Below are positions 1 to 64,000 of a stretch of DNA of 64,000 nucleotides, piece by piece; the first letter of the stretch is position 1; every line of letters starts with the position of its first letter. The position numbers were made by a program, and so were the translations under genes. The stretch spans positions 2,046,001-2,110,000 of the forward strand of contig NZ_CP071868.1 of the NCBI RefSeq assembly GCF_017569225.1. Reading direction: 5' to 3'. The DNA is from Pengzhenrongella sicca (GTDB lineage: Bacteria; Actinomycetota; Actinomycetes; Actinomycetales; Cellulomonadaceae). The notes beneath the pieces were generated by a model that searched no databases, was not told where the DNA came from, and saw only the letters and a program-made list of their open reading frames with translations.

Positions 1-108
1 TTCGCGGAACGAGCGATGACCTCATGCGTGCGCATCCCCCGGGCAGGCGGTGAACTGCTGGACATCGACAAGTGCGCCTCCGGAAGCTGGGCATCGATCG
101 GTCCCTGA
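1..108 (+). CDS. possible C-terminal end of a gene entering from the left (partial)
   Basis: Frame 1 is open from the first base to a TGA at 106-108 and encodes 35 residues with no recognisable motif. It could be the tail of a gene whose body lies left of the window, or chance in GC-rich DNA. The next gene is on the other strand and starts its stop codon at 124, so the two would converge with a 15-nt gap, which is plausible spacing. No function can be given. Confidence 0.25.
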   Translation, partial: FAERAMTSCVRIPRAGGELLDIDKCASGSWASIGP

Positions 109-123
109 GGAGCCGATCCATCG

Positions 124-339
124 CTAACTGCCGGGCCTCGTAACCGAGGGGCTGCGACGCCGAGCAATCCGCCAGCCAACCGCTGCACCGAGCAACCACC
201 CGACCACCATTGCTGGAGCCCAGATCAATGGCCGCTCTGCCACGACCGAGCCGACAAAGAAGCCAGCGAAACCAAAGATGAGACCACCCAGTGCGCCTCC
301 ACGCTTGACGAGTCGATCGACGTACGGAGAGAGGGCCAT
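124..339 (-). CDS. small two-helix membrane protein, unknown function
   Basis: From the ATG at 339 the product is 71 aa. A short basic N-terminus is followed by a Gly/Phe-rich hydrophobic stretch (about residues 18-36), a second hydrophobic stretch (about 41-60), and an Arg-rich tail (IARRRS), so it is probably a two-helix inner-membrane protein. The frame stays open upstream to 414, but that extension is hydrophilic and unlike a membrane leader, so I start at 339; no strong ribosome-binding site supports either choice. It is divergent from the SUKH gene. I recognise no family. Confidence 0.5.
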   Translation of the reverse strand: MALSPYVDRLVKRGGALGGLIFGFAGFFVGSVVAERPLIWAPAMVVGWLLGAAVGWRIARRRSPSVTRPGS

Positions 340-521
340 GCGCGAATGGTCCGGCAGGCGAAGTCCCAGCGCAACACGAAGCGCGCTCCGGGATGCGTCA
401 AGCCGGCGGCCGCACAACTGTCGTAAGCGCTGGTCTCGTTCAATTCGTGGATCGGAGTCGAGGTGCCGGCGTCGATGTCGCCGATAGACCCGTGGGAGTG
501 CGCGCGGCGATAGCCTCAGGT

Positions 522-1100
522 GTGCTGAGAACCCTGCTTGAGGACTTGTTGGTGCAGTGGGTTCGTCTCGGCGCGCCCGTCGTGGGTGCGCTCCGCCCGG
601 GGCTGACCGAGGCTGAGCTGGATGCCGTCAGTTCAGAGCTGGGTCTAGAGCTGCCGAACGAGCTCCGCGAGCTCTGGTCCTGGCACGACGGTTGCGACGG
701 CGGCCGCAACGGCAACATCGGTCCGGGCGGATACCAGTTCCTCAGCAGTTCCGACGCGATAGCGGCCTACCGCCTCAACATGCGCATCCATGGTGAAGAA
801 CCGGGTGATCTACCTTCGGAGCCGTCTTGGCGCAGGTCGTGGGTTCCCTTCATGACTCAAGACGCGCAGCGTCTCTACATCGACTGCGAACGGACGACGA
901 CGACACGCACGTCACCTATCCGGCTCGTCTCGTGGGAATGGGAGAACTTCGACGTCGACCGTGCGCCGTCCTTGGCATCCGCCGTGTCGATGTGGATCTG
1001 GCTGCTGGAATCGGACTACTACGCCTGGGACGCCGCCGGGTTCGTCACGCCCGTAGCTTGGGGACAGATCCCGATGTTCGCGCGCTGGACTCTCGCCTGA
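522..1100 (+). CDS. SMI1/KNR4 (SUKH) family protein
   Basis: The product is about 192 aa from the GTG at 522. An early segment (LRPGLTEAELDAVSSELG, then LELPNELRELWSWHDG) is the characteristic start of the SMI1/KNR4 or SUKH fold, and a Trp-rich second half (SWVPFMTQDAQRLYIDC, WEWENFDVD) continues it. In bacteria SUKH proteins are often immunity partners of polymorphic or contact-dependent toxins; other members have no known toxin. I see no toxin gene next to it in this window. The frame is open upstream to 393, but the family match begins near 522, where TAGCCT (511-516) sits 5 nt before the GTG and may be a leaderless -10 box. The family call is fairly firm; the role is not. Confidence 0.7.
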   Translation: MLRTLLEDLLVQWVRLGAPVVGALRPGLTEAELDAVSSELGLELPNELRELWSWHDGCDGGRNGNIGPGGYQFLSSSDAIAAYRLNMRIHGEEPGDLPSEPSWRRSWVPFMTQDAQRLYIDCERTTTTRTSPIRLVSWEWENFDVDRAPSLASAVSMWIWLLESDYYAWDAAGFVTPVAWGQIPMFARWTLA

Positions 1101-1268
1101 AGCGAACGGCACGTTCGAGGGTGAGCCCAAGAGCCCGGGGCCGACCGTCGAGCCATAGCTGTCGCTCACCGGCGGTGGGCCAGCGGACATCTGCTGCGTA
1201 AGGCGCCCTTCTCACGATGGGCGAACCGGCCGGGGCGCCGGCGAGCGCAAGACGGAGTCGGCGGGGTA

Positions 1269-1706
1269 TCAGTCGATGTGGAGCTGGCACGCTGCGCTGG
1301 GCACGCCATCGACGGCGAACCGCAGGGAGAGGCGCTTTACGCCTTCCGCGGGCAGAGCGTGCCGCCACTCCGCATGCCATTCGGAACCGGAGCCGGCGAC
1401 CTGCCCATCGAGTTTCTTCAACTCCTCGCCGTTCTCACTGGATACGACCATTTGAACTCGCGCGAGTAGATTTCCCGGCATCTGCGGGGGCGGTCCCGCC
1501 TCGTCGTGGCCGTGCACCTTGACGGCGCGGCCCCAGGCATCGAACTCGCGCTCCCACTGCAAATCTCTGCGATCCGTTGCGGCGTCTCGGACGCCATCCC
1601 ACTCAAACTGAGCGAACTCGCTTTCGAGTGCGGCACGAGTGAGGACCACCCGCACGCCGTCAACCATCGCCACCGTGAAGTTCTCCGGCACCAGCAGATC
1701 ACCCAT
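1269..1706 (-). CDS. hypothetical protein, 145 aa
   Basis: The start is the ATG at 1706. On the same strand TAGCGT (1713-1718) lies 6 nt upstream, a leaderless-type -10 box that supports both gene and start. The protein is soluble, with no signal peptide or membrane span, and begins MGDLLVPENFTVAMVDGVR. It has alternating hydrophobic strands in the first 30 residues and ends in a strand-rich region (RLSLRFAVDGVPSAACQLHID), which suggests a beta-rich domain. I recognise no family. Its location in the accessory patch with the SUKH gene suggests variable, possibly immunity-related content, but that is only context. Confidence 0.55.
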   Translation of the reverse strand: MGDLLVPENFTVAMVDGVRVVLTRAALESEFAQFEWDGVRDAATDRRDLQWEREFDAWGRAVKVHGHDEAGPPPQMPGNLLARVQMVVSSENGEELKKLDGQVAGSGSEWHAEWRHALPAEGVKRLSLRFAVDGVPSAACQLHID

Positions 1707-1825
1707 AGGACGACGCTAGTGACCCTGGCCCCTACTGGTAAGTGCTCGAGTACAGCAGACTTCGTGTTCGCCCGAGTCCACGACTTACCTGTCGTCAAGC
1801 GGTGTTCTAGTTCCCGAGTGTGAGG

Positions 1826-2269
1826 CTAAGGCAACGTCGATTGAGGCGGCCGCGATGAACGCCCGAACGCCTGTTCCACGAAGCGCATCTCGCCCTCGTG
1901 GCACGCGATCCAGACCTTCTCGTCGTCGTCCAAACACTCCATGACCAGCCAGTCGGCTGGCATCTGCTTGTGGTCGGCCCGCGTGCCTTGTCGGACCGCA
2001 ACAACTTCAAGTCGATCGAGGGGCAAGTCGTGACGAGTGATCGGCATCCCGCGATCGACAACGTGATGGATGCCGTCCTGGGTCACGACAAGTAGTCCAC
2101 CGGGAGCCCGGCAGTACGGCCGGCTACCCACGACCCATCCGGGGAAGATCGCATCGCGCCCTGCCGTGAAGGCAGCAGCCGCTCTACGTCGGCGGGCCCG
2201 TCCGTAGAAGTACGCGCCCGCCCAGCCCCCGACCAGAACTCCGAGCACCTGGAAAAACAACTCCCACAT
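1826..2269 (-). CDS. membrane-anchored hypothetical protein, 147 aa
   Basis: The ATG at 2269 has an AGAGGG ribosome-binding site 5 nt upstream, so it is preferred over the in-frame ATG at 2305. One N-terminal helix (residues about 2-20, WELFFQVLGVLVGGWAGAYFY) precedes an Arg/Ala-rich stop-transfer stretch. A cytoplasmic domain of about 115 residues follows, with repeated strand patterns (GGLLVVTQDGIHHVV, LDRLEVVAVRQG, WLVMECLDDDEKVWIACHEGE). The layout resembles a membrane-tethered PH-like or GRAM-like domain, but no diagnostic motif is visible. Function unknown. Confidence 0.6.
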   Translation of the reverse strand: MWELFFQVLGVLVGGWAGAYFYGRARRRRAAAAFTAGRDAIFPGWVVGSRPYCRAPGGLLVVTQDGIHHVVDRGMPITRHDLPLDRLEVVAVRQGTRADHKQMPADWLVMECLDDDEKVWIACHEGEMRFVEQAFGRSSRPPQSTLP

Positions 2270-2438
2270 GGTTGCCCTCTCGTCCGTGTCGATTTCCGAG
2301 AGCATGGCACGCGTACCTCAACGCAGGCGCTGCCGCCAGGAAGAACTCAGACCGGAACTTACCTGTCGCTACCTGGCCCGCATGCACTATGTCGCAATTG
2401 CCGGTTGTGGCGGGCAGAAGACTTCGCGGTGTCGCTCG

Positions 2439-2984
2439 TCACGGAGAGTCGAGGAAGACATTGTCGCTGATGCGCGTCCATGACCCGGGAGCCGAGGGAG
2501 CCGCGGCGCCGTCGGCAACGAGCGCAGCGGTGACTGATGCGGCACCTACATTGAGGCTGAGAACAATGCCTCGCTCGAGCGTGGTCCTGTTGCCACAGGT
2601 GGAGCCGGCGCCACCTTCTGCCCCCGAGATCGCGGTCACGAAGCAATAGAGGCCTGTCTCGTCGCGCGCCACCCAGAAGGTCGCGTCTCCAGCCTGAGCA
2701 ACCTGCCGAGACGACGAAGCGATCAGGTCATCGGCACCAGAGTCAGGAAGGGCGTCAGCGGTACGCCGGGCCCGGTCCAGCAAAGAGATCGGAGTGCCTT
2801 GGTCGTTTGACCCGCGCGCCAACCCGATCGCTGCAACCGCGACGACGGCGATGCCGACAGCAACGATGAGGACTGCGCCGCGCCGGAGGCGACGAGCTCC
2901 CACGGGACCAGGTTCGTCAGGCGGCTCGTCGTCGACGAGCTCGACGTCCTTCAATCGGCGCTCTCTACTTGCCATGGAGACCAT
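2439..2984 (-). CDS. single-pass membrane protein, unknown function
   Basis: The product is 181 aa from the ATG at 2984, or 178 aa from a second ATG at 2975; neither has a clear ribosome-binding site. It has a charged cytoplasmic N-terminus (Arg- and Asp/Glu-rich, residues 5-36), one transmembrane helix (about 37-56, AVLIVAVGIAVVAVAAIGLA), and an extracytoplasmic domain. That domain has two Cys (in GLYCFV and GSTCGN), which may form a disulfide. The architecture is typical of actinobacterial surface-anchored hypothetical proteins. I recognise no family. Confidence 0.55.
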   Translation of the reverse strand: MVSMASRERRLKDVELVDDEPPDEPGPVGARRLRRGAVLIVAVGIAVVAVAAIGLARGSNDQGTPISLLDRARRTADALPDSGADDLIASSSRQVAQAGDATFWVARDETGLYCFVTAISGAEGGAGSTCGNRTTLERGIVLSLNVGAASVTAALVADGAAAPSAPGSWTRISDNVFLDSP

Positions 2985-3105
2985 GGTGTCTCACACACGG
3001 ACTCGAAGTGCCGGATCGGGATCGCTCTGCAGAGTCCTGACGTGTGACATTCTCTCGCCACTTACCTGTCGGAAAGCGTCGTTGGGCTGACCGTCGCGCA
3101 GTCGT

Positions 3106-3330
3106 TCTCCTGTCGGTCTGATAGCGCTGCTCCACCAGCCCCAACTCCACCAGCATCGACCGACCCTCCTCCCGGCGGCGGGATACACACCCACCAAGGA
3201 GAAGACGACACCCACCAGCCAGAACTGTCAGCCAGGAACCGGGGCCACTGTCACCCAGGAACCGGGGCCGCGTCCCGAAACTGTCAGCCAGCTACCGGGG
3301 CCACGATGTCCACCCTGAACCGGGACCGCA
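3106..3330 (-). mobile_element. IS481-type transposase remnant: promoter end plus first codons
   Basis: Read on the minus strand, four 23-bp repeats (3328 down to 3225) lead to a purine-rich ribosome-binding site (GGAGGAGGG) and an ATG at 3156. The reading MLVELGLVEQRYQ matches the usual first residues of actinobacterial IS481-like transposases with an N-terminal helix-turn-helix (usually followed by an AVLEVL-type helix). Homology stops after about 13 residues at 3118, and the next codons (TDRRTTARR) are unlike a transposase. Only the 5' end of the element survives, so the gene is dead. Identification rests on remembered family sequence. Confidence 0.55.
3225..3328. repeat. four copies of a 23-bp repeat
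   Basis: Copies: 3225-3247 (CTGTCAGCCAGGAACCGGGG+CCA), 3248-3270 (immediately adjacent, two mismatches), 3281-3303 (two mismatches) and a diverged fourth at about 3307-3328. The shared core is CTGTCASCCAGSWACCGGGGCC. They lie just upstream of the transposase remnant and are probably the end region of that insertion sequence. Confidence 0.75.
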
Positions 3331-3459
3331 CACGCGATTTGCGCACAGACCGCACAGCGTCCGTGCGTTCTTGCGTCGAAAACGATGGGTAAACGATGGG
3401 TGACTCAAATCGCGAGTCCGGTCCGCGGCGCGTTCCCGCAGGTCACAGCCACTTCCAAG

Positions 3460-3533
3460 TGCCCCGAGTGGGATTCGAACCCACACTGGATCGGGTTTGA
3501 GCCGAACGCCTCTGCCGGTTGGGCTATCGGGGC
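3460..3533 (-). tRNA. tRNA-Leu (anticodon CAA), short variable arm
   Basis: The 74-nt minus-strand cloverleaf starts GCCCCGA and ends TCGGGGC plus discriminator A, giving a 7-bp perfect acceptor stem. The D stem is GCC/GGC with an 11-nt loop containing GG, as in Leu and Ser tRNAs. The anticodon loop is CTCAAAC, with CAA complementary to 3497-3499. The T arm is GTGGG-TTCGAAT-CCCAC. The outermost anticodon-stem pair is a T-T mismatch and the variable region is only about 5 nt, whereas a leucine tRNA normally has a long variable arm. CCA is not encoded. The leucine assignment follows from the anticodon and A73. Confidence 0.8.
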
Positions 3534-3624
3534 ACGTGCGCCGCTGGACGGCGCGCCCGGTCAGGTTATCCGTTGTGTGGCGTACGCGACGACACAGGCT
3601 CGCATTCGGGGCCGTCGGCACCAG

Positions 3625-3630
3625 TAGGGT
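3625..3630 (+). promoter_or_regulatory. leaderless-type -10 box of pdtaR
   Basis: TAGGGT lies 6 nt before the GTG start of pdtaR. This spacing would start the transcript at or next to the start codon, as in other leaderless actinobacterial genes in this window. Confidence 0.6.
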
Positions 3631-3636
3631 GTAGCA

Positions 3637-4326
3637 GTGACTTCAAAGGACGCAACATCGGGCGAGCCGACGGCGGCCGCCCCCCTGGATCTTCCCCCTC
3701 TGCTCGCCAAGCCGGCCACGGCGACGCCGGCTGCGACGCCGGGCCGGCCCGCCCGGCGCGCTGTGGTCGCGGAGGACGAGGCCCTGATTCGCATGGACGT
3801 CGTCGAGACGCTGCGCGAGGCGGGCTTCGACGTCGTCGGCGAGGCGGGTGACGGCGAGACGGCGGTGCAGCTGGCCACCGACCTCAAGCCCGACGTCGTC
3901 ATCATGGACGTCAAGATGCCCGTCCTCGACGGCATCTCCGCCGCCGAGCGGATCGGCAAGGCGCACCTCGCGCCCGTCGTCCTGCTCACCGCGTTCTCGC
4001 AGACCGAGCTCGTCGAGCGCGCGCGCGACGCCGGCGCGATGGCGTACGTCGTCAAGCCGTTCAGCCCGGCCGACCTGCTGCCCGCGGTCGAGATCGCGAT
4101 CTCCCGCTACGCGCAGATCTCCGCGCTCGAGTCCGAGGTCGCCGACCTCGCCGAGCGGTTCGAGACCCGCAAGCGCCTGGACCGCGCGAAGGGCCTGCTC
4201 ATGACCAAGATGGGCCTGTCCGAGCCCGAGTCCTTCCGCTGGATCCAGAAGACGTCGATGGACCGCCGCCTGACCATGCGCGAGGTCGCCGACGCCGTCA
4301 TCGAGCAGGTGGGCGGCGCCAGCTGA
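3637..4326 (+). CDS. pdtaR: ANTAR-domain response regulator PdtaR
   Basis: Response regulator that binds RNA antiterminator structures; in Mycobacterium PdtaR is phosphorylated by the histidine kinase PdtaS. The 229 aa comprise a low-complexity Pro/Ala N-terminal extension (1-40), a receiver domain (41-160), and an ANTAR domain (about 165-226). The receiver has acidic pocket EDE (46-48), phospho-acceptor D91 in VVIMDVKMP, T118 and K140; the ANTAR core is LDRAKGLLM (181-189). The start is a GTG six nt after TAGGGT. The gene stands alone, with a hairpin terminator just downstream at 4355-4392. No kinase gene is in the window. In other actinobacteria it is also encoded near the liv transporter and polA. 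Confidence 0.93.
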   Translation: MTSKDATSGEPTAAAPLDLPPLLAKPATATPAATPGRPARRAVVAEDEALIRMDVVETLREAGFDVVGEAGDGETAVQLATDLKPDVVIMDVKMPVLDGISAAERIGKAHLAPVVLLTAFSQTELVERARDAGAMAYVVKPFSPADLLPAVEIAISRYAQISALESEVADLAERFETRKRLDRAKGLLMTKMGLSEPESFRWIQKTSMDRRLTMREVADAVIEQVGGAS

Positions 4327-4354
4327 GCACCCGCTCACCCCGCTAGGCCGAACG

Positions 4355-4392
4355 AGGCCCGGTCCACCCCGAACGGGCGGTGGGCCGGGCCT
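4355..4392 (+). terminator. hairpin terminator after pdtaR
   Basis: A 14-bp stem (4355-4368 AGGCCCGGTCCACC against 4379-4392), with one G-T pair and a 10-nt loop, starts 28 nt after the pdtaR stop. There is no T tract, as usual in high-GC actinobacteria. Confidence 0.6.
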
Positions 4393-4539
4393 GTCGTTTG
4401 TCACAAGTCTGCAACGACTTCCCGTGAGACCGCATTCGTCACATGCTGGACACACATCATGGGTACCTTTCCGGCACAGCCCTCCTCGGATAGATCGTCC
4501 GCCGCGGAGCAGAGGTACTCACCAGAGGGGTCGTACAGC

Positions 4540-5805
4540 ATGATTCGATCGACAAATGCACTCCGCGCTGCGGCGCTTGCCGGAGCGGTTGCTCTGGTCC
4601 TGACCGCCTGCGGCTCAGACGACGGGGGTGGCAGTGACGAGACCGACGCGAGCGCTGACGCCTCGCCGCTGATCATCGGCACGCTCCTGCCCCAGACCGG
4701 CACGCTCGCCTACCTCGGCCCGCCCGAGATCGCCGGCGTCGAACTGGCCGTCCAGGAGATCAACGAGGCCGGCGGAGTGCTCGGAGCCGATGTCGAGGTG
4801 GAGAACGCGGACTCGTCCGACGCCGACCACGCCGAGGTCGCGACCCAGTCCGTGACGGACCTGCTGTCCAAGGACGTCCAGGTCATCATCGGTGCCGCGT
4901 CGTCGTCCGTGACTCTCAACGTGGTGGACGACATCACGGGTGCCGAGGTCGTCCAGATCTCGCCCGCGAACACCGCGACCTCGCTGTCCGGCTACTCGCC
5001 GTTCTACTTCCGGACCGCCCCGCCGGACACGGTCCAGGGCGCGGCGCTCGCCAACCTGATCACGGGTGACGGGCACAGCAACATCGGCATCCTGGTCTTC
5101 AACGACGACTACGGCACGTCGCTGCGCGACGTCGTCAAGGCGACGGTCGAGGAGGCCGGCGCCACGGTGACCTACGGCAACGCCGGCGAGGAGTTCGACC
5201 CGGCCGCGAGCAGCTTCTCGGGCGACGTCACCGCCCTGCTGGCGACCAGCCCCGACGCGATCGTCATCCTCGCGTTCGAGCAGACGAAGCTCATCATCCC
5301 GGAGCTCATCGCCGCCGGCGTCGACCCGACGACCCTGTACCTGGTCGACGGCAACACGGCGGACTACTCGGCCGACTTCGAGCCCGGCACCCTCGAGGGC
5401 GCCCAGGGCACCATCCCGGGCGCGTTCCCGAGCACGGAGTTCCAGGCCAAGCTCAAGGAGCTGAACCCCGACCTCACGGACTACGCCTACGCTCCCGAGT
5501 CCTACGACGCGACGATTCTCGCCGCCCTCGCGGCGGTCAAGGGTGGCGGGACCGACGGTCCGACCATCCAGGAGAACCTCGCGTCCGTCTCGGGCGCCGA
5601 CGGCGGCACGGAGGTCTCCACCTTCGCCGACGGCGTCGCGGCACTCGAGGCCGGGGACGACATCCACTACGTCGGCCAGGCCGGCACCGGCTCGTTCAAC
5701 GAGGACAACGACCCGTCGTCCGCGTCGATCGGCGTCTACAAGTTCGACGCCAGCAACAAGCCCGTCTTCGTGAAGGGCCAGGAGGGCGAGGTCCCCGAGT
5801 CCTGA
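4540..5805 (+). CDS. livJ: branched-chain amino-acid ABC transporter substrate-binding lipoprotein
   Basis: Extracytoplasmic receptor of a HAAT-type (Leu/Ile/Val or related amino acid or urea) ABC importer. The ATG at 4540 (421 aa) opens a lipoprotein signal peptide: basic start MIRSTNALR, hydrophobic core, and lipobox LTAC with Cys24 as the lipidated residue. A Gly/Asp linker precedes a Peripla_BP_6 fold (about 45-400), seen in LIIGTLLPQTGTLAYLGPPE and GVELAVQEINEAGG. The frame is open to 4459 but that would bury the signal peptide. AGAGGGG lies 11 nt upstream of the chosen ATG. It converges on livF across two hairpins, so its expression is separate from its permease and ATPase genes. Substrate is inferred from family only. 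Confidence 0.88.
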   Translation: MIRSTNALRAAALAGAVALVLTACGSDDGGGSDETDASADASPLIIGTLLPQTGTLAYLGPPEIAGVELAVQEINEAGGVLGADVEVENADSSDADHAEVATQSVTDLLSKDVQVIIGAASSSVTLNVVDDITGAEVVQISPANTATSLSGYSPFYFRTAPPDTVQGAALANLITGDGHSNIGILVFNDDYGTSLRDVVKATVEEAGATVTYGNAGEEFDPAASSFSGDVTALLATSPDAIVILAFEQTKLIIPELIAAGVDPTTLYLVDGNTADYSADFEPGTLEGAQGTIPGAFPSTEFQAKLKELNPDLTDYAYAPESYDATILAALAAVKGGGTDGPTIQENLASVSGADGGTEVSTFADGVAALEAGDDIHYVGQAGTGSFNEDNDPSSASIGVYKFDASNKPVFVKGQEGEVPES

Positions 5806-5854
5806 TCAAGGGCCGCTGAGGCGGCCGCCCACGCGGCGGCCGACCTCGGGGGAT

Positions 5855-5881
5855 ACGAACGGAACGAACGGAACGAACGGA
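5855..5881. repeat. three tandem copies of ACGAACGGA
   Basis: Perfect 9-bp tandem repeat (5855-5863, 5864-5872, 5873-5881) directly abutting the stem of the terminator in the 374-nt gap between the converging livJ and livF genes. Confidence 0.8.
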
Positions 5882-5919
5882 AGGGCCCGGTACGGAGCAA
5901 TCCGCACCGGGCCCTTCCG
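5878..5919. terminator. strong bidirectional hairpin between livJ and livF
   Basis: A 14-bp perfect stem (5878-5891 against 5906-5919, CGGAAGGGCCCGGT) has an inner 3-bp CGG/CCG pairing. It lies 72 nt after livJ. The rest of 5806-6179 holds the 9-bp repeat, a second hairpin at 6140-6166 and no convincing gene. Confidence 0.7.
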
Positions 5920-6139
5920 TCTGCCCCCGTCCACCCGCGCCCGTTCCCGATCACCGGCGCCATCCACCCGCGCCTGTGCACCCGCGCCCGGTTCCCCCGG
6001 CGCCCGGCAGCCCCCGTCCAGGCGCACCTCGCCGAGTGCGACGGAGTGGCGGCCGGCGAGGCCTCCTGGCCGCCACAACGTCGCACTCGGCGGATGCCGG
6101 GGAGCGTCCCAGGGGAGTGGAGGAGGCGGGCGCGCGAAA

Positions 6140-6166
6140 GGCCCGCCACCGCTCGCGGTGACGGGC
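6140..6166 (-). terminator. terminator of the livHMGF operon
   Basis: GGCCCGCCACCGC pairs with GCGGTGACGGGCC at 12 of 13 positions; the closing pairs give a small loop. It starts about 14 nt past the livF stop on the minus strand. Confidence 0.6.
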
Positions 6167-6179
6167 CCTCGGGCGTGCG

Positions 6180-7031
6180 CTACGGCGTCGGCGGCGTGCT
6201 CGAGCCGGGGAGCAGGTCGGGCTTCGTGGTGGCCGTCTCGACGTCGGTCGCCAGGGTGCCGAGGTACAGCTCGATCACCTTCGGGTCGTTCATCAGCTGC
6301 CGGCCCGGGCCGGAGTAGGCGTTGCGGCCCTGGTCCAGCACGTAGGCGCGGTCGCAGATCTGCAGGCAGCGGCGCGCGTTCTGCTCGACGATGACGATCG
6401 ACACGCCCGCGCGGTTGATCTTGCGGGTGCGGATGAACGTCTCGTCCTGGCGCACGGGGGACAGGCCCGCCGACGGCTCGTCGAGCAGCAGGACGGACGG
6501 GTTCATCATCAGCGCCCGGGCCATCGCGACCATCTGGCGCTCCCCGCCCGACAGCGAGCCCGCGCGCTGGCCGCGCCGCTCGCCGAGCGTCGGGAAGAGG
6601 TCGACGATGAACTCGAACCGCTCCGCCCACTTCTTCGGGGCCTGGTACAGGCCCATCTGCAGGTTCTCCTCGATGCTCAGCGAGGGGAAGACGTTGTTGT
6701 TCTGCGGCACGAAGCCCACGCCGCGGCGCACGAGCGCGTCCGCCGCGTTGTTCGTGATGTCCTCGCCCTTGAGCGTGACGGTGCCGCTGCGGATCGTCAC
6801 GAGCCCGAAGAGCGCCTTGAGCAGCGTCGACTTGCCGGCGCCGTTCGGGCCGATGATGCCGACGAGCTCGCCGGGGTGGACCACGAGGTTGCAGCCGCTG
6901 AGGATGTCGACGCCGGGCAGGTAGCCCGCGACGAGGTCGGTCGCGGCGAGCAGCGGCTCGCCCGCGGGCGCGCCGCGGTGGACGCTGCTCGGGTCGCCGG
7001 TCGCTACCGCGGTGGTGGAATCCGTGCTCAT
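6180..7031 (-). CDS. livF: branched-chain amino-acid ABC transporter ATP-binding protein LivF
   Basis: One of the two ATPases of the HAAT importer, working with LivG on the cytoplasmic face of LivH/LivM. It is 283 aa from the ATG at 7031, which has GGAGGAGAAGCG just upstream and overlaps the livG stop as ATGA. Walker A is GPNGAGKS (61-68), the signature LSGGERQ (160-166), Walker B LLLDEP (181-186), and the H-loop region VIVEQNARR follows. The frame is open much further upstream but that part is antisense or out-of-frame livG sequence. The C-terminal 25 residues are a Thr/Pro-rich tail. The call over LivG comes from the short family core and position last in the operon. Confidence 0.9.
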   Translation of the reverse strand: MSTDSTTAVATGDPSSVHRGAPAGEPLLAATDLVAGYLPGVDILSGCNLVVHPGELVGIIGPNGAGKSTLLKALFGLVTIRSGTVTLKGEDITNNAADALVRRGVGFVPQNNNVFPSLSIEENLQMGLYQAPKKWAERFEFIVDLFPTLGERRGQRAGSLSGGERQMVAMARALMMNPSVLLLDEPSAGLSPVRQDETFIRTRKINRAGVSIVIVEQNARRCLQICDRAYVLDQGRNAYSGPGRQLMNDPKVIELYLGTLATDVETATTKPDLLPGSSTPPTP

Positions 7032-7987
7032 CGCTTCTCCTCCAGGGCCTCGGCCTCGAGCTGCTCCATGACCTCGTCGGCCAGGAGCGAGTCGTCGCCC
7101 AGATCGGTGTCGTGGTGCGCGCCCAGGTAGGCGTCGACGACGGCCTGGTTGGCCATCACCTCCTCGGGCGGGCCCTCCGCCACGATGCGGCCCTCGGCCA
7201 TGACGATGACCCAGTCCGAGATGTGCCGGACCATGTGCATGTCGTGCTCTACGAACAGCACCGTGGTGCCCGTCTCGCGCAGCGCGATGATGTGCCCGAG
7301 CAAGGACTGCGTCAGCGCGGGGTTCACCCCGGCCATCGGCTCGTCGAGCATCACCATCGTGGGCTTGCTCATGAGCGCGCGGGCCATCTCGAGCAGCTTG
7401 CGCTGCCCGCCCGAGAGGCTGCCCGCGAACTCGTCGCGCATGGCGCCGAGCTTGAACCGCTCGAGCAGCTCCTCCGCCTGGACGGTGATCTCCTTCTCGC
7501 GCGCGCGCCACAGCGGCGGGATCAGCGCGGTGAACAGGCTCTCGCCCGGCTGGTGCGTCGCGCCGAGGCGCATGTTCTCGATGACCGTCATGCGGCTCAG
7601 CGCCTTGGTCAGCTGGAAGGTACGCACCATGCCCGAGCGCGCGACCTTCGCCGCGGCCACGCCGGACAGCGACTTACCCTCGAACGTCCAGGTGCCCGTG
7701 CTGGGGTGGTCGAAGCCCGTCAGGAGATTGAACAGCGTCGTCTTGCCGGCCCCGTTCGGGCCGATCAGCGCCGTGATCGCGCCGCGCTGGATCTCGATGT
7801 GGTCGACGTCGACGGCGGTCATCCCGCCGAAGTGCCGGGTCACCGAGTCGGCGACGACGATCGGGTCCGGCTTGCGCACCCCGGGCTCGTGCGCCACGAG
7901 CGCGAGGTCGGCCAGGACGCGATCCTTGCCGGTCGACGTCGTCGCGAACGGCGTCGGCGTGGGAATCGGGTGGCTGTCAGCGGACAT
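7028..7987 (-). CDS. livG: branched-chain amino-acid ABC transporter ATP-binding protein LivG
   Basis: Second ATPase subunit, 319 aa. About 40 extra N-terminal residues (Pro/Thr-rich, then KDRVLADLALVAHEPG) precede the ABC domain. Walker A is GPNGAGKT (76-83), the signature LSGGQRK (191-197), Walker B MVMLDEP (211-217), and the VEHDMHMV switch histidine is present. The LivG-specific C-terminus around GRIVAEGPPEEV is also present. It overlaps livM by 11 nt and livF by 4 nt, indicating translational coupling. Confidence 0.92.
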   Translation of the reverse strand: MSADSHPIPTPTPFATTSTGKDRVLADLALVAHEPGVRKPDPIVVADSVTRHFGGMTAVDVDHIEIQRGAITALIGPNGAGKTTLFNLLTGFDHPSTGTWTFEGKSLSGVAAAKVARSGMVRTFQLTKALSRMTVIENMRLGATHQPGESLFTALIPPLWRAREKEITVQAEELLERFKLGAMRDEFAGSLSGGQRKLLEMARALMSKPTMVMLDEPMAGVNPALTQSLLGHIIALRETGTTVLFVEHDMHMVRHISDWVIVMAEGRIVAEGPPEEVMANQAVVDAYLGAHHDTDLGDDSLLADEVMEQLEAEALEEKR

Positions 7988-8963
7988 TGATGGCCAGCTC
8001 CTTCTTGTCGCCGAGGATGCCTTGCGGCCGGAAGATCACGAGCAGCATCAGCGTGACCCCGACGACGACCCAGCCGAACTGCTCGATCTGCTCGGTCCGC
8101 ATGATCGACTCCGGGACGCCGTCGCGCATGACCGACTTGATCAGCATGAGGCTTGCCCAGAAGATGATCGACCCCAGCACAGGCCCGAACACCGTCGCGG
8201 CGCCGCCGAGCAGCAGCACCGTCCACACGAAGAACGTCATCGGGCGGCCCATCGAGTCGGGCTGGACCGCTCGTGGCAGCACGTAGATGATGCCCGCGAT
8301 CGCGCCGATCACGCCGCCGAGCACGAGCGACTGCATCCTGTAGGCGTAGACGTTCTTGCCGAGCGAGCGGACGGCGTCCTCGTCCTCGCGGATGCCCTTG
8401 AGCACGCGGCCCCACGGGCTGCGCATGAGCAGCCACACGAGCCAGCAGGCGAGCCCGACGACGGCCCACGCCACGATGCGGATCCACCAGCTGTTGGAGG
8501 AGTTGGTTGAGTACTCGAACGGCCCGAGCGCGAAGGTCCCGTCGGCGAACGGCGAGGCGTCCTGGAAGGTGTCCTTGTAGCTGTTGCCGCGCAGCCCCGA
8601 CGACGCCCCCGTGAGGTCGGTCAGCGCCGTCGACCGGCCGACCAGGCGCACGATCTCGGCCGCGGCGATCGTGACGATCGCCAGGTAGTCGCCGCGCAGC
8701 TTGAGCGTGGGGATCCCGAGCAGGAGCGCGAAGATGGCCGAGCAGGCGATCGCCACGAGCACGGCGGCCCACAGCGGCCAGCCGGCGATCGTGGAGATCG
8801 CGAACCCGTAGGCCCCGAGCAGCATGAAGCCGGCCTGGCCCATGTTGAGCAGCCCCGTGAGGCCGAAGTGGATGTTGAGGCCGATCGCCGCGAGGGCGTA
8901 GGCGGCGGTGGTGGGCGCGATGATCTCGCCCGCGACGTTCGTGAGGATCCGGGTCCAGTCCAT
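7977..8963 (-). CDS. livM: branched-chain amino-acid ABC transporter permease LivM
   Basis: Membrane subunit with about 8-9 predicted helices, 328 aa. The BPD_transp_2 signature is visible near the N-terminus (LNIHFGLTGLLNMGQAGFM) and in the central loop (LRGDYLAIVTIAAAEIVRLVG), and the C-terminal QGILGDKKE is typical. It starts 9 nt after livH. A large periplasmic-side loop (about residues 135-175, rich in Ser/Asn/Phe) separates helices. It pairs with LivH to form the channel. Confidence 0.92.
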   Translation of the reverse strand: MDWTRILTNVAGEIIAPTTAAYALAAIGLNIHFGLTGLLNMGQAGFMLLGAYGFAISTIAGWPLWAAVLVAIACSAIFALLLGIPTLKLRGDYLAIVTIAAAEIVRLVGRSTALTDLTGASSGLRGNSYKDTFQDASPFADGTFALGPFEYSTNSSNSWWIRIVAWAVVGLACWLVWLLMRSPWGRVLKGIREDEDAVRSLGKNVYAYRMQSLVLGGVIGAIAGIIYVLPRAVQPDSMGRPMTFFVWTVLLLGGAATVFGPVLGSIIFWASLMLIKSVMRDGVPESIMRTEQIEQFGWVVVGVTLMLLVIFRPQGILGDKKELAINVR

Positions 8964-8972
8964 GACGACTCC

Positions 8973-10382
8973 TTAACCGATTCTCTCGGCGCGGCCGAGG
9001 ATGCCCTGGGGCCGCAGCAGCAGGACCAGGATGAGTATGAGGAGCGCGCCTGCGTAGCGCATGTCGCTCGGGATGACCAGGCTCGACATCTCGACGACGA
9101 GCCCGATGACGAGCGAGCCGACCAGCGCGCCGAATGCCGCGCCGAGCCCGCCGAGCGTCACCGCCGCGAACATCAGCAGCAGCAGCGCGCCGCCCATGTT
9201 CCAGCTGGTCGCGTTCAGGTATAGGCCCATGAGCACCCCGCCGAGGCCGGCGAGGCCGGCCCCCAGGGTCCAGACCATCCGGATGACGCCCTCGACGTTG
9301 ATGCCGGAGGCGGCGGCGAGGGCCGGGTTGTCGGAGACCGCGCGGGTGGCCCGCCCGATCCGGGTCTTCAGCAGGAAGTACGCGACCCCGGCCAGCACGA
9401 GCACGGCGATGATGACCGAGATGAGCGAGTGCAGCGTGACGCGGATCTGCCCGAGCGAGAGCATCGTCGGGTTCTCCGTGACGATGCGCAGCGCGCCGCC
9501 GCCGAAGAAGTACTGGTAGCTGTACTGCAGCGCCATCGACAGCCCGATGGTGACGATCATCTGCTGGGTGGTGCCGACGCGCCGTCGGCGCAGCGGGTGC
9601 CACAGCACCGCGTCCTGGAACCAGCCGCTCGCCGCGGCGATCGCGACGGCGATGATGCCCGACACGAGCAGCGGCAGACCGAGCGTCTGGCAGCCGACGT
9701 AGGCGAGGATCCCGCCGAGCGTGACCTGCTCGCCGTGCGCGAAGTTGCTCAGGCCCGTCGTGCCGTAGATCAGTGACAGCCCGACCGACGCGAGCGCGAG
9801 CAGGATGCCGAAGATGAGGCCGCTCGTCGCCTGCTGGCCCACGCGCAGCCAGCTGACGCCGCCGCCCGACTCGCTGCCGGTGGGGGTGCCGACCGCGGCG
9901 TCGGCGCCCGTGGTGCCATCGGCCGACGTCGCCCCGTCGCTCGGCGCGGGGGCCGCCGTCGGTGCGCCGAGGGGGAACAGCGCGCCCGTGGTGTTGCCGA
10001 CCTCGGCCGTGACGGTGCGCGGGTTCTTGCTCGGATCCCGCAGCGTCTCCCCGGCCGGGAGCGTCGTCTCGTCGAGAGAGACGGTGTACTCGCCCGCCGC
10101 GGTGACGGCCACGGACCACCGCCCGTCGGCGCCCGTCGTGGCGATGTGCTCCCCGTCCGACCCCGCGACGGTCAGGACGATCCCGACCGCGGGCGCACCC
10201 GCCGCCGTCTTGATCGTGCCGTTGATGCAGCCGGTACTCGCGTCGGCCACGCAGACTTGCTCGGCGGCCTGCGCCGCCCCGACCGGCAGGACCGCTCCGG
10301 CGAGGGCGAGCAGTGCGAAGAGGGTCGCGAGCAGCACGCGATGGGCAGTGGGGGAGCGGTCCATGGTCACGGCTTGGCGCAC
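8973..10382 (-). CDS. livH: LivH-type permease with a secreted N-terminal carboxypeptidase-regulatory-like domain
   Basis: First gene of the operon, 469 aa. I start at the GTG at 10382 because GGAGGT lies 5 nt upstream; the frame is open to 10508 but has no such site. The N-terminus has a signal peptide (hydrophobic 17-36, cut near AQA-AEQ). A small beta-sandwich-like domain follows (about 48-135: GCINGTIKTAAGAPAVGIVL, TTGADGRWSVAV), of the carboxypeptidase-regulatory or transthyretin-like type, then a Thr/Gly/Ser-rich linker (136-178). From about 183 the normal LivH permease runs to the end (GLSLIYGTTGLSNFAHGEQV). A standard LivH is about 300 aa, so roughly 180 residues are extra. The fused domain would face outside, where the LivJ receptor docks. 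Confidence 0.9.
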   Translation of the reverse strand: MRQAVTMDRSPTAHRVLLATLFALLALAGAVLPVGAAQAAEQVCVADASTGCINGTIKTAAGAPAVGIVLTVAGSDGEHIATTGADGRWSVAVTAAGEYTVSLDETTLPAGETLRDPSKNPRTVTAEVGNTTGALFPLGAPTAAPAPSDGATSADGTTGADAAVGTPTGSESGGGVSWLRVGQQATSGLIFGILLALASVGLSLIYGTTGLSNFAHGEQVTLGGILAYVGCQTLGLPLLVSGIIAVAIAAASGWFQDAVLWHPLRRRRVGTTQQMIVTIGLSMALQYSYQYFFGGGALRIVTENPTMLSLGQIRVTLHSLISVIIAVLVLAGVAYFLLKTRIGRATRAVSDNPALAAASGINVEGVIRMVWTLGAGLAGLGGVLMGLYLNATSWNMGGALLLLMFAAVTLGGLGAAFGALVGSLVIGLVVEMSSLVIPSDMRYAGALLILILVLLLRPQGILGRAERIG

Positions 10383-10474
10383 CTGGGACCTCCATCCAGT
10401 CGGGATCGTGTCAAATGGGACAACGGAACCTCGCTCGCCGGGCACGGGCTGGAGCCGACGAGCGATGTGGGTGG

Positions 10475-10513
10475 AGAATAGGGAACGAATGTGTCGTGAA
10501 TATGTCATGACAC
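10475..10513 (-). promoter_or_regulatory. livH upstream promoter candidate and operator-like dyad
   Basis: On the minus strand TATTCT (10475-10480) could be a -10 box about 100 nt before livH. Next to it is a dyad, GTGTCGTGA-ATATG-TCATGACAC (10491-10513), matching at 8 of 9 arm positions and containing the perfect palindrome TGTCATGACA. The position near a -35 suits a repressor or activator site. The remainder of the 330-nt gap 10383-10712 shows no gene I can support. Confidence 0.4.
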
Positions 10514-10712
10514 GCGGAACGCGTGCTGGGCATGGGTCCAGGTGTCACCTGATGGGGTGATGACCGGGAGGTGTCCGGCGGGTTTAGGGTCGACTACTAA
10601 CGAAGCTCGGCTTCGGTGCACTCGATGAAGTGCTGCCATCGGGGGTGGCGTGTGCGGTTGGCTGCAGCAGCGGCCCCGTCGCCACCCCTCCGCTCGAGGG
10701 AGGCCCGTCGCG

Positions 10713-11441
10713 TTGCGTCCAGGTGTACAGGTGAGGCCCGTCGCCCCGGCCGATCTCGAAGGCCTGGTCGAGCTGTGCCTGACCGCGCGCGCCGAGTCGA
10801 CGGTCGGCGCCCAGCTGTGCAGCGCCGACGGCGACCGGCTCCGGGTCCAGCTCGGCACGCTGCTCGCCGTCCAGGGCGGGCAGGCGCTCGTCGGCCTGCT
10901 GGACGGCGAGCTCGCGGGCCTGCTGCTCGGCCGCGTCGTCGGGCCTGGGCCGTTCACCGACGACGTGAGCCTGCATGTGGAAGCGCTCTACGTGCGCCCC
11001 AGCACCCGCCGGCGCGGGCTCGGGCACGCGCTGCTCGGCGGGGCGCTCACGCTCGCCGAGGAGGCCGGGGCGAGCGAGCTCTACGCGGTGCACCTGCCGG
11101 GCGCGCGGGGCGTGCAGCGCTTCTTCGCGCGGCTCGGGTTCGCGCCCGCCGCGGCACACCGCGTGGTGGCGACCAGCACGCTGCAGCGCCGGCTCGCGGG
11201 CGAGCACGTCCGGCCGGGCGGCGGCCGCCGCGGCGCGCACGGCCTCGAGGACCTCATCGCGCGGCGCCGGCAGGTGCGCAGCGAGACGCAGAGCGGCCCC
11301 GTCGACCTGCGCGAGCTGCACGGCACCGACGTGCCGGCGGCCGGCCGCGGTCAGGGCACGGGGCGCTCGTCGATCAGCAGGCAGGTCAGCCGCGCGGTGG
11401 CGAGCCGCCGCGACGCGGAGTCCTCGAGCACGATCTCGTAG
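10713..11441 (+). CDS. GNAT family N-acetyltransferase
   Basis: Acetyl-CoA dependent acetyltransferase of unknown substrate. The TTG at 10713 has GGGAGG 9 nt upstream; a GTG at 10731 is the alternative, and the domain begins just after it (VRPVAPADLEGLVELC). Acetyl-CoA motif A is VEALYVRPSTRRRGLGHALL (R-R-x-G-x-G/A). The C-terminal motif, RFFARLGFAPA, is typical. After about residue 160 the sequence turns Arg/Gly-rich, and the last 91 nt run antisense through the end of the thioesterase gene. A shorter ancestral product that lost its stop is possible. Confidence 0.75.
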   Translation: MRPGVQVRPVAPADLEGLVELCLTARAESTVGAQLCSADGDRLRVQLGTLLAVQGGQALVGLLDGELAGLLLGRVVGPGPFTDDVSLHVEALYVRPSTRRRGLGHALLGGALTLAEEAGASELYAVHLPGARGVQRFFARLGFAPAAAHRVVATSTLQRRLAGEHVRPGGGRRGAHGLEDLIARRRQVRSETQSGPVDLRELHGTDVPAAGRGQGTGRSSISRQVSRAVASRRDAESSSTIS

Positions 11442-11782
11442 CTCGCGGACGACCGCCCCAGGTGTAGCGCGGTCGCCGTCCCGGTGACCAGGCCGCTGCG
11501 GGCGGACCGGTGGTGGGTCGCGCTGACCTCGATGCCGACGGCGATCCGCCCTGCACCCGCGTGGGCCATTGCCGCGAGCGAGCCGAGCGTCTCGGCGAGC
11601 ACGACGGACGCGCCGCCGTGCAGCAGCCCGTGCGGCTGCGTGTTCCCCGCGACGGGCATCGTCCCGACTGCGCGGCCTGCGGTCAGCTCGAGCACCTCAA
11701 TGCCCATCCGCTCGATGAGGGTCCCGGCGAGCTGCTCGCGCAGCACCGCCGCGAGGGGGCCGGAGATCGGGCTGTCGGTCAT
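11351..11782 (-). CDS. PaaI-type hotdog-fold thioesterase
   Basis: Acyl-CoA thioesterase of the PaaI/YbdB (4HBT) type, 143 aa from the ATG at 11782. The diagnostic stretch is NTQPHGLLHGGASVVLAETLGS (about 48-69), with the HGG turn and the Glu-containing helix. A second hotdog strand motif, GIEVSATHHRSARSGLVTG, follows. It is divergent from polA with only 19 nt between start codons, and its 3' end overlaps the end of the GNAT gene by 91 nt on the other strand. In-frame sequence upstream of 11782 is antisense to polA and is not used. Substrate unknown. Confidence 0.87.
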   Translation of the reverse strand: MTDSPISGPLAAVLREQLAGTLIERMGIEVLELTAGRAVGTMPVAGNTQPHGLLHGGASVVLAETLGSLAAMAHAGAGRIAVGIEVSATHHRSARSGLVTGTATALHLGRSSASYEIVLEDSASRRLATARLTCLLIDERPVP

Positions 11783-11788
11783 GGCAGA

Positions 11789-11794
11789 TAGGTT
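11789..11794 (+). promoter_or_regulatory. leaderless-type -10 box of polA
   Basis: TAGGTT sits exactly 7 nt before the GTG at 11802 and overlaps the upstream region of the divergent thioesterase gene. Confidence 0.6.
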
Positions 11795-11801
11795 GGCATG
11801 C

Positions 11802-14516
11802 GTGAGCACGAATACCCCGACCGACGCGCGCCCCGACGCCTCCGCACCCCGCCTGCTGCTGATCGACGGGCACTCGATGGCGTACCGGGCGTTCTTCGCC
11901 CTGCCGGTCGACAAGTTCTCGACCTCAACGGGCCAGCCGACCAACGCGGTCTACGGCTTCGTGTCGATGCTCGCCAACCTCCTGCGGGACGAGGCGCCGA
12001 CGCACGTCGCCGTGGCGTTCGACGCGGGCCGCACGACGTTCCGCACCGAGGTCTACCCCGAGTACAAGGGCACGCGGGACGCGACGCCCGAGCCGTTCAA
12101 GGGGCAGGTGCCCCTGATCATGGAGATCCTCGAGACGATGCGGGTCCCGGTCATCGAGAAGATCAACTTCGAGGCCGACGACGTGCTCGCCACGCTCTCG
12201 GTGCAGGCCCGCGCCGCCGGCATGCACGTGCTCATCTGCACGGGGGACCGGGACGCTTTGCAGCTCGTCAACGACGAGGTCACCGTGCTCTACCCCGTGA
12301 AGGGCGTGTCCGACCTGGCCCGCATGACGCCGGCCGCGGTGCAGGCGAAGTACGGCGTGCCGCCCGAGCGCTACCCCGACATCGCGGCGCTCGTCGGCGA
12401 GACGAGCGACAACCTGCCGGGCATCCCCGGCGTCGGACCGAAGACGGCCGCGAAGTGGATCCACACCTACGGCGGGCTCGAGGGCATCGTCGCGAGCGCC
12501 GACTCGGTGCCGGGCAAGGCGGGGGAGTCGCTGCGCGCCCACCTGGACCAGGTGCTGCTCAACCGCCAGCTCAACCGCCTGCTCGTCGACATCGAGCTGC
12601 CGCTCGGCCCGGAGGACCTCGAGGCGCGGCCGTGGGACCGCGAGGCGATGCAGACGGTGTTCGACTCGCTGCAGTTCCGCGTGCTGCGCGAGCGCCTGTT
12701 CGCGATGGTCCCGCTCGACGACGGCACGGACGACGCGGGCGCGCTCGTCGAGCTGGTCCTGGCGACCCTCGCCGACGGCGCCCTCGGGGCCTGGCTCGAC
12801 GCGCGCGCCGGCCAGCGGCTCGGGCTCGACGTGCGCGGCTCGGGCGCCGCGGCGGGCGGGGACGCGTGGGGCATCGCCATCGCCGACGGCGCAGGCGAGG
12901 CCGCCGTGCTCGACCTCGCCGAGATCCTGCCCGCCGACGAGGCCGCGCTCGCCGCGTGGCTCGCCGACCCCGACGCGGCGAAGGCGGTGCACGCCTCGAA
13001 GGAGGCCTGGCACGCCCTCGCGGGCCGCGGCCTGCCGCTCGCCGGCGTCACCCTCGACACCGAGCTCGCGGCGTACCTGTGCCAGCCGGACCGGCGCGGC
13101 TACGAGCTCGCCGACCTGGCGATCGGCTACCTGCACCGCGAGCTGCGCGTCGACACCGCGGCGGCCGGCGGCCAGGGCGCGCTCGAGCTCGAGCTCGACG
13201 GCTCCGACGAGGCGCAGCGCGCGGCCGTGCGCGCGGCGACCGTGCTCGAGCTCGCGGACGTGCTCACCGGCGAACTGGCGGACCGCGGCGCGGCGGAGCT
13301 GCTCGACGGCCTCGAGCTGCCGCTGGTGGGCGTACTCGCCCGGATGGAGCACACCGGCATCGCGGCGGACGCGGGCTACCTGTCCGGGCTCGAGAAGGAG
13401 TTCGACGCCGCCGTGACCGATGCCGCGGCGGAGGCCTTCGCGGTGATCGAGCGCGAGGTCAACCTCGGCTCGCCCAAGCAGCTCCAGGAGGTGCTGTTCG
13501 ACCAGCTGGGGATGCCGAAGACCAAGAAGATCAAGACCGGCTTCACGACCGACGCCGCCTCGCTCACCGACCTGTTCGCCAAGACCGGGCACCCGTTCCT
13601 GCAGCACCTGCTCGCGCACCGCGACGCGATCCGGCTTCGCCAGACCGTCGAGGGGTTGCTCCGCTCGGTCGCGGACGACGGCCGGATCCACACGAACTTC
13701 CAGCAGACCATCGCGGCCACGGGCCGGCTGTCCTCGACGGACCCCAACCTGCAGAACATCCCGATCCGCACCGAGGCGGGCCGCCAGATCCGGCGCGCGT
13801 TCGTCGTCGGCGCGGGGTACGAGACGCTGCTCACGGCCGACTACAGCCAGATCGAGATGCGGATCATGGCGCACCTGTCCCAGGATGCGGGGCTGATCGA
13901 GGCGTTCCGCACGGGCGAGGACCTGCACAGCTACGTCGGCTCGCGCGTGTTCGGCGTCGCCGTCGACGACGTCACGAGCGCGATGCGGTCCAAGATCAAG
14001 GCGATGTCCTACGGGCTCGCGTACGGGCTCTCGTCGTTCGGGCTGTCCAAGCAGCTGAACATCGAGGTCGGCGAGGCCGCGAAGCTCATGGAGGACTACT
14101 TCTCCCGGTTCGGTGGCGTGCGCACCTACCTGACCGGCGTCGTCGACGAGGCCCGCGCGACCGGCTACACGGCGACCATCCTCGGGCGCCGCCGGTACCT
14201 GCCCGACCTCACCAGCGACAACCGCCAGCGCCGCGACATGGCCGAGCGGATGGCGCTGAACGCCCCGATCCAGGGCAGCGCCGCCGACCTCATCAAGGTC
14301 GCGATGCTCGGCGTGGACCGCGAGCTCACCGCGCGCGGGCTGGGCAGCCGGATGCTGCTCCAGGTCCACGACGAGCTGATCCTGGAGGTCGCCGCGGGCG
14401 AGCGCGCGGAGGTCGAGGAGCTCGTGCGCGCCGAGATGGGCGCCGCGGCCGACCTGCTCGTCCCGCTCGACGTGTCGGTCGGGGGTGGCGCAAGCTGGCA
14501 CGAGGCCGGGCACTGA
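11802..14516 (+). CDS. polA: DNA polymerase I
   Basis: Gap-filling and repair polymerase, 904 aa from the GTG at 11802 (frame open further up but antisense to the thioesterase). It has a 5'-3' exonuclease domain (about 16-300: LLLIDGHSMAYRAFFALP, FEADDVLATL, GIPGVGPKTAAKW), a middle 3'-5' exonuclease-like domain (about 330-520), and the Pol A domain. Polymerase motif A is DYSQIEMRIMAHLSQD, motif B KIKAMSYGLAYGLSSFG, motif C QVHDELILEV. In the middle domain the usual DxE site reads GLDVRGSG, so proofreading residues appear lost, as in many actinobacterial PolA. Together with uvrA, uvrB and uvrC in this window it completes excision repair resynthesis. Confidence 0.97.
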   Translation: MSTNTPTDARPDASAPRLLLIDGHSMAYRAFFALPVDKFSTSTGQPTNAVYGFVSMLANLLRDEAPTHVAVAFDAGRTTFRTEVYPEYKGTRDATPEPFKGQVPLIMEILETMRVPVIEKINFEADDVLATLSVQARAAGMHVLICTGDRDALQLVNDEVTVLYPVKGVSDLARMTPAAVQAKYGVPPERYPDIAALVGETSDNLPGIPGVGPKTAAKWIHTYGGLEGIVASADSVPGKAGESLRAHLDQVLLNRQLNRLLVDIELPLGPEDLEARPWDREAMQTVFDSLQFRVLRERLFAMVPLDDGTDDAGALVELVLATLADGALGAWLDARAGQRLGLDVRGSGAAAGGDAWGIAIADGAGEAAVLDLAEILPADEAALAAWLADPDAAKAVHASKEAWHALAGRGLPLAGVTLDTELAAYLCQPDRRGYELADLAIGYLHRELRVDTAAAGGQGALELELDGSDEAQRAAVRAATVLELADVLTGELADRGAAELLDGLELPLVGVLARMEHTGIAADAGYLSGLEKEFDAAVTDAAAEAFAVIEREVNLGSPKQLQEVLFDQLGMPKTKKIKTGFTTDAASLTDLFAKTGHPFLQHLLAHRDAIRLRQTVEGLLRSVADDGRIHTNFQQTIAATGRLSSTDPNLQNIPIRTEAGRQIRRAFVVGAGYETLLTADYSQIEMRIMAHLSQDAGLIEAFRTGEDLHSYVGSRVFGVAVDDVTSAMRSKIKAMSYGLAYGLSSFGLSKQLNIEVGEAAKLMEDYFSRFGGVRTYLTGVVDEARATGYTATILGRRRYLPDLTSDNRQRRDMAERMALNAPIQGSAADLIKVAMLGVDRELTARGLGSRMLLQVHDELILEVAAGERAEVEELVRAEMGAAADLLVPLDVSVGGGASWHEAGH

Positions 14517-14547
14517 TCACACTGTGGGAGAGATCACGTTTCAGGTG

Positions 14548-14567
14548 TCTCGATAACGAGATATAGG
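14548..14567 (+). promoter_or_regulatory. operator-like palindrome and -10 box before the acetate symporter operon
   Basis: TCTCG-ATAA-CGAGA (14548-14561) is a perfect 5-bp-arm dyad lying between a weak TTCAGG -35 (14540-14545) and TATAGG (14562-14567). That position suits a repressor site. Two direct GATCAC copies flank it upstream. Confidence 0.45.
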
Positions 14568-14620
14568 GCACAGTGGCGGGCAGTGGCAACGAGGCCGCTC
14601 GTCCTGAGTCCGGAGGAAGC

Positions 14621-14962
14621 ATGACCGACCGCACCATGGATCCGCTCCAGCCCGAGACAGACTACGAACGGGTGGAACGTTCGCCCGAGTTCCAGGCCCT
14701 GCGCAGCAGGTTCCGCAGGTTCGTCTTCCCCATGACGGCCCTGTTCCTCGGCTGGTACCTGCTGTACGTGCTGCTGGCCGCCTACGCGCACGACTTCATG
14801 AGCACCACCGTGGTGGGCAACATCAACGTCGGCCTGCTGCTGGGCCTCGGCCAGTTCGTGTCGACCTTCGTCATCACGATGGTCTACGCCAGCTGGGCCA
14901 ACAAGCGCCAGGACCCGATCGCGGACGAGCTGCGCCAGCGCATCGAGGGGCGGGACCTGTGA
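14621..14962 (+). CDS. DUF485 small membrane protein, symporter partner
   Basis: The 113-aa product starts at the ATG at 14621, with GGAGG 4 nt upstream. It has two hydrophobic spans (about 34-55, FPMTALFLGWYLLYVLLAAYA, and about 70-92) and ends with a charged tail (ANKRQDPIADELRQRIEG) typical of DUF485/YjcH. Such genes regularly precede actP-type symporters and are thought to help the carrier, though the mechanism is not settled. Its stop overlaps the next start (GTGA), so the two are coupled. Confidence 0.9.
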   Translation: MTDRTMDPLQPETDYERVERSPEFQALRSRFRRFVFPMTALFLGWYLLYVLLAAYAHDFMSTTVVGNINVGLLLGLGQFVSTFVITMVYASWANKRQDPIADELRQRIEGRDL

Positions 14963-16611
14963 ACGCCCGGGTGCACGCAGCCGCCGCGGAGGCGACCCAG
15001 GTCGGCAACCCGGCCGTCAACATCGCGATCTTCGGCGCCTTCGTGCTGGTCACGCTTGTGATCGTGTTCCGGGCGTCGAAGACGAACAAGACGGCCGCCG
15101 ACTACTACGCGGGCGGCCGGTCCTTCACCGGGGGCCAGAACGGGACGGCGATCGCGGGGGACTACCTCTCGGCCGCGAGCTTCCTCGGCATCACCGGCGC
15201 GATCGCCGTCAACGGCTACGACGGCTTCATGTACTCGATCGGCTTCCTGGTGGCGTGGCTCGTGGCGCTGCTGCTGGTCGCCGAGCTGCTGCGCAACACC
15301 GGCAAGTTCACGATGGCCGACGTGCTCTCGTTCCGGCTCAAGCAGCGGCCCGTGCGCATGGCGGCGGCGATCTCGACCCTCGCCGTCGTGTTCTTCTACC
15401 TGCTGGCGCAGATGGCGGGCGCCGGCGGCCTCGTCGCGCTGCTGCTCGGCATCTCCTCGCGGGCCGGCCAGAGCGCCGTCATCGTTGTCGTCGGCGCGCT
15501 GATGATCCTCTACGTCCTCGTCGGCGGGATGAAGGGGACGACGTGGGTCCAGATCATCAAGGCAGCGCTGCTCATCGCGGGCGCTGCGGTGATGAGCGTG
15601 TGGGTGCTGGCGAAGTTCGGGTTCAACCTCTCCGACCTGTTCCAGGGCGCCATCGACACGTTCGGTGAGGGCGGCGAGGCGCTGATCCAGCCGGGCCTGC
15701 AATACGGCTTGAACCCGACCAGCCAGCTGAACTTCCTGTCGCTGGCGATCGCGCTCGTGCTCGGCACGGCGGGCCTGCCGCACGTGCTCATGCGCTTCTA
15801 CACGGTGCCGACCGCGAAGGACGCGCGCCGGTCCGTGGTCTGGGCGATCTGGCTGATCGGGGTCTTCTACCTGTTCACCCTCGTGCTCGGCTTCGGCGCG
15901 GGCGCGCTCGTCGGCAAGGAGGAGATCCTCGCGGCACCCGGCGGCGTGAACTCGGCGGCGCCGCTGCTCGCGTTCGCGCTCGGCGGGGAGATCCTGCTCG
16001 GGATCATCTCGGCGGTCGCCTTCGCGACGATCCTCGCCGTGGTCGCCGGGCTGACCATCACGGCCGCGGCGTCGTTCGCGCACGACATCTACGCCTCGGT
16101 CATCAAGCACGGCCAGGTCAACCCGGACGGGGAGGTGCGGGTCGCGCGGATGACCGTCGTGGTCATCGGCCTCCTCGCGATCGCCGGCGGGATCTTCGCG
16201 CAGGGCCAGAACGTCGCGTTCCTGGTCGCGCTCGCGTTCGCGGTCGCGGCGAGCGCCAACTTGCCGACGATCCTTTACTCGCTGTTCTGGCGGAAGTTCA
16301 ACACGTCGGGCGCGCTGTGGAGCATGTACGGCGGGCTCGTCTCGTGCATCGTGCTCATCGCGTTCTCGCCGGTCGTCTCCGGCAAGGTGGACCCGGTCAC
16401 GGGCCTGAGCCTGTCGATGATCAAGGACACGAGCGTGGACTTCTCGTGGTTCCCGCTCGAGAACCCGGGCCTGGTGTCGATCCCGCTGGCCTTCCTGCTC
16501 GGGATCGTCGGCACGCACCTCGGGCGCAAGGACGCCAGCCCGGAGAAGTTCGCCGAGATGGAGGTCCGCTCGCTCACGGGTGCCGGCAGCGAGAAGGCGG
16601 TCACCCACTAG
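14959..16611 (+). CDS. actP: sodium:solute symporter, acetate permease ActP type
   Basis: The 550-aa SSF-family carrier has about 13 membrane spans and probably imports acetate or other monocarboxylates with Na+. Typical markers are YYAGGRSFTGGQNGTAIAGDYLSAASFLG (about 49-77), the GLPHVLMRFYTVP stretch, and LTITAAASFAHDIYAS. The pairing with DUF485 is diagnostic for the ActP/MctC branch. The GTG start overlaps the DUF485 stop. A strong hairpin at 16641-16666 ends the two-gene operon. The exact substrate is not visible from sequence. Confidence 0.9.
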   Translation: MNARVHAAAAEATQVGNPAVNIAIFGAFVLVTLVIVFRASKTNKTAADYYAGGRSFTGGQNGTAIAGDYLSAASFLGITGAIAVNGYDGFMYSIGFLVAWLVALLLVAELLRNTGKFTMADVLSFRLKQRPVRMAAAISTLAVVFFYLLAQMAGAGGLVALLLGISSRAGQSAVIVVVGALMILYVLVGGMKGTTWVQIIKAALLIAGAAVMSVWVLAKFGFNLSDLFQGAIDTFGEGGEALIQPGLQYGLNPTSQLNFLSLAIALVLGTAGLPHVLMRFYTVPTAKDARRSVVWAIWLIGVFYLFTLVLGFGAGALVGKEEILAAPGGVNSAAPLLAFALGGEILLGIISAVAFATILAVVAGLTITAAASFAHDIYASVIKHGQVNPDGEVRVARMTVVVIGLLAIAGGIFAQGQNVAFLVALAFAVAASANLPTILYSLFWRKFNTSGALWSMYGGLVSCIVLIAFSPVVSGKVDPVTGLSLSMIKDTSVDFSWFPLENPGLVSIPLAFLLGIVGTHLGRKDASPEKFAEMEVRSLTGAGSEKAVTH

Positions 16612-16640
16612 CGGTCCGCTGGGCCTCGCCGTGCCCCTCA

Positions 16641-16666
16641 CCCCCGTCGCTCTCGAGCGGCGGGGG
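16641..16666. terminator. bidirectional terminator between actP and the methyltransferase gene
   Basis: CCCCCGTCGCT pairs with AGCGGCGGGGG (11 bp, one G-T pair) around a CTCG tetraloop. The genes on both sides converge on it. Confidence 0.75.
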
Positions 16667-16700
16667 CGAGGCCGTCCCGGTGAGCCCGCGCGGGCGAGGC

Positions 16701-17507
16701 CTACGGGCGGTGCGCGGTGAAGATGGCCGTGCCCGGAACCTTGGCGCCGCGGACCGGGCCCCAGCCGCCCCAGGTCCGGTCGTGCCCGGCGGGCCACGGC
16801 GGCTCGACGAGCGAGTCGAGCACCAGTCCCGCGCCGACGACGTCGGCCACGTGGTCGCCGAGCGTGCGGTGGTACTCGGCGTACGCGACCTGACCGGCGT
16901 CGTCGGCCTCGACGTACGGCGTGCGGTCGAAGTAGGACCGCGTCACGGTCAGCCCGCGCGCGCTCGGGTCGTCGGGGAACGCCCACCGGATCGGGTGCGT
17001 GACCGCGAACACCCAGCGCCCGCCCGGGCGCAGCACCCGCGCGGCCTCGGCGTGCACGCGCGCGGCGTCGGGCACGAAGGGGATCGCGCCGAAGGCGGTG
17101 AACACGACGTCGAACGAGGCGTCGGCGAACGGCAGCGCGCGCGCGTCCGCCTGCACCGCCGGCACGCGCACGCCCGCTGCTCGGTCGAGCTCGCGGCCCG
17201 CGCGCAGCATCCCGGCGGACACGTCCGTCGCGACCGCGCGCGCCCCGTGGGCGCCCAGCCAGCGCGAGCACTGGCCCGCGCCCGCGCCCACCTCGAGCAC
17301 GTCGCGGCCGACGACGTCGCCCAGCAGGTGCGCGTCGTCCTCCCGCAGCCCCTCGGGGCACCAGCAGAAGTCCGCCGGGCCGAGGAACTCGCCGTGCTCG
17401 TCGAGGTACTCCGCGGCGTTGGCGTCCCACCAGCCGCGGCCTGCTCGGCCGCCTTGCGCGGGCGGGACGGCGCGGAATCCGGCGAACGACAGGCGGGGCG
17501 GGGACAT
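16701..17507 (-). CDS. class I SAM-dependent methyltransferase
   Basis: Motif I is VLEVGAGAGQCSRWLGAHG (about 79-97), followed by an acidic motif II (VATDVSAGML) and DARALPFADASFDVVFTAFGAIPFVPD, the usual Methyltransf_11 core. Later FAVTHPIRWAF and YFDRTPYVEADD resemble actinobacterial methyltransferases of unknown substrate. The ATG at 17507 gives 268 aa; a GTG at 17525 would add six residues, and neither has a clear ribosome-binding site. Single gene, convergent with actP. Confidence 0.85.
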   Translation of the reverse strand: MSPPRLSFAGFRAVPPAQGGRAGRGWWDANAAEYLDEHGEFLGPADFCWCPEGLREDDAHLLGDVVGRDVLEVGAGAGQCSRWLGAHGARAVATDVSAGMLRAGRELDRAAGVRVPAVQADARALPFADASFDVVFTAFGAIPFVPDAARVHAEAARVLRPGGRWVFAVTHPIRWAFPDDPSARGLTVTRSYFDRTPYVEADDAGQVAYAEYHRTLGDHVADVVGAGLVLDSLVEPPWPAGHDRTWGGWGPVRGAKVPGTAIFTAHRP

Positions 17508-17674
17508 GCCGCTAGTTTCGCTCACTCGGGCCGGTACCCGACCGCCCCGCGACGCTCACGCGGACGGGACCTTCGGCGTCCGCCGCCGCGGCGCGCGCGG
17601 CTACGCTGGCAGTTCCTGTGCCGGGCAACGGCGTCCCACGGGCTCACAGACCAGTTTCTCTTGAAGGAGTGCGC

Positions 17675-18700
17675 ATGCGCGTCGGACTGCTCACCGGTGG
17701 CGGCGATGTCCCCGGACTGAACGCAGCGATCCGCGCCGTCGTCAAGCGTGGCGAGGGCGAGCACGGGCACTCGATCGTTGGGTTCCGCAACGGCTGGCGC
17801 GGCGTCGTCGACGGCGATGTCCTGCCGCTCACGCGTCAGCACATCCGCAACGTGCTCCCGGTCGGCGGGACCCTGCTCGGCACCGCGCGGTACCACCCCC
17901 GCGCAGAGGACGGCGGCATCGACGCCGTGCTCGCGACGCTCGAGCAGGAGCGCATCGAAGCGCTGATCTGCATCGGCGGCGACGGCACCCTGCACGCGGC
18001 GAGCGTCGTGGCCGAGGCGGGGGTTCGCATCGTCGCGATCCCCAAGACGATCGACAACGACGTCTTCGGCACCGACCAGTCCATCGGCTTCGACACCGCG
18101 GTCTGGATCGCGACCGAGGCGATCGACCGCCTGCACACCACCGCGGAGAGCCACAACCGCGTCATGGTCGTCGAGGTCATGGGTCACCACGCCGGCTGGA
18201 TCGCCGTGACGGCGGGCATCGCGGGCGGCGCCGAGGTCGTGCTCACGCCCGAGGAGCCGTTCGACATCGAGAAGATCGTCAAGTACCTCAAGCACCGGCA
18301 CCGCTCGCACGCGAGCTTCTCGATCGTCGTCGTCGCCGAGGGCGCCGTCCCGGCCGAGGGCTCCGACATGCCGTACCTGCCTCCCGTCGGCAAGTTCGGC
18401 GAGATCGTGGCCGGCGCGATCGGCGAGCGCGTCAAGATGGAGATCGAGCAGCGCACCGGGTTCGACGCGCGGCTCACCGTGCTCGGGCACGTCCAGCGTG
18501 GTGGGACGCCCACCCCGGTCGACCGCATCCTCGGCAGCCGGTTCGGCGTCGCGGCGATCGACGCGATCACCCGCGGCGAGTCGAACGTCATGACGGCGCT
18601 GCGCGGCGAGGACATCAAGCTCGTCCCGCTGCCCGAGATCGCCGGGAAGATCAAGCACGTCCCGGCCGACCTGCTCGAGGTCGCCCGCGCCCTCGCGTGA
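17675..18700 (+). CDS. pfkA: 6-phosphofructokinase
   Basis: Phosphorylates fructose 6-phosphate in glycolysis. It is 341 aa from the ATG at 17675, with GAAGGAG 5 nt upstream. Nucleotide site GGDGT (101-105) has Gly104, which in the family goes with ATP. PKTIDND (123-129), with catalytic Asp127, has Lys124, which is usual in PPi-dependent and group III enzymes. The Gly104/Lys124 combination is the one I know from actinobacterial ATP-PFKs such as those of Streptomyces, so I call it ATP-dependent. MGHHAGW and LGHVQRGGTPTPVDR are further family markers. It stands alone upstream of rpsA with its own spacing. Confidence 0.93.
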   Translation: MRVGLLTGGGDVPGLNAAIRAVVKRGEGEHGHSIVGFRNGWRGVVDGDVLPLTRQHIRNVLPVGGTLLGTARYHPRAEDGGIDAVLATLEQERIEALICIGGDGTLHAASVVAEAGVRIVAIPKTIDNDVFGTDQSIGFDTAVWIATEAIDRLHTTAESHNRVMVVEVMGHHAGWIAVTAGIAGGAEVVLTPEEPFDIEKIVKYLKHRHRSHASFSIVVVAEGAVPAEGSDMPYLPPVGKFGEIVAGAIGERVKMEIEQRTGFDARLTVLGHVQRGGTPTPVDRILGSRFGVAAIDAITRGESNVMTALRGEDIKLVPLPEIAGKIKHVPADLLEVARALA

Positions 18701-18743
18701 GCCGCGCGCGACCCGCCTCGCGCGGGCCGCGCACCACCTCGCT

Positions 18744-18773
18744 TTGACCCGTGCTCACCCGCCCAGATAGGAT
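18744..18773 (+). promoter_or_regulatory. rpsA promoter
   Basis: TTGACC (18744-18749), an 18-nt spacer and TAGGAT (18768-18773) form a good housekeeping sigma promoter. Transcription should start near 18780, leaving a leader of roughly 115 nt before rpsA. Confidence 0.7.
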
Positions 18774-18896
18774 GAACGGCGGTGTGGCACGTCCTTGTGC
18801 TGGCTCCTCGAGCCAGCAACCGGGCAGCGCACCAGCAGCCCACCAGCACGGTCCCTTTCCGCACTAGATCCTGTCCGCATCGGAGCACACTACTCA

Positions 18897-20420
18897 ATGA
18901 CCATCTCTACCTCGGCGAAGACCACCGCCGCCCCGCAGGTCGCTATCAACGACATCGGCTCGGCTGAGGACTTCCTCGCCGCCGTTGACGCCACCATCAA
19001 GTACTTCAACGATGGCGACATCGTCGAGGGAACCATCGTCAAGGTCGACCGCGACGAGGTCCTGCTCGACATCGGGTACAAGACCGAAGGCGTCATCCCC
19101 TCCCGCGAGCTGTCCATCAAGCACGACGTGGACCCCGGCGAGGTCGTCAAGGTCGGTGATGTGATCGAGGCCCTCGTCCTCCAGAAGGAGGACAAGGAGG
19201 GTCGCCTGATCCTGTCCAAGAAGCGCGCACAGTACGAGCGCGCCTGGGGCACGATCGAGAAGATCAAGGAAGAAGACGGCGTCGTCACCGGTACCGTCAT
19301 CGAGGTCGTCAAGGGTGGGCTCATCCTCGACATCGGCCTGCGCGGCTTCCTCCCCGCCTCCCTCGTGGAGATGCGTCGCGTCCGCGACCTCCAGCCGTAC
19401 GTCGGCAAGGAGATCGAGGCCAAGATCATCGAGCTCGACAAGAACCGCAACAACGTGGTCCTGTCGCGCCGTGCCTGGCTCGAGCAGACGCAGTCGGAGG
19501 TGCGCTCGACCTTCCTGCAGACCCTGCAGAAGGGCCAGGTCCGCCCCGGTGTCGTCTCCTCCATCGTCAACTTCGGTGCGTTCGTGGACCTCGGCGGCGT
19601 CGACGGTCTCGTGCACGTCTCCGAGCTGTCCTGGAAGCACATCGACCACCCCTCCGAGGTCGTCGAGGTCGGCCAGGAGGTCACGGTCGAGGTTCTCGAC
19701 GTCGACTTCGACCGCGAGCGTGTCTCGCTGTCGCTCAAGGCGACGCAGGAAGACCCGTGGCAGGCCTTCGCCCGGACGCACGCCATCGGTCAGGTCGTGC
19801 CCGGTAAGGTCACCAAGCTCGTCCCGTTCGGCGCGTTCGTTCGCGTCGAGGACGGCATCGAGGGCCTCGTGCACATCTCGGAGCTGGCCGTGCGCCACGT
19901 CGAGATCCCCGAGCAGGTCGTCCAGGTCGGCGACGACGTCTTCGTCAAGGTCATCGACATCGACCTCGAGCGTCGCCGCATCTCGCTGTCGCTGAAGCAG
20001 GCGAACGAGGGCATGGACGCCACCAGCGAGGACTTCGACCCCGCGCTGTACGGCATGACGGCCGAGTACGACGAGGCCGGCAACTACAAGTACCCGGACG
20101 GCTTCGACTCCGAGACCAACGAGTGGCGCGAAGGCTTCGACGCGCAGCGCGAGGTCTGGGAGGCCCAGTACGCCACGGCGCACGAGCGCTGGGAGTCGCA
20201 CCGCAAGCAGGTTCTCGAGGCCGCGAAGGCGGACCTCGAGGCGGCCAACGGTGGCGGCGTGACGGCGTCGTCGTCGTCCAGCTCCTCGAGCAGCAGCAGC
20301 TCCAGCAGCAGCAGCTCCTCGTCCAGCTACTCCTCGGCCGCTCCGGCCGACGAGGCCGCGGGCACGCTCGCCTCCGACGAGGCGCTCGCCGCCCTGCGGG
20401 AGAAGCTCACCGGTAACTGA
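18897..20420 (+). CDS. rpsA: 30S ribosomal protein S1
   Basis: RNA-binding ribosomal protein that helps load mRNA. It is 507 aa from the ATG at 18897; this start gives the usual actinobacterial N-terminus, and upstream in-frame sequence lies in the leader. Four S1 domains are visible at roughly 38-108, 125-190, 211-280 and 296-366 (repeats of GxVVxGxVxxxVxxGAFVDL type, each ending RRISLSLK or similar). A charged linker follows, then a run of 20 consecutive Ser (458-477), Tyr, two Ser and an acidic end. The Ser run uses mixed AGC/TCC/TCG codons, so it is not a simple trinucleotide expansion. Terminator at 20446-20483. Confidence 0.97.
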   Translation: MTISTSAKTTAAPQVAINDIGSAEDFLAAVDATIKYFNDGDIVEGTIVKVDRDEVLLDIGYKTEGVIPSRELSIKHDVDPGEVVKVGDVIEALVLQKEDKEGRLILSKKRAQYERAWGTIEKIKEEDGVVTGTVIEVVKGGLILDIGLRGFLPASLVEMRRVRDLQPYVGKEIEAKIIELDKNRNNVVLSRRAWLEQTQSEVRSTFLQTLQKGQVRPGVVSSIVNFGAFVDLGGVDGLVHVSELSWKHIDHPSEVVEVGQEVTVEVLDVDFDRERVSLSLKATQEDPWQAFARTHAIGQVVPGKVTKLVPFGAFVRVEDGIEGLVHISELAVRHVEIPEQVVQVGDDVFVKVIDIDLERRRISLSLKQANEGMDATSEDFDPALYGMTAEYDEAGNYKYPDGFDSETNEWREGFDAQREVWEAQYATAHERWESHRKQVLEAAKADLEAANGGGVTASSSSSSSSSSSSSSSSSSSSYSSAAPADEAAGTLASDEALAALREKLTGN

Positions 20421-20445
20421 TCCACCCAGCAGTACCCAGCAGCGC

Positions 20446-20483
20446 GCAGCGGGCCGGTCACCTTCGGGTGGCCGGCCCGCTGC
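20446..20483 (+). terminator. rpsA terminator
   Basis: 17-bp stem (20446-20462 against 20467-20483, one G-T pair) closed by a TTCG tetraloop, 26 nt after the rpsA stop. Confidence 0.85.
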
Positions 20484-20515
20484 TGTGTGCGGCACGGGCG
20501 GCGGGACGCACTTGT

Positions 20516-20521
20516 TAGGGT
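20516..20521 (+). promoter_or_regulatory. leaderless-type -10 box of the siderophore-interacting protein gene
   Basis: TAGGGT lies 7 nt before the ATG at 20529. The surrounding TTAGGGTCACCTA faintly recalls an iron box (IdeR/DmdR type), but it is shorter than the 19-bp consensus. Confidence 0.5.
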
Positions 20522-20528
20522 CACCTAC

Positions 20529-21431
20529 ATGACCGACACCACCCCGATCGTCAGCGCCCCGACCGTCAGCGTCCCCGACCGCACCGGGCGCACCGGGCGC
20601 TCCGGGCGCGCCAAGGTGCCGCACCCGATGGCGGTGCGCCGGCTCACGGTCGCGCGGGTCGCGCCCGTCACGCGGGCCATCGTGCGGGTCACGCTCGCCG
20701 GGCCCGAGCTCGCGGGCTTCGTTTCGACCGGGCCGTCCGACCACGTCAAGGTCTTCTTCCCCGACCCCGCCACGGGCGAGCTCAGCGCGCCCACGCTCGT
20801 CGACGGCGCGCTCCAGCGCCCCGCGAGCGGCACGGCGTACCCGCGCGACTACACGCCGCGGGCGTTCCGGCCGATCGGCGCCGGCGGCGGTCCCGAGCTC
20901 GACCTCGACCTCGTGCTGCACGCCGACGGCGGGCCCGCCACGACCTGGGCTGCGCGCGCCGCCGTGGGCGACGAGCTCGTCGTCGCGGGCCCGCGAAGCT
21001 CGAAGCTCGTGCCCGCGGGCTTCGACGCCTTCGTGCTGGCCTGCGACGAGAGCGCGCTGCCCGCCGTGGGTCGGTGGCTCGACCTGCTGCCGGCCGCCAC
21101 GCCCGTGCTCGTGCTCGCCGAGGTCTCGGCCGCCGACGACGGCGCGTACCTCGGGCTGCCCCGCGCCGGCGTCGAGGTGCGTTGGCTGCGGCGCGAGGGC
21201 GCTGCCGGGTCCTCGGGCGTGCTCGAGCGCGAGCTCCGGGCCCTCGGGCCGATCGGGCCGGGCACCTTCGTGTGGGTCGGCGGCGAGGCCGGCACGCTCG
21301 TGGGCGTGCGCCGGTACCTGCGCCGCGAGCTCGGCCTGCCGGCCGACCGCGCCGAGGTGAACGGCTACTGGCGGCGCGGCAGCGCGGACTTCGACCACCA
21401 CGCGCCGCTCGACCCGACCGACCCCGACTGA
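20529..21431 (+). CDS. siderophore-interacting protein (flavin-dependent ferric-siderophore reductase)
   Basis: SIP-family FAD/NAD(P)H reductase that releases iron from imported ferric siderophores in the cytosol, 300 aa. The FAD domain contains the family hallmark around YPRDYTPRAFRP (R-x-Y-T) and a preceding VKVFFPDPATGEL. The C-terminal SIP domain has LACDESALPAVGRWL and ends with the RRELGLPADRAEVNGYWRRG stretch. The N-terminal 35 residues are a Thr/Pro/Arg-rich extension. The ATG at 20529 is set by the leaderless -10 box. No siderophore transporter is adjacent. Confidence 0.92.
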   Translation: MTDTTPIVSAPTVSVPDRTGRTGRSGRAKVPHPMAVRRLTVARVAPVTRAIVRVTLAGPELAGFVSTGPSDHVKVFFPDPATGELSAPTLVDGALQRPASGTAYPRDYTPRAFRPIGAGGGPELDLDLVLHADGGPATTWAARAAVGDELVVAGPRSSKLVPAGFDAFVLACDESALPAVGRWLDLLPAATPVLVLAEVSAADDGAYLGLPRAGVEVRWLRREGAAGSSGVLERELRALGPIGPGTFVWVGGEAGTLVGVRRYLRRELGLPADRAEVNGYWRRGSADFDHHAPLDPTDPD

Positions 21432-21443
21432 CAGGATGAGTTG

Positions 21444-22070
21444 ATGCAACGCATCGGATTGACCGGCGGGATCGCGGCAGGCAAGTCAGTGGTGGCGGCG
21501 CGGCTCGCCGAGCTGGGCGCCGTCGTGATCGACAGCGACGTGCTCGCGCGGCAGGCGGTGCGTCCCGGCTCCGTCGGGCTCGACGAGGTCGTGGAGGCCT
21601 TCGGGGAGGGGATCCTCGCGCCCGACGGCACGCTGGACCGGCCCGCGCTCGGCGCGATCGTGTTCGCCGACCCGGTCGAGCTGTCCCGCCTCAACGCGAT
21701 CGTGCACCCGATCGTGCGTCGCCTGGCCGCCGAGCGCGAGGCCGCCGCGGGCGCGGCGCAGGCGGGCGCCGTCGTCGTGCACGACATCCCGCTGCTCGTC
21801 GAGACGGGCCAGGCCGACGCGTTCCACATGCTGGTCGTCGTGCACGCGCCGGCGCCGGCGCGCGTGGCGCGGCTCGTCGCGGAGCGCGGGCTGAGCCCCG
21901 AGGAGGCGCGGCACCGGGTCGAGGCGCAGGCCGACGACGCCGCGCGCCTGGCCGTGGCCGACGTCGTGCTGGACGGCACCGGGACGGTCGACGAGCTCCG
22001 CGCGCAGGTCGACGCGCTCTGGGAGCGCATCCGGGCCGAGGCAGACGCGGAGGTCGACGCCGAGGTCTGA
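21444..22070 (+). CDS. coaE: dephospho-CoA kinase
   Basis: Last step of coenzyme A synthesis, phosphorylating the 3' hydroxyl of dephospho-CoA. It is 208 aa. The P-loop GGIAAGKS (8-15) is followed by [10 protein letters not shown] with the conserved Asp. The lid and CoA-binding part is around [11 protein letters not shown] and [13 protein letters not shown]. The ATG at 21444 is preferred to the TTG immediately before it. It lies 12 nt after the SIP gene and 44 nt before uvrB. The rpsA-coaE-uvrB order is conserved in actinobacteria, with SIP inserted here. Confidence 0.95.
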
Positions 22071-22096
22071 CGGCCCTTTCGGCGCGTGTGGGTGGC

Positions 22097-22114
22097 TCGA
22101 CGTACGGTTGTCGA
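22097..22114 (+). promoter_or_regulatory. uvrB leaderless -10 box within a TCGAC/GTCGA dyad
   Basis: TACGGT (22103-22108) stands 6 nt before the uvrB ATG. It is framed by TCGAC (22097-22101) and GTCGA (22110-22114), a perfect 5-bp inverted repeat around the -10. It does not match the LexA consensus. Confidence 0.45.
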
Positions 22115-24226
22115 ATGCGTCCTGTCACCGATTTGCAGCGGACCGTCGCCCCGTTCGAGGTCATCTCCGAGTACACGCCCTCGGGCGACCAGCCGACGGC
22201 GATCGCCGACCTCACAGCCCGCGTGCAGGCGGGCGAGAAGGACGTGGTGCTGCTGGGCGCCACCGGTACCGGAAAGTCCGCGACGACGGCGTGGCTGATC
22301 GAGAAGTTGCAGCGCCCGACGCTCGTGATGGCGCCGAACAAGACGCTGGCCGCGCAGCTCGCGACCGAGTTCCGCGAGCTGCTACCCAACAACGCGGTCG
22401 AGTACTTCGTCTCGTACTACGACTACTACCAGCCCGAGGCGTACATCGCGCAGACGGACACCTACATCGAGAAGGACTCGTCGATCAACGACGAGGTCGA
22501 GCGGCTCCGCCACTCGGCCACGAGCTCGCTGCTCACCCGGCGCGACGTCGTCGTCGTCGCGTCCGTGTCGTGCATCTACGGCCTCGGCACGCCGCAGGAG
22601 TACGTGGACCGGATGGTCCGGCTCGCGGTGGGAGACACGATCGAGCGGGACCAGCTGCTGCGCAAGTTCGTCGCGATGCAGTACACCCGCAACGACATCG
22701 CCTTCACCCGCGGGACCTTCCGGGTGCGCGGGGACACGGTGGAGATCATCCCCGTGTACGAGGAGCTGGCGATCCGGATCGAGTTCTTCGGCGACGAGAT
22801 CGAGGCCATCGCCACGCTGCACCCGCTGACGGGCGACGTCGTGCGTCAGGAGCAGGACACGTTCATCTTCCCCGCGACGCACTACGTCGCGGGGCCGGAG
22901 CGCATGGAGCGCGCGATCGGGTCGATCGAGGCCGAGCTCGAGGGCCGGCTCGCGGAGATGGAGCGCGGGGGCAAGCTGCTCGAGGCGCAGCGGCTGCGCA
23001 TGCGCACGACCTATGACATCGAGATGATGCGCCAGATCGGCTCGTGCTCGGGGATCGAGAACTACTCCCGGCACATCGACGGCCGCGCCGCCGGGACCGC
23101 GCCGCACACGCTGCTCGACTATTTCCCGGAGGACTTCCTGCTCGTCATCGACGAGTCGCACGTGACCGTCCCGCAGATCGGCGCGATGTACGAGGGGGAC
23201 ATGTCCCGCAAGCGCAACCTCGTCGACCACGGCTTCCGGCTGCCGAGCGCGATGGACAACCGGCCGCTGCGCTGGGAGGAGTTCGTCGACCGCATCGGGC
23301 AGACCGTCTACCTGTCCGCGACCCCGGGCAACTACGAGCTGTCGATGGCCGACGGCACGGTCGAGCAGATCATCCGCCCCACCGGGCTGGTCGACCCGCA
23401 GGTGGTCGTCAAGCCGACCGCGGGCCAGATCGACGACCTGCTCGAGGAGATCCGGGTGCGCGCCGAGCGCAACGAGCGCGTGCTCGTCACGACGCTCACC
23501 AAGAAGATGTCCGAGGACCTCACGGACTACCTGCAGGAGAAGGACGTCCGGGTCGAGTACCTGCACTCCGAGGTCGACACGCTGCGCCGCGTCGAGCTGC
23601 TGCGCGAGCTGCGGATGGGCAAGTTCGACGTGCTCGTCGGGATCAACCTGCTGCGCGAGGGCCTCGACCTGCCCGAGGTGTCGCTCGTGAGCATCCTGGA
23701 CGCCGACAAGGAGGGCTTCCTGCGCTCGGGCACGGCGCTCATCCAGACGATCGGCCGCGCGGCCCGCAACGTGTCGGGCGAGGTGCACATGTACGCCGAC
23801 AAGATCACGCCGTCGATGGCGCGTGCGATCGACGAGACGACGCGCCGCCGAGCCAAGCAGGTCGCGTACAACCTCGAGCACGGCATCGACCCGACGCCGC
23901 TGCGCAAGAAGATCGGCGACATCACCGACATGCTCGCGCGCGAGGACGTCGACACGGCGGAGCTGCTCGCGGGCGGCTACCGCAAGCCGGTCCGCGGCCG
24001 GGCCCCGGTGCCGTCGACCGGAGCGGGGGCGGCGGCCGGCGCGCCCGGCGGCCGGGTCCGGCTCGTGGGCGCGGCCGCGAGCGAGCTCGCGGAGCTGATC
24101 CAGGAGCTCAGCGACCAGATGCACGGCGCGGCGGCGGAGCTGCAGTTCGAGCTCGCCGCCCGGCTGCGCGACGAGATCTCCGGGCTCAAGCGCGAGCTGC
24201 GCCAGATGCACTCCGCGACTGCCTGA
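22115..24226 (+). CDS. uvrB: excinuclease ABC subunit B
   Basis: Damage-verifying helicase-like subunit of nucleotide excision repair, 703 aa from the ATG at 22115. Walker A is GATGTGKS (48-55); the beta-hairpin is [15 protein letters not shown]; the helicase box is VIDESH; motif V/VI is [15 protein letters not shown] and QTIGRAARN; and the C-terminal UVR motif binding UvrC is at the end ([15 protein letters not shown]). A Gly/Ala/Pro-rich linker precedes the UVR motif. Confidence 0.98.
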
Positions 24227-24257
24227 GGCGTCCCGGCGCCCGCCGCGCGAGGTGCCG

Positions 24258-24334
24258 TAGAATTCACGATCGTTGGGGAGTGCTCCCGCGCGGTGGAGGC
24301 CTTCGGAATCTCTCGTCGTACCGGAGGTCTTTAC
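24258..24334 (+). promoter_or_regulatory. terC promoter and structured leader
   Basis: TAGAAT (24258-24263) is a consensus -10, putting the start near 24270. The leader of about 65 nt contains GGGAG-TG-CTCCC and a second small hairpin around CCTTCGG. It opens with GTTGGGGAGT, reminiscent of the first helix of yybP-ykoY manganese riboswitches that often precede terC genes, but the later conserved part is not evident. A true riboswitch is uncertain. Confidence 0.4.
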
Positions 24335-25348
24335 ATGGATGTCTCCCCGTTGGCTTGGCTGGTCTCGCTCGGCCTTGCCGTCGCGCTGCTGATCGTCGAC
24401 GTCGTCATCGTGGCCCGCCGCCCGCACGTGCCGGAGACCGCCGAGTGCCTGCGCTACCTCGCCGTGTACGTCGGGATGGCGCTGCTGTTCGGGCTCGGCG
24501 TCTGGGCGACCTCGGGCGCGCAGTTCGCGGGGGAGTTCTACGCGGGCTGGCTGACCGAGTACTCACTCTCGGTCGACAACCTCTTCGTCTTTCTGCTGAT
24601 CATGGGGAAGTTCCGCGTGCCGCGCCAGTTCCAGCAGTCGGCGCTGCTCGTGGGGATCATCCTGGCGCTCGTCTTTCGCGGGATCTTCATCGGCCTCGGC
24701 GCGGCCGCCATCAGCAACTTCAGCTGGGTGTTCTACCTGTTCGGGGCGTTCCTGGTGTGGACCGCGGTCAAGGTCGGCCGCAACGTCGAGTCGGAGGACG
24801 AGGAGTTCACGCCGCCGCTGGTCGTGCGCTGGCTCCAGCGCGCGCTGCCGTCGACGACCGAGTACCACGGCGTGCAGCTGACCGCGAAGATCGACGGCCG
24901 CCGGGTCATCACGCCGATGCTCATCGTGCTCGTAGCGCTCGGCGCGACCGACCTGCTGTTCGCGTTCGACTCGATCCCGGCGATCTTCGGCCTGACCAGC
25001 GAGCCGTACCTCATCCTGATGGCGAACCTCTTCGCGCTGATGGGCCTGCGCCAGCTGTACTTCCTGCTCGGCGGCCTGCTGTCGCGGCTCGTGTACCTGA
25101 ACATCGGGCTCGCGGTGCTGCTCGGCTTCATCGGCGTCAAGCTGCTGCTGCACGCGCTGCATGAGAACAAGCTGCCGTTCATCAACGGCGGCGAGCCGGT
25201 CGGCTGGGCGCCGGACCTGCCGATCGGGATCTCGCTCGGCGCGATCCTCGGGACCCTGGTCGTCACGGCCGTCGCGAGCATCCTGAAGTCCCGGCACGAC
25301 GACCGGGTCGCCGCGCGGTCGGCCGTTCAGTCGGTCCAGGGCCCGTAG
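24335..25348 (+). CDS. TerC/Alx family membrane protein
   Basis: Multi-pass membrane protein (about 9 spans), 337 aa, from the ATG at 24335 with GGAGGT 6 nt upstream. The family signature is EYSLSVDNLFVFLLIMGKF (about 69-87) and the repeat copy VALGATDLLFAFDSIPAIFG, each with a conserved Asp in the membrane. Family members are linked to tellurite resistance and to manganese export or metallation of secreted proteins. The last 22 nt overlap the convergent YciI gene. Confidence 0.9.
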   Translation: MDVSPLAWLVSLGLAVALLIVDVVIVARRPHVPETAECLRYLAVYVGMALLFGLGVWATSGAQFAGEFYAGWLTEYSLSVDNLFVFLLIMGKFRVPRQFQQSALLVGIILALVFRGIFIGLGAAAISNFSWVFYLFGAFLVWTAVKVGRNVESEDEEFTPPLVVRWLQRALPSTTEYHGVQLTAKIDGRRVITPMLIVLVALGATDLLFAFDSIPAIFGLTSEPYLILMANLFALMGLRQLYFLLGGLLSRLVYLNIGLAVLLGFIGVKLLLHALHENKLPFINGGEPVGWAPDLPIGISLGAILGTLVVTAVASILKSRHDDRVAARSAVQSVQGP

Positions 25349-25620
25349 ACCTGGGTCCACGCCCGCACCTCGCGGGCCGCGACCAGGCCCTCGCGCGCGA
25401 ACGGGTCCGCGTCGAGCACGGCGGCGACGGCCTCGGCCGACGCGGCGGCGACGATCAGCAGCGCGCCCGGCGTGCCGTCGTCGGCGTCTCCGAGCGGGCC
25501 CGACGCGAGCAGGGTGCCGGCCGCGTGCAGCTCGGCGAGGAACGCTCGGTGCTCGGGGCGCACCTCGTCCCGGCGGTTGGAGCGGGCGTCGTAGGTGTAG
25601 CGGACTGCGTAGACGGTCAT
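25327..25620 (-). CDS. YciI family protein
   Basis: Small soluble protein of the YCII (dimeric alpha-beta barrel) superfamily, 97 aa from the ATG at 25620. Typical features are the opening strand MTVYAVRYTYD, PEHRAFLAELHAAGTLLASGPL with the conserved His24, and DPFAREGLVAAREVRAWTQV near the end. Biochemical role not known for most members. The in-frame region upstream to 25782 is rejected because it is arginine/proline-rich and unrelated. It overlaps terC tail to tail by 22 nt. Confidence 0.87.
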   Translation of the reverse strand: MTVYAVRYTYDARSNRRDEVRPEHRAFLAELHAAGTLLASGPLGDADDGTPGALLIVAAASAEAVAAVLDADPFAREGLVAAREVRAWTQVYGPWTD

Positions 25621-25844
25621 CGCGCCATCCTGCCCCAGCGCGCCGGGGCTGGAGAGCGCACGTGGGTCTGTGGCGCGATCTAGGCCGCGGCGCGCGCCGA
25701 TGAGCACCCTTCGGCGCGGAGCATGGTGCGCGTGGGGCTCGAGTCGCCCCGATGTGCTGCAGCCTGGTCCCTCCAGTCCCACCGGTCACCTGCTCCGCGC
25801 GGACGGGGGAGGCGGCACCCGGATCCGCGGGAGAAGGTAGACGG

Positions 25845-27059
25845 ATGACTCCCGACCCCCAGCTTCCCGCCGCCACCGTCCCCGAGCCCACGCCCGCCGC
25901 GCCGCGTGCCGCCGCGCCCGTCCTCTCGGCGGAGCTGCTCGCGACCATCCGCTCGCGCGCCGCGGGCTACGACGCGACGAACACCTTCCCGCACGAGGAC
26001 CTGGCCGACCTCGTCGCCGTCGGCTACCTCAGGGCGTTCGTCCCGGTCAGCGCAGGCGGGCTCGGCCTGACCCTCCGCGACGTCGCGCGCGAGCAGGTCC
26101 GCCTCGGCGCGGCGGCGCCCGCGACGGCCCTCGCCGTGAACATGCACCTGGTCGTGACGGGCCTGGCCCAGGTCCTCGCCGACCGCGGCGACCACACCCT
26201 CGACCACATCACGGCCGAGGCCGCCCGCGGGGAGGTCTTCGCGTTCGGCAACTCCGAGGCGGGCAACGACCTGGTCATGTTCGACTCGCGCACGCGCGCG
26301 GAGCCGCAGTCCGACGGCGGGTACCGGTTCACGGGTACCAAGATCTTCACCTCGCTGTCGCCCGTGTGGACGCGCCTGGCCACGTTCGGCCGCGACGACT
26401 CCGACCCCGACGTGCCCCTGCTCGTGCACGCGGTGATCCGCCGCGACGCGGGCGGCATCGAGGTGCGCGACGACTGGGACACGCTCGGTATGCGCGCGAC
26501 CCAGAGCGGCACCACCGTGCTCGACGGCGTCCTCGCGCCGCGGGAAGCGGTGCACCGCACGCTCCCCGTGGGCCCGAGCGCCGACCCGTTCATCTTCGCG
26601 CTCTTCGCGACCTTCGAGATCCTGCTCGCGGCGGTCTACACCGGGATCGGGCGCCGCGCGGTCGAGCTCGCGGTGGCCTCCGCGCACCGGCGCACGTCGA
26701 TGAAGAACGAGGGCCGGACGTACGCGCAGGACCCGGACATCCGCTGGAAGATTGCCGCCGCCGCGATCGCGCAGGACGGCATCGAGCCCCAGGTGGGCGC
26801 CCTCGCACGCGACGTCGACGAGCTGGCCGACCACGGCTCCCTCTGGTTCGCCAAGCTCGTCGGGCTCAAGGTGCGCGCGGTCGAGAACGCGCGGTTCGTC
26901 GTCGACCAGGCGCTGCGCGTGTCGGGCGGGTCGTCGTACTTCACGGGCGGCGAGCTCGGCCGCCTGTACCGGGACGTGCTTGCGGGGATCTTCCACCCCT
27001 CGGACGAGGAGTCGGCCCACGCAACGGTAGCCCGCGCCCACCTAGGCCCCCTCACCTGA
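25845..27059 (+). CDS. acyl-CoA dehydrogenase family flavoprotein
   Basis: The 404-aa enzyme has the ACAD fold: N-terminal helical domain (LADLVAVGYLRAFVPVSAGGLGL, about 47-70), middle beta domain with GGYRFTGTKIFTSLSPV and DWDTLGMRATQSGTTVLDGV, and C-terminal helices with FVVDQALRVSGGSSYF and the C-terminal GIFHPSDEESAH. The usual active-site Glu cannot be placed by eye, and the sequence resembles the DszC/SfnB-like monooxygenase side of the superfamily, so oxidation of a non-acyl-CoA substrate is possible. The ATG at 25845 has GAAGG 7 nt upstream. Stands alone, followed by a large hairpin. Confidence 0.82.
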   Translation: MTPDPQLPAATVPEPTPAAPRAAAPVLSAELLATIRSRAAGYDATNTFPHEDLADLVAVGYLRAFVPVSAGGLGLTLRDVAREQVRLGAAAPATALAVNMHLVVTGLAQVLADRGDHTLDHITAEAARGEVFAFGNSEAGNDLVMFDSRTRAEPQSDGGYRFTGTKIFTSLSPVWTRLATFGRDDSDPDVPLLVHAVIRRDAGGIEVRDDWDTLGMRATQSGTTVLDGVLAPREAVHRTLPVGPSADPFIFALFATFEILLAAVYTGIGRRAVELAVASAHRRTSMKNEGRTYAQDPDIRWKIAAAAIAQDGIEPQVGALARDVDELADHGSLWFAKLVGLKVRAVENARFVVDQALRVSGGSSYFTGGELGRLYRDVLAGIFHPSDEESAHATVARAHLGPLT

Positions 27060-27076
27060 GCACCTGAGCACCTGAG
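27053..27076. repeat. three tandem copies of CACCTGAG across a stop codon
   Basis: Perfect 8-bp tandem repeats (27053-27060, 27061-27068, 27069-27076). The first copy contains the TGA of the acyl-CoA dehydrogenase gene. Confidence 0.85.
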
Positions 27077-27129
27077 CCGGTTTTCAGGGGATCCTGTGCG
27101 TCAGACGCACCGGATCCCCTGAAAACCGG
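27077..27129. terminator. very long hairpin between converging genes
   Basis: An 18-bp perfect stem (27077-27094, CCGGTTTTCAGGGGATCC, against 27112-27129) encloses a nested GTGCGTC/GACGCAC pairing. The TTTT/AAAA blocks in the stem could work as terminator tracts in either direction. Confidence 0.75.
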
Positions 27130-27172
27130 GTGGGGGGTGGGCTGTCGGGAGCGGGGTGGCGCGGGAGGGGGG

Positions 27173-27841
27173 TTACCAGCCGCGGGTGCGCCATTGCGCT
27201 AGGTGGGGGCGGTCCGTTTCTAGGGTTGTGTCGGGGCCGTGGCCCGGGTAGACCCAAGTCGCGTCGTCGAAGCGGTCGAAGAGCCGCGTTATGACGTCGT
27301 CGAGCAGGCTCGCGAATCGCGTCGGGTCGTGGTCGGTGTTGCCGACGCCGCCGGGGAACAGCGAGTCGCCGGTGAACAGGTGCGCGCGCCCGTCCGGCTC
27401 CCGGTACGCCAGCGCGACGGAGCCCGGCGTGTGCCCGCGCAGGCCGATGACCTCGAGCCGGAGCTCGCCGACGGCGAGCACGTCGCCGTCGTGCAGCAGG
27501 CGCGTCGTCGGGACGTCGATGCCCGCCGCGTCGTCGGCCCCGGCGGCGGTGTCCGCACCCGTCGCCGCCACGACCGCGCGCAGCGCCCGCTGGTGGTCCG
27601 CGTGCCGGTGCGTCGTCAGGACGACGTCGAGGCGGCCGGCCGGCGAGCCCGCGCGGACCAAGGCGGCGAGCGCCGGGGCGTCGTCGGCGGCGTCGATGAG
27701 CAGCTGCGCGCCGCTCGCGCGGCACGTCAGGAGGTAGGCGTTGTTGCCGAGCGGGCCGACGCAGACCTTGCGGACGACGACGTCGGCCAGCTCGCGCACC
27801 GCAGCCGGCCCGCCGCGTACGACGTCACCGGTGTAGGTCAT
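27173..27841 (-). CDS. metallo-beta-lactamase fold hydrolase (glyoxalase II-like)
   Basis: Binuclear metal hydrolase, 222 aa. The metal site THRHADH (77-83) gives H78, H80, D82 and H83; further ligands are His in LRGHTPGS, Asp in FTGDSLFPGG and His in YPGHGPDT. It matches the hydroxyacylglutathione-hydrolase-like branch, although actinobacteria use mycothiol, so the thiol partner is unknown. The stop lies 44 nt beyond the 27129 hairpin end and the start overlaps the GH15 gene by 17 nt, so the two form an operon. Confidence 0.88.
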   Translation of the reverse strand: MTYTGDVVRGGPAAVRELADVVVRKVCVGPLGNNAYLLTCRASGAQLLIDAADDAPALAALVRAGSPAGRLDVVLTTHRHADHQRALRAVVAATGADTAAGADDAAGIDVPTTRLLHDGDVLAVGELRLEVIGLRGHTPGSVALAYREPDGRAHLFTGDSLFPGGVGNTDHDPTRFASLLDDVITRLFDRFDDATWVYPGHGPDTTLETDRPHLAQWRTRGW

Positions 27842-29699
27842 GGGCCGCCCGCCGCATCCGGTCGGCGTGCACCGGGGTCATCGGCGTCGTCGGGTCGATG
27901 CCGTGCGCGGCGTCGTTGTGGCTGTGCACCGCGCGCACGAGCGCGAGGTGGGACAGGGCCTGCGGGAAGTTGCCGACCATCCGCGCGCCGTCGACGTCGT
28001 ACTCCTCGGACAGGAGGCCGACGTCGTTGACGAGCCCGGTCAGCCGGTCCAGCAGGCGCGCCGACTCCGCGACGTCGCCGGTGCGCGCGACCGCGTCGGC
28101 GAGCCAGAAGCTGCAGGCGAGGAACGGGTGCTCGCTGCCGGCCAGGCCGTCGTCGGTCTTCTCGGTGCGATACCGGCGCAGCAGGCCGTCGCCGACCTCG
28201 AGCTCGGCGCGGATCGCCGCGAGCGTGCCGAGGAAGCGCGGGTCGGTCGCGGGCAGAAACCCCACCTGCACGATCTGCAGGAGCGAGGCGTCCGTGTGCG
28301 TCGCGCCGTAGTACTGGACGAACGTGCCGCGCTCGGCGTCGAAGCCGTTCGCCAGCACGTCGGCGCGGATCTCGGCGCGCACGGCGCGCCAGCGCTCGAG
28401 CGGGCCGGACAGCCCGTGCTCCTCGATCGCGCGGACGGCGCGGTCGAGCGCCGCCCACGCCATCACCTTCGAGTGCGTGAAGTGCCGCGCGTCGCCGCGG
28501 ACCTCCCAGATGCCGCGGTCCGGCTCGCGCCACCGCAGCTCGAGGTCGGCGACGAGCGTGCGCTCGAGCGACCAGCTGTCGGGCGTGTCCGCGAGGCCGG
28601 CGTGCCGGGCCATGTGCAGCGCGCTCATCACCTCGCCGAGCACGTCGTTCTGGATCTGGTCGACGGCGGCGTTCCCGATCCGGACCGGGCGGGATCCCGC
28701 GTAGCCCGGCAGGTGGTCGAGCTCGCGCTCGGGCAGGTCCCGGCGCCCGTCGGCGCCGTACATGATCTGCAGGTCCTGCGGGCTGCCGGCGACGGCGCGC
28801 AGCAGCCAGTCGCGCCACTCGGTCGCCTCCTCGCGGTAGCCGAACTCGAGGAACGCCTCGAGCGTCATCGCGGCGTCGCGCAGCCAGCAGTACCGGTAGT
28901 CCCAGTTGCGTTCGCCGCCGGGCTGCTCGGGCAGCGACGTCGTCGGCGCCGCGACGATGCCGCCCGTCTCTGCGTCGGTGAGCATCCGCAGCACGAGCAG
29001 CGAGCGGACGACGGCGTCGCGGTAGTCCCCGTAGTACGCGCAGCTGCGGGCCCACTCGCCCCAGCGGGCGCGGGTCGCGTCGAGCCGCGCGGTGATGGAC
29101 AGGCGCTCCGGCACGGGCAGCCAGGAGTGCGACCAGGTGGCGGCGAACTCGACGAACTCTCCGGCGGACAGGTCGAACAGGTCGGTGTGCCGGTGGTCGA
29201 CGGCGGTCGGGAGGCGGTCGCCGCGCAGCAGCAGCGAGTCGGGGCCGGCGATCGCGCGGATCGAGTCGAACCCCTGCGGGTCGGTGACGTGGTGCACCCA
29301 CGGCTCGAACGCGCCGTACCCGAACCGCACGATCCACTCGTGCTCGACCGTGACCGTCCCGCTGGTCACCTCGAGGCGGCGCACGAGGTCGGCGCGGCCG
29401 TCCCCGAGCGGCATCGCCTCGAGCATCACGGCGGTCCCGGTGGCCGCGACGTACGTGGTCTCGAGCACGAACGAGTCGTCGAGGTACCGGCGCGTGATCG
29501 AGATCGGGTCGCGCACCGTGAGCAGCCAGCGGCCGTGTTCGGGCCCGCCCAGCAGCGCCGCGAAGCACGCGGGCGAGTCGAACCGCGGCAGGCACAGCCA
29601 GTCGACCGAGCCGGCGCGGGAGACCAGCGCGGCGGTCTGCCCGTCGCCCAGGACGGCGTAGTCCTCGATGGGCGTCGACGCGGGGGTGGTGGGAGGCAC
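27825..29699 (-). CDS. glycoside hydrolase family 15 protein (trehalase/glucoamylase-like)
   Basis: Alpha-glucan or trehalose hydrolase, 624 aa, cytosolic (no signal peptide). The N-terminal beta domain ([36 protein letters not shown], 11-46) is typical of bacterial GH15 trehalases. The catalytic (alpha/alpha)6 barrel contains [12 protein letters not shown] and, near the end, [10 protein letters not shown] with the catalytic-base region. Mycobacterial GH15 trehalases share this layout. The GTG at 29699 is divergent from uvrA. Substrate (trehalose versus other glucans) is inferred from family. Confidence 0.9.
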
Positions 29700-29749
29700 C
29701 GGGCCAGTCTGCCTCCGCGCGCCCGGGTCGACACCCCGAGCCGCCCGTT

Positions 29750-29763
29750 CGAACAGGTGTGCG
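29750..29763 (+). promoter_or_regulatory. LexA (SOS) box upstream of uvrA
   Basis: CGAACAGGTGTGCG matches the Gram-positive SOS box CGAACRNRYGTTYG at 12 of 13 informative positions. It lies 32-45 nt before the uvrA start, over the -35 region of the leaderless promoter. Confidence 0.65.
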
Positions 29764-29781
29764 CTTGTGGGAAGTTCGCCG

Positions 29782-29787
29782 TACCAT
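29782..29787 (+). promoter_or_regulatory. leaderless -10 box of uvrA
   Basis: TACCAT, 7 nt before the GTG at 29795. The box includes the AT of an in-frame ATG at 29786, which argues that the GTG and not this ATG is the start. Confidence 0.6.
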
Positions 29788-29794
29788 GGTGGAC

Positions 29795-32776
<2,982 letters not shown>

Positions 32777-32798
32777 GCCGCCCGTAGCTGCGGCGGGG

Positions 32799-33317
32799 TC
32801 AGTGCTCGGTCACGAACCGGGTGGGTTCCAGCAGGACCGGGAAGTTGACGGACCGCGACAGGAAGCAGTGGTCGTGCGCGCGCTGGTGCACGGTGAGCAG
32901 CCGCGCGTCGGTCACGGCGCGGTCGTCGGCGGCGTCCGCGTCGTCTACCTCGGCGGCGGGCACCCGGACCGTCACGTGCGGGCGCATCACGACGTCGGTG
33001 AACTGACCGGCGCCCGCGGACTCGACCCGCATGGTGCCGACCGCGTCGTCGGAGTACCCGACCACCACGAGCCCGTCGTTCGCGGCCTGGTGCAGGAACC
33101 ACAGCATGTGGCATTCCGACAGCGCGGCGACGAACAGCTGCTCGGGGCTGTACCGGGAGGTGTCGCCGCGGAACGCCGGGTCGGCGGACCCCAGGATCAC
33201 GGGCCGGCCGGCGATCACCACCTCGTGATCGCGTCCGTAGGCCGTGTAGCTCGACGTTCCGGTGTCGCCGGCGCCGGTCCAGGTGACGTTGACGGTGTAC
33301 GAATGTAGGGCGCCCAT
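32799..33317 (-). CDS. OsmC/Ohr family peroxide-detoxifying protein
   Basis: Thiol-dependent peroxidase of the OsmC branch, 172 aa. The first reactive Cys lies in LSECHMLWFLH (C70) and the second in AHDHCFLSRSVNFPV, which is the usual two-cysteine arrangement. SRYSPEQLFVAAL is the family helix before the first Cys. The minus-strand ATG at 33317 is preceded at 6 nt by TAGCGT (complement of 33324-33329), a leaderless -10 box. Convergent with uvrA. Confidence 0.88.
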   Translation of the reverse strand: MGALHSYTVNVTWTGAGDTGTSSYTAYGRDHEVVIAGRPVILGSADPAFRGDTSRYSPEQLFVAALSECHMLWFLHQAANDGLVVVGYSDDAVGTMRVESAGAGQFTDVVMRPHVTVRVPAAEVDDADAADDRAVTDARLLTVHQRAHDHCFLSRSVNFPVLLEPTRFVTEH

Positions 33318-33364
33318 CCACGAACGCTATCGGGTCCGGGGCCTGCGCGCGGGAGGATGGCGGC

Positions 33365-33967
33365 ATGCCCCGCACCGTCGGCCCCGTCGTCCAGCCCGGC
33401 TCCCTGAGCGCCGGTCCCCAGCCCGAGCTCACGACCGCGGGCGGCCTGCTGCTGCGGCCGTGGCGCCCCGACGACGCCGACGACGTCGCCGCGGTGCTGA
33501 CCGCCTTCGCTGACCCGGAGATCCAGCGCTGGGGGGTGCGCCACATCGTGACGGCGGCGCAGGCGAACGCGTGGCTGCGCGGCTGGACTGCGGCGTGGAT
33601 CGCCGAGACCGATGCCTGCTGGGCGGTGGCGGGCGCCGACGGCGTCGTCGGCCGGGTCGCGCTGCGGCGCCTCGACCTCGCGGGCGGGATCGCGGAGCTG
33701 GCCTACTGGGTGCTGCCCGCCGCCCGCCGGCGGGGGGTCGCGAGCGACGCCGGGGCGGAGGCGAGCCGGTGGGCCGTCGAGGAGCTCGGCCTGCACCGGC
33801 TCGAGCTGTGCCACTCGGTGCACAACCCGGGGTCGTGCGCCGTGGCCCGCCGGCTCGGGTACGCGCTCGAGGGGACGCAGCGCGACGCGATGCTGCACGT
33901 CGACGGCTGGCACGACATGCACCTGCACGCGCTGCTCCGGGGGCGGGCCGTCGGAGGCACGAACTAG
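33365..33967 (+). CDS. GNAT acetyltransferase, RimJ/RimL type
   Basis: The 200-aa protein has the opening strand [23 protein letters not shown]. The acetyl-CoA motif is [19 protein letters not shown] (Q/RxxGxG variant), and the end [28 protein letters not shown] is typical of RimJ/RimL-like N-acetyltransferases that modify protein N-termini or small amines. The ATG at 33365 has GGAGGAT 6 nt upstream. The TAG stop is also the start of the uvrC -10 box. Substrate unknown. Confidence 0.87.
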
Positions 33968-33970
33968 GCT
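33965..33970 (+). promoter_or_regulatory. leaderless -10 box of uvrC, made from a stop codon
   Basis: TAGGCT is 7 nt before the uvrC ATG; its TAG is the stop codon of the upstream GNAT gene. Confidence 0.55.
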
Positions 33971-33977
33971 CGAACGC

Positions 33978-36104
33978 ATGGCCGATCCCGCGACGTACCG
34001 CCCCGCGCCGGGCCAGATCCCGGACTCCCCGGGGGTGTACCGCTTCCGCGACGAGCACGGCCGCGTGATCTACGTGGGCAAGGCGATCAGCCTGCGGTCG
34101 CGGCTCGCGAACTACTTCCAGGACCTGTCGTCGCTGCACCCGCGCACGCAGTCGATGGTGACGTCGGCGGCGTCGGTCGAGTGGACCGTCGTCGGGACAG
34201 AGGTCGAGGCGCTCGCGCTCGAGTACTCCTGGATCAAGGAGTACGACCCGCGGTTCAACGTCAAGTACCGCGACGACAAGTCCTACCCGTACCTCGCGGT
34301 CACCCTCGCCGACGCGTTCCCGCGCGTGCAGGTCATGCGCGGAGCCAAGCGCCCCGGCACGCGGTACTTCGGCCCGTACGCGCACGCATGGGCGATCCGC
34401 GAGACGGTCGACCTGCTGCTGCGGGTATTCCCCGTGCGCACGTGCTCGGCGGGCGTGTTCAAGCGCGCGGGCCAGCAGGGTCGGCCGTGCCTGCTCGGGT
34501 ACATCGAGAAGTGCTCGGCGCCGTGCGTCGGCCGGATCAGCCCCGACGACCACCACGCGCTGGCCGAGGACTTCTGCGCCTTCATGGCGGGGGACACCGC
34601 CAAGTTCACCAAGCGCCTGACGCAGCGCATGCGCGAGGCGGCCGAGATCCAGGACTACGAGCAGGCGGCTCGCCTGCGCGACGACATCGGCGCGCTCGAG
34701 CGGGCGACCGAGAAGAACGCGGTCGTGCTCCAGGACGGGACGGATGCCGACATCTTCGCCCTCGTCGGCGACGACCTCGAGGCCGCCATCCAGGTGTTCC
34801 ACGTGCGCGACGGCCGCATCCGCGGTCAGCGCGGCTGGATCGTCGAGAAGGTGGAGGACGTCACCGACGCCGAGCTGGTCGAGCACCTGCTCCAGCAGGT
34901 CTACGGAGCGGAGGCGACCGAGTTCCGGGGGACGGGGTCGCGCTCGCGCGGCGAGCCGGCGCCGGCCGTGCGCGCCGCGACGGGCGCCGTCCCGCGCGAG
35001 GTGCTGGTCCCCGTGCTGCCGCCCGACCCCGCCCAGGTCACCGCCTGGCTCACCGGCCTGCGCGGCAGCCACGTGGACGTGCGGGTCCCGCAGCGCGGCG
35101 ACAAGCGCGAGCTCGCCGAGACGGTCCGCCGCAACGCCGAGCACGCGCTCGTGCTGCACCGCACCCGGCGCGCCGGCGACCTCACGACGCGCAGCCAGGC
35201 GCTGCGCGAGATCCAGGAGGCGCTGGACCTGCCCACCGCGCCGCTGCGGATCGAGTGCTACGACATCTCGACGACGCAAGGTACCTATCAGATGGCTTCG
35301 ATGGTCGTGTTCGAGGACGGGCTGCCGCGCAAGAGCGAGTACCGCACGTTCGCCGTGCGCGGGCCCGACGGCGACGGCGCGCGCGACGACACCGCGGCGA
35401 TGTACGAGGTCATCACGCGCCGGTTCCGCCGCTACCTCGCCGAGCGGTCCCAGTCCGGCGAGGTCGAGCTCGAGACGGGCACCGACGAGGACGGCCGCGA
35501 CGCCGAGCGCGCTGGCGTCGTCAGCGGACCCGTCAGCGGCGAGGTCGGGCCCGAGGTCTCGGGCCGCCCGGCGCGGTTCGCGTACCCGCCGAACCTCGTC
35601 GTCGTCGACGGCGGGCCGCCGCAGGTCGCCGCCGCCGCGCGGGCGCTGGCCGACCTGGGCATTGACGACGTCGCGCTCAGCGGCCTCGCCAAGCGCCTCG
35701 AGGAGGTCTGGGTGCCGGGGGAGGACTACCCGGTCATCCTTGAGCGCAGCTCGGAGGGGCTGTACCTGCTCCAGCGCGTGCGCGACGAGGCGCACCGGTT
35801 CGCGATCACAGCGCACCGCAAGCGCCGCGGCAAGGGCATGACGGTGTCCGTGCTCGACGACGTCCCGGGCCTCGGGCCCGCGCGGTCCCGCTCGCTGCTC
35901 ACGCACTTCGGGTCGGTCAAGCGGCTGCGCGCGGCGTCCGTCGAGGAGATCGCGTCGGTGCCGGGGATGGGGGAGCGCACGGCCGCCGCCGTCGTCGCGG
36001 CGCTGGCGGCCCCGGCGGCGACCGGCGCGCCCGCCCCGCCGGCCCCGACCGGCGCCGCCGGCGCGCCCGCCCCGACCGGCACGACTGGCATGCTGGGGTC
36101 ATGA
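33978..36104 (+). CDS. uvrC: excinuclease ABC subunit C
   Basis: Dual-incision nuclease of nucleotide excision repair, 708 aa. The GIY-YIG nuclease is at the N-terminus ([19 protein letters not shown], 16-34); the UvrB-binding UVR motif follows in the middle ([19 protein letters not shown]); the RNase H-like second nuclease has [18 protein letters not shown] and the [18 protein letters not shown] helix-hairpin-helix. The tail after the last HhH is a Pro/Ala repeat ([14 protein letters not shown]). The start is set by the leaderless -10 box. rapZ overlaps its end by 4 nt. Confidence 0.98.
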
Positions 36105-37045
36105 CCGGCGAACCCGACCCGATCACGGTCCCCAGCGGCATCCCCGCGCTCGAGGCAGTGACCCCCGCACCGCGGCTCAGCACCGCGCAGGTGCTGATCA
36201 TCACCGGCATGTCCGGCGCCGGCCGCACCCGCGCGGCGGCGGTGCTCGAGGACCTCGACTGGTACGTCGTCGACAACCTGCCCGCGCAGATGCTGTCGCA
36301 CCTGGTCGGCATGATGAACCGGGGCGCCCCCGGCGAGGGCGTGCAGCGGCTCGCCGCAGTCGTCGACGCCCGCGGCCGCGAGTTCTTCGTCGACCTCGCG
36401 CAGGTGCTCGCGACGCTGCGCGAGTCCGGCATCGACTACCACATCCTCTTCCTCGACGCGTCCGACGAGGTGCTCGTGCGCCGCTATGAGCAGGTGCGGC
36501 GCCCGCACCCGCTGCAGGGCCGCGGCCGGATCCTCGACGGCATCGAGGCCGAGCGCACGCTCCTGTCCGACCTGCGCGAGCGCGCCGACGTGCTCATCGA
36601 CACCTCCGAGCTCAACGTGCACGACCTCGCGCGCGAGGTCCGCAAGGCGGTCTCGGGCACGGCCGACGACGTGCTGCGCATCAACGTCCTGTCCTTCGGG
36701 TTCAAGTACGGCATCCCGCTGGACGCCGACCACGTCGTCGACGTGCGCTTCCTCGCCAACCCGTACTGGGTCACCGAGCTGCGGCACTTGACGGGCCGCG
36801 ACGCGCCCGTGCGGGACTACGTGCTCGGCCTACCCGGCGCCCGCGTGTTCATCGAGCGGTACGTCGCGGCGCTCGAGCCCGTGCTCGCGGGCTACCTCAA
36901 GGAGGAGAAGCGATACGTGACCATCGCGGTCGGCTGCACGGGCGGCAAGCACCGATCGGTCGCCGTCAGCGACGCGATCGCGAGCGAGCTGAGGGCGGGC
37001 GGCCAGCAGGTCACCGTGGCGGCGCGCGACCTCGGCAAGGAGTAG
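36101..37045 (+). CDS. rapZ: RNase adapter protein RapZ
   Basis: Nucleotide-binding protein of the RapZ/YvcJ family, 314 aa. The P-loop GMSGAGRT (36-43) has Arg instead of Lys, as is usual for actinobacterial members. Other markers are [64 protein letters not shown] and [13 protein letters not shown] at the C-terminal sensor domain. In Gammaproteobacteria RapZ controls GlmS through small RNAs; in actinobacteria its role is less clear. It is coupled to uvrC through ATGA and lies 4 nt before yvcK. Confidence 0.96.
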
Positions 37046-37049
37046 CCCG

Positions 37050-38048
37050 GTGAACCGCGCACGGGCCGCAGGTCCGGCGGTCGTCGCGCTCGGCGGCGGC
37101 CACGGGCTGTCGGCGACGCTCTCGGCGCTGCGGCTGATGTCGGACCGCCTCACGGCGGTGGTCACGGTCGCCGACGACGGCGGCTCGTCGGGCCGCCTGC
37201 GCTCGGAGTTCGGGGTGCTCCCTCCGGGTGACCTGCGGATGGCGCTCACCGCGCTGAGCGACGACTCGGACTGGGGCCGCACCTGGAGCGACGTGCTCCA
37301 GCACCGGTTCCACTCGAGCGGGACCCTCGACAAGCACGCCGTCGGCAACCTGCTGATCCTCGCCGTGTGGGAGCAGCTCGGCGACACCGTGGCGGGGCTC
37401 GACCTGATGGGCCAGCTGCTGCGCGCCCGCGGCCGCGTGCTGCCGATGGCGGCCGTCCCGCTCGCGATCGAGGCCGACGTCGCGGAGCTCGTCCCGTCCG
37501 GCGGCCCGGGCGTCGCCCGCACGCGCGTGGTGCGCGGGCAGAGCGCCGTCGCGGTCGCGCAGGGCCGGATCGAGCAGATCCGGCTCACCCCGGCCGACCC
37601 GCCCGCGTGCCCCGAGGCGGTCGCCGCGATCGACGCCGCCGACTGGATCGTGCTCGGCCCGGGCTCCTGGTACACGTCGGTGCTGCCGCACCTGCTGGTG
37701 CCCGAGCTCGCCGCGGCCCTGCACCGCACCTCCGCGCGCCGCTGCGTCACCCTCAACCTGTCCGCTGAGACGCACGGCGAGACTGACGGGATGAGCCTCA
37801 CGGAGCACCTGCAGGTGCTCCACCAGCACGCCCCCGGCCTGCACATCGACGCCGTGATCGCCGACCCGCGCGCCGTCGACGACGTCGAGCCCCTGATCGA
37901 GGCCGCCACGGAGCTCGGCGCGCGGCTGCTCCTGCGGCAGGTCCGCACCGGCGACGGGACGCCGCACCACGACCCGCTGCGGCTCGCCGCGGCGTACCGG
38001 GACGTGTTCGACGACTTCCTCGGCGACGTCGGAACCCGCGCACGGTAG
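37050..38048 (+). CDS. yvcK: gluconeogenesis factor YvcK/CuvA
   Basis: UDP-sugar-binding regulator of the CofD-like superfamily, 332 aa from the GTG at 37050. Markers are [43 protein letters not shown] (41-67) and [18 protein letters not shown]. In Bacillus and Mycobacterium it links carbon source use to cell shape and wall synthesis. It is in the conserved rapZ-yvcK-whiA order, with 8 and 17 nt gaps on the right depending on the whiA start. Confidence 0.95.
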
Positions 38049-38065
38049 ATGGCAGGATGGCGCGC

Positions 38066-39046
38066 ATGGCGCTGACGGCACAGGTGAAGGACGAGCTCGC
38101 TCGGCTGCACATCGACAAGACCTCCTGCCGCAAGGCCGAAGTCTCGGCGACGCTCCGGTTCGCCGGTGGGCTGCACATCATCTCCGGGCGCATCGTCATC
38201 GAGGCCGAGCTCGACACGGGCATCGCGGCGCGCCGGCTCCGGCAGGCCATCGCCGAGGTCTATGGCCACCCGAGCGACGTCATCGTCGTCTCCGCCGGCG
38301 GCCTGCGCCGCGGCAGCCGCTACGTCGTCCGCGTCGTCAAGGAGGGCGAGTCCCTCGCGCGCCAGACCGGGCTGCTCGACAACCGCGGCCGGCCCGTGCG
38401 CGGGCTGCCCCCGCAGGTCGTCTCCGGCGGGGTCGGGGAGGCCGAGGCCGCGTGGCGCGGCGCGTTCCTCGCGCACGGCTCCCTCACCGAACCCGGGCGG
38501 TCCGCCTCGCTCGAGATCACCTGCCCCGGGCCCGAGGCGGCGCTCGCGCTGGTCGGGGCCGCGCGCCGGCTCGGCATCGCCGCGAAGGCCCGCGAGGTCC
38601 GCGGCGTCGACCGCGTGGTCATCCGCGACGGCGACGCGATCAGCGCGATGCTCGTCCGCCTGGGTGCGCACGACGCGATGATGGTCTGGGAGGAGCGCCG
38701 GATGCGGCGCGAGGTGCGCGGCACCGCGAACCGGCTGGCGAACTTCGACGACGCGAACCTGCGCCGGTCCGCGCGCGCGGCCGTCGCCGCCGGCGCCCGC
38801 GTCGAGCGCGCGTTCGAGATCCTCGGCGCCGAGCTGCCCGACCACCTGCGCGAGGCCGGCGAGCTCCGGCTCGCGCACAAGCACGCGTCGCTCGAGGAGC
38901 TCGGCAAGCTCGCCGAGCCCGCGCTGACGAAGGACGCCGTCGCCGGCCGGATCCGGCGCCTGCTCGCGACGGCCGACAAGCGTGCGGCCGACCTCGGGAT
39001 CCCGGACACCGAGTCCGGGCTCAGCCCGGACCTGCTCGACCTGTAG
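38066..39046 (+). CDS. whiA: sporulation/cell-division regulator WhiA
   Basis: DNA-binding protein with a LAGLIDADG-like N-terminal domain and a C-terminal helix-turn-helix ([36 protein letters not shown]). The ATG at 38066 gives [14 protein letters not shown], the usual first residues, and 326 aa; an ATG at 38057 would add three. WhiA controls sporulation septation in Streptomyces and division or growth in non-sporulating actinobacteria. [17 protein letters not shown] is a family hallmark. Confidence 0.96.
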
Positions 39047-39125
39047 CGGCCGCAGCCCGAGCGCCCGGCCGCGCACCGACGCGCCCGCGACCAGCAGGGT
39101 CGCCGCGGCCGTCCAGCGCGTGACA

Positions 39126-39161
39126 TTGGTCCCTCCGGCCCTCTGGTCGGTCGTATAGGCT
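39126..39161 (+). promoter_or_regulatory. probable gap promoter with long leader
   Basis: TATAGG/TAGGCT (39154-39161) is a good -10; TTGGTC at 39126-39131 is the nearest -35-like hexamer but spaced too far (22 nt from TATAGG). Transcription near 39168 would leave a leader of about 125 nt before gap. The rest of 39047-39292 has no gene. Confidence 0.4.
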
Positions 39162-39283
39162 CAAACCATCCGGCAGCCCTGGGCGGGTCAGAACGCGTGA
39201 TCGGCCCGAGGCCGCAGGAAACGCACCGCGTGTGCGTACTCACTTTCGTTGCAATGGTGTGCGCCGGAGAGCTCCGGCGCTGA

Positions 39284-40300
<1,017 letters not shown>

Positions 40301-40340
40301 CGTTCGACCGGAGCAGTTGTACGACATGAGCAGCTGACAC

Positions 40341-40389
40341 GCGTCCGCGTGCCCCGCACGGCCTCCGGGCCGGCGGGGCACGCGGACGC
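40341..40389 (+). terminator. perfect hairpin between gap and pgk
   Basis: A 17-bp stem (40341-40357 against 40373-40389) continues inwards into CGGCC-TCCG-GGCCG, so nearly all 49 nt pair. It starts 41 nt after the gap stop. It could partly terminate transcription, letting gap be expressed above pgk and tpiA, or protect the gap mRNA end. Confidence 0.7.
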
Positions 40390-40434
40390 TGTTGCGTGAC
40401 GACCCAGACGACCCTCGACCCTCGGAGCTCACCC

Positions 40435-41634
40435 ATGAAGACGATCGACGACCTCGGCGACCTGCGCGGCAAGCGCGTGCTCGTGCGATCCGACCTGAAC
40501 GTCCCGCTCGACGGGACGACCATCACCGACGACGGCCGCGTGCGGGCCGCCGTCCCGACGATCAAGAAGCTCGTCGACGCTGGTGCCCGCGTCGTCGTCG
40601 CCGCGCACCTCGGTCGTCCGAAGGGCGAGCCCGAGGCGAAGTACTCGCTCGCCCCCGTTGCCACGCGGCTCGCCGAGCTGCTGGGCGTCCCGGTGCACCT
40701 CGCGGAGGACACCGTCGGCGAGTCGGCAGCCGCGACGGTCGCCGCGCTGGGCGACGGCGAGGTCGCGATGCTTGAGAACATCCGGTTCGACCCGCGCGAG
40801 ACGTCCAAGGACGAGAAGGAGCGCGGCTCCCTCGCCGACGCCCTCGCCACGCTCGCGGACTTCTACGTGTCCGACGGCTTCGGCGTCGTGCACCGCAAGC
40901 AGGCCTCGGTGTACGACATCGCGACGAAGCTCCCCGCCGCAGTCGGCGGCCTGGTGCTCAAGGAGGTCGAGGCCCTGCGCCGCGCCACGGAGAACCCGGA
41001 GCGCCCGTACGTCGTCATCCTCGGCGGCTCGAAGGTCTCCGACAAGCTCGGCGTCATCGCGAACCTCATCGGCAAGGCCGACCGCCTCCTGATCGGCGGC
41101 GGCATGGTCTACACGTTCCTGGCGGCTCAGGGTCACTCGGTGGGCAAGTCCCTGCTCGAGCAGGACCAGATCGAGACCGTCAAGGGCTACCTCGAGCTCG
41201 CGGCGTCCGAGGGCGTCGAGATCGTGCTCCCGACCGACATCGTCGTGGCGGACGGCTTCGCGGCCGACGCCTCGCACCAGGTGCTTGCCGCCGACGCGAT
41301 CCCGGACGCCGGCATGGGCCTGGACATCGGCCCGGACTCCTGCGCCCTGTTCGCCAGCAAGATCACCGACGCGAAGACGATCGTCTGGAACGGCCCGATG
41401 GGCGTGTTCGAGTTCGACGCGTTCGCCGACGGGACGCGGGCCATCGCCCAGGCCCTGATCGACGCGGGCGCCAACGGCGCGTTCTCGATCGTCGGCGGCG
41501 GCGACTCCGCGGCGGCCATCCGGCTGCTCGGGTTCGATGAGACCAAGTTCGGCCACATCTCCACCGGCGGCGGCGCGAGCCTGGAGTTCCTCGAGGGCAA
41601 GACCCTCCCGGGCATCGCCGTCCTCGACGACTGA
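40435..41634 (+). CDS. pgk: phosphoglycerate kinase
   Basis: ATP-forming glycolytic kinase, 399 aa from the ATG at 40435, with GGAG 7 nt upstream. Substrate-binding N-terminal part: [32 protein letters not shown], and [12 protein letters not shown]-terminal nucleotide site: [32 protein letters not shown], and [11 protein letters not shown]. Second gene of the glycolytic block, 33 nt before tpiA. Confidence 0.98.
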
Positions 41635-41667
41635 CCCTTTTCTCACTCTCTACAGAAGGAGGCCCTC

Positions 41668-42465
41668 GTGGCCACCGCTCGTACCCCGCTCATGGCGGGC
41701 AACTGGAAGATGAACCTCGACCACCACGCCGCGACGCACTTCGTGCAGAAGCTCGCGTGGACGCTCAAGGACGCCAAGCACGACTTCTCGACCGTCGAGG
41801 TCGCTGTGCTGCCGCCGTTCACGGACCTGCGCAGCGTGCAGACCCTCGTCGACGCCGACAAGCTCGAGATCGTCTACGGCGCGCAGGACGTGTCGGCGAA
41901 CCTCGCCGGCGCCTACACCGGCGAGATCTCGCCCGTGTTCCTCGCGAAGCTCGGCGCGACGTACGTCGCCGTCGGCCACTCGGAGCGTCGCCAGTACCAC
42001 CACGAGAACGACGCGCTCGTCGCGGCCAAGGCGAAGTCGGCCTTCAGCCAGGGCGTCGTGCCGATCGTCTGCGTCGGCGAGGGCCTGGACGTCCGCAAGG
42101 CCGGCCAGCAGGTGCCGTACACGCTCGCGCAGCTCGAGGGCTCGATCGCCGGCCTGAGCGCCGAGGAGGCCGCGCAGGTCGTCATCGCCTACGAGCCCGT
42201 CTGGGCCATCGGCACCGGCGAGGTCGCGACCCCTGAGGACGCGCAGGAGGTCTGCGGGGCCATCCGCGGCAAGCTCGCCGAGCTGTACGACGACGCCGTC
42301 GCGGCGGCCGTGCGGGTCCTGTACGGCGGCTCGGTGAAGTCCGGCAACGTCGCCTCGATCATGGCGAAGCCCGACGTCGACGGCGCCCTCATCGGCGGCG
42401 CGAGCCTGGACGCCGACGAGTTCGCGAAGATCATTCGCTACCAGTCGCACGCCGTCGGACTGTAA
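41668..42465 (+). CDS. tpiA: triosephosphate isomerase
   Basis: Interconverts dihydroxyacetone phosphate and glyceraldehyde 3-phosphate, 265 aa from the GTG at 41668 (AGAAGGAGG upstream). Catalytic residues are Lys14 in GNWKMN, His104 in VGHSERR and Glu176 in [11 protein letters not shown]; the phosphate-binding GGSV and GGASL loops are present. Followed by a 12-bp hairpin. Confidence 0.98.
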
Positions 42466-42471
42466 CGATCG

Positions 42472-42499
42472 CCGCCGGCGCGCGTGTGCGCGCCGGCGG
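42472..42499 (+). terminator. tpiA terminator
   Basis: 12-bp perfect stem (42472-42483 CCGCCGGCGCGC against 42488-42499), 4-nt loop GTGT, seven nt after the stop. A separate 6-bp dyad CGAGCG/CGCTCG follows at 42508-42524. Confidence 0.75.
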
Positions 42500-42584
42500 T
42501 ACCCGTTCGAGCGATGACCGCTCGTTTGCCGCGCCGGCGGCGTCCCGCCCGCGCGGGGCGTCGCCGGATCGGCCGGTCGTCGCC

Positions 42585-42590
42585 TACCCT
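42585..42590 (+). promoter_or_regulatory. -10 box of secG
   Basis: TACCCT, about 26 nt before the ATG at 42617. Unlike the other boxes here it would give a short leader of about 20 nt. Confidence 0.45.
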
Positions 42591-42616
42591 GGACGCGGTG
42601 CCCACCGGCGCCGCCT

Positions 42617-42889
42617 ATGAACCGTGAGGAAGCGACTCGTCCCGTGGATGCCCTGCGTATCTCTCTCCAGGTCCTGCTGGTCCTGACCAGTGGTCTGCTT
42701 ATCCCGCTCGTGCTGCTCCACAAGGGCAAGGGCGGCGGATTGTCCGATATGTTCGGGGGCGGGGTCTCGAGCAGCATCGGCAGCTCCGGTGTCGCCGAAC
42801 GAAACCTCAACCGGCTGACCGTCATCATCGCCGTTGTGTGGGCGGTCGTCATCGTGCTGCTGGGTCTGATCCAGCGCGTCAGTAACTGA
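42617..42889 (+). CDS. secG: preprotein translocase subunit SecG
   Basis: Small two-helix partner of SecYE. From the ATG at 42617 the product is 90 aa; a GTG at 42644 would give 81 aa starting right before the first helix, which is the more usual SecG length. The hallmark LHKGKGGGLSDMFGGG (about 35-50) separates the two helices (ISLQVLLVLTSGLLIPLVLL and LTVIIAVVWAVVIVLLGLI). It lies between tpiA and rbpA, its common actinobacterial position. Confidence 0.95.
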   Translation: MNREEATRPVDALRISLQVLLVLTSGLLIPLVLLHKGKGGGLSDMFGGGVSSSIGSSGVAERNLNRLTVIIAVVWAVVIVLLGLIQRVSN

Positions 42890-42905
42890 CAACAAAGGGG
42901 CGATC

Positions 42906-43256
42906 GTGGCGAGTGGAAGTGCTATCCGCGGTTCGAGAGTAGGCGCAGGACCGATGGGAGAGGCCGAGCGCGGCGACAGTGCGCCGCGCATCTGGATCTC
43001 CTACTGGTGCGCGAACGGGCACGAGACCCGGCCGAGCTTCGCCGAAGAAGCCGGCCTCGCGGCGCCCGTGACGTGGGACTGCCCGCGCTGCGGCTACCCC
43101 GCCGGCCAGGACGAGGCGAACCCGCCGGCCCCGGTCAAGAACGAGCCGTACAAGACCCATCTGGCCTACGTCAAGGAACGTCGCACGGACGAGGATGGCG
43201 AGGCGATCCTCGACGAGGCGCTGGCCGCCTTGCGGTCCCGGCGCGGCAGCGCCTGA
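42906..43256 (+). CDS. rbpA: RNA polymerase-binding protein RbpA
   Basis: Actinobacterial transcription factor that stabilises RNA polymerase with the principal sigma factor, 116 aa from the GTG at 42906 (GGGGC upstream). The N-terminal basic tail and linker are followed by the zinc-ribbon-like core WISYWCANGHETRPSF and WDCPRCGYPAG (Cys/His ligands), then the C-terminal sigma-interacting helix (DEDGEAILDEALAALRSRRG). An ORF of this type is diagnostic for actinobacteria. Its stop codon region is part of a triple repeat. Confidence 0.95.
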   Translation: MASGSAIRGSRVGAGPMGEAERGDSAPRIWISYWCANGHETRPSFAEEAGLAAPVTWDCPRCGYPAGQDEANPPAPVKNEPYKTHLAYVKERRTDEDGEAILDEALAALRSRRGSA

Positions 43257-43301
43257 CCTGACCTGCGGCAGCGCCTGATCCGAACCTTCGGCAGCGCCTG
43301 A
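43244..43301. repeat. three copies of CGGCAGCGCCTGA spanning the rbpA stop
   Basis: Exact 13-bp copies at 43244-43256, 43266-43278 and 43289-43301 with 22-23 bp periodicity, separated partly by CCTGACCTG. The first copy is the end of rbpA, including its TGA. The 52-nt gap to pgl contains nothing else. Confidence 0.85.
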
Positions 43302-43308
43302 CCTGACC

Positions 43309-44100
43309 TCAGGCGGACGCGGCGGCGTCCACCAGCCAGAGCGTGGTCGCCCCGGTGGCGGCCGCGGCCGGCGTCTGGTCGACGCCGGCGCCGCCCAGCG
43401 CGGCGGCCACGGCGGCCGCCTTCTCCGCGCCCGCGGCGACGACCCACACCTGGCGCGCCGCGTGGATCGCGTCGAACGTCAGCGAGACCCGCAGCGGCGG
43501 CGGCTTGGGCGAGCCGTGCACCCCGACCGTCGAGACCCCGGTGACGACGAGCGCCTCGTGCCCAGGGAACAGGGACGCCACGTGGCCGTCCGGGCCCATC
43601 CCGAGCAGCAGCACGTCGAACGCGGGCACGCGGGGCCCGCCCGCGCCGTCGGCTGCGGGCGCGAAGGCGGCAAGCTCGGCCGCGTAGGCCGCCGCCGACT
43701 CCTCGGGCGAGCCGATCCCGGGGGCGTCGGACGCGGGCATCGGGTGGACGTTCGCGGCCGGGAGCACGTCGGCGAGCGCGGCCAGCAGGGCGGCGCGGGC
43801 CTGGGTCTCGTTGCGGTCGGGGTCGCCCGCCGGCAGGAACCGCTCGTCGCCCCACCACACGTGCACGCCGGTCCAGTCCACGGCGTCGCGCAGCGGGCTC
43901 GCTGCCGCCTCGGCGAGCAGCGCGATCCCGACCGTCCCGCCGGTCAGCACCACGTGCGCCGGGCGCCGCACCGACTGCACGTCGAGCAGGCGGGTGAGCA
44001 GCCGCGCCGCGACCGCCTGGGCGAGCACCTGGGCGTCCGGGTGCACGACGACGGCGCGCCCGCCGCCCGCCGCTGCGGGCGTGCTCTCGGCCGGGCTCAC
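43309..44100 (-). CDS. pgl: 6-phosphogluconolactonase
   Basis: Hydrolyses 6-phosphogluconolactone in the oxidative pentose-phosphate pathway, 263 aa from the GTG at 44100, which overlaps the opcA stop (GTGA). Family blocks are VVLTGGTVGIALLAEAA, VHVWWGDERFLPAGDPDRNETQA and LLLGMGPDGHVASLFPGH. It ends the operon and faces rbpA tail to tail. Upstream in-frame sequence belongs to opcA in another frame. Confidence 0.95.
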   Translation of the reverse strand: MSPAESTPAAAGGGRAVVVHPDAQVLAQAVAARLLTRLLDVQSVRRPAHVVLTGGTVGIALLAEAAASPLRDAVDWTGVHVWWGDERFLPAGDPDRNETQARAALLAALADVLPAANVHPMPASDAPGIGSPEESAAAYAAELAAFAPAADGAGGPRVPAFDVLLLGMGPDGHVASLFPGHEALVVTGVSTVGVHGSPKPPPLRVSLTFDAIHAARQVWVVAAGAEKAAAVAAALGGAGVDQTPAAAATGATTLWLVDAAASA

Positions 44101-45011
44101 GCGAGCCTCGCGAGGCCCTTGGTCAGCGCGTCGGCATACACCTCGTCGGAGTCCAGCCGGCGCAGCTCCTCGGCGAGGCACTCCGCGAGCTGGCGGATCG
44201 GCAGCGAGATGCGGTGCTCGGGCTGACCGGGCTGGCGCAGCGCGGCCGTCTTGCCGTCGGGGCGGTCCAGCACGATCGAGCCGGACTTGCGCTCGAGGCG
44301 CACGAGCGTGATCGCGGGGGCGTCCTTCTTGCGCTCGATCTCGACGGGGCAGCGCAGCTCCTGAGCGAGCCACGCCGCGAGCAGGTCGACGCTCGGGTGG
44401 GTGCTCTCGCCCGCGACGACGACCTTGGTCACCGGCTCGTACGGCGGCTGGTCCAGCGCCGCGGCGAGCAGCCCCCGCCACAGCGTGATGCGGGTCCAGG
44501 CCAGGTCGGTGTCGCCGGGCTCGTAGACGGTCGCGAGCTGGTGCAGCGCCCCGAGCGGGTGGCTGCACTCGGTCGAGTCCGTGATCCGCCGCTGCGCCAT
44601 CCGGCCGATGGGGTCGCTCGCCGGGTTGGCGGGCACCTCGTACGGCCACCACGCGACGATCGGCGCGTCCGGCAGCAGCAGCGGGATGACGAGCGTGTCG
44701 CCGTGCTCGCGCAGCGCGCCGCTGGGGTGCAGCACGACGACCTCGCTCGCGCCGGCGTCGCCGCCGATCCGGATCTGCGCGTCGAGCGAGTCCGCGGCGC
44801 GCCGGTTGTTCGGCGCGATGACGATGACGCGGCACGGGTGCTCGCGGCTGGCGAAGTTCGCCGCCTCGATCGCCTCCTCGACGTCGGACGTGCCGACGTC
44901 GACGATGAGGGTGAGGACGCGGCCGAGCGCGACGGCGCCGCCCTCGTCGCGCAGCTTGACCAGGCGCTTGTTGACGTCGTTGGTCGTGGTGCTGGGCATC
45001 TCGATGATCAT
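44097..45011 (-). CDS. opcA: glucose-6-phosphate dehydrogenase assembly protein OpcA
   Basis: Partner that activates or assembles Zwf in actinobacteria and cyanobacteria, 304 aa. The N-terminus MIIEMPSTTTNDVNKRLVKLRDEGGAVALGRVLTLIV and the block VIVIAPNN are characteristic, as are the mid-part DAPIVAWWPYEVP and PIGRMAQRRITDS. It lies between zwf and pgl, 43 nt after zwf, and is coupled to pgl. Confidence 0.96.
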   Translation of the reverse strand: MIIEMPSTTTNDVNKRLVKLRDEGGAVALGRVLTLIVDVGTSDVEEAIEAANFASREHPCRVIVIAPNNRRAADSLDAQIRIGGDAGASEVVVLHPSGALREHGDTLVIPLLLPDAPIVAWWPYEVPANPASDPIGRMAQRRITDSTECSHPLGALHQLATVYEPGDTDLAWTRITLWRGLLAAALDQPPYEPVTKVVVAGESTHPSVDLLAAWLAQELRCPVEIERKKDAPAITLVRLERKSGSIVLDRPDGKTAALRQPGQPEHRISLPIRQLAECLAEELRRLDSDEVYADALTKGLARLA

Positions 45012-45054
45012 GAGGTTCGGCTCCTGCTCCCGCGGCGGGTGGTGGGGGTTCGGC

Positions 45055-46596
45055 TCACGGCATCCGCCAGGTGCGTCCGTCGCGGGCCATCATGGCCTCG
45101 GCCGACTCCGGGCCCCACGTGCCGGACCGGTAGGCCTCGGGCTTTCCCTTGGACTCCCAGTACTTGGTGACCGGGTCGAGGATCTTCCACGACAGCTCGA
45201 CCTCCTCGTGCCGGGGGAACAGCGGCGGGTCGCCGAGCAGCACGTCGAGGATGAGCCGCTCGTACGCCTCGGGGGAGGACTCGGTGAACGCGTGCCCGTA
45301 GGCGAAGTCCATCGTGACGTCGCGGACCTCCATGGCCGTCCCGGGCACCTTGGCGCCGAAGCGGAGCGTGACGCCCTCGTCGGGCTGCACCCGGATGACG
45401 AGCGCGTTGCTGCCGAGCTCCTGCGTCGCGGTGGACTCGAACGGCAGGTGCGGCGCGCGCTTGAACACGACGGCGATCTCCGTGACGCGGTGCCCGAGCC
45501 GCTTGCCGGTACGCAGGTAGAACGGCACCCCGGCCCAGCGGCGGGTGTCGATGTCGACCCGGATCGCCGCGAAGGTCTCGGTCGTGGACGACGCGGGGAT
45601 GCCGGCCTCCTCGAGGTAGCCGGTCACCTGCTCGCCGCCCTGCCAGCCGGTCGAGTACTGGCCGCGCGCCGTGTGCTTGCCCAGGTCCTTGGGCAGCTTC
45701 ACGGCGGAGAGCACCTTGACCTTCTCCGCGCGCAGGTCCTCGGCGCTGAAGGAGACGGGCTCCTCCATCGCGGTGAGCGCGAGCAGCTGGATCAGGTGGT
45801 TCTGGATGACGTCGCGCGCCGCGCCGATGCCGTCGTAGTAGCCCGCGCGGCCCCCGATGCCGATGTCCTCGGCCATCGTGATCTGCACGTGGTCTACGTA
45901 GTGTGCATTCCAGATGGGCTCGAACATCTGGTTCGCGAACCGCAGGACCAGCAGGTTCTGCACGGTCTCCTTGCCGAGGTAGTGGTCGATCCGGAACACG
46001 TCGTCCGGCTCGAAGACCTCGGAGACGACGTCGTTGAGCGCCTGCGCGCTCGCCAGGTCGTGCCCGAACGGCTTCTCGATGACCACCCGCCGCCACGAGC
46101 CGTCCTGCGGCTTGGACAGCCCCGACTTGGCGAGCTGGCGGCACACCAGCGGGAACGCGCTCGGGGGCACGGACAGGTAGAAGGCGTGGTTGCCGCCGGT
46201 GCCGCGCTCGATGTCGAGGTCGTGCACCGTGGTGGCGAGCCGCTCGAACGCGTCGTCGTCGTCGAACTCGCCCTGCACGAACCGGATGCCCTCGGCCATC
46301 TGGCGCCAGGTGGCCTCGCGGAACGGCGTGCGCGCGTACTGCTTGACGGCGTCGTGCACGATCTTGGCGAAGTCCTGGGTGGCCCAGTCGCGGCGCGCGA
46401 AGCCCGTCAGGCCGAAGCCGGGCGGCAGCAGGCCGCGGTTGGTCAGGTCGTAGACGGCGGGCAGCAGCTTCTTGCGCGCGAGGTCGCCGGTGACGCCGAA
46501 GATGACGAGGCCGGAGGGCCCCGCGATCCGGGGCAGCCGGCGGTCGCGGGCGTCGCGCAGCGGGTTCTGGTCGGCGGTGACGCGGTTCGGGCTCAC
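45055..46596 (-). CDS. zwf: glucose-6-phosphate 1-dehydrogenase
   Basis: First enzyme of the oxidative pentose-phosphate pathway, 513 aa from the GTG at 46596, which overlaps the tal stop. NADP site GVTGDLA (34-40) and substrate motif RIDHYLGKE (202-210) with the catalytic His are intact; [13 protein letters not shown] and GKRLG...[11 protein letters not shown] follow. In-frame sequence upstream to 47361 is antisense-like filler inside tal and is rejected. Confidence 0.98.
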
Positions 46597-47759
46597 GCGA
46601 TCGGCCGATCCTGCGCGGCGACGGCAGGCGATGCGGGCGGGGCCGCCTTCGCGAGCCCGTCGGCGACGGTCGCGAGCAGCTCGGCCCAGCTCTTCTCGAA
46701 CTTGACCAGCCCCTCGGCCTCCAGCGCCGCGGTGACGTCGTCGATCTCGATGCCCAGCTCGGCGAGGCCGGCGAGCACCTTCGCGGCGGCGTCCTGCGTG
46801 CCCGTGACGGTGTCCCCGCGGATGTCCCCATGGTCGGCGACCGCCTCGAGGGTCGCCGCGGGCATCGTGTTGACGACGCCGGCCACGACGAGCTCGTCGA
46901 CGTACCGGGTGTCGGGGTAGGCCGTGTCCTTGACCCCGGTCGAGGCCCACAGCGGGCGCTGCGGCCGGGCGCCGAGGTCGGCGAGCCGGCGCCACCGGTC
47001 GGACGCGAGCACCTCGGCGAAGATGCCGTATGCCAGCCGCGCGTTCGCGATGGCGGCCTGGCCGCGCAGCGCGGCGGCCGCCGGGGTGCCGAGGGCGTCG
47101 AGCCGCCGGTCGATCGCCGCGTCGACGCGCGAGACGAAGAACGAGGCGACCGAGGCGATGGGGGCGAGCGGGAGCCCGGCGGCGTGCGCGGCCTCGAGCC
47201 CGCTCAGGTGCGCGTCGAGCACCGCGCGGTAGCGCTCGAGCGAGAAGATCAGCGTCACGTTGACGCTGATCCCGGCGCCGAGCGCGCCGATGATCGCCGG
47301 CAGGCCCTGCTCGGTCGCGGGGATCTTGATGAACAGGTTCGGCCGGCCGACGCGGGTCCACAGGATGCGGGCCTGGGCGAGCGTCGCGTCGGCGTCCCGC
47401 GCCAGGCGCGGGTCCACCTCGAGCGAGACGCGCCCGTCGACGCCGTCGGTCGCGGCGTGCACCGGGGCGAGCACGTCGGCCGCGGCGCGCACGTCGTCGG
47501 TCGTGATCGCCTGGACGGCGGCCTCGGGGTCGAGGCCGGCCGCGGCGAGCGCCACGAGCTGCTCGTCGTAGGCGTCGCCGCCGGCGAGGGCGCCGGCGAA
47601 GATCGTGGGGTTGGTGGTCACCCCGACGACCCGACGCGTGCGCGTCAGGTCGTCGAGGTTCCCGGTGCGCAGCCGGTCCCGGGACAGGTCGTCGAGCCAG
47701 ACGGCAACACCGGCCCCGGTCAGGGCGTCGAGCGGGGTGGAGCGGGTGTTCTCGGTCAT
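46593..47759 (-). CDS. tal: transaldolase
   Basis: Transfers the dihydroxyacetone unit in the non-oxidative branch, 388 aa, of the longer actinobacterial class. The Schiff-base Lys is K145 in [20 protein letters not shown] (46-54) and [13 protein letters not shown] are family markers. The ATG at 47759 has AGGAGG 6 nt upstream, preferred over the frame extension to 48125. Sits 59 nt after tkt. Confidence 0.97.
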
Positions 47760-47818
47760 AGCGGTCCTCCTGGAGGGGTGCCGTCCGGTCGTGCTCGGGG
47801 GGTCTGCGCGGAGCGGGC

Positions 47819-49987
47819 TCAGACCAGGTCGCCCGTCAAGCCCTGGGTCGGCGCGGCGGGCAGGCTGGACGGCCCCGCGTTGCCCTGCGCGGCCGCGATC
47901 GACTCGTGGGCCGCCGCGACGACGGCCGCCGCGGTGATCCCGAACTCCTCGTAGAGGGTCTCGAACGCCGCGGACGCGCCGTAGTGCTCGAGCGAGACGG
48001 TGCGGCCGGCGTCGCCGACCAGCTTGTGCCACGACAGCGCGATCCCGGCCTCGACCGAGACGCGGGCGCGCACCGCCGCGGGCAGCACCTGCTCGCGGTA
48101 GGCGTCGCTCTGCTCGGCGAACCACTCCTGGCTCGGCATCGACACGACGCGGGTGCCGATGCCGGCGGCCTCGAGGGTCTCTCGCGCCGCGACGGCGAGC
48201 TGAACCTCGGAGCCGGTGCCGACGAGGATGACGTCCGGCGTGCCGATCGACGCCTCGAGGAGCACGTAGGCGCCCTTGTCGACGCCGTCGGCGCTCGCGT
48301 AGCCGTCAGTGCCGCGGGGGACCGTCGGGACGTTCTGGCGCGTGAGGATCAGGCCGACCGGGCCGGAGTTGCGCTCGAGGATCGACTTCCACGCCTGCGC
48401 GGTCTCGTTGGCGTCGGCCGGGCGCACGATCGCGAGGCCCGGGATCGCCCGCAGCGCGGCGAGGTGCTCGACCGGCTGGTGCGTCGGGCCGTCCTCGCCG
48501 AGCCCGATCGAGTCGTGCGTCCACACGTAGGTGACCGCGATGCCCATGAGCGACGCGAGGCGGACGGCGCCGCGCATGTAGTCGCTGAAGGTGAAGAAAG
48601 TGCCGCCGTAGGGCCGGGTCGGCCCGTGCAGCGCGATGCCGGACAGGATCGCGCCCATCGCGTGCTCGCGGATGCCGAAGTGCAGCGTGCGGCCGTACTC
48701 GTCGCCCGCGAACTCCTTCGTGGACCGGCGGGTCGGCAGGAAGGACGGCTCGCCCTTCATCGTCGTGTTGTTCGAGCCCGCGAGGTCGGCGGAGCCGCCC
48801 CAGAGCTCGGGCAGCACGGGCGCGAGCGCGGACAGGACGTTGCCCGACGCCGCGCGGGTCGCGACGGCCTTGCCCGCCGGGAACGTCGGCAGCGCGTCGG
48901 CCCAGCCGGCCGGCAGCTCGCCGGCCTGGAGCCGGTCGAGCAGGGTGGCGCGGTCGGGGTTCGCCGTGCGCCACGCCTGGTAGGTGGTCTCCCACTCGGC
49001 GCGCACCGTCGCGGACCGCTGGGCGAGCGCGCGCGTGTGCGCGATGACGGCCGGGTCGACGTCGAACGTCTTGTCGGCGTCGAAGCCCAGGACCTCCTTG
49101 AGGCCGCGCACCTCGTCCGTGCCGAGCTTCGAGCCGTGCGAGCCGTGCGTGTTCTGCTTGGTCGGGGCCGGCCAGGCGATGATCGTGCGCAGACCGATGA
49201 TCGACGGCCGCGAGACCTCGGCCGCCGCGGCGTCGAGCGCCGCATTGAGGGCGTCGACGTTCTCGACGTAGCCCTCGCCGCCGTGGGTCCAGTCGACGAA
49301 CTGCACGTGCCAGCCGTAGGCGGCGTACCGCGCCATGACGTCCTCGGTGAACGCGATGTCGGTGTCGCCCTCGATCGAGATGTGGTTGTCGTCCCAGATC
49401 ACCGTGAGGTTGCCGAGCTCCTGCGTGCCCGCGATCGACGACGCCTCGCTCGAGACGCCCTCCTGCAGGTCGCCGTCGGAGGCGATCACATAGATCGAGT
49501 GGTCGAACGGGCTCGTGCCGGGCGCGGCCTCGGGGTCGAACAGGCCCCGCTCGCGCCGCGCGGCCATGGCCATGCCGACCGAGCTCGCGATGCCCTGGCC
49601 CAGCGGGCCCGTCGTCATCTCGACGCCCGCCGTGTGCCGGAACTCGGGGTGGCCCGGGGTCTTCGAGCCCCAGGTGCGCAGCGCCGCGAGGTCCTCGAGC
49701 TCGAGGCCGTAGCCCGCGAGGTAGAGCTGGATGTACTGGGTGAGGCTCGAGTGCCCGGCGGACAGCACGAAGCGGTCGCGGCCGAGCCAGTGCGGGTCGG
49801 TCGGGTCGAGCCGCATGCGGTTCTGGTAGAGCAGGTAGGCGACCGGCGCGAGGCTGATCGCGGTGCCCGGGTGGCCGTTGCCGACCTTCTCGACGGCGTC
49901 GGCCGCGAGGACGCGGACCGTGTCGACCGCCTTCCGATCGAGATCGGACCATCCAACGGAGCTGTCAGCCGAAGCGAACGCGTTCAC
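47819..49987 (-). CDS. tkt: transketolase
   Basis: Thiamine-diphosphate enzyme of the non-oxidative branch, 722 aa from the GTG at 49987 with GAGG 4 nt upstream. The N-terminal TPP-binding motif is [20 protein letters not shown]...[32 protein letters not shown] precedes it. The pyrimidine domain has [17 protein letters not shown] and the C-terminal domain [11 protein letters not shown]. First gene of the tkt-tal-zwf-opcA-pgl operon, divergent from ctaB. Confidence 0.98.
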
Positions 49988-50095
49988 CGAACCTCTTTCC
50001 CGCCCGGTTCTGTGCGCCCCGGGACATTCACGGACATGGGTCATGCCAGGGCGGTCCGCGTCGCGATGGCCGCGGCGGACGCCCTGCCGGGGACG

Positions 50096-50101
50096 AGCCT
50101 A
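50096..50101 (-). promoter_or_regulatory. candidate -10 box of the tkt operon
   Basis: TAGGCT on the minus strand, about 100 nt before the tkt GTG, without a clear -35. In the same 321-nt divergent gap (49988-50308) TAACAT at 50217-50222 on the plus strand could serve ctaB. I see no gene in the gap. Confidence 0.35.
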
Positions 50102-50308
50102 CCGACCTGGGACGCGCGTGTCGGTCGGGAGCGCATCGGGTGCGACCGGGACCTGACCGGGACCAAAGTCACAGGAATCGCCCGCGTCCCGATGCGCTCG
50201 CGCAGGTCCTGGGCCGTAACATGGCGACCGAACGCCAGCACGACGATCGGACGCCGCGGCCCCGCCGCGGCGTTCCCCGTGGTCGATGAACGGAAAGGCG
50301 CGAAGCGC

Positions 50309-51328
50309 GTGCGGATGACGAGCCCGGCCCCGATCGACGAGACGCCCGCGACGCAGCGGGACGCCGTGGCCGGTCCGCCTTCGCTGCCCACGAGCCCGCG
50401 CCCGCGCACTCCCCGCCCGCGCGCCGGCGACGCCACCGCCTGGGGCCGGCTCCGGCGTCGGCTGGGGGCGTACATCGCGCTGACCAAGCCGCGCATCATC
50501 GAGCTGCTGCTCGTGACGACCGTGCCCACGATGATCCTGGCGCAGCGGGGCCTGCCGCCCGTGGGGCTCGTGCTCGCGACGCTCGTCGGCGGCACGGCGG
50601 CCGCGGCGTCGGCGAACGTCCTGAACTGCTACCTCGACCGCGACATCGACCGGGTGATGAACCGCACGAAGCGGCGCCCGCTCGTGACCGGCGAGATCTC
50701 GCCGCGCGCGGCGCTCATCTACGGCATCGCCCTCGGCGTCGCCTCGCTGGTGTGGTTCGCGCTCGTCGTCAACACCTTCGCGGCGTGGCTGACCGCGGGC
50801 GCGATCGGCATCTACGTCGTCGGCTACACGATGATCCTCAAGCGCCGCACGCCGCAGAACATCGTCTGGGGCGGGATCGCCGGGTGCATGCCGGTGCTCA
50901 TCGGCTGGTCCGCCGTCACGGAGTCGCTCAGCTGGGCGCCGATCGCGCTGTTCGGCGTGATCTTCTTCTGGACCCCGCCGCACTACTGGCCGCTGTCGAT
51001 GAAGTTCCGCCGCGAGTACGCGGCCGCGGGCGTCCCGATGCTGCCCGTGGTGGCCGGGGACACGCGCGTCGCGGCCGAGGTGCTGGCGTACGCCGTCGCG
51101 ATGGTCGCCTGCTCGCTGGCGCTCGTGCCGCTCGCCGACATGTCCTGGGTCTACGCCGTCGCCGCGGGCGCGCTCGGGCTGTGGTTCCTCGCCGGCTGCC
51201 TCGGGCTGTACCGCCGCGCCCAGCACCCGACCATGAAGCTGCAGGAGATGCGGCTGTTCCACCTGTCGATCACGTATCTGACGCTCCTGTTCCTCGTCGT
51301 CGCGGTCGACCCCTTCCTGCCGGTCTGA
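50309..51328 (+). CDS. ctaB: protoheme IX farnesyltransferase (heme O synthase)
   Basis: UbiA-family membrane prenyltransferase that makes heme O for cytochrome oxidase, 339 aa from the GTG at 50309 or 337 aa from an ATG six nt on. A cytosolic Pro/Arg-rich start (about 45 residues) precedes about 8-9 helices. Active-site motifs are [23 protein letters not shown] and [17 protein letters not shown]. Divergent from tkt, an arrangement conserved in actinobacteria. The frame is open far upstream, but that part is antisense to tkt. Confidence 0.95.
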
Positions 51329-51333
51329 GCGCC

Positions 51334-52275
51334 GTGGTCACCTCGGGGTCGTTGGCGAGCGTGATGCAGGAATACCTCGCGCACCTGACGGTCGAGCGCG
51401 GCTTGTCGGCGAACACGCTCGGCGCGTACCGGCGCGACCTGCAGCGCTACCTGGCCCACCTGGACACGCGCGGCCGCCTCGCGCCGACCGACATCACGCC
51501 CGCGGACGTCGAGGACTTCGTCCTCGCGCTGCGCACGGGGTCCGACGGCGGCGCGCCCCTGTCCGCGTCGTCGACGGCGCGGACGGTGGTCGCGGTGCGG
51601 GGCTGGCACCGGTTCTGCGCGCTCGAGGGCCTCGTCACGGTCGACCCGGCGAGCGCCGTCCGCCCCCCGGCGCAGCCCAAGCGGCTGCCGAAGGCGATCT
51701 CGACGGCCGACGTCGAGCGGCTGCTGGAGGCGGCGAGCGTCGGCGACGGCCCCGGGCCGCTGCGCGACCGCGCGCTGCTCGAGCTCGTGTACTCGACGGG
51801 CGCGCGGATCTCCGAGGCGGTCGGGCTCGACATCGACGAGCTCGACCTCACGCCCGGCCGGGCGGCCGTGCGGCTGCTGGGCAAGGGCCGCAAGGAGCGC
51901 ATGGTGCCGGTCGGGTCGTACGCGGTCACGGCCGTCGAGGCCTACCTCGTGCGCGCCCGGCCCATCCTCGCGGCGACCGGCACCGGCACGCCGGCGCTGT
52001 TCCTCAACACGCGCGGCGCACGCCTGAGCCGCCAGAGCGCCTGGACCGTGCTGCGGGCCGCGGCGCGCCGCGCGCAGCTGCCCGGCGCCGACCACATCTC
52101 CCCGCACACGCTGCGGCACTCGTTCGCGACGCACCTGCTGGCCGGCGGGGCGGACGTGCGCGTGGTCCAGGAGCTGCTCGGGCACGCGTCGGTCACGACG
52201 ACCCAGATCTACACGCTGGTGACCCCGGACACGCTCCGCGAGGTCTACGCGACCAGCCACCCCCGAGCGCTGTAG
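51334..52275 (+). CDS. xerD: tyrosine recombinase XerD
   Basis: Site-specific recombinase resolving chromosome dimers, 313 aa from the GTG at 51334, five nt after ctaB. It has the N-terminal SAM-like domain ([26 protein letters not shown]) and the catalytic domain with Arg158 (TGARISE), Lys184 in GKGRKER, His258/Arg261 in [12 protein letters not shown], His284 in LGHASVTTT and Tyr293 in TQIYTLV, i.e. the complete set. The close link to parA-scpAB matches its role in segregation. A GTG at 51361 or ATG at 51364 is also possible. Confidence 0.95.
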
Positions 52276-52460
52276 CGGCCCTTCCCCGCGCGGTGCAGCG
52301 TCCTTCCGCCGCGGGCGGCCGGGAGGTTCGGTGGCTGGGGGTGGAGCGCGTGCGGGCGTTCTGCTCCCTGCGGCACTCGTGTGGCCGATCGGTCCCCGCT
52401 CCGGCGGCAACACCAGCAGATCGCGCACACGGGCGAGCCTGAGCGCGGAACGCCCACACT

Positions 52461-52526
52461 CGTGGGCGTGGGCGTGGGCGTGGGCGTGGGCGTGGGCGAG
52501 GGCGAGGGTGTCGGTGTCGGCGTGGG
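52461..52526. repeat. hexamer array (CGTGGG)6 with degenerate continuation
   Basis: Six exact CGTGGG copies (52461-52496) continue as two CGAGGG, two TGTCGG and one CGTGGG, eleven hexamers in all. The array ends about 65 nt before the parA promoter. The remaining 52276-52602 region has no supported gene, although the repeat is open in several frames. Confidence 0.9.
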
Positions 52527-52590
52527 AGCGGCGCGGGGATAGGGGGCGCGACGTGGGTGTTTCCTGCGCGGGTCGGCCGGGGGCCTGCGG

Positions 52591-52596
52591 TAGGTT
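52591..52596 (+). promoter_or_regulatory. leaderless -10 box of parA
   Basis: TAGGTT, 6 nt before the GTG at 52603. Confidence 0.6.
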
Positions 52597-52602
52597 GAGC
52601 GC

Positions 52603-53490
52603 GTGAGTAGCCAGGCCCCTTCCGGATCGTCCGCCCCCCAGGACGAACCCCTGCTGGACCCGGTCGGGCGACCGCTGCCCGACTTCCCGGTGCCCGTGCC
52701 GCTCGGTTCGCACGGTCCCGCGCGCATCATCGCGCTGTGCAACCAGAAGGGTGGCGTCGGCAAGACGACGACCACCATCAACCTGGGCGCCGCGCTCGCC
52801 GAGTACGGCCGCCGGGTGCTCATCGTCGACTTCGACCCGCAGGGCGCCGCCTCCGTCGGCCTCGGCGTGAGCCCGCACGAGCTCGACCTCACCGTGTACA
52901 ACCTGCTGATGGAGCGCCGCGCGGTCATCGCGGACATCATCTGCACGACCAGCATCGAGAACCTCGACCTGCTGCCGGCCAACATCGACCTGTCCGCCGC
53001 CGAGGTCCAGCTCGTGGGCGAGGTCGCGCGCGAGTCCGCGCTCAGCCGCGTGCTGCGCCCGGTCATGGAGGACTACGACGTCATCCTGATCGACTGCCAG
53101 CCGTCCCTCGGCCTGCTCACGGTCAACGCCCTGACGGCCGCGCACGGCGTGCTCATCCCGCTCGAGTGCGAGTTCTTCGCGCTGCGCGGCGTCGCGCTGC
53201 TCGTCGAGACGATCGAGAAGGTCCGCGACCGGCTCAACCCGCGGCTCGAGGTCGACGGCATCCTCGCCACGATGTACGACCCCCGCACGCTGCACTCGCG
53301 CGAGGTCATCTCGCGCGTGAAGGAGGCGTTCGGCGACACGCTGCTGCACACCGTCGTGGGCCGCACCGTGAAGTTCCCCGACTCGTCGATCTCCGCCGAG
53401 CCGATCACGACGTACGCGCCGGCGCACGCGGGCGCGATCGCCTACCGGCAGCTGGCCCGAGAGCTCGTCGCCCGTGGCGACGCGGCCTGA
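52603..53490 (+). CDS. parA: ParA family chromosome-partition ATPase
   Basis: The 295-aa protein has the deviant Walker A KGGVGKT (49-55, with both Lys49 and Lys54), VDFDPQGAASVGLG switch, and ILIDCQPSLGLLTVNAL Walker B region. The N-terminal 40 residues are Ser/Pro-rich. This is the ParA-like gene always found before scpA-scpB in actinobacteria, distinct from the oriC-linked ParA next to ParB, and no parB is here. scpA overlaps its end by 17 nt. Confidence 0.95.
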   Translation: MSSQAPSGSSAPQDEPLLDPVGRPLPDFPVPVPLGSHGPARIIALCNQKGGVGKTTTTINLGAALAEYGRRVLIVDFDPQGAASVGLGVSPHELDLTVYNLLMERRAVIADIICTTSIENLDLLPANIDLSAAEVQLVGEVARESALSRVLRPVMEDYDVILIDCQPSLGLLTVNALTAAHGVLIPLECEFFALRGVALLVETIEKVRDRLNPRLEVDGILATMYDPRTLHSREVISRVKEAFGDTLLHTVVGRTVKFPDSSISAEPITTYAPAHAGAIAYRQLARELVARGDAA

Positions 53491-54361
53491 CGCCCCGCCG
53501 GACGCCCTGCCCGCGAGCCCGGTCGGCAGCTCCGCGTTCGAGGTCCACCTCGAGAACTTCTCGGGACCGTTCGACCTGCTGCTCGGGCTGATCTCCAAGC
53601 ACAAGCTCGACATCACGGAGGTCGCGCTCGCCGAGGTGACGGACGAGTTCATCGGCTACCTCCGGGCGGCCGACGCCGCGGGCGGTCCGCGCTGGGACCT
53701 CGGCCAGGCGAGCGAGTTCCTCGTGATCGCCGCAACGCTGCTCGACCTCAAGGCCGCGCGCCTGCTGCCCGCCGGCGCCGTCGAGGACGCCGAGGACCTC
53801 GAGCTGCTCGAGGCGCGCGACCTGCTCTTCGCGCGGCTGCTGCAGTACCGCGCGTACAAGCAGGTCGCGGCGTCGATCGCCGAGCGGCTCGCGGCGGAAG
53901 GCCGGCGCTTCCCCCGCACGGTGACGCTCGAGCCCGCGTACGCGGCGCTGCTGCCCGAGCTGCTGTGGAAGATCGGCCCGGCCGAGCTCGCCGCGCTCGC
54001 CGCTCGGGCGATCACGCCGAAGCCCGCCGCGCCCGGCGTCGACCTCAGCCACGTCTACGCGCCGCTCGTGAGCGTCCGCGAGCAGGCCGCGATCCTCGTC
54101 GACCGGCTCCGGCGCGGGGGAGCGGCGTCCTTCCGCGCCCTGGTCGCCGACGCCGAGTCGACGCTTGTGACGGTCGTGCGCTTCCTCGCGCTGCTCGAGC
54201 TGTTCCGCGAGGGCGCCGTCGGGTTCGAGCAGGTCACGCCCCTGGGCGAGCTCACCGTGCGATGGACCGGCGCCGACGACGGCGACGTCACCGCGATCGA
54301 CGACTACGTGATCGACGACTACGTCGGCGACGGCCAGCAGCCCGAGGGAACCCCCACATGA
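53474..54361 (+). CDS. scpA: segregation and condensation protein A
   Basis: Kleisin subunit bridging SMC heads, 295 aa from the GTG at 53474. The kleisin N-terminus is FEVHLENFSGPFDLLLGLISKHKLDITEVALAEVTDEF (22-59), and the C-terminal winged helix is at about 220-265 (FRALVADAESTLVTVVRFLALLELFREGAV). Overlaps parA by 17 nt and scpB by 4 nt. Confidence 0.96.
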   Translation: MATRPDAPPDALPASPVGSSAFEVHLENFSGPFDLLLGLISKHKLDITEVALAEVTDEFIGYLRAADAAGGPRWDLGQASEFLVIAATLLDLKAARLLPAGAVEDAEDLELLEARDLLFARLLQYRAYKQVAASIAERLAAEGRRFPRTVTLEPAYAALLPELLWKIGPAELAALAARAITPKPAAPGVDLSHVYAPLVSVREQAAILVDRLRRGGAASFRALVADAESTLVTVVRFLALLELFREGAVGFEQVTPLGELTVRWTGADDGDVTAIDDYVIDDYVGDGQQPEGTPT

Positions 54362-55056
54362 GCGACCCGAGCCCCACCGCGATCGAGCCCGGCCCCGCCG
54401 ACGCCCCCGAGCCCGGTAACGACCCCGCCCCCGAGCCAAGCCCCGGCGTCGCGGCCGATGAGCTCGCGTTCGACGTCGCCGACCTGCCCGGCGGCGCGCT
54501 GTCGACGCTCGAGGCCGTGCTGATGGTCGCGGACGAGCCGATCCCTGCCGCGACGCTCGCCACCGTGCTCGCGCTCCCGACCGCCACCGTCGAGCGCCTG
54601 CTCGCCGAGCTCGCGGCCGAGTACCGCGGCGCGGGCGGCGGGCGGCCCCGCGGGTTCGACCTGCGCCGCGCGGGCGCGGGTTGGCGGATCTACACGGCGC
54701 CCGCGTATGCCGCCGTCGTCGGCCGGTTCGTGCTGGACGGCCAGACCGCCCGACTGACCCAGGCCGCGCTGGAGACCCTCGCGGTCGTCGCGTACCGCCA
54801 GCCGGTCACGCGCGGGCAGGTCTCGGCCGTGCGCGGGGTCAACGTGGACGGCGTCGTGCGCACCCTCACGTCGCGCGGGCTGGTCGCCGAGATCGGCACC
54901 GAGGAGTCCAGTGGTGCCGTCTTGTACGGGACCACGGGATACTTCTTGGAGCGCATGGGCCTGGGGTCGCTCGACGAGATGCCCCCCTTGGCCCCGTACC
55001 TACCAGATTTCGACGCCTTCGAGGGCGTGGACGACGCAGCAGGAGACCACACGTGA
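54358..55056 (+). CDS. scpB: segregation and condensation protein B
   Basis: Winged-helix partner of ScpA in the SMC complex, 232 aa, starting with ATG overlapping the scpA stop (ATGA). After a 45-residue Pro/Glu-rich extension come LSTLEAVLMVADEPIPAATLATVL and LTQAALETLAVVAYRQPVTRGQVSAVRGVNVDGVVRTL, the family core, ending in TTGYFLERMGLGSLDEMPPLAPYLPD. Couples to rluB through GTGA. Confidence 0.96.
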   Translation: MSDPSPTAIEPGPADAPEPGNDPAPEPSPGVAADELAFDVADLPGGALSTLEAVLMVADEPIPAATLATVLALPTATVERLLAELAAEYRGAGGGRPRGFDLRRAGAGWRIYTAPAYAAVVGRFVLDGQTARLTQAALETLAVVAYRQPVTRGQVSAVRGVNVDGVVRTLTSRGLVAEIGTEESSGAVLYGTTGYFLERMGLGSLDEMPPLAPYLPDFDAFEGVDDAAGDHT

Positions 55057-55928
55057 GCACGAGCACAGGCGACAACGGACCGAACCGCGGGCAGCGCGGA
55101 GCCGGCCGAGGTGACAACCGGGCGAGCGGCCCGCGACGCCCGACCCTCGGGCGACCCGCGCGCCGGCCCGAGCCCGTCGAGCCCGAGCGCGACGTGCACG
55201 ACCCGACCGGCGTGCGCCTGCAGAAGGTGCTCGCCACGGCGGGCCTCGGCTCGCGGCGCGCGTGCGAGAGCCTCATCTCGGACGGCCGGGTGACCGTCGA
55301 CGGCGTCCAGGTCCGCGAGCTGGGCGTCCGGGTCGACCCGAAGGCCGCGGTGATCCACCTCGACGGCATGCGGATCCAGCTCGACACCTCGCTGATCACG
55401 GTCGCGCTCAACAAGCCGCTCGGCATCGTCTCCACGATGCACGACCCCGAGGGCCGGCCGTCGCTCGCCCAGTTCGTCGCCGACCGCGACGAGCGCCTGT
55501 TCCACATCGGCCGGCTCGACGCCGAGACCGAGGGCCTGCTGCTCCTGACCAACGACGGCGAGCTCGCCAACCGGCTCGCGCACCCGTCGCACCTGGTCCC
55601 CAAGACGTACCTCGCGCACGTCGAGGGCCGGGTCGCGAGCAACGTCGGCAACAAGATGCTGCACGGCATCATGCTCGAGGACGGCATCGCGAAGGTCGAC
55701 CGCTACCACATCGTCGACTCCACGCCGCAGGCCGCGCTCATCGAGATCGTGCTGCACGAGGGCCGCAACCGCATCGTCCGCCGCCTGTTCGAGGAGGTCG
55801 GCCACCCGGTCAACCGCCTCGTGCGCACGCAGATCGGCCCGATCAAGCTGGGCGACCTGCGCACCGGCACCACGCGCGTGCTCAGCCAGCCCGAGGTCGG
55901 CTCGCTCATGGCCCAGGTCGGGATGTGA
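55053..55928 (+). CDS. rluB: 23S rRNA pseudouridine synthase RluB/RsuA type
   Basis: It modifies uridine to pseudouridine in rRNA, 291 aa. The GTG at 55053 overlaps the scpB stop and has GGAG upstream. A basic Gly/Arg/Pro-rich extension (1-50) precedes the S4 domain (VRLQKVLATAGLGSRRACESLISDGRVTVDG, 54-84). The catalytic Asp is D156 in HIGRLDAETEGLLLLTNDG. RNRIVRRLFEEVGHPVNRL closes the synthase domain. Confidence 0.95.
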   Translation: MSTSTGDNGPNRGQRGAGRGDNRASGPRRPTLGRPARRPEPVEPERDVHDPTGVRLQKVLATAGLGSRRACESLISDGRVTVDGVQVRELGVRVDPKAAVIHLDGMRIQLDTSLITVALNKPLGIVSTMHDPEGRPSLAQFVADRDERLFHIGRLDAETEGLLLLTNDGELANRLAHPSHLVPKTYLAHVEGRVASNVGNKMLHGIMLEDGIAKVDRYHIVDSTPQAALIEIVLHEGRNRIVRRLFEEVGHPVNRLVRTQIGPIKLGDLRTGTTRVLSQPEVGSLMAQVGM

Positions 55929-55935
55929 CCGCGGC

Positions 55936-57063
55936 GTGAGCCTCGACGCACCCGCGCCGGTCGCCACGCGCGGTCCGGTCCGGGTCGTCGGCACGGGCCT
56001 GCTCGGCGCCAGCGTGGGGCTCGCCCTGAGCACGCGCGGCGTCGACGTCGTGCTGTCCGATCCCTCGCGCACCGCGCTGGCCCTGGCCCGCGACGTCGGG
56101 GCCGGTCGCCTGCCCGCCGACGACGACGCGCCCGTCACCCTGGTCGTCGTCGCCGCGCCGCCCGACGTGACGGCCGACGTCGTCGCGGCCGAGCTGCGCG
56201 CCCACCCGCACGCGATCGTGACCGACCTCGCGAGCGTCAAGGGCTACGTGCTCGCCGACCTGCGCGCCGCGGGCGCGGACCTGACCCGGTACGTCGGCTC
56301 GCACCCGATGGCCGGCCGCGAGCGGTCCGGACCCGCCGCCGCGCTGCCCGACCTGTTCGTGGGCCGCCCGTGGGTCGTCATCGACTCCGGCGAGTCCTCC
56401 GCGGCGGCGCTGCTCGCCGTCCGGGCCCTCGCCACCGACCTCGGTGCCGTCCCGCGCGCGATGGACCCCGCCGAGCACGACGACGCCGTCGCGGTCGTCT
56501 CGCACCTGCCGCAGGTCGCGGCGAGCCTCGTGGCCGCGCGGCTGCGTGACGCGCCGAACGCCGCCCTCGACCTGTCCGGCCAGGGCCTGCGGGACGTGAC
56601 CCGGATCGCCGCGAGCGACGCGGGGCTGTGGACGTCGATCCTGGCCGCCAACGCGGCGTCGGTAGGCGCGGTGCTCGTCGAGCTGCGCGCCGACCTGGAC
56701 CGCGTCATCGACGCGCTCGCCTCGGCGGCCGCGCCGGGCGCCGCGCCCGAGACCGTGCCCGGCGCGCTCGGCGTGCTCGCCCGCTCGATCGCCCAGGGCA
56801 ACGCGGGCGTCGCCCGCATCCCCGGCAAGCACGGTGGCACGCCCCGCGTGTACGCGGTCGTCACCGTGCTCGTCCCCGACGTGCCGGGCGAGCTCGCCCG
56901 GCTGCTCACCGACGTCGGCGCCGCCGGCGTCAACCTCGAAGACCTGCAGCTCGAGCACTCCTCGGGCCGGCCCGTCGGGATGGCGGCCATCTCGGTGCTG
57001 CCCGGCCGCGCAGAACACCTTGAACGGGAGCTGACCGCGCGCGGTTGGCGCCTGGCCAGCTGA
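55936..57063 (+). CDS. tyrA: prephenate dehydrogenase with C-terminal ACT domain
   Basis: NAD(P)-dependent step of tyrosine synthesis, 375 aa from the GTG at 55936. The Rossmann start is VRVVGTGLLGASVGLALSTRG (15-35), the central substrate part includes YVGSHPMAGRERSG and the conserved His in VVSHLPQVAA, and the C-terminal ACT-like domain (RVYAVVTVLVPDVPGELARLLTDVGAAGVNLEDLQLEH) should give feedback control by Tyr. Position between rluB and cmk is common in Micrococcales. Confidence 0.93.
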   Translation: MSLDAPAPVATRGPVRVVGTGLLGASVGLALSTRGVDVVLSDPSRTALALARDVGAGRLPADDDAPVTLVVVAAPPDVTADVVAAELRAHPHAIVTDLASVKGYVLADLRAAGADLTRYVGSHPMAGRERSGPAAALPDLFVGRPWVVIDSGESSAAALLAVRALATDLGAVPRAMDPAEHDDAVAVVSHLPQVAASLVAARLRDAPNAALDLSGQGLRDVTRIAASDAGLWTSILAANAASVGAVLVELRADLDRVIDALASAAAPGAAPETVPGALGVLARSIAQGNAGVARIPGKHGGTPRVYAVVTVLVPDVPGELARLLTDVGAAGVNLEDLQLEHSSGRPVGMAAISVLPGRAEHLERELTARGWRLAS

Positions 57064-57824
57064 TGGGAACCCCGCACATGAGTGACCTCGCCGCCGTCGA
57101 CACCGACGCCGCGCCCCCGACCCCGCTCGTCATCGCCATCGACGGGCCCTCGGGCTCCGGCAAGTCGTCCGTCTCGCGGCGGGTCGCCGCCCGGCTCGGG
57201 CTCGCCTACCTCGACACGGGTGCGATGTACCGGGCCGCGACGTGGTGGTGCCTCGAGAGCGGCGTGCCGCTCGTGGACGGCCCCGCGGTCGCCGCCGCGG
57301 TCGCGGCGATGCCGCTCGACATGGGCGTCGACCCGGCCCACCCGACCGTGTCCGTGGGCGGGGTCGACCTCGCCGAGGCGATCCGGCGCACCGAGATCTC
57401 GGCCGCCGTCAGCTCCGTCGCGACGAACCTCGCGGTGCGCGCCGCGCTCGGCCGGCTCCAGCGCGCGGCGATCGACGCCGAGGCCGAGCCCGGTTCGTTC
57501 TCCGGCGGCCGCGGCGTCGTCGCCGAGGGGCGCGACATCACCACCGTCGTCGCGCCGGACGCGACCGTCCGCGTGCTGCTCACCGCGGACGAGCACTCGC
57601 GGCTGTCCCGCCGCGCCCGGGACGTCCACGGCTCGGACAGTGCGTCCGCCATGCGGGCGACCCGCGACCAGGTGGTGCGCCGCGACGCCGACGACTCGAC
57701 CGTCGTCCAGTTCCGGGTCGCCGCCGACGGCGTCACGACCGTCGACTCGTCCGCGCTCGACCTCGAGCAGACGGTGCAGGCGGTGCTCGACATCGTCGAG
57801 CGGGTCAGCGGCCGGACCCCGTGA
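57063..57824 (+). CDS. cmk: cytidylate kinase
   Basis: Phosphorylates CMP/dCMP, 253 aa. The ATG at 57063 overlaps the tyrA stop (TGATG); an ATG at 57078 is the alternative. The P-loop is GPSGSGKS (28-35), followed by [39 protein letters not shown] and the Arg-rich lid [10 protein letters not shown]. Coupled to plsC at its end by GTGA. Confidence 0.95.
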
Positions 57825-58534
57825 CTCCGGCGGGGACGCGGGACGGCGTGCCCCCCGCGCCGTGGCCGTTCGGCCCTCGCTGGTCCCGCCACGTCGGCCG
57901 GGCGCTCGCCCACGGGTTCTGGGCGACCGAGGTGAGCGGGACCGAGCACATCCCGGCGACCGGGCCGGTCCTGTACGCCGCGAACCACGCCAACGTCATC
58001 GACGGGCCGCTGCTGGTCGGCGCCTCGCCGCGGCCGGTGCACGTGCTGGTCAAGTCCGAGATGTTCGTCGGCCCGGTCGGGCTCGTGCTGCGCGCCGCCG
58101 GGCAGATCCCGGTCGACCGGGACAGCAGCCGCCTGGCCCTGCAGCAGGGCCTGGCGGTGCTGCGGCGCGGGGGAGCGGTCGGCGTGTTCCCCGAGGGCGC
58201 CCGCGGGCGCGGCGACGTCGCGAGCTCGCGCGCCGGCGTCGCCTGGCTTGCGCTGACGGGCCACGCCCCCGTCGTCCCGGTCGCCCTCATCGGGACGCGG
58301 CGCACGGGCGAGGGCATCAACCACCTCCCGGGGCTCCGGCGCCCGCTGGTGGTGCAGTTCGGGGCGCCGCTCACGTTCGATCGCGGTCCTGGGACGTCCG
58401 GCCGCGCGGCGCTGGAGCAGGCGAACGAGGCGATCCGGGTGGCGCTGGCCGCGCTCGTCCTGGCGGCGACGGCCCGCTCCGGGCTCGTGCCGCCGGCCGA
58501 CGATCCGAGCGTTTTGGGGGCCGGTTCGGAGTAG
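57821..58534 (+). CDS. plsC: 1-acyl-sn-glycerol-3-phosphate acyltransferase-like protein
   Basis: PlsC/LPLAT-fold acyltransferase, 237 aa from the GTG at 57821. Catalytic HX4D is His56/Asp61 in NHANVID, and the glycerophosphate-binding motif is [10 protein letters not shown] (usually EGTRS). One hydrophobic segment and a preceding basic start suggest peripheral membrane association. Actinobacterial cmk-plsC-der order is common. Substrate could be lysophosphatidate or another lysolipid. Confidence 0.9.
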
Positions 58535-58560
58535 GGCGCCCGGGCTGGGAGGATAGGGGC

Positions 58561-60078
58561 ATGAGTGGAACCGACCAGACCCTTCCCGACGCGCGCGAGC
58601 CGGCACCGGCGACGCCCGTCGAGGCAGCAGTTGTAGTGGCCTCCGACGAGGACCGAGAGCGCGCGCTGCGCGCCGGCTTGACCGCCTACGAGCTCGAAGA
58701 GGACGACCTCGCCCTGCTGGAGGGCGGCGCCGATGGCGACGACGGGGACGGCTCGACCGCCCCGCTGCCCGTGCTCGCCGTCGTCGGCCGGCCGAACGTC
58801 GGCAAGTCGACGCTCGTCAACCGCATCCTCGGGCGCCGCGAGGCGGTCGTCGAGGACAAGCCGGGCGTCACGCGTGACCGCGTGAGCTACCGCGCCGAGT
58901 GGGCGGGCCGGCACTTCTCGGTCGTCGACACCGGCGGCTGGGAGGTCGACGCCAAGGGCATCCAGGCGCGCGTCGCCGAGCAGGCCGAGATCGCGATCTC
59001 GCTCGCGGACGCCGTGCTGTTCGTCGTGGACGCCCAGGTCGGGCCGACCGCGACCGACGAGCGCGTCGTCAAGCTGCTGCGCAAGGCCGGCAAGCCGGTC
59101 GTGCTGTGCGCCAACAAGGTGGACGGCCCGCGTACCGAGTCCGACGCGACCGAGCTGTGGAGCCTCGGGCTCGGCGAGCCGCACCCCGTCTCGGCCCTGC
59201 ACGGGCGCGGCACCGGCGACCTCCTCGACGCCGCGATGAAGGCGCTGCCCACGGAGTCCGCGTTCGGCGAGGCCATGCCCGCCGGCGGCCCCCGCCGGGT
59301 CGCGCTCGTGGGCCGGCCGAACGTCGGCAAGTCCTCGCTCCTGAACAAGGTGCTGGGCAGCCAGCGCGTCGTCGTCGACGACGTCGCGGGCACGACGCGG
59401 GACCCGGTCGACGAGCTCGTGATGCTCAAGGACAAGCCGTGGTGGTTCGTCGACACCGCCGGCATCCGTCGCCGCGTGCACCAGACCAGCGGCGCCGACT
59501 TCTACGCCTCGCTGCGCACCCAGGCCGCGATCGAGAAGGCCGAGGTCGCCGTCGTGCTCCTCGACGCGAGCGTGAAGATGACCGAGCAGGACACCCGGGT
59601 CATCTCCCAGGTCGTCGAGGCCGGGCGCGCGCTCGTCATCGCGTACAACAAGTGGGACCTGATGGACGAGGACCGCCGCTCCTTCCTCGAGAAGGAGTTC
59701 GAGCGCGACCTCGTGCAGGTCCAGTGGGCGCCCCGGATCAACTTCTCGGCCAAGACCGGCTGGCACACCGACCGGCTCGTGCCGGCGCTCGAGCGGGCGC
59801 TCGCCTCGTGGGAGACGCGCATCTCGACCGGCAAGCTCAACTCGTTCCTCGGCGAGCTCGTCGCCGGGCACCCGCACCCGCTGCGCGGCGGCAAGCAGCC
59901 GCGCATCCTGTTCGCGACGCAGGCCGCGACCTGCCCGCCGCGGTTCGTCCTCTTCTCGACCGGCTTCATCGAGGCCGGCTACCGCCGCTTCATCGAGCGC
60001 CGCCTGCGAGAGGAGTTCGGCTTCGAAGGCACCCCGATCTCGATCTCGGTCCGGGTGCGGGAGAAGCGCCGGCGCTGA
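58561..60078 (+). CDS. der: ribosome-associated GTPase Der (EngA)
   Basis: Tandem-GTPase ribosome assembly factor, 505 aa from the ATG at 58561 (GGGAGG 8 nt upstream). It has an acidic N-terminal extension of 70 residues. G domain 1 has GRPNVGKST (76-84), DTGG and NKVD; G domain 2 has [17 protein letters not shown] and NKWD. The KH-like C-terminal domain ends [19 protein letters not shown]. The extension is typical of actinobacterial Der. Confidence 0.97.
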
Positions 60079-60149
60079 GGCTGCTCGGGTGAGCGTCGGT
60101 CCACGGTGAGCGACGGTGAGAGTCGGCCGACAGTGACAGTCTGTCCCGG

Positions 60150-61208
60150 GTGAGCTCTTCCCGGGACGGCGAGGCCGCGGGCGCGCCGGTGCGCCGGCGG
60201 CCCCGGTTGCTGCGCTGGGGGCTGCCGCGCGACGCCGCGGCCGGCCAGCACGTCGCCGGGTTCTTCGTCGCGACGGTCGTGACCGTGCTGCTCACCCGCG
60301 GGCTGCTCGCGGCGGCCGGCTACCCGCAGGTCGGCGGCAACGGGCTGCACATCGCGCACGTCCTGTGGGGCGGGGTGCTGATGGCGCTGGCGTTCGTGCT
60401 GCTGCTGTCGTTCGCGGGGCCGGTCGTCCGGCCGCTCGGGGCGCTCGTCGGCGGGGTCGGCTTCGGGCTGTTCGTGGACGAGATCGGCAAGTTCGTGACG
60501 AGCGACAGCAACTACTTCTACGAGCCGACGGCGGCGCTCATCTACGGCGTCGTCGTCGCGCTCCTGCTCGTCGGCGAGGCGCTGCAGGGGCGGACCGCGC
60601 CGCGCGGCCCGGAGGCCCTGGCCGGGGCGGTTGACCACCTGGTGGCGGGGGTCGCTGGTGGCCTCAGCCCGCGGGCCCGCGACGCCGTCCGCGGGTTGCT
60701 CGCCGACGCCGGCGACGCCCCGGGGGCCGACGAGGTGCGCGCGCTCGTCGCGGAGGTCGAGGACGACGCGGACGAGCTGCCCGACCCGATCGGCGCCGTC
60801 GCGCGCTGGGTCGTGGCCGCGAGCCGGCGCGTGGTGCGCCGGGGGTGGGCGCCCTGGGTCGCGGTCACCGTGCTGACCGTGACGGGGCTCCTGACGGTGG
60901 GGCGCGGCCTGCTCGCGTGGGTCGGCGGTCGCGACGACGTGCCGGCGTGGGTCGTGCTCGGCATGGTGGTCAGCGGGCTGGTGTCGTTTGCGTGCTCGGT
61001 GCTCGGGCTGGCCCGGGTGCGCTCCGACGCGCGCACCGGGTACGAGTGGTTCCGGCGCTCCGTGCTCATCTCGCTGCTGGTGACCCAGATCTGCCTGTTC
61101 CGGCTGGACCAGTGGGCCGCGGTGGTCGGGCTCGCGCTGGATCTCGTGGTGCTCGCGGTGGTCGCGGCGGAGCTCACCGTGATGCAGGCGGGGGACCGGC
61201 GACGATGA
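60150..61208 (+). CDS. multi-pass membrane protein, unknown function
   Basis: The 352 aa starts with GTG at 60150, with a basic cytosolic N-terminus and about 7-8 predicted helices: roughly 35-55, 68-95, 98-113, 128-142, 225-252, 262-290 and 305-345. Between the two helix groups lies a soluble segment (about 150-220, Ala/Asp/Glu-rich). GLFVDEIGKFVTSDSNYFYEP in the first half is a conspicuous polar stretch, and CSVLGLARVRSDARTGYEWFRRSVLISL is another. I recognise no characterised family. Short GTGAG-type direct repeats lie between der and this gene. Confidence 0.75.
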   Translation: MSSSRDGEAAGAPVRRRPRLLRWGLPRDAAAGQHVAGFFVATVVTVLLTRGLLAAAGYPQVGGNGLHIAHVLWGGVLMALAFVLLLSFAGPVVRPLGALVGGVGFGLFVDEIGKFVTSDSNYFYEPTAALIYGVVVALLLVGEALQGRTAPRGPEALAGAVDHLVAGVAGGLSPRARDAVRGLLADAGDAPGADEVRALVAEVEDDADELPDPIGAVARWVVAASRRVVRRGWAPWVAVTVLTVTGLLTVGRGLLAWVGGRDDVPAWVVLGMVVSGLVSFACSVLGLARVRSDARTGYEWFRRSVLISLLVTQICLFRLDQWAAVVGLALDLVVLAVVAAELTVMQAGDRRR

Positions 61209-61310
61209 GTTCTGCGGCACCGCGCGGTCTGCCCCACGACCGCGGGACTGCAGGGCGCCATCACCGCATGGCCGCATGACCCGCAACCATCCAACCGACG
61301 GGAGCACGCT

Positions 61311-61937
61311 GTGGGCTTGATCCAGATCGAGCTGTTCACCACCCTCGACCTCGTCGGGCAGGCGCCCGGCGGCCCCGACGAGGACCCGATCGAGTTCGGG
61401 TTCGGCGGGTGGCAGGCGCCGCTGCTGGACGAGGTCACCGGGGCGCAGATCGGCGCCGCCTACGAGGGCACGGACGCCCTCCTGCTGGGCCGGCGGACCT
61501 ACGAGATCTTCGCCGCCTACTGGCCGCACCAGCGCGGCGGCGCCGACGACGACATCGCCACGATCTTCAACCGCGTCCCCAAGTACGTCGCGTCTCGCGG
61601 CCGGCCCGACCTCTCCTGGGCCGGGTCGACGCAGCTCGGGCCGGACCTCGCCGCCGCCGTGCGCGAGGTGCGCGACCGGCACGAGCAGGTGCGCGTCGTC
61701 GGGAGCCTGAACCTGGTGCAGACCCTGCTGCGGGAGAGGCTCTTCGACGTGCTCGACCTGTGGGTGCACCCGATCGTGCTCGGGGTCGGCAAGAGGGTCT
61801 TCGACGGCGGCGCGGTGCCCACGAACCTCACCCTGCTCGGGCCGCCGGAGGCCGGGCCGAAGGGCGCCGTGCACCTGCGCTACGGGCTCGCCGACGGCAT
61901 CCCCGCGACCGGGGACATGGGCGCGCGCGATACGTAG
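61311..61937 (+). CDS. dihydrofolate reductase/RibD C-terminal domain protein
   Basis: The 208-aa protein starts with GTG at 61311. It has the RibD-C/DHFR-like fold: MGLIQIELFTTLDLVGQAPGG at the start, ALLLGRRTYEIFAAYWP, IATIFNRVPKYVASR, and the C-terminal LFDVLDLWVHPIVLGVGKRVFDGGAVP. Such proteins are NAD(P)H-dependent reductases of unknown substrate and are not the folate enzyme itself. It stands alone, 34 nt before the next gene, which has its own promoter. Confidence 0.88.
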   Translation: MGLIQIELFTTLDLVGQAPGGPDEDPIEFGFGGWQAPLLDEVTGAQIGAAYEGTDALLLGRRTYEIFAAYWPHQRGGADDDIATIFNRVPKYVASRGRPDLSWAGSTQLGPDLAAAVREVRDRHEQVRVVGSLNLVQTLLRERLFDVLDLWVHPIVLGVGKRVFDGGAVPTNLTLLGPPEAGPKGAVHLRYGLADGIPATGDMGARDT

Positions 61938-61958
61938 GGGACGGGGCCGGCTGACCCG

Positions 61959-61964
61959 TAGCCT
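61959..61964 (+). promoter_or_regulatory. leaderless -10 box of the NRPS-like gene
   Basis: TAGCCT, exactly 7 nt before the ATG at 61972. Confidence 0.55.
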
Positions 61965-61971
61965 CTTCCCC

Positions 61972-64000
61972 ATGTCCTCCGACGCCATGTCCACACACGA
62001 CGGCGGCGCCTCGGGCGATCGGGACGCAGCGAACCCCTTGCGGGCCGGGGCCCGCGCGAGCGCGCCGCGCACGCTGGTCGACATCTTCGCCGTCACCGCG
62101 GCCCGCCACCCCGACGCCGTCGCGATCGACGACGGCGACGAGGTCCTCACCTACGCGGCCCTGGCGGAGGCGGTGCGCCTGCGGGCCGACCTCCTCGCCG
62201 CGGCCGGCGTCCGCCGCGGCGACCGGGTCGGGGTGCGCGCCACCTCCGGGACGGTCGGCCTGTACCTGTCGGTCCTGGCCGTGCTGCGGGCCGGGGCCGC
62301 CTACGTGCCCGTGGACGCCGACGACCCGGACGACCGCGCGCGGCGCGTGTTCGCGGAGGCGGGCGTCGTCGCCGTGCTGGGCGACGGCCCCGACGTCACG
62401 CGGCCGGACGGCTCCGTCGCGCCGGCCGTCCCGGACCGGGAGCCCGCCGACGATCCGCGGCCCGCCGACCAGCCGCGGTCTTCCGACGAGCCGCGGCCTT
62501 CCGACGACGCGTGGATCATCTTCACGTCCGGCTCGACCGGGCGCCCCAAGGGCGTGGCCGTCACGCATCGCAGCGCGGCCGCCTTTGTCGACGCGGAGGC
62601 GGGCCTGTTCCTGCGGCACGCGCCCATCCGCCCCGGCGACCGGGTCCTCGCCGGCCTGTCCGTCGCGTTCGACGCCTCGTGCGAGGAGATGTGGCTCGCC
62701 TGGCGGCACGGGGCCACGCTCGTGCCCGCGCCCCGTGCGCTCGTGCGGGCCGGGCTCGAGCTCGGACCGTGGCTCGTCGAGCGCGAGATCAGCGTCGTCT
62801 CCACGGTCCCGACCCTGGCGGGCCTGTGGCCCGTGGACAGCCTCGACGGCGTCCGGCTGTTGATCTTCGGCGGCGAGGCGGTCCCGCCCGAGCTCGCCGA
62901 GCGACTGGCCCGCGAGGGCCGCGAGCTGTGGAACACGTACGGCCCGACGGAGACCACGGTCGTCGCCTGCGCCGCGCAGCTGCATCCCGGTGAGCCCGTG
63001 CGGATCGGGCTCCCGCTGGACGGGTGGGACCTCGCGGTGGTCGGGTCGGACGGCGCCGAGGTGCCGGCCGGGGCGACGGGCGAGCTCGTCGTCGGCGGGG
63101 TGGGCCTGGCGCGGTACCTCGACCCCGAGCTCGACGCCGCAAAGTTCGCCCCGATGCCGGCGCTCGGCTGGGACCGGGCCTACCGCACGGGCGACCTCGT
63201 CGTCCGCGACGACGCGGGCCTCGTGTTCGGGGGCCGGGCCGACGACCAGGTGAAGGTCAACGGGCACCGGATCGAGCTCGCCGAGGTGGACGCCGCCCTG
63301 CAGGCCCTGCCGGGCGTGGCGGGCGCCGCGGCAGCGGTGCGGCGCTCCCCGTCGGGTGCCGCGCTCCTGGTGGGCTACGTGGTGCCCGCAGGCCCGGACG
63401 CCCTGGCCACCGCCGAGCTCACCGCCCGGCTGCGCGCCGCCCTGCCCGGGTCGATGGTGCCGCTGCTCGCCGTCGTCGGCGACATCCCCTCGCGCACCTC
63501 GGGCAAGGTCGACCGCGACGCGCTGCCCTGGCCCGTCGCGGGCCTCGACGCCGCCGGCGCGGGCTCGACCCTGCGCGGCACCGCGCAGTGGGTCGGGCAG
63601 CAGTGGGTCGCCGTGATCGGGGTCTCCCCGAGCGACGAGGAGGACGACTTCTTCGCGCGCGGGGGCAGCTCCCTGACCGCCGCCCAGCTCGTCTCCGCGC
63701 TCCGGGCCCGGTACCCCGAGGCCACCGTCGCCGACGTGTACGACCACCCCCAGGTCGGCGACCTCGCCGCCTCCCTGCAGTCCCGGTGGCCCGGGCGCGA
63801 CGCCGACGCCGCCGACGCCGACCCCCGCCTCGTTCGACCGGTGCCCGCCCGCAGCCAGGCGGTCCAGCTCCTCGCGCTGCTGCCGCTACGCGGGCTGGTC
63901 GCGCTGCGCTGGCTCACCGTGCTGGCCGCGCTCAACCTCGTGCTCGACGCCGCCTGGTCCGTCCCATGGGCGGTCCCCGTGTCCGGGTGGTGGCTCGCCA
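61972..64000 (+). CDS. Pls/PosA-type membrane-bound single-module peptide synthetase (partial, runs off the right edge)
   Basis: The first 676 residues are visible. A 30-residue disordered start precedes an adenylation domain (about 35-520): A3 TSGSTGRPKG (185-194), A4 FDASCEEMW (233-241), A5 NTYGPTETT (321-329), A7 YRTGDL (404-409), A8 GRADDQVKVNGHRIELAEVD (421-440) and A10 Lys in GKVDRDALP (512). A carrier domain follows, with DDFFARGGSSL (558-568; phosphopantetheine Ser566). From about 629 the sequence turns hydrophobic with membrane segments (about 645-676). No condensation domain precedes the A domain. A-T-membrane order is that of epsilon-poly-lysine synthetase (Pls) and PosA, normally about 1,300 aa with six helices and three C-terminal domains. 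Aligning by hand to GrsA gives code DAESIGTVVK, which I associate with lysine. An ATG at 61987 is an alternative start. Confidence 0.85.
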   Translation, partial: MSSDAMSTHDGGASGDRDAANPLRAGARASAPRTLVDIFAVTAARHPDAVAIDDGDEVLTYAALAEAVRLRADLLAAAGVRRGDRVGVRATSGTVGLYLSVLAVLRAGAAYVPVDADDPDDRARRVFAEAGVVAVLGDGPDVTRPDGSVAPAVPDREPADDPRPADQPRSSDEPRPSDDAWIIFTSGSTGRPKGVAVTHRSAAAFVDAEAGLFLRHAPIRPGDRVLAGLSVAFDASCEEMWLAWRHGATLVPAPRALVRAGLELGPWLVEREISVVSTVPTLAGLWPVDSLDGVRLLIFGGEAVPPELAERLAREGRELWNTYGPTETTVVACAAQLHPGEPVRIGLPLDGWDLAVVGSDGAEVPAGATGELVVGGVGLARYLDPELDAAKFAPMPALGWDRAYRTGDLVVRDDAGLVFGGRADDQVKVNGHRIELAEVDAALQALPGVAGAAAAVRRSPSGAALLVGYVVPAGPDALATAELTARLRAALPGSMVPLLAVVGDIPSRTSGKVDRDALPWPVAGLDAAGAGSTLRGTAQWVGQQWVAVIGVSPSDEEDDFFARGGSSLTAAQLVSALRARYPEATVADVYDHPQVGDLAASLQSRWPGRDADAADADPRLVRPVPARSQAVQLLALLPLRGLVALRWLTVLAALNLVLDAAWSVPWAVPVSGWWLA

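Follow-up and report, generated by a model that had tools for sequence, protein, structure and literature searches.

The locus lies at the right edge of a 64,000-nucleotide stretch of Pengzhenrongella sicca DNA (the window, G000:C1:2046001-2110000), taken from a genome that consists of a single contig of 4,395,128 bases. An open reading frame, pls, starts at window position 61972 on the plus strand and is still open at the right edge (64000) after 676 codons; in the genome sequence beyond the window edge it is complete (G000:C1:2107972-2111961, equivalent to L009:972-4961), encoding 1329 aa and closing with a TGA stop at C1:2111961. Just upstream of pls lies a gene for a RibD_C protein (61311-61937), preceded by a gene for a 352-aa membrane protein that has hydrophobic stretches and matched nothing in Pfam (60150-61208). 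Genes further upstream look housekeeping by eye, so no larger cluster is apparent on that side.

The window part of Pls was matched in Pfam by AMP-binding, AMP-binding_C and PP-binding, and by nothing else. The adenylation core (residues 40-381, 62089..63114, plus strand) matched PF00501 AMP-binding (E 3.2e-66) and TIGR01733 (348.8 bits, cut-off 317.4), and is followed on the same strand by the adenylation C-terminal subdomain, AMP-binding_C (PF13193, residues 438-512, 63283..63507), which scored 24.9 bits with the window part as query (cut-off 24.5) and 22.8 bits, under the cut-off, with the whole protein. Next comes a PP-binding carrier (thiolation) domain (PF00550, 39.4 bits, residues 539-600, 63586..63771, plus strand), whose attachment residue, Ser567, sits in a GGSSL motif and is conserved in 91/91 aligned Pls proteins (own included). 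The last part of the window (63862..64000, plus strand) holds the start of the Pls/PosA terminal domain, as placed by TIGR02353 and hydropathy, with a first hydrophobic segment at residues 633-661. Among the best 25 of 94 NCBIfam matches for the whole protein, TIGR02353 ("Pls/PosA family non-ribosomal peptide synthetase") covered residues 631-1319 and model positions 2-695 of 695 at 679.1 bits (cut-off 423.1). Condensation and thioesterase domains were both absent from the Pfam matches of the whole Pls (7 families at E ≤1), on which ground an ending of either kind was rejected; none of the outcomes that an earlier note on this DNA had named as telling against its reading appeared, and the order given there, adenylation, carrier and then membrane segments with no condensation domain, matches the Pfam and TIGR02353 results.

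For the terminal-domain model, the protein of Actinotalea soli (L010, 73% identical over 1310 residues) was placed first, followed by others to a set of 45 domains hand-picked from 56 non-redundant ones, producing a model of the L010 domain with a pLDDT of 88.1 and a pTM of 0.88. The long helices of this model come in three pairs, residues 11-47 and 57-84 (broken at 69), 248-281 and 287-321, and 499-523 and 525-554, and alternate with short-strand parts, which reads as six membrane helices and three soluble domains; a comparable model is described for the PosA terminal domain in the available part of PMC10522769. The six helices and acetyltransferase-like domains for which the earlier note had said to look, three of the latter, are borne out by the L010 model and the TIGR02353 match, whereas the hydropathy of the P. 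sicca protein itself gave four hydrophobic regions against the six helices expected. Among solved folds, those nearest to the L010 model were of hexapeptide acetyltransferases, with a best Z of 7.9 (rmsd 3.9 for 149 residues) and the matches falling mainly in C1 of the domain, values of Z ≤7.9 being at a level that, according to the alignment tool, may reflect merely a common arrangement; hexapeptide proteins were also matched by Foldseek (E 9.2e-6) and listed by VIA-align. These fold matches, whose Z alone could stem from such an arrangement, agree with a PF00132 (Hexapep) match in C1 of the P. sicca protein (32.0 bits) and with hexapeptide-protein matches in C1 and C3 from a profile search. 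Comparison of the three parts of the P. sicca protein with each other gave 138 for C1-C2, 142 for C1-C3 and 65 for C2-C3, against shuffle maxima of 58, 75 and 59 (300 shuffles each), the last difference being narrow. According to work cited in the available part of PMC4668381, all three tandem domains of Pls are essential for bond formation. Residues H757, D1015, H1258, H1261 and D1262 are kept in 91/91 Pls proteins and C1253 in 90, making these six candidate residues of the catalytic centre.

The ten specificity residues, D234, A235, E238, S277, I298, G300, T322, V330, V331 and K512 (62671..63507, plus strand; alignment of 91 proteins and 7wew_A), read D-A-E-S-I-G-T-V-V-K, with code positions set using core motifs rather than an alignment to GrsA. 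The PosA residues given in the available part of PMC10522769 (217, 218, 221, 260, 280, 304, 312, 313) have the same spacing, Pls having one more residue between the fourth and the fifth. In the same source, the second code residue is Ala for lysine enzymes, Met for ornithine enzymes and Phe for diaminopropionate or diaminobutyrate enzymes, the lysine pattern combining Ala at position 2 with Glu at position 3, and changing Met to Ala at position 2 of PosA raised the apparent efficiency with L-lysine nearly tenfold. The top PDB match of Pls was 7wew (E 6.7e-182), an epsilon-poly-L-lysine synthase adenylation domain to which it is 64.6% identical across 478 columns, with all ten code residues the same; a gramicidin synthase was next best (1.7e-121), with PosA 8g95 lower (2.5e-60). 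The lysine-like code that the earlier note had read by hand is confirmed and equal to that of 7wew; in the comparison with characterised Pls and PosA enzymes for which it had called, 7wew was closest, and PosA was compared through its printed code and the weaker PDB match alone. D-A-E-S-I-G-T-V-V-K is common to 89/90 other Pls loci (in the exception, L011 from Georgenia, I replaces V at position 9), a proportion that is descriptive and no independent evidence because these loci were picked best-first by similarity to the P. sicca protein or to the family model.

The gene following pls encodes a 455-aa M1 peptidase with a HELAH-18-E motif, of the enzyme class to which PldII also belongs, and there is a 4-bp overlap between its GTG start codon and the pls TGA. 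An M1 gene lies downstream of pls on the same strand in 90/90 other Pls loci, and on the opposite strand in none; a 4-bp overlap is possible in 58/103 loci (own included). In five loci from Tsukamurella and Williamsia (L060, L051, L066, L068, L075), 594-2136 bases separate the pls stop from the M1 match, and an insertion may exist there. A contrast set of 16 stretches from the phylum search contained 12 with 49-64% identity per domain, all with an M1 gene, and four distant relatives (23-33%) with no M1 match, four being too few to prove specificity. In L105, L106 and L107 (23-33% identity, no M1 match), the terminal and adenylation domains lie apart, apparently in separate genes. No hydrophobic N-terminal stretch or export signal was seen by eye in the P. 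sicca M1 peptidase.

Beyond the M1 peptidase gene, and convergent with the pls-peptidase pair, lies a gene for a phosphopantetheinyl transferase of the ACPS superfamily (G000:C1:2113358-2114158, or L009:6358-7158, minus strand). A relative in the same orientation was found in 12/80 named Pls loci, a count by similarity to one enzyme, in which diverged enzymes would be missed and for which at least L026 among the named loci and the 10 short loci L090-L099 end too early. Taxonomically, the same 12 comprise 12/15 Micrococcales loci and 0/65 others (two of the 65 uncultured and unplaced), with Cellulomonas telluris (L013), the closest by sequence, among the three Micrococcales loci that have none; among 12 later Pls-like stretches, the enzyme was present in L110 and absent from L109, both Micrococcales. 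No mention of a phosphopantetheinyl transferase beside pls was found in the available parts of the Pls literature, and the available part of a paper on S. albulus names such enzymes solely as a class over-represented in the strain-specific gene set (PMC4361855). There is a slim chance that the Micrococcales pair forms a three-gene cassette with a dedicated phosphopantetheinyl transferase, perhaps self-sufficient or mobile and perhaps with a shared non-antibiotic role; such a cassette could move between hosts and be activated without the host's own activating enzyme.

A quick tree was built from 57/91 Pls proteins, 34 rows (mostly Mycobacterium, Nocardia and Rhodococcus) having been dropped by hand for thinning, and placed P. 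sicca with Cellulomonas telluris, C. marina, C. cellasea and an uncultured Cellulomonas (SH-aLRT 95); the nearest Pls is that of C. telluris (77.2% identity). A recent transfer from Streptomyces is unsupported, the protein nesting among Cellulomonas in this tree. TIGR02353 was over its cut-off in 38/121 sampled genomes of the family (own included), 5/5 of the genus and 13/246 of the phylum (own included). One of the 14 control genomes, Corynebacterium glutamicum, was also over the cut-off. The available part of PMC8117764 reports Pls in coryneform actinobacteria (Corynebacterium, Brevibacterium, Arthrobacter, Microbacterium and others), and epsilon-poly-lysine from the C. variabile pls expressed in S. 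coelicolor, with no detectable polymer from C. variabile culture or from its gene in C. glutamicum; the eight genera with matches in its cheese and skin survey exclude the Cellulomonas clade. Since coryneform Pls is documented there and a Corynebacterium gene makes the polymer, and since about a third of the sampled family genomes are positive, the view that a Micrococcales host would be less expected was rejected. A literature search pairing Cellulomonas with poly-lysine found a single paper, to judge from the title a review of nattokinase. Near-identical plasmid DNA matched in 5 records, none reaching 80% of the query. At protein level, a Pls relative covering 80% or more of the query is present in 13 plasmid records (including Rhodococcus opacus, Mycobacterium avium, Kitasatospora and Arthrobacter); several bear a Pls/PosA family annotation, and some of the records are of a size at which they could be chromosomes.

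The observed domain order, code, terminal-domain membership and gene pair make it very probable, at the level of sequence, that the gene encodes a membrane-bound single-module epsilon-poly-L-lysine synthetase, Pls. The poly-lysine synthetase reading of the earlier note, which had placed the protein in the Pls/PosA family, is supported by the TIGR02353 domain, the code and the L010 model. For the product, its linkage, its export and the role of the peptidase, we infer from relatives. The adenylation domain would activate L-lysine with ATP and load it onto the phosphopantetheine arm of Ser567, and the terminal membrane domain, predicted to consist of six helices and three left-handed beta-helix parts, would repeatedly link the carboxyl of one lysine to the next lysine's epsilon-amino group, needing no condensation or thioesterase domain. 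The downstream M1 peptidase would most likely break down the polymer and so shield the producer, as PldII does; pldII is described as translationally coupled to pls and pivotal for self-protection in the available part of PMC9223678.

A sister homopolymer synthetase, making delta-poly-ornithine, poly-diaminobutyrate, poly-diaminopropionate or poly-beta-lysine, would share the domain order described for those families (PMC8117764 and PMC10522769, both available in part), and the TIGR02353 name itself covers both Pls and PosA. The printed codes speak against it: those of PosA (D-M-E-H-N-G-T-V-S-K), of the poly-beta-lysine enzyme (D-G-E-S-I-S-V-V-N-K) and of the diaminopropionate and diaminobutyrate enzymes all differ (PMC10522769, in the part available), whereas the P. 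sicca code equals that of 7wew. A peptidase operon partner is moreover reported for Pls, and another gene context for three other synthetases (PMC8117764, in part), leaving this family of products very improbable. The poly-diaminobutyrate alternative raised in the earlier note is disfavoured since Ala, the lysine mark, and not Phe occupies code position 2 (PMC10522769, in part), and a diaminobutyrate or ornithine polymer was rejected as product because the code differs.

The code leaves polymer length and linkage unfixed, and a Pls whose product is limited to short lysine oligomers, or is a polymer with a non-killing role such as cell-surface charge or adhesion, overlaps with the epsilon-poly-L-lysine synthetase reading, differing in length or role with the chemistry alike. 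Presence over the TIGR02353 cut-off in all five sampled genomes of the genus, the housekeeping look of the upstream genes and a natural role called less well understood (PMC8117764, in the part available) speak for another role; the patchy spread through family and phylum genomes is more like that of secondary metabolism, the tested terminal-domain residues match the wider set, and no sign of short chains was found, so that we consider this version unlikely. Equally compatible with the synthetase reading, and given a somewhat lower probability still, is a pls gene that is silent or decaying. Silence in P. sicca may be envisaged because C. variabile produced no detectable polymer under the authors' conditions (PMC8117764, in part). 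Against decay stand a frame intact across 1329 codons and the retention of Ser567, the tested terminal-domain residues and the motif of the coupled peptidase, observations that do not argue against laboratory silence.

The preferred reading, a Pls gene, adds for the Cellulomonas clade a well-supported predicted gene of epsilon-poly-lysine synthesis. Its practical use is modest, lying in more candidates outside Streptomyces and in the phosphopantetheinyl transferase as a possible aid to heterologous expression.

Among known systems, PosA of Acinetobacter baumannii (delta-poly-L-ornithine) has the same described architecture and shares code positions 1 (Asp) and 3 (Glu), and is unlike P. sicca Pls in its Met at position 2, His-Asn at positions 4-5, Ser at position 9 and described single-gene operon (PMC10522769, in part). 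C. variabile Pls, compared by description, resembles it in a host other than filamentous Streptomyces and in an operon with a peptidase gene (PMC8117764, in part). The gene for PldII, the epsilon-PL-degrading aminopeptidase of S. albulus, is coupled to pls as is the M1 gene of P. sicca (PMC9223678 and PMC4361855, both in part); by description, PldII is located outside the membrane (PMC9223678, in part), whereas the 455-aa P. sicca peptidase has no export signal by eye. S. albulus Pls (PDB 7wew) is closest, being like the P. sicca protein in domain order as described in the available part of PMC8117764, in its adenylation domain (same ten-residue code at the identity given above, 64.6% over 478 columns) and in its operon, where the downstream degrading-enzyme gene pldII overlaps pls by 4 bp (PMC4361855, in part). 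It differs from P. sicca in host, here of the Cellulomonas clade, and the P. sicca pair has an adjacent convergent phosphopantetheinyl transferase gene, a feature read on the P. sicca side of this comparison. The P. sicca gene pair is an ordinary further example of a unit known from Streptomyces, in a clade where it is expected.
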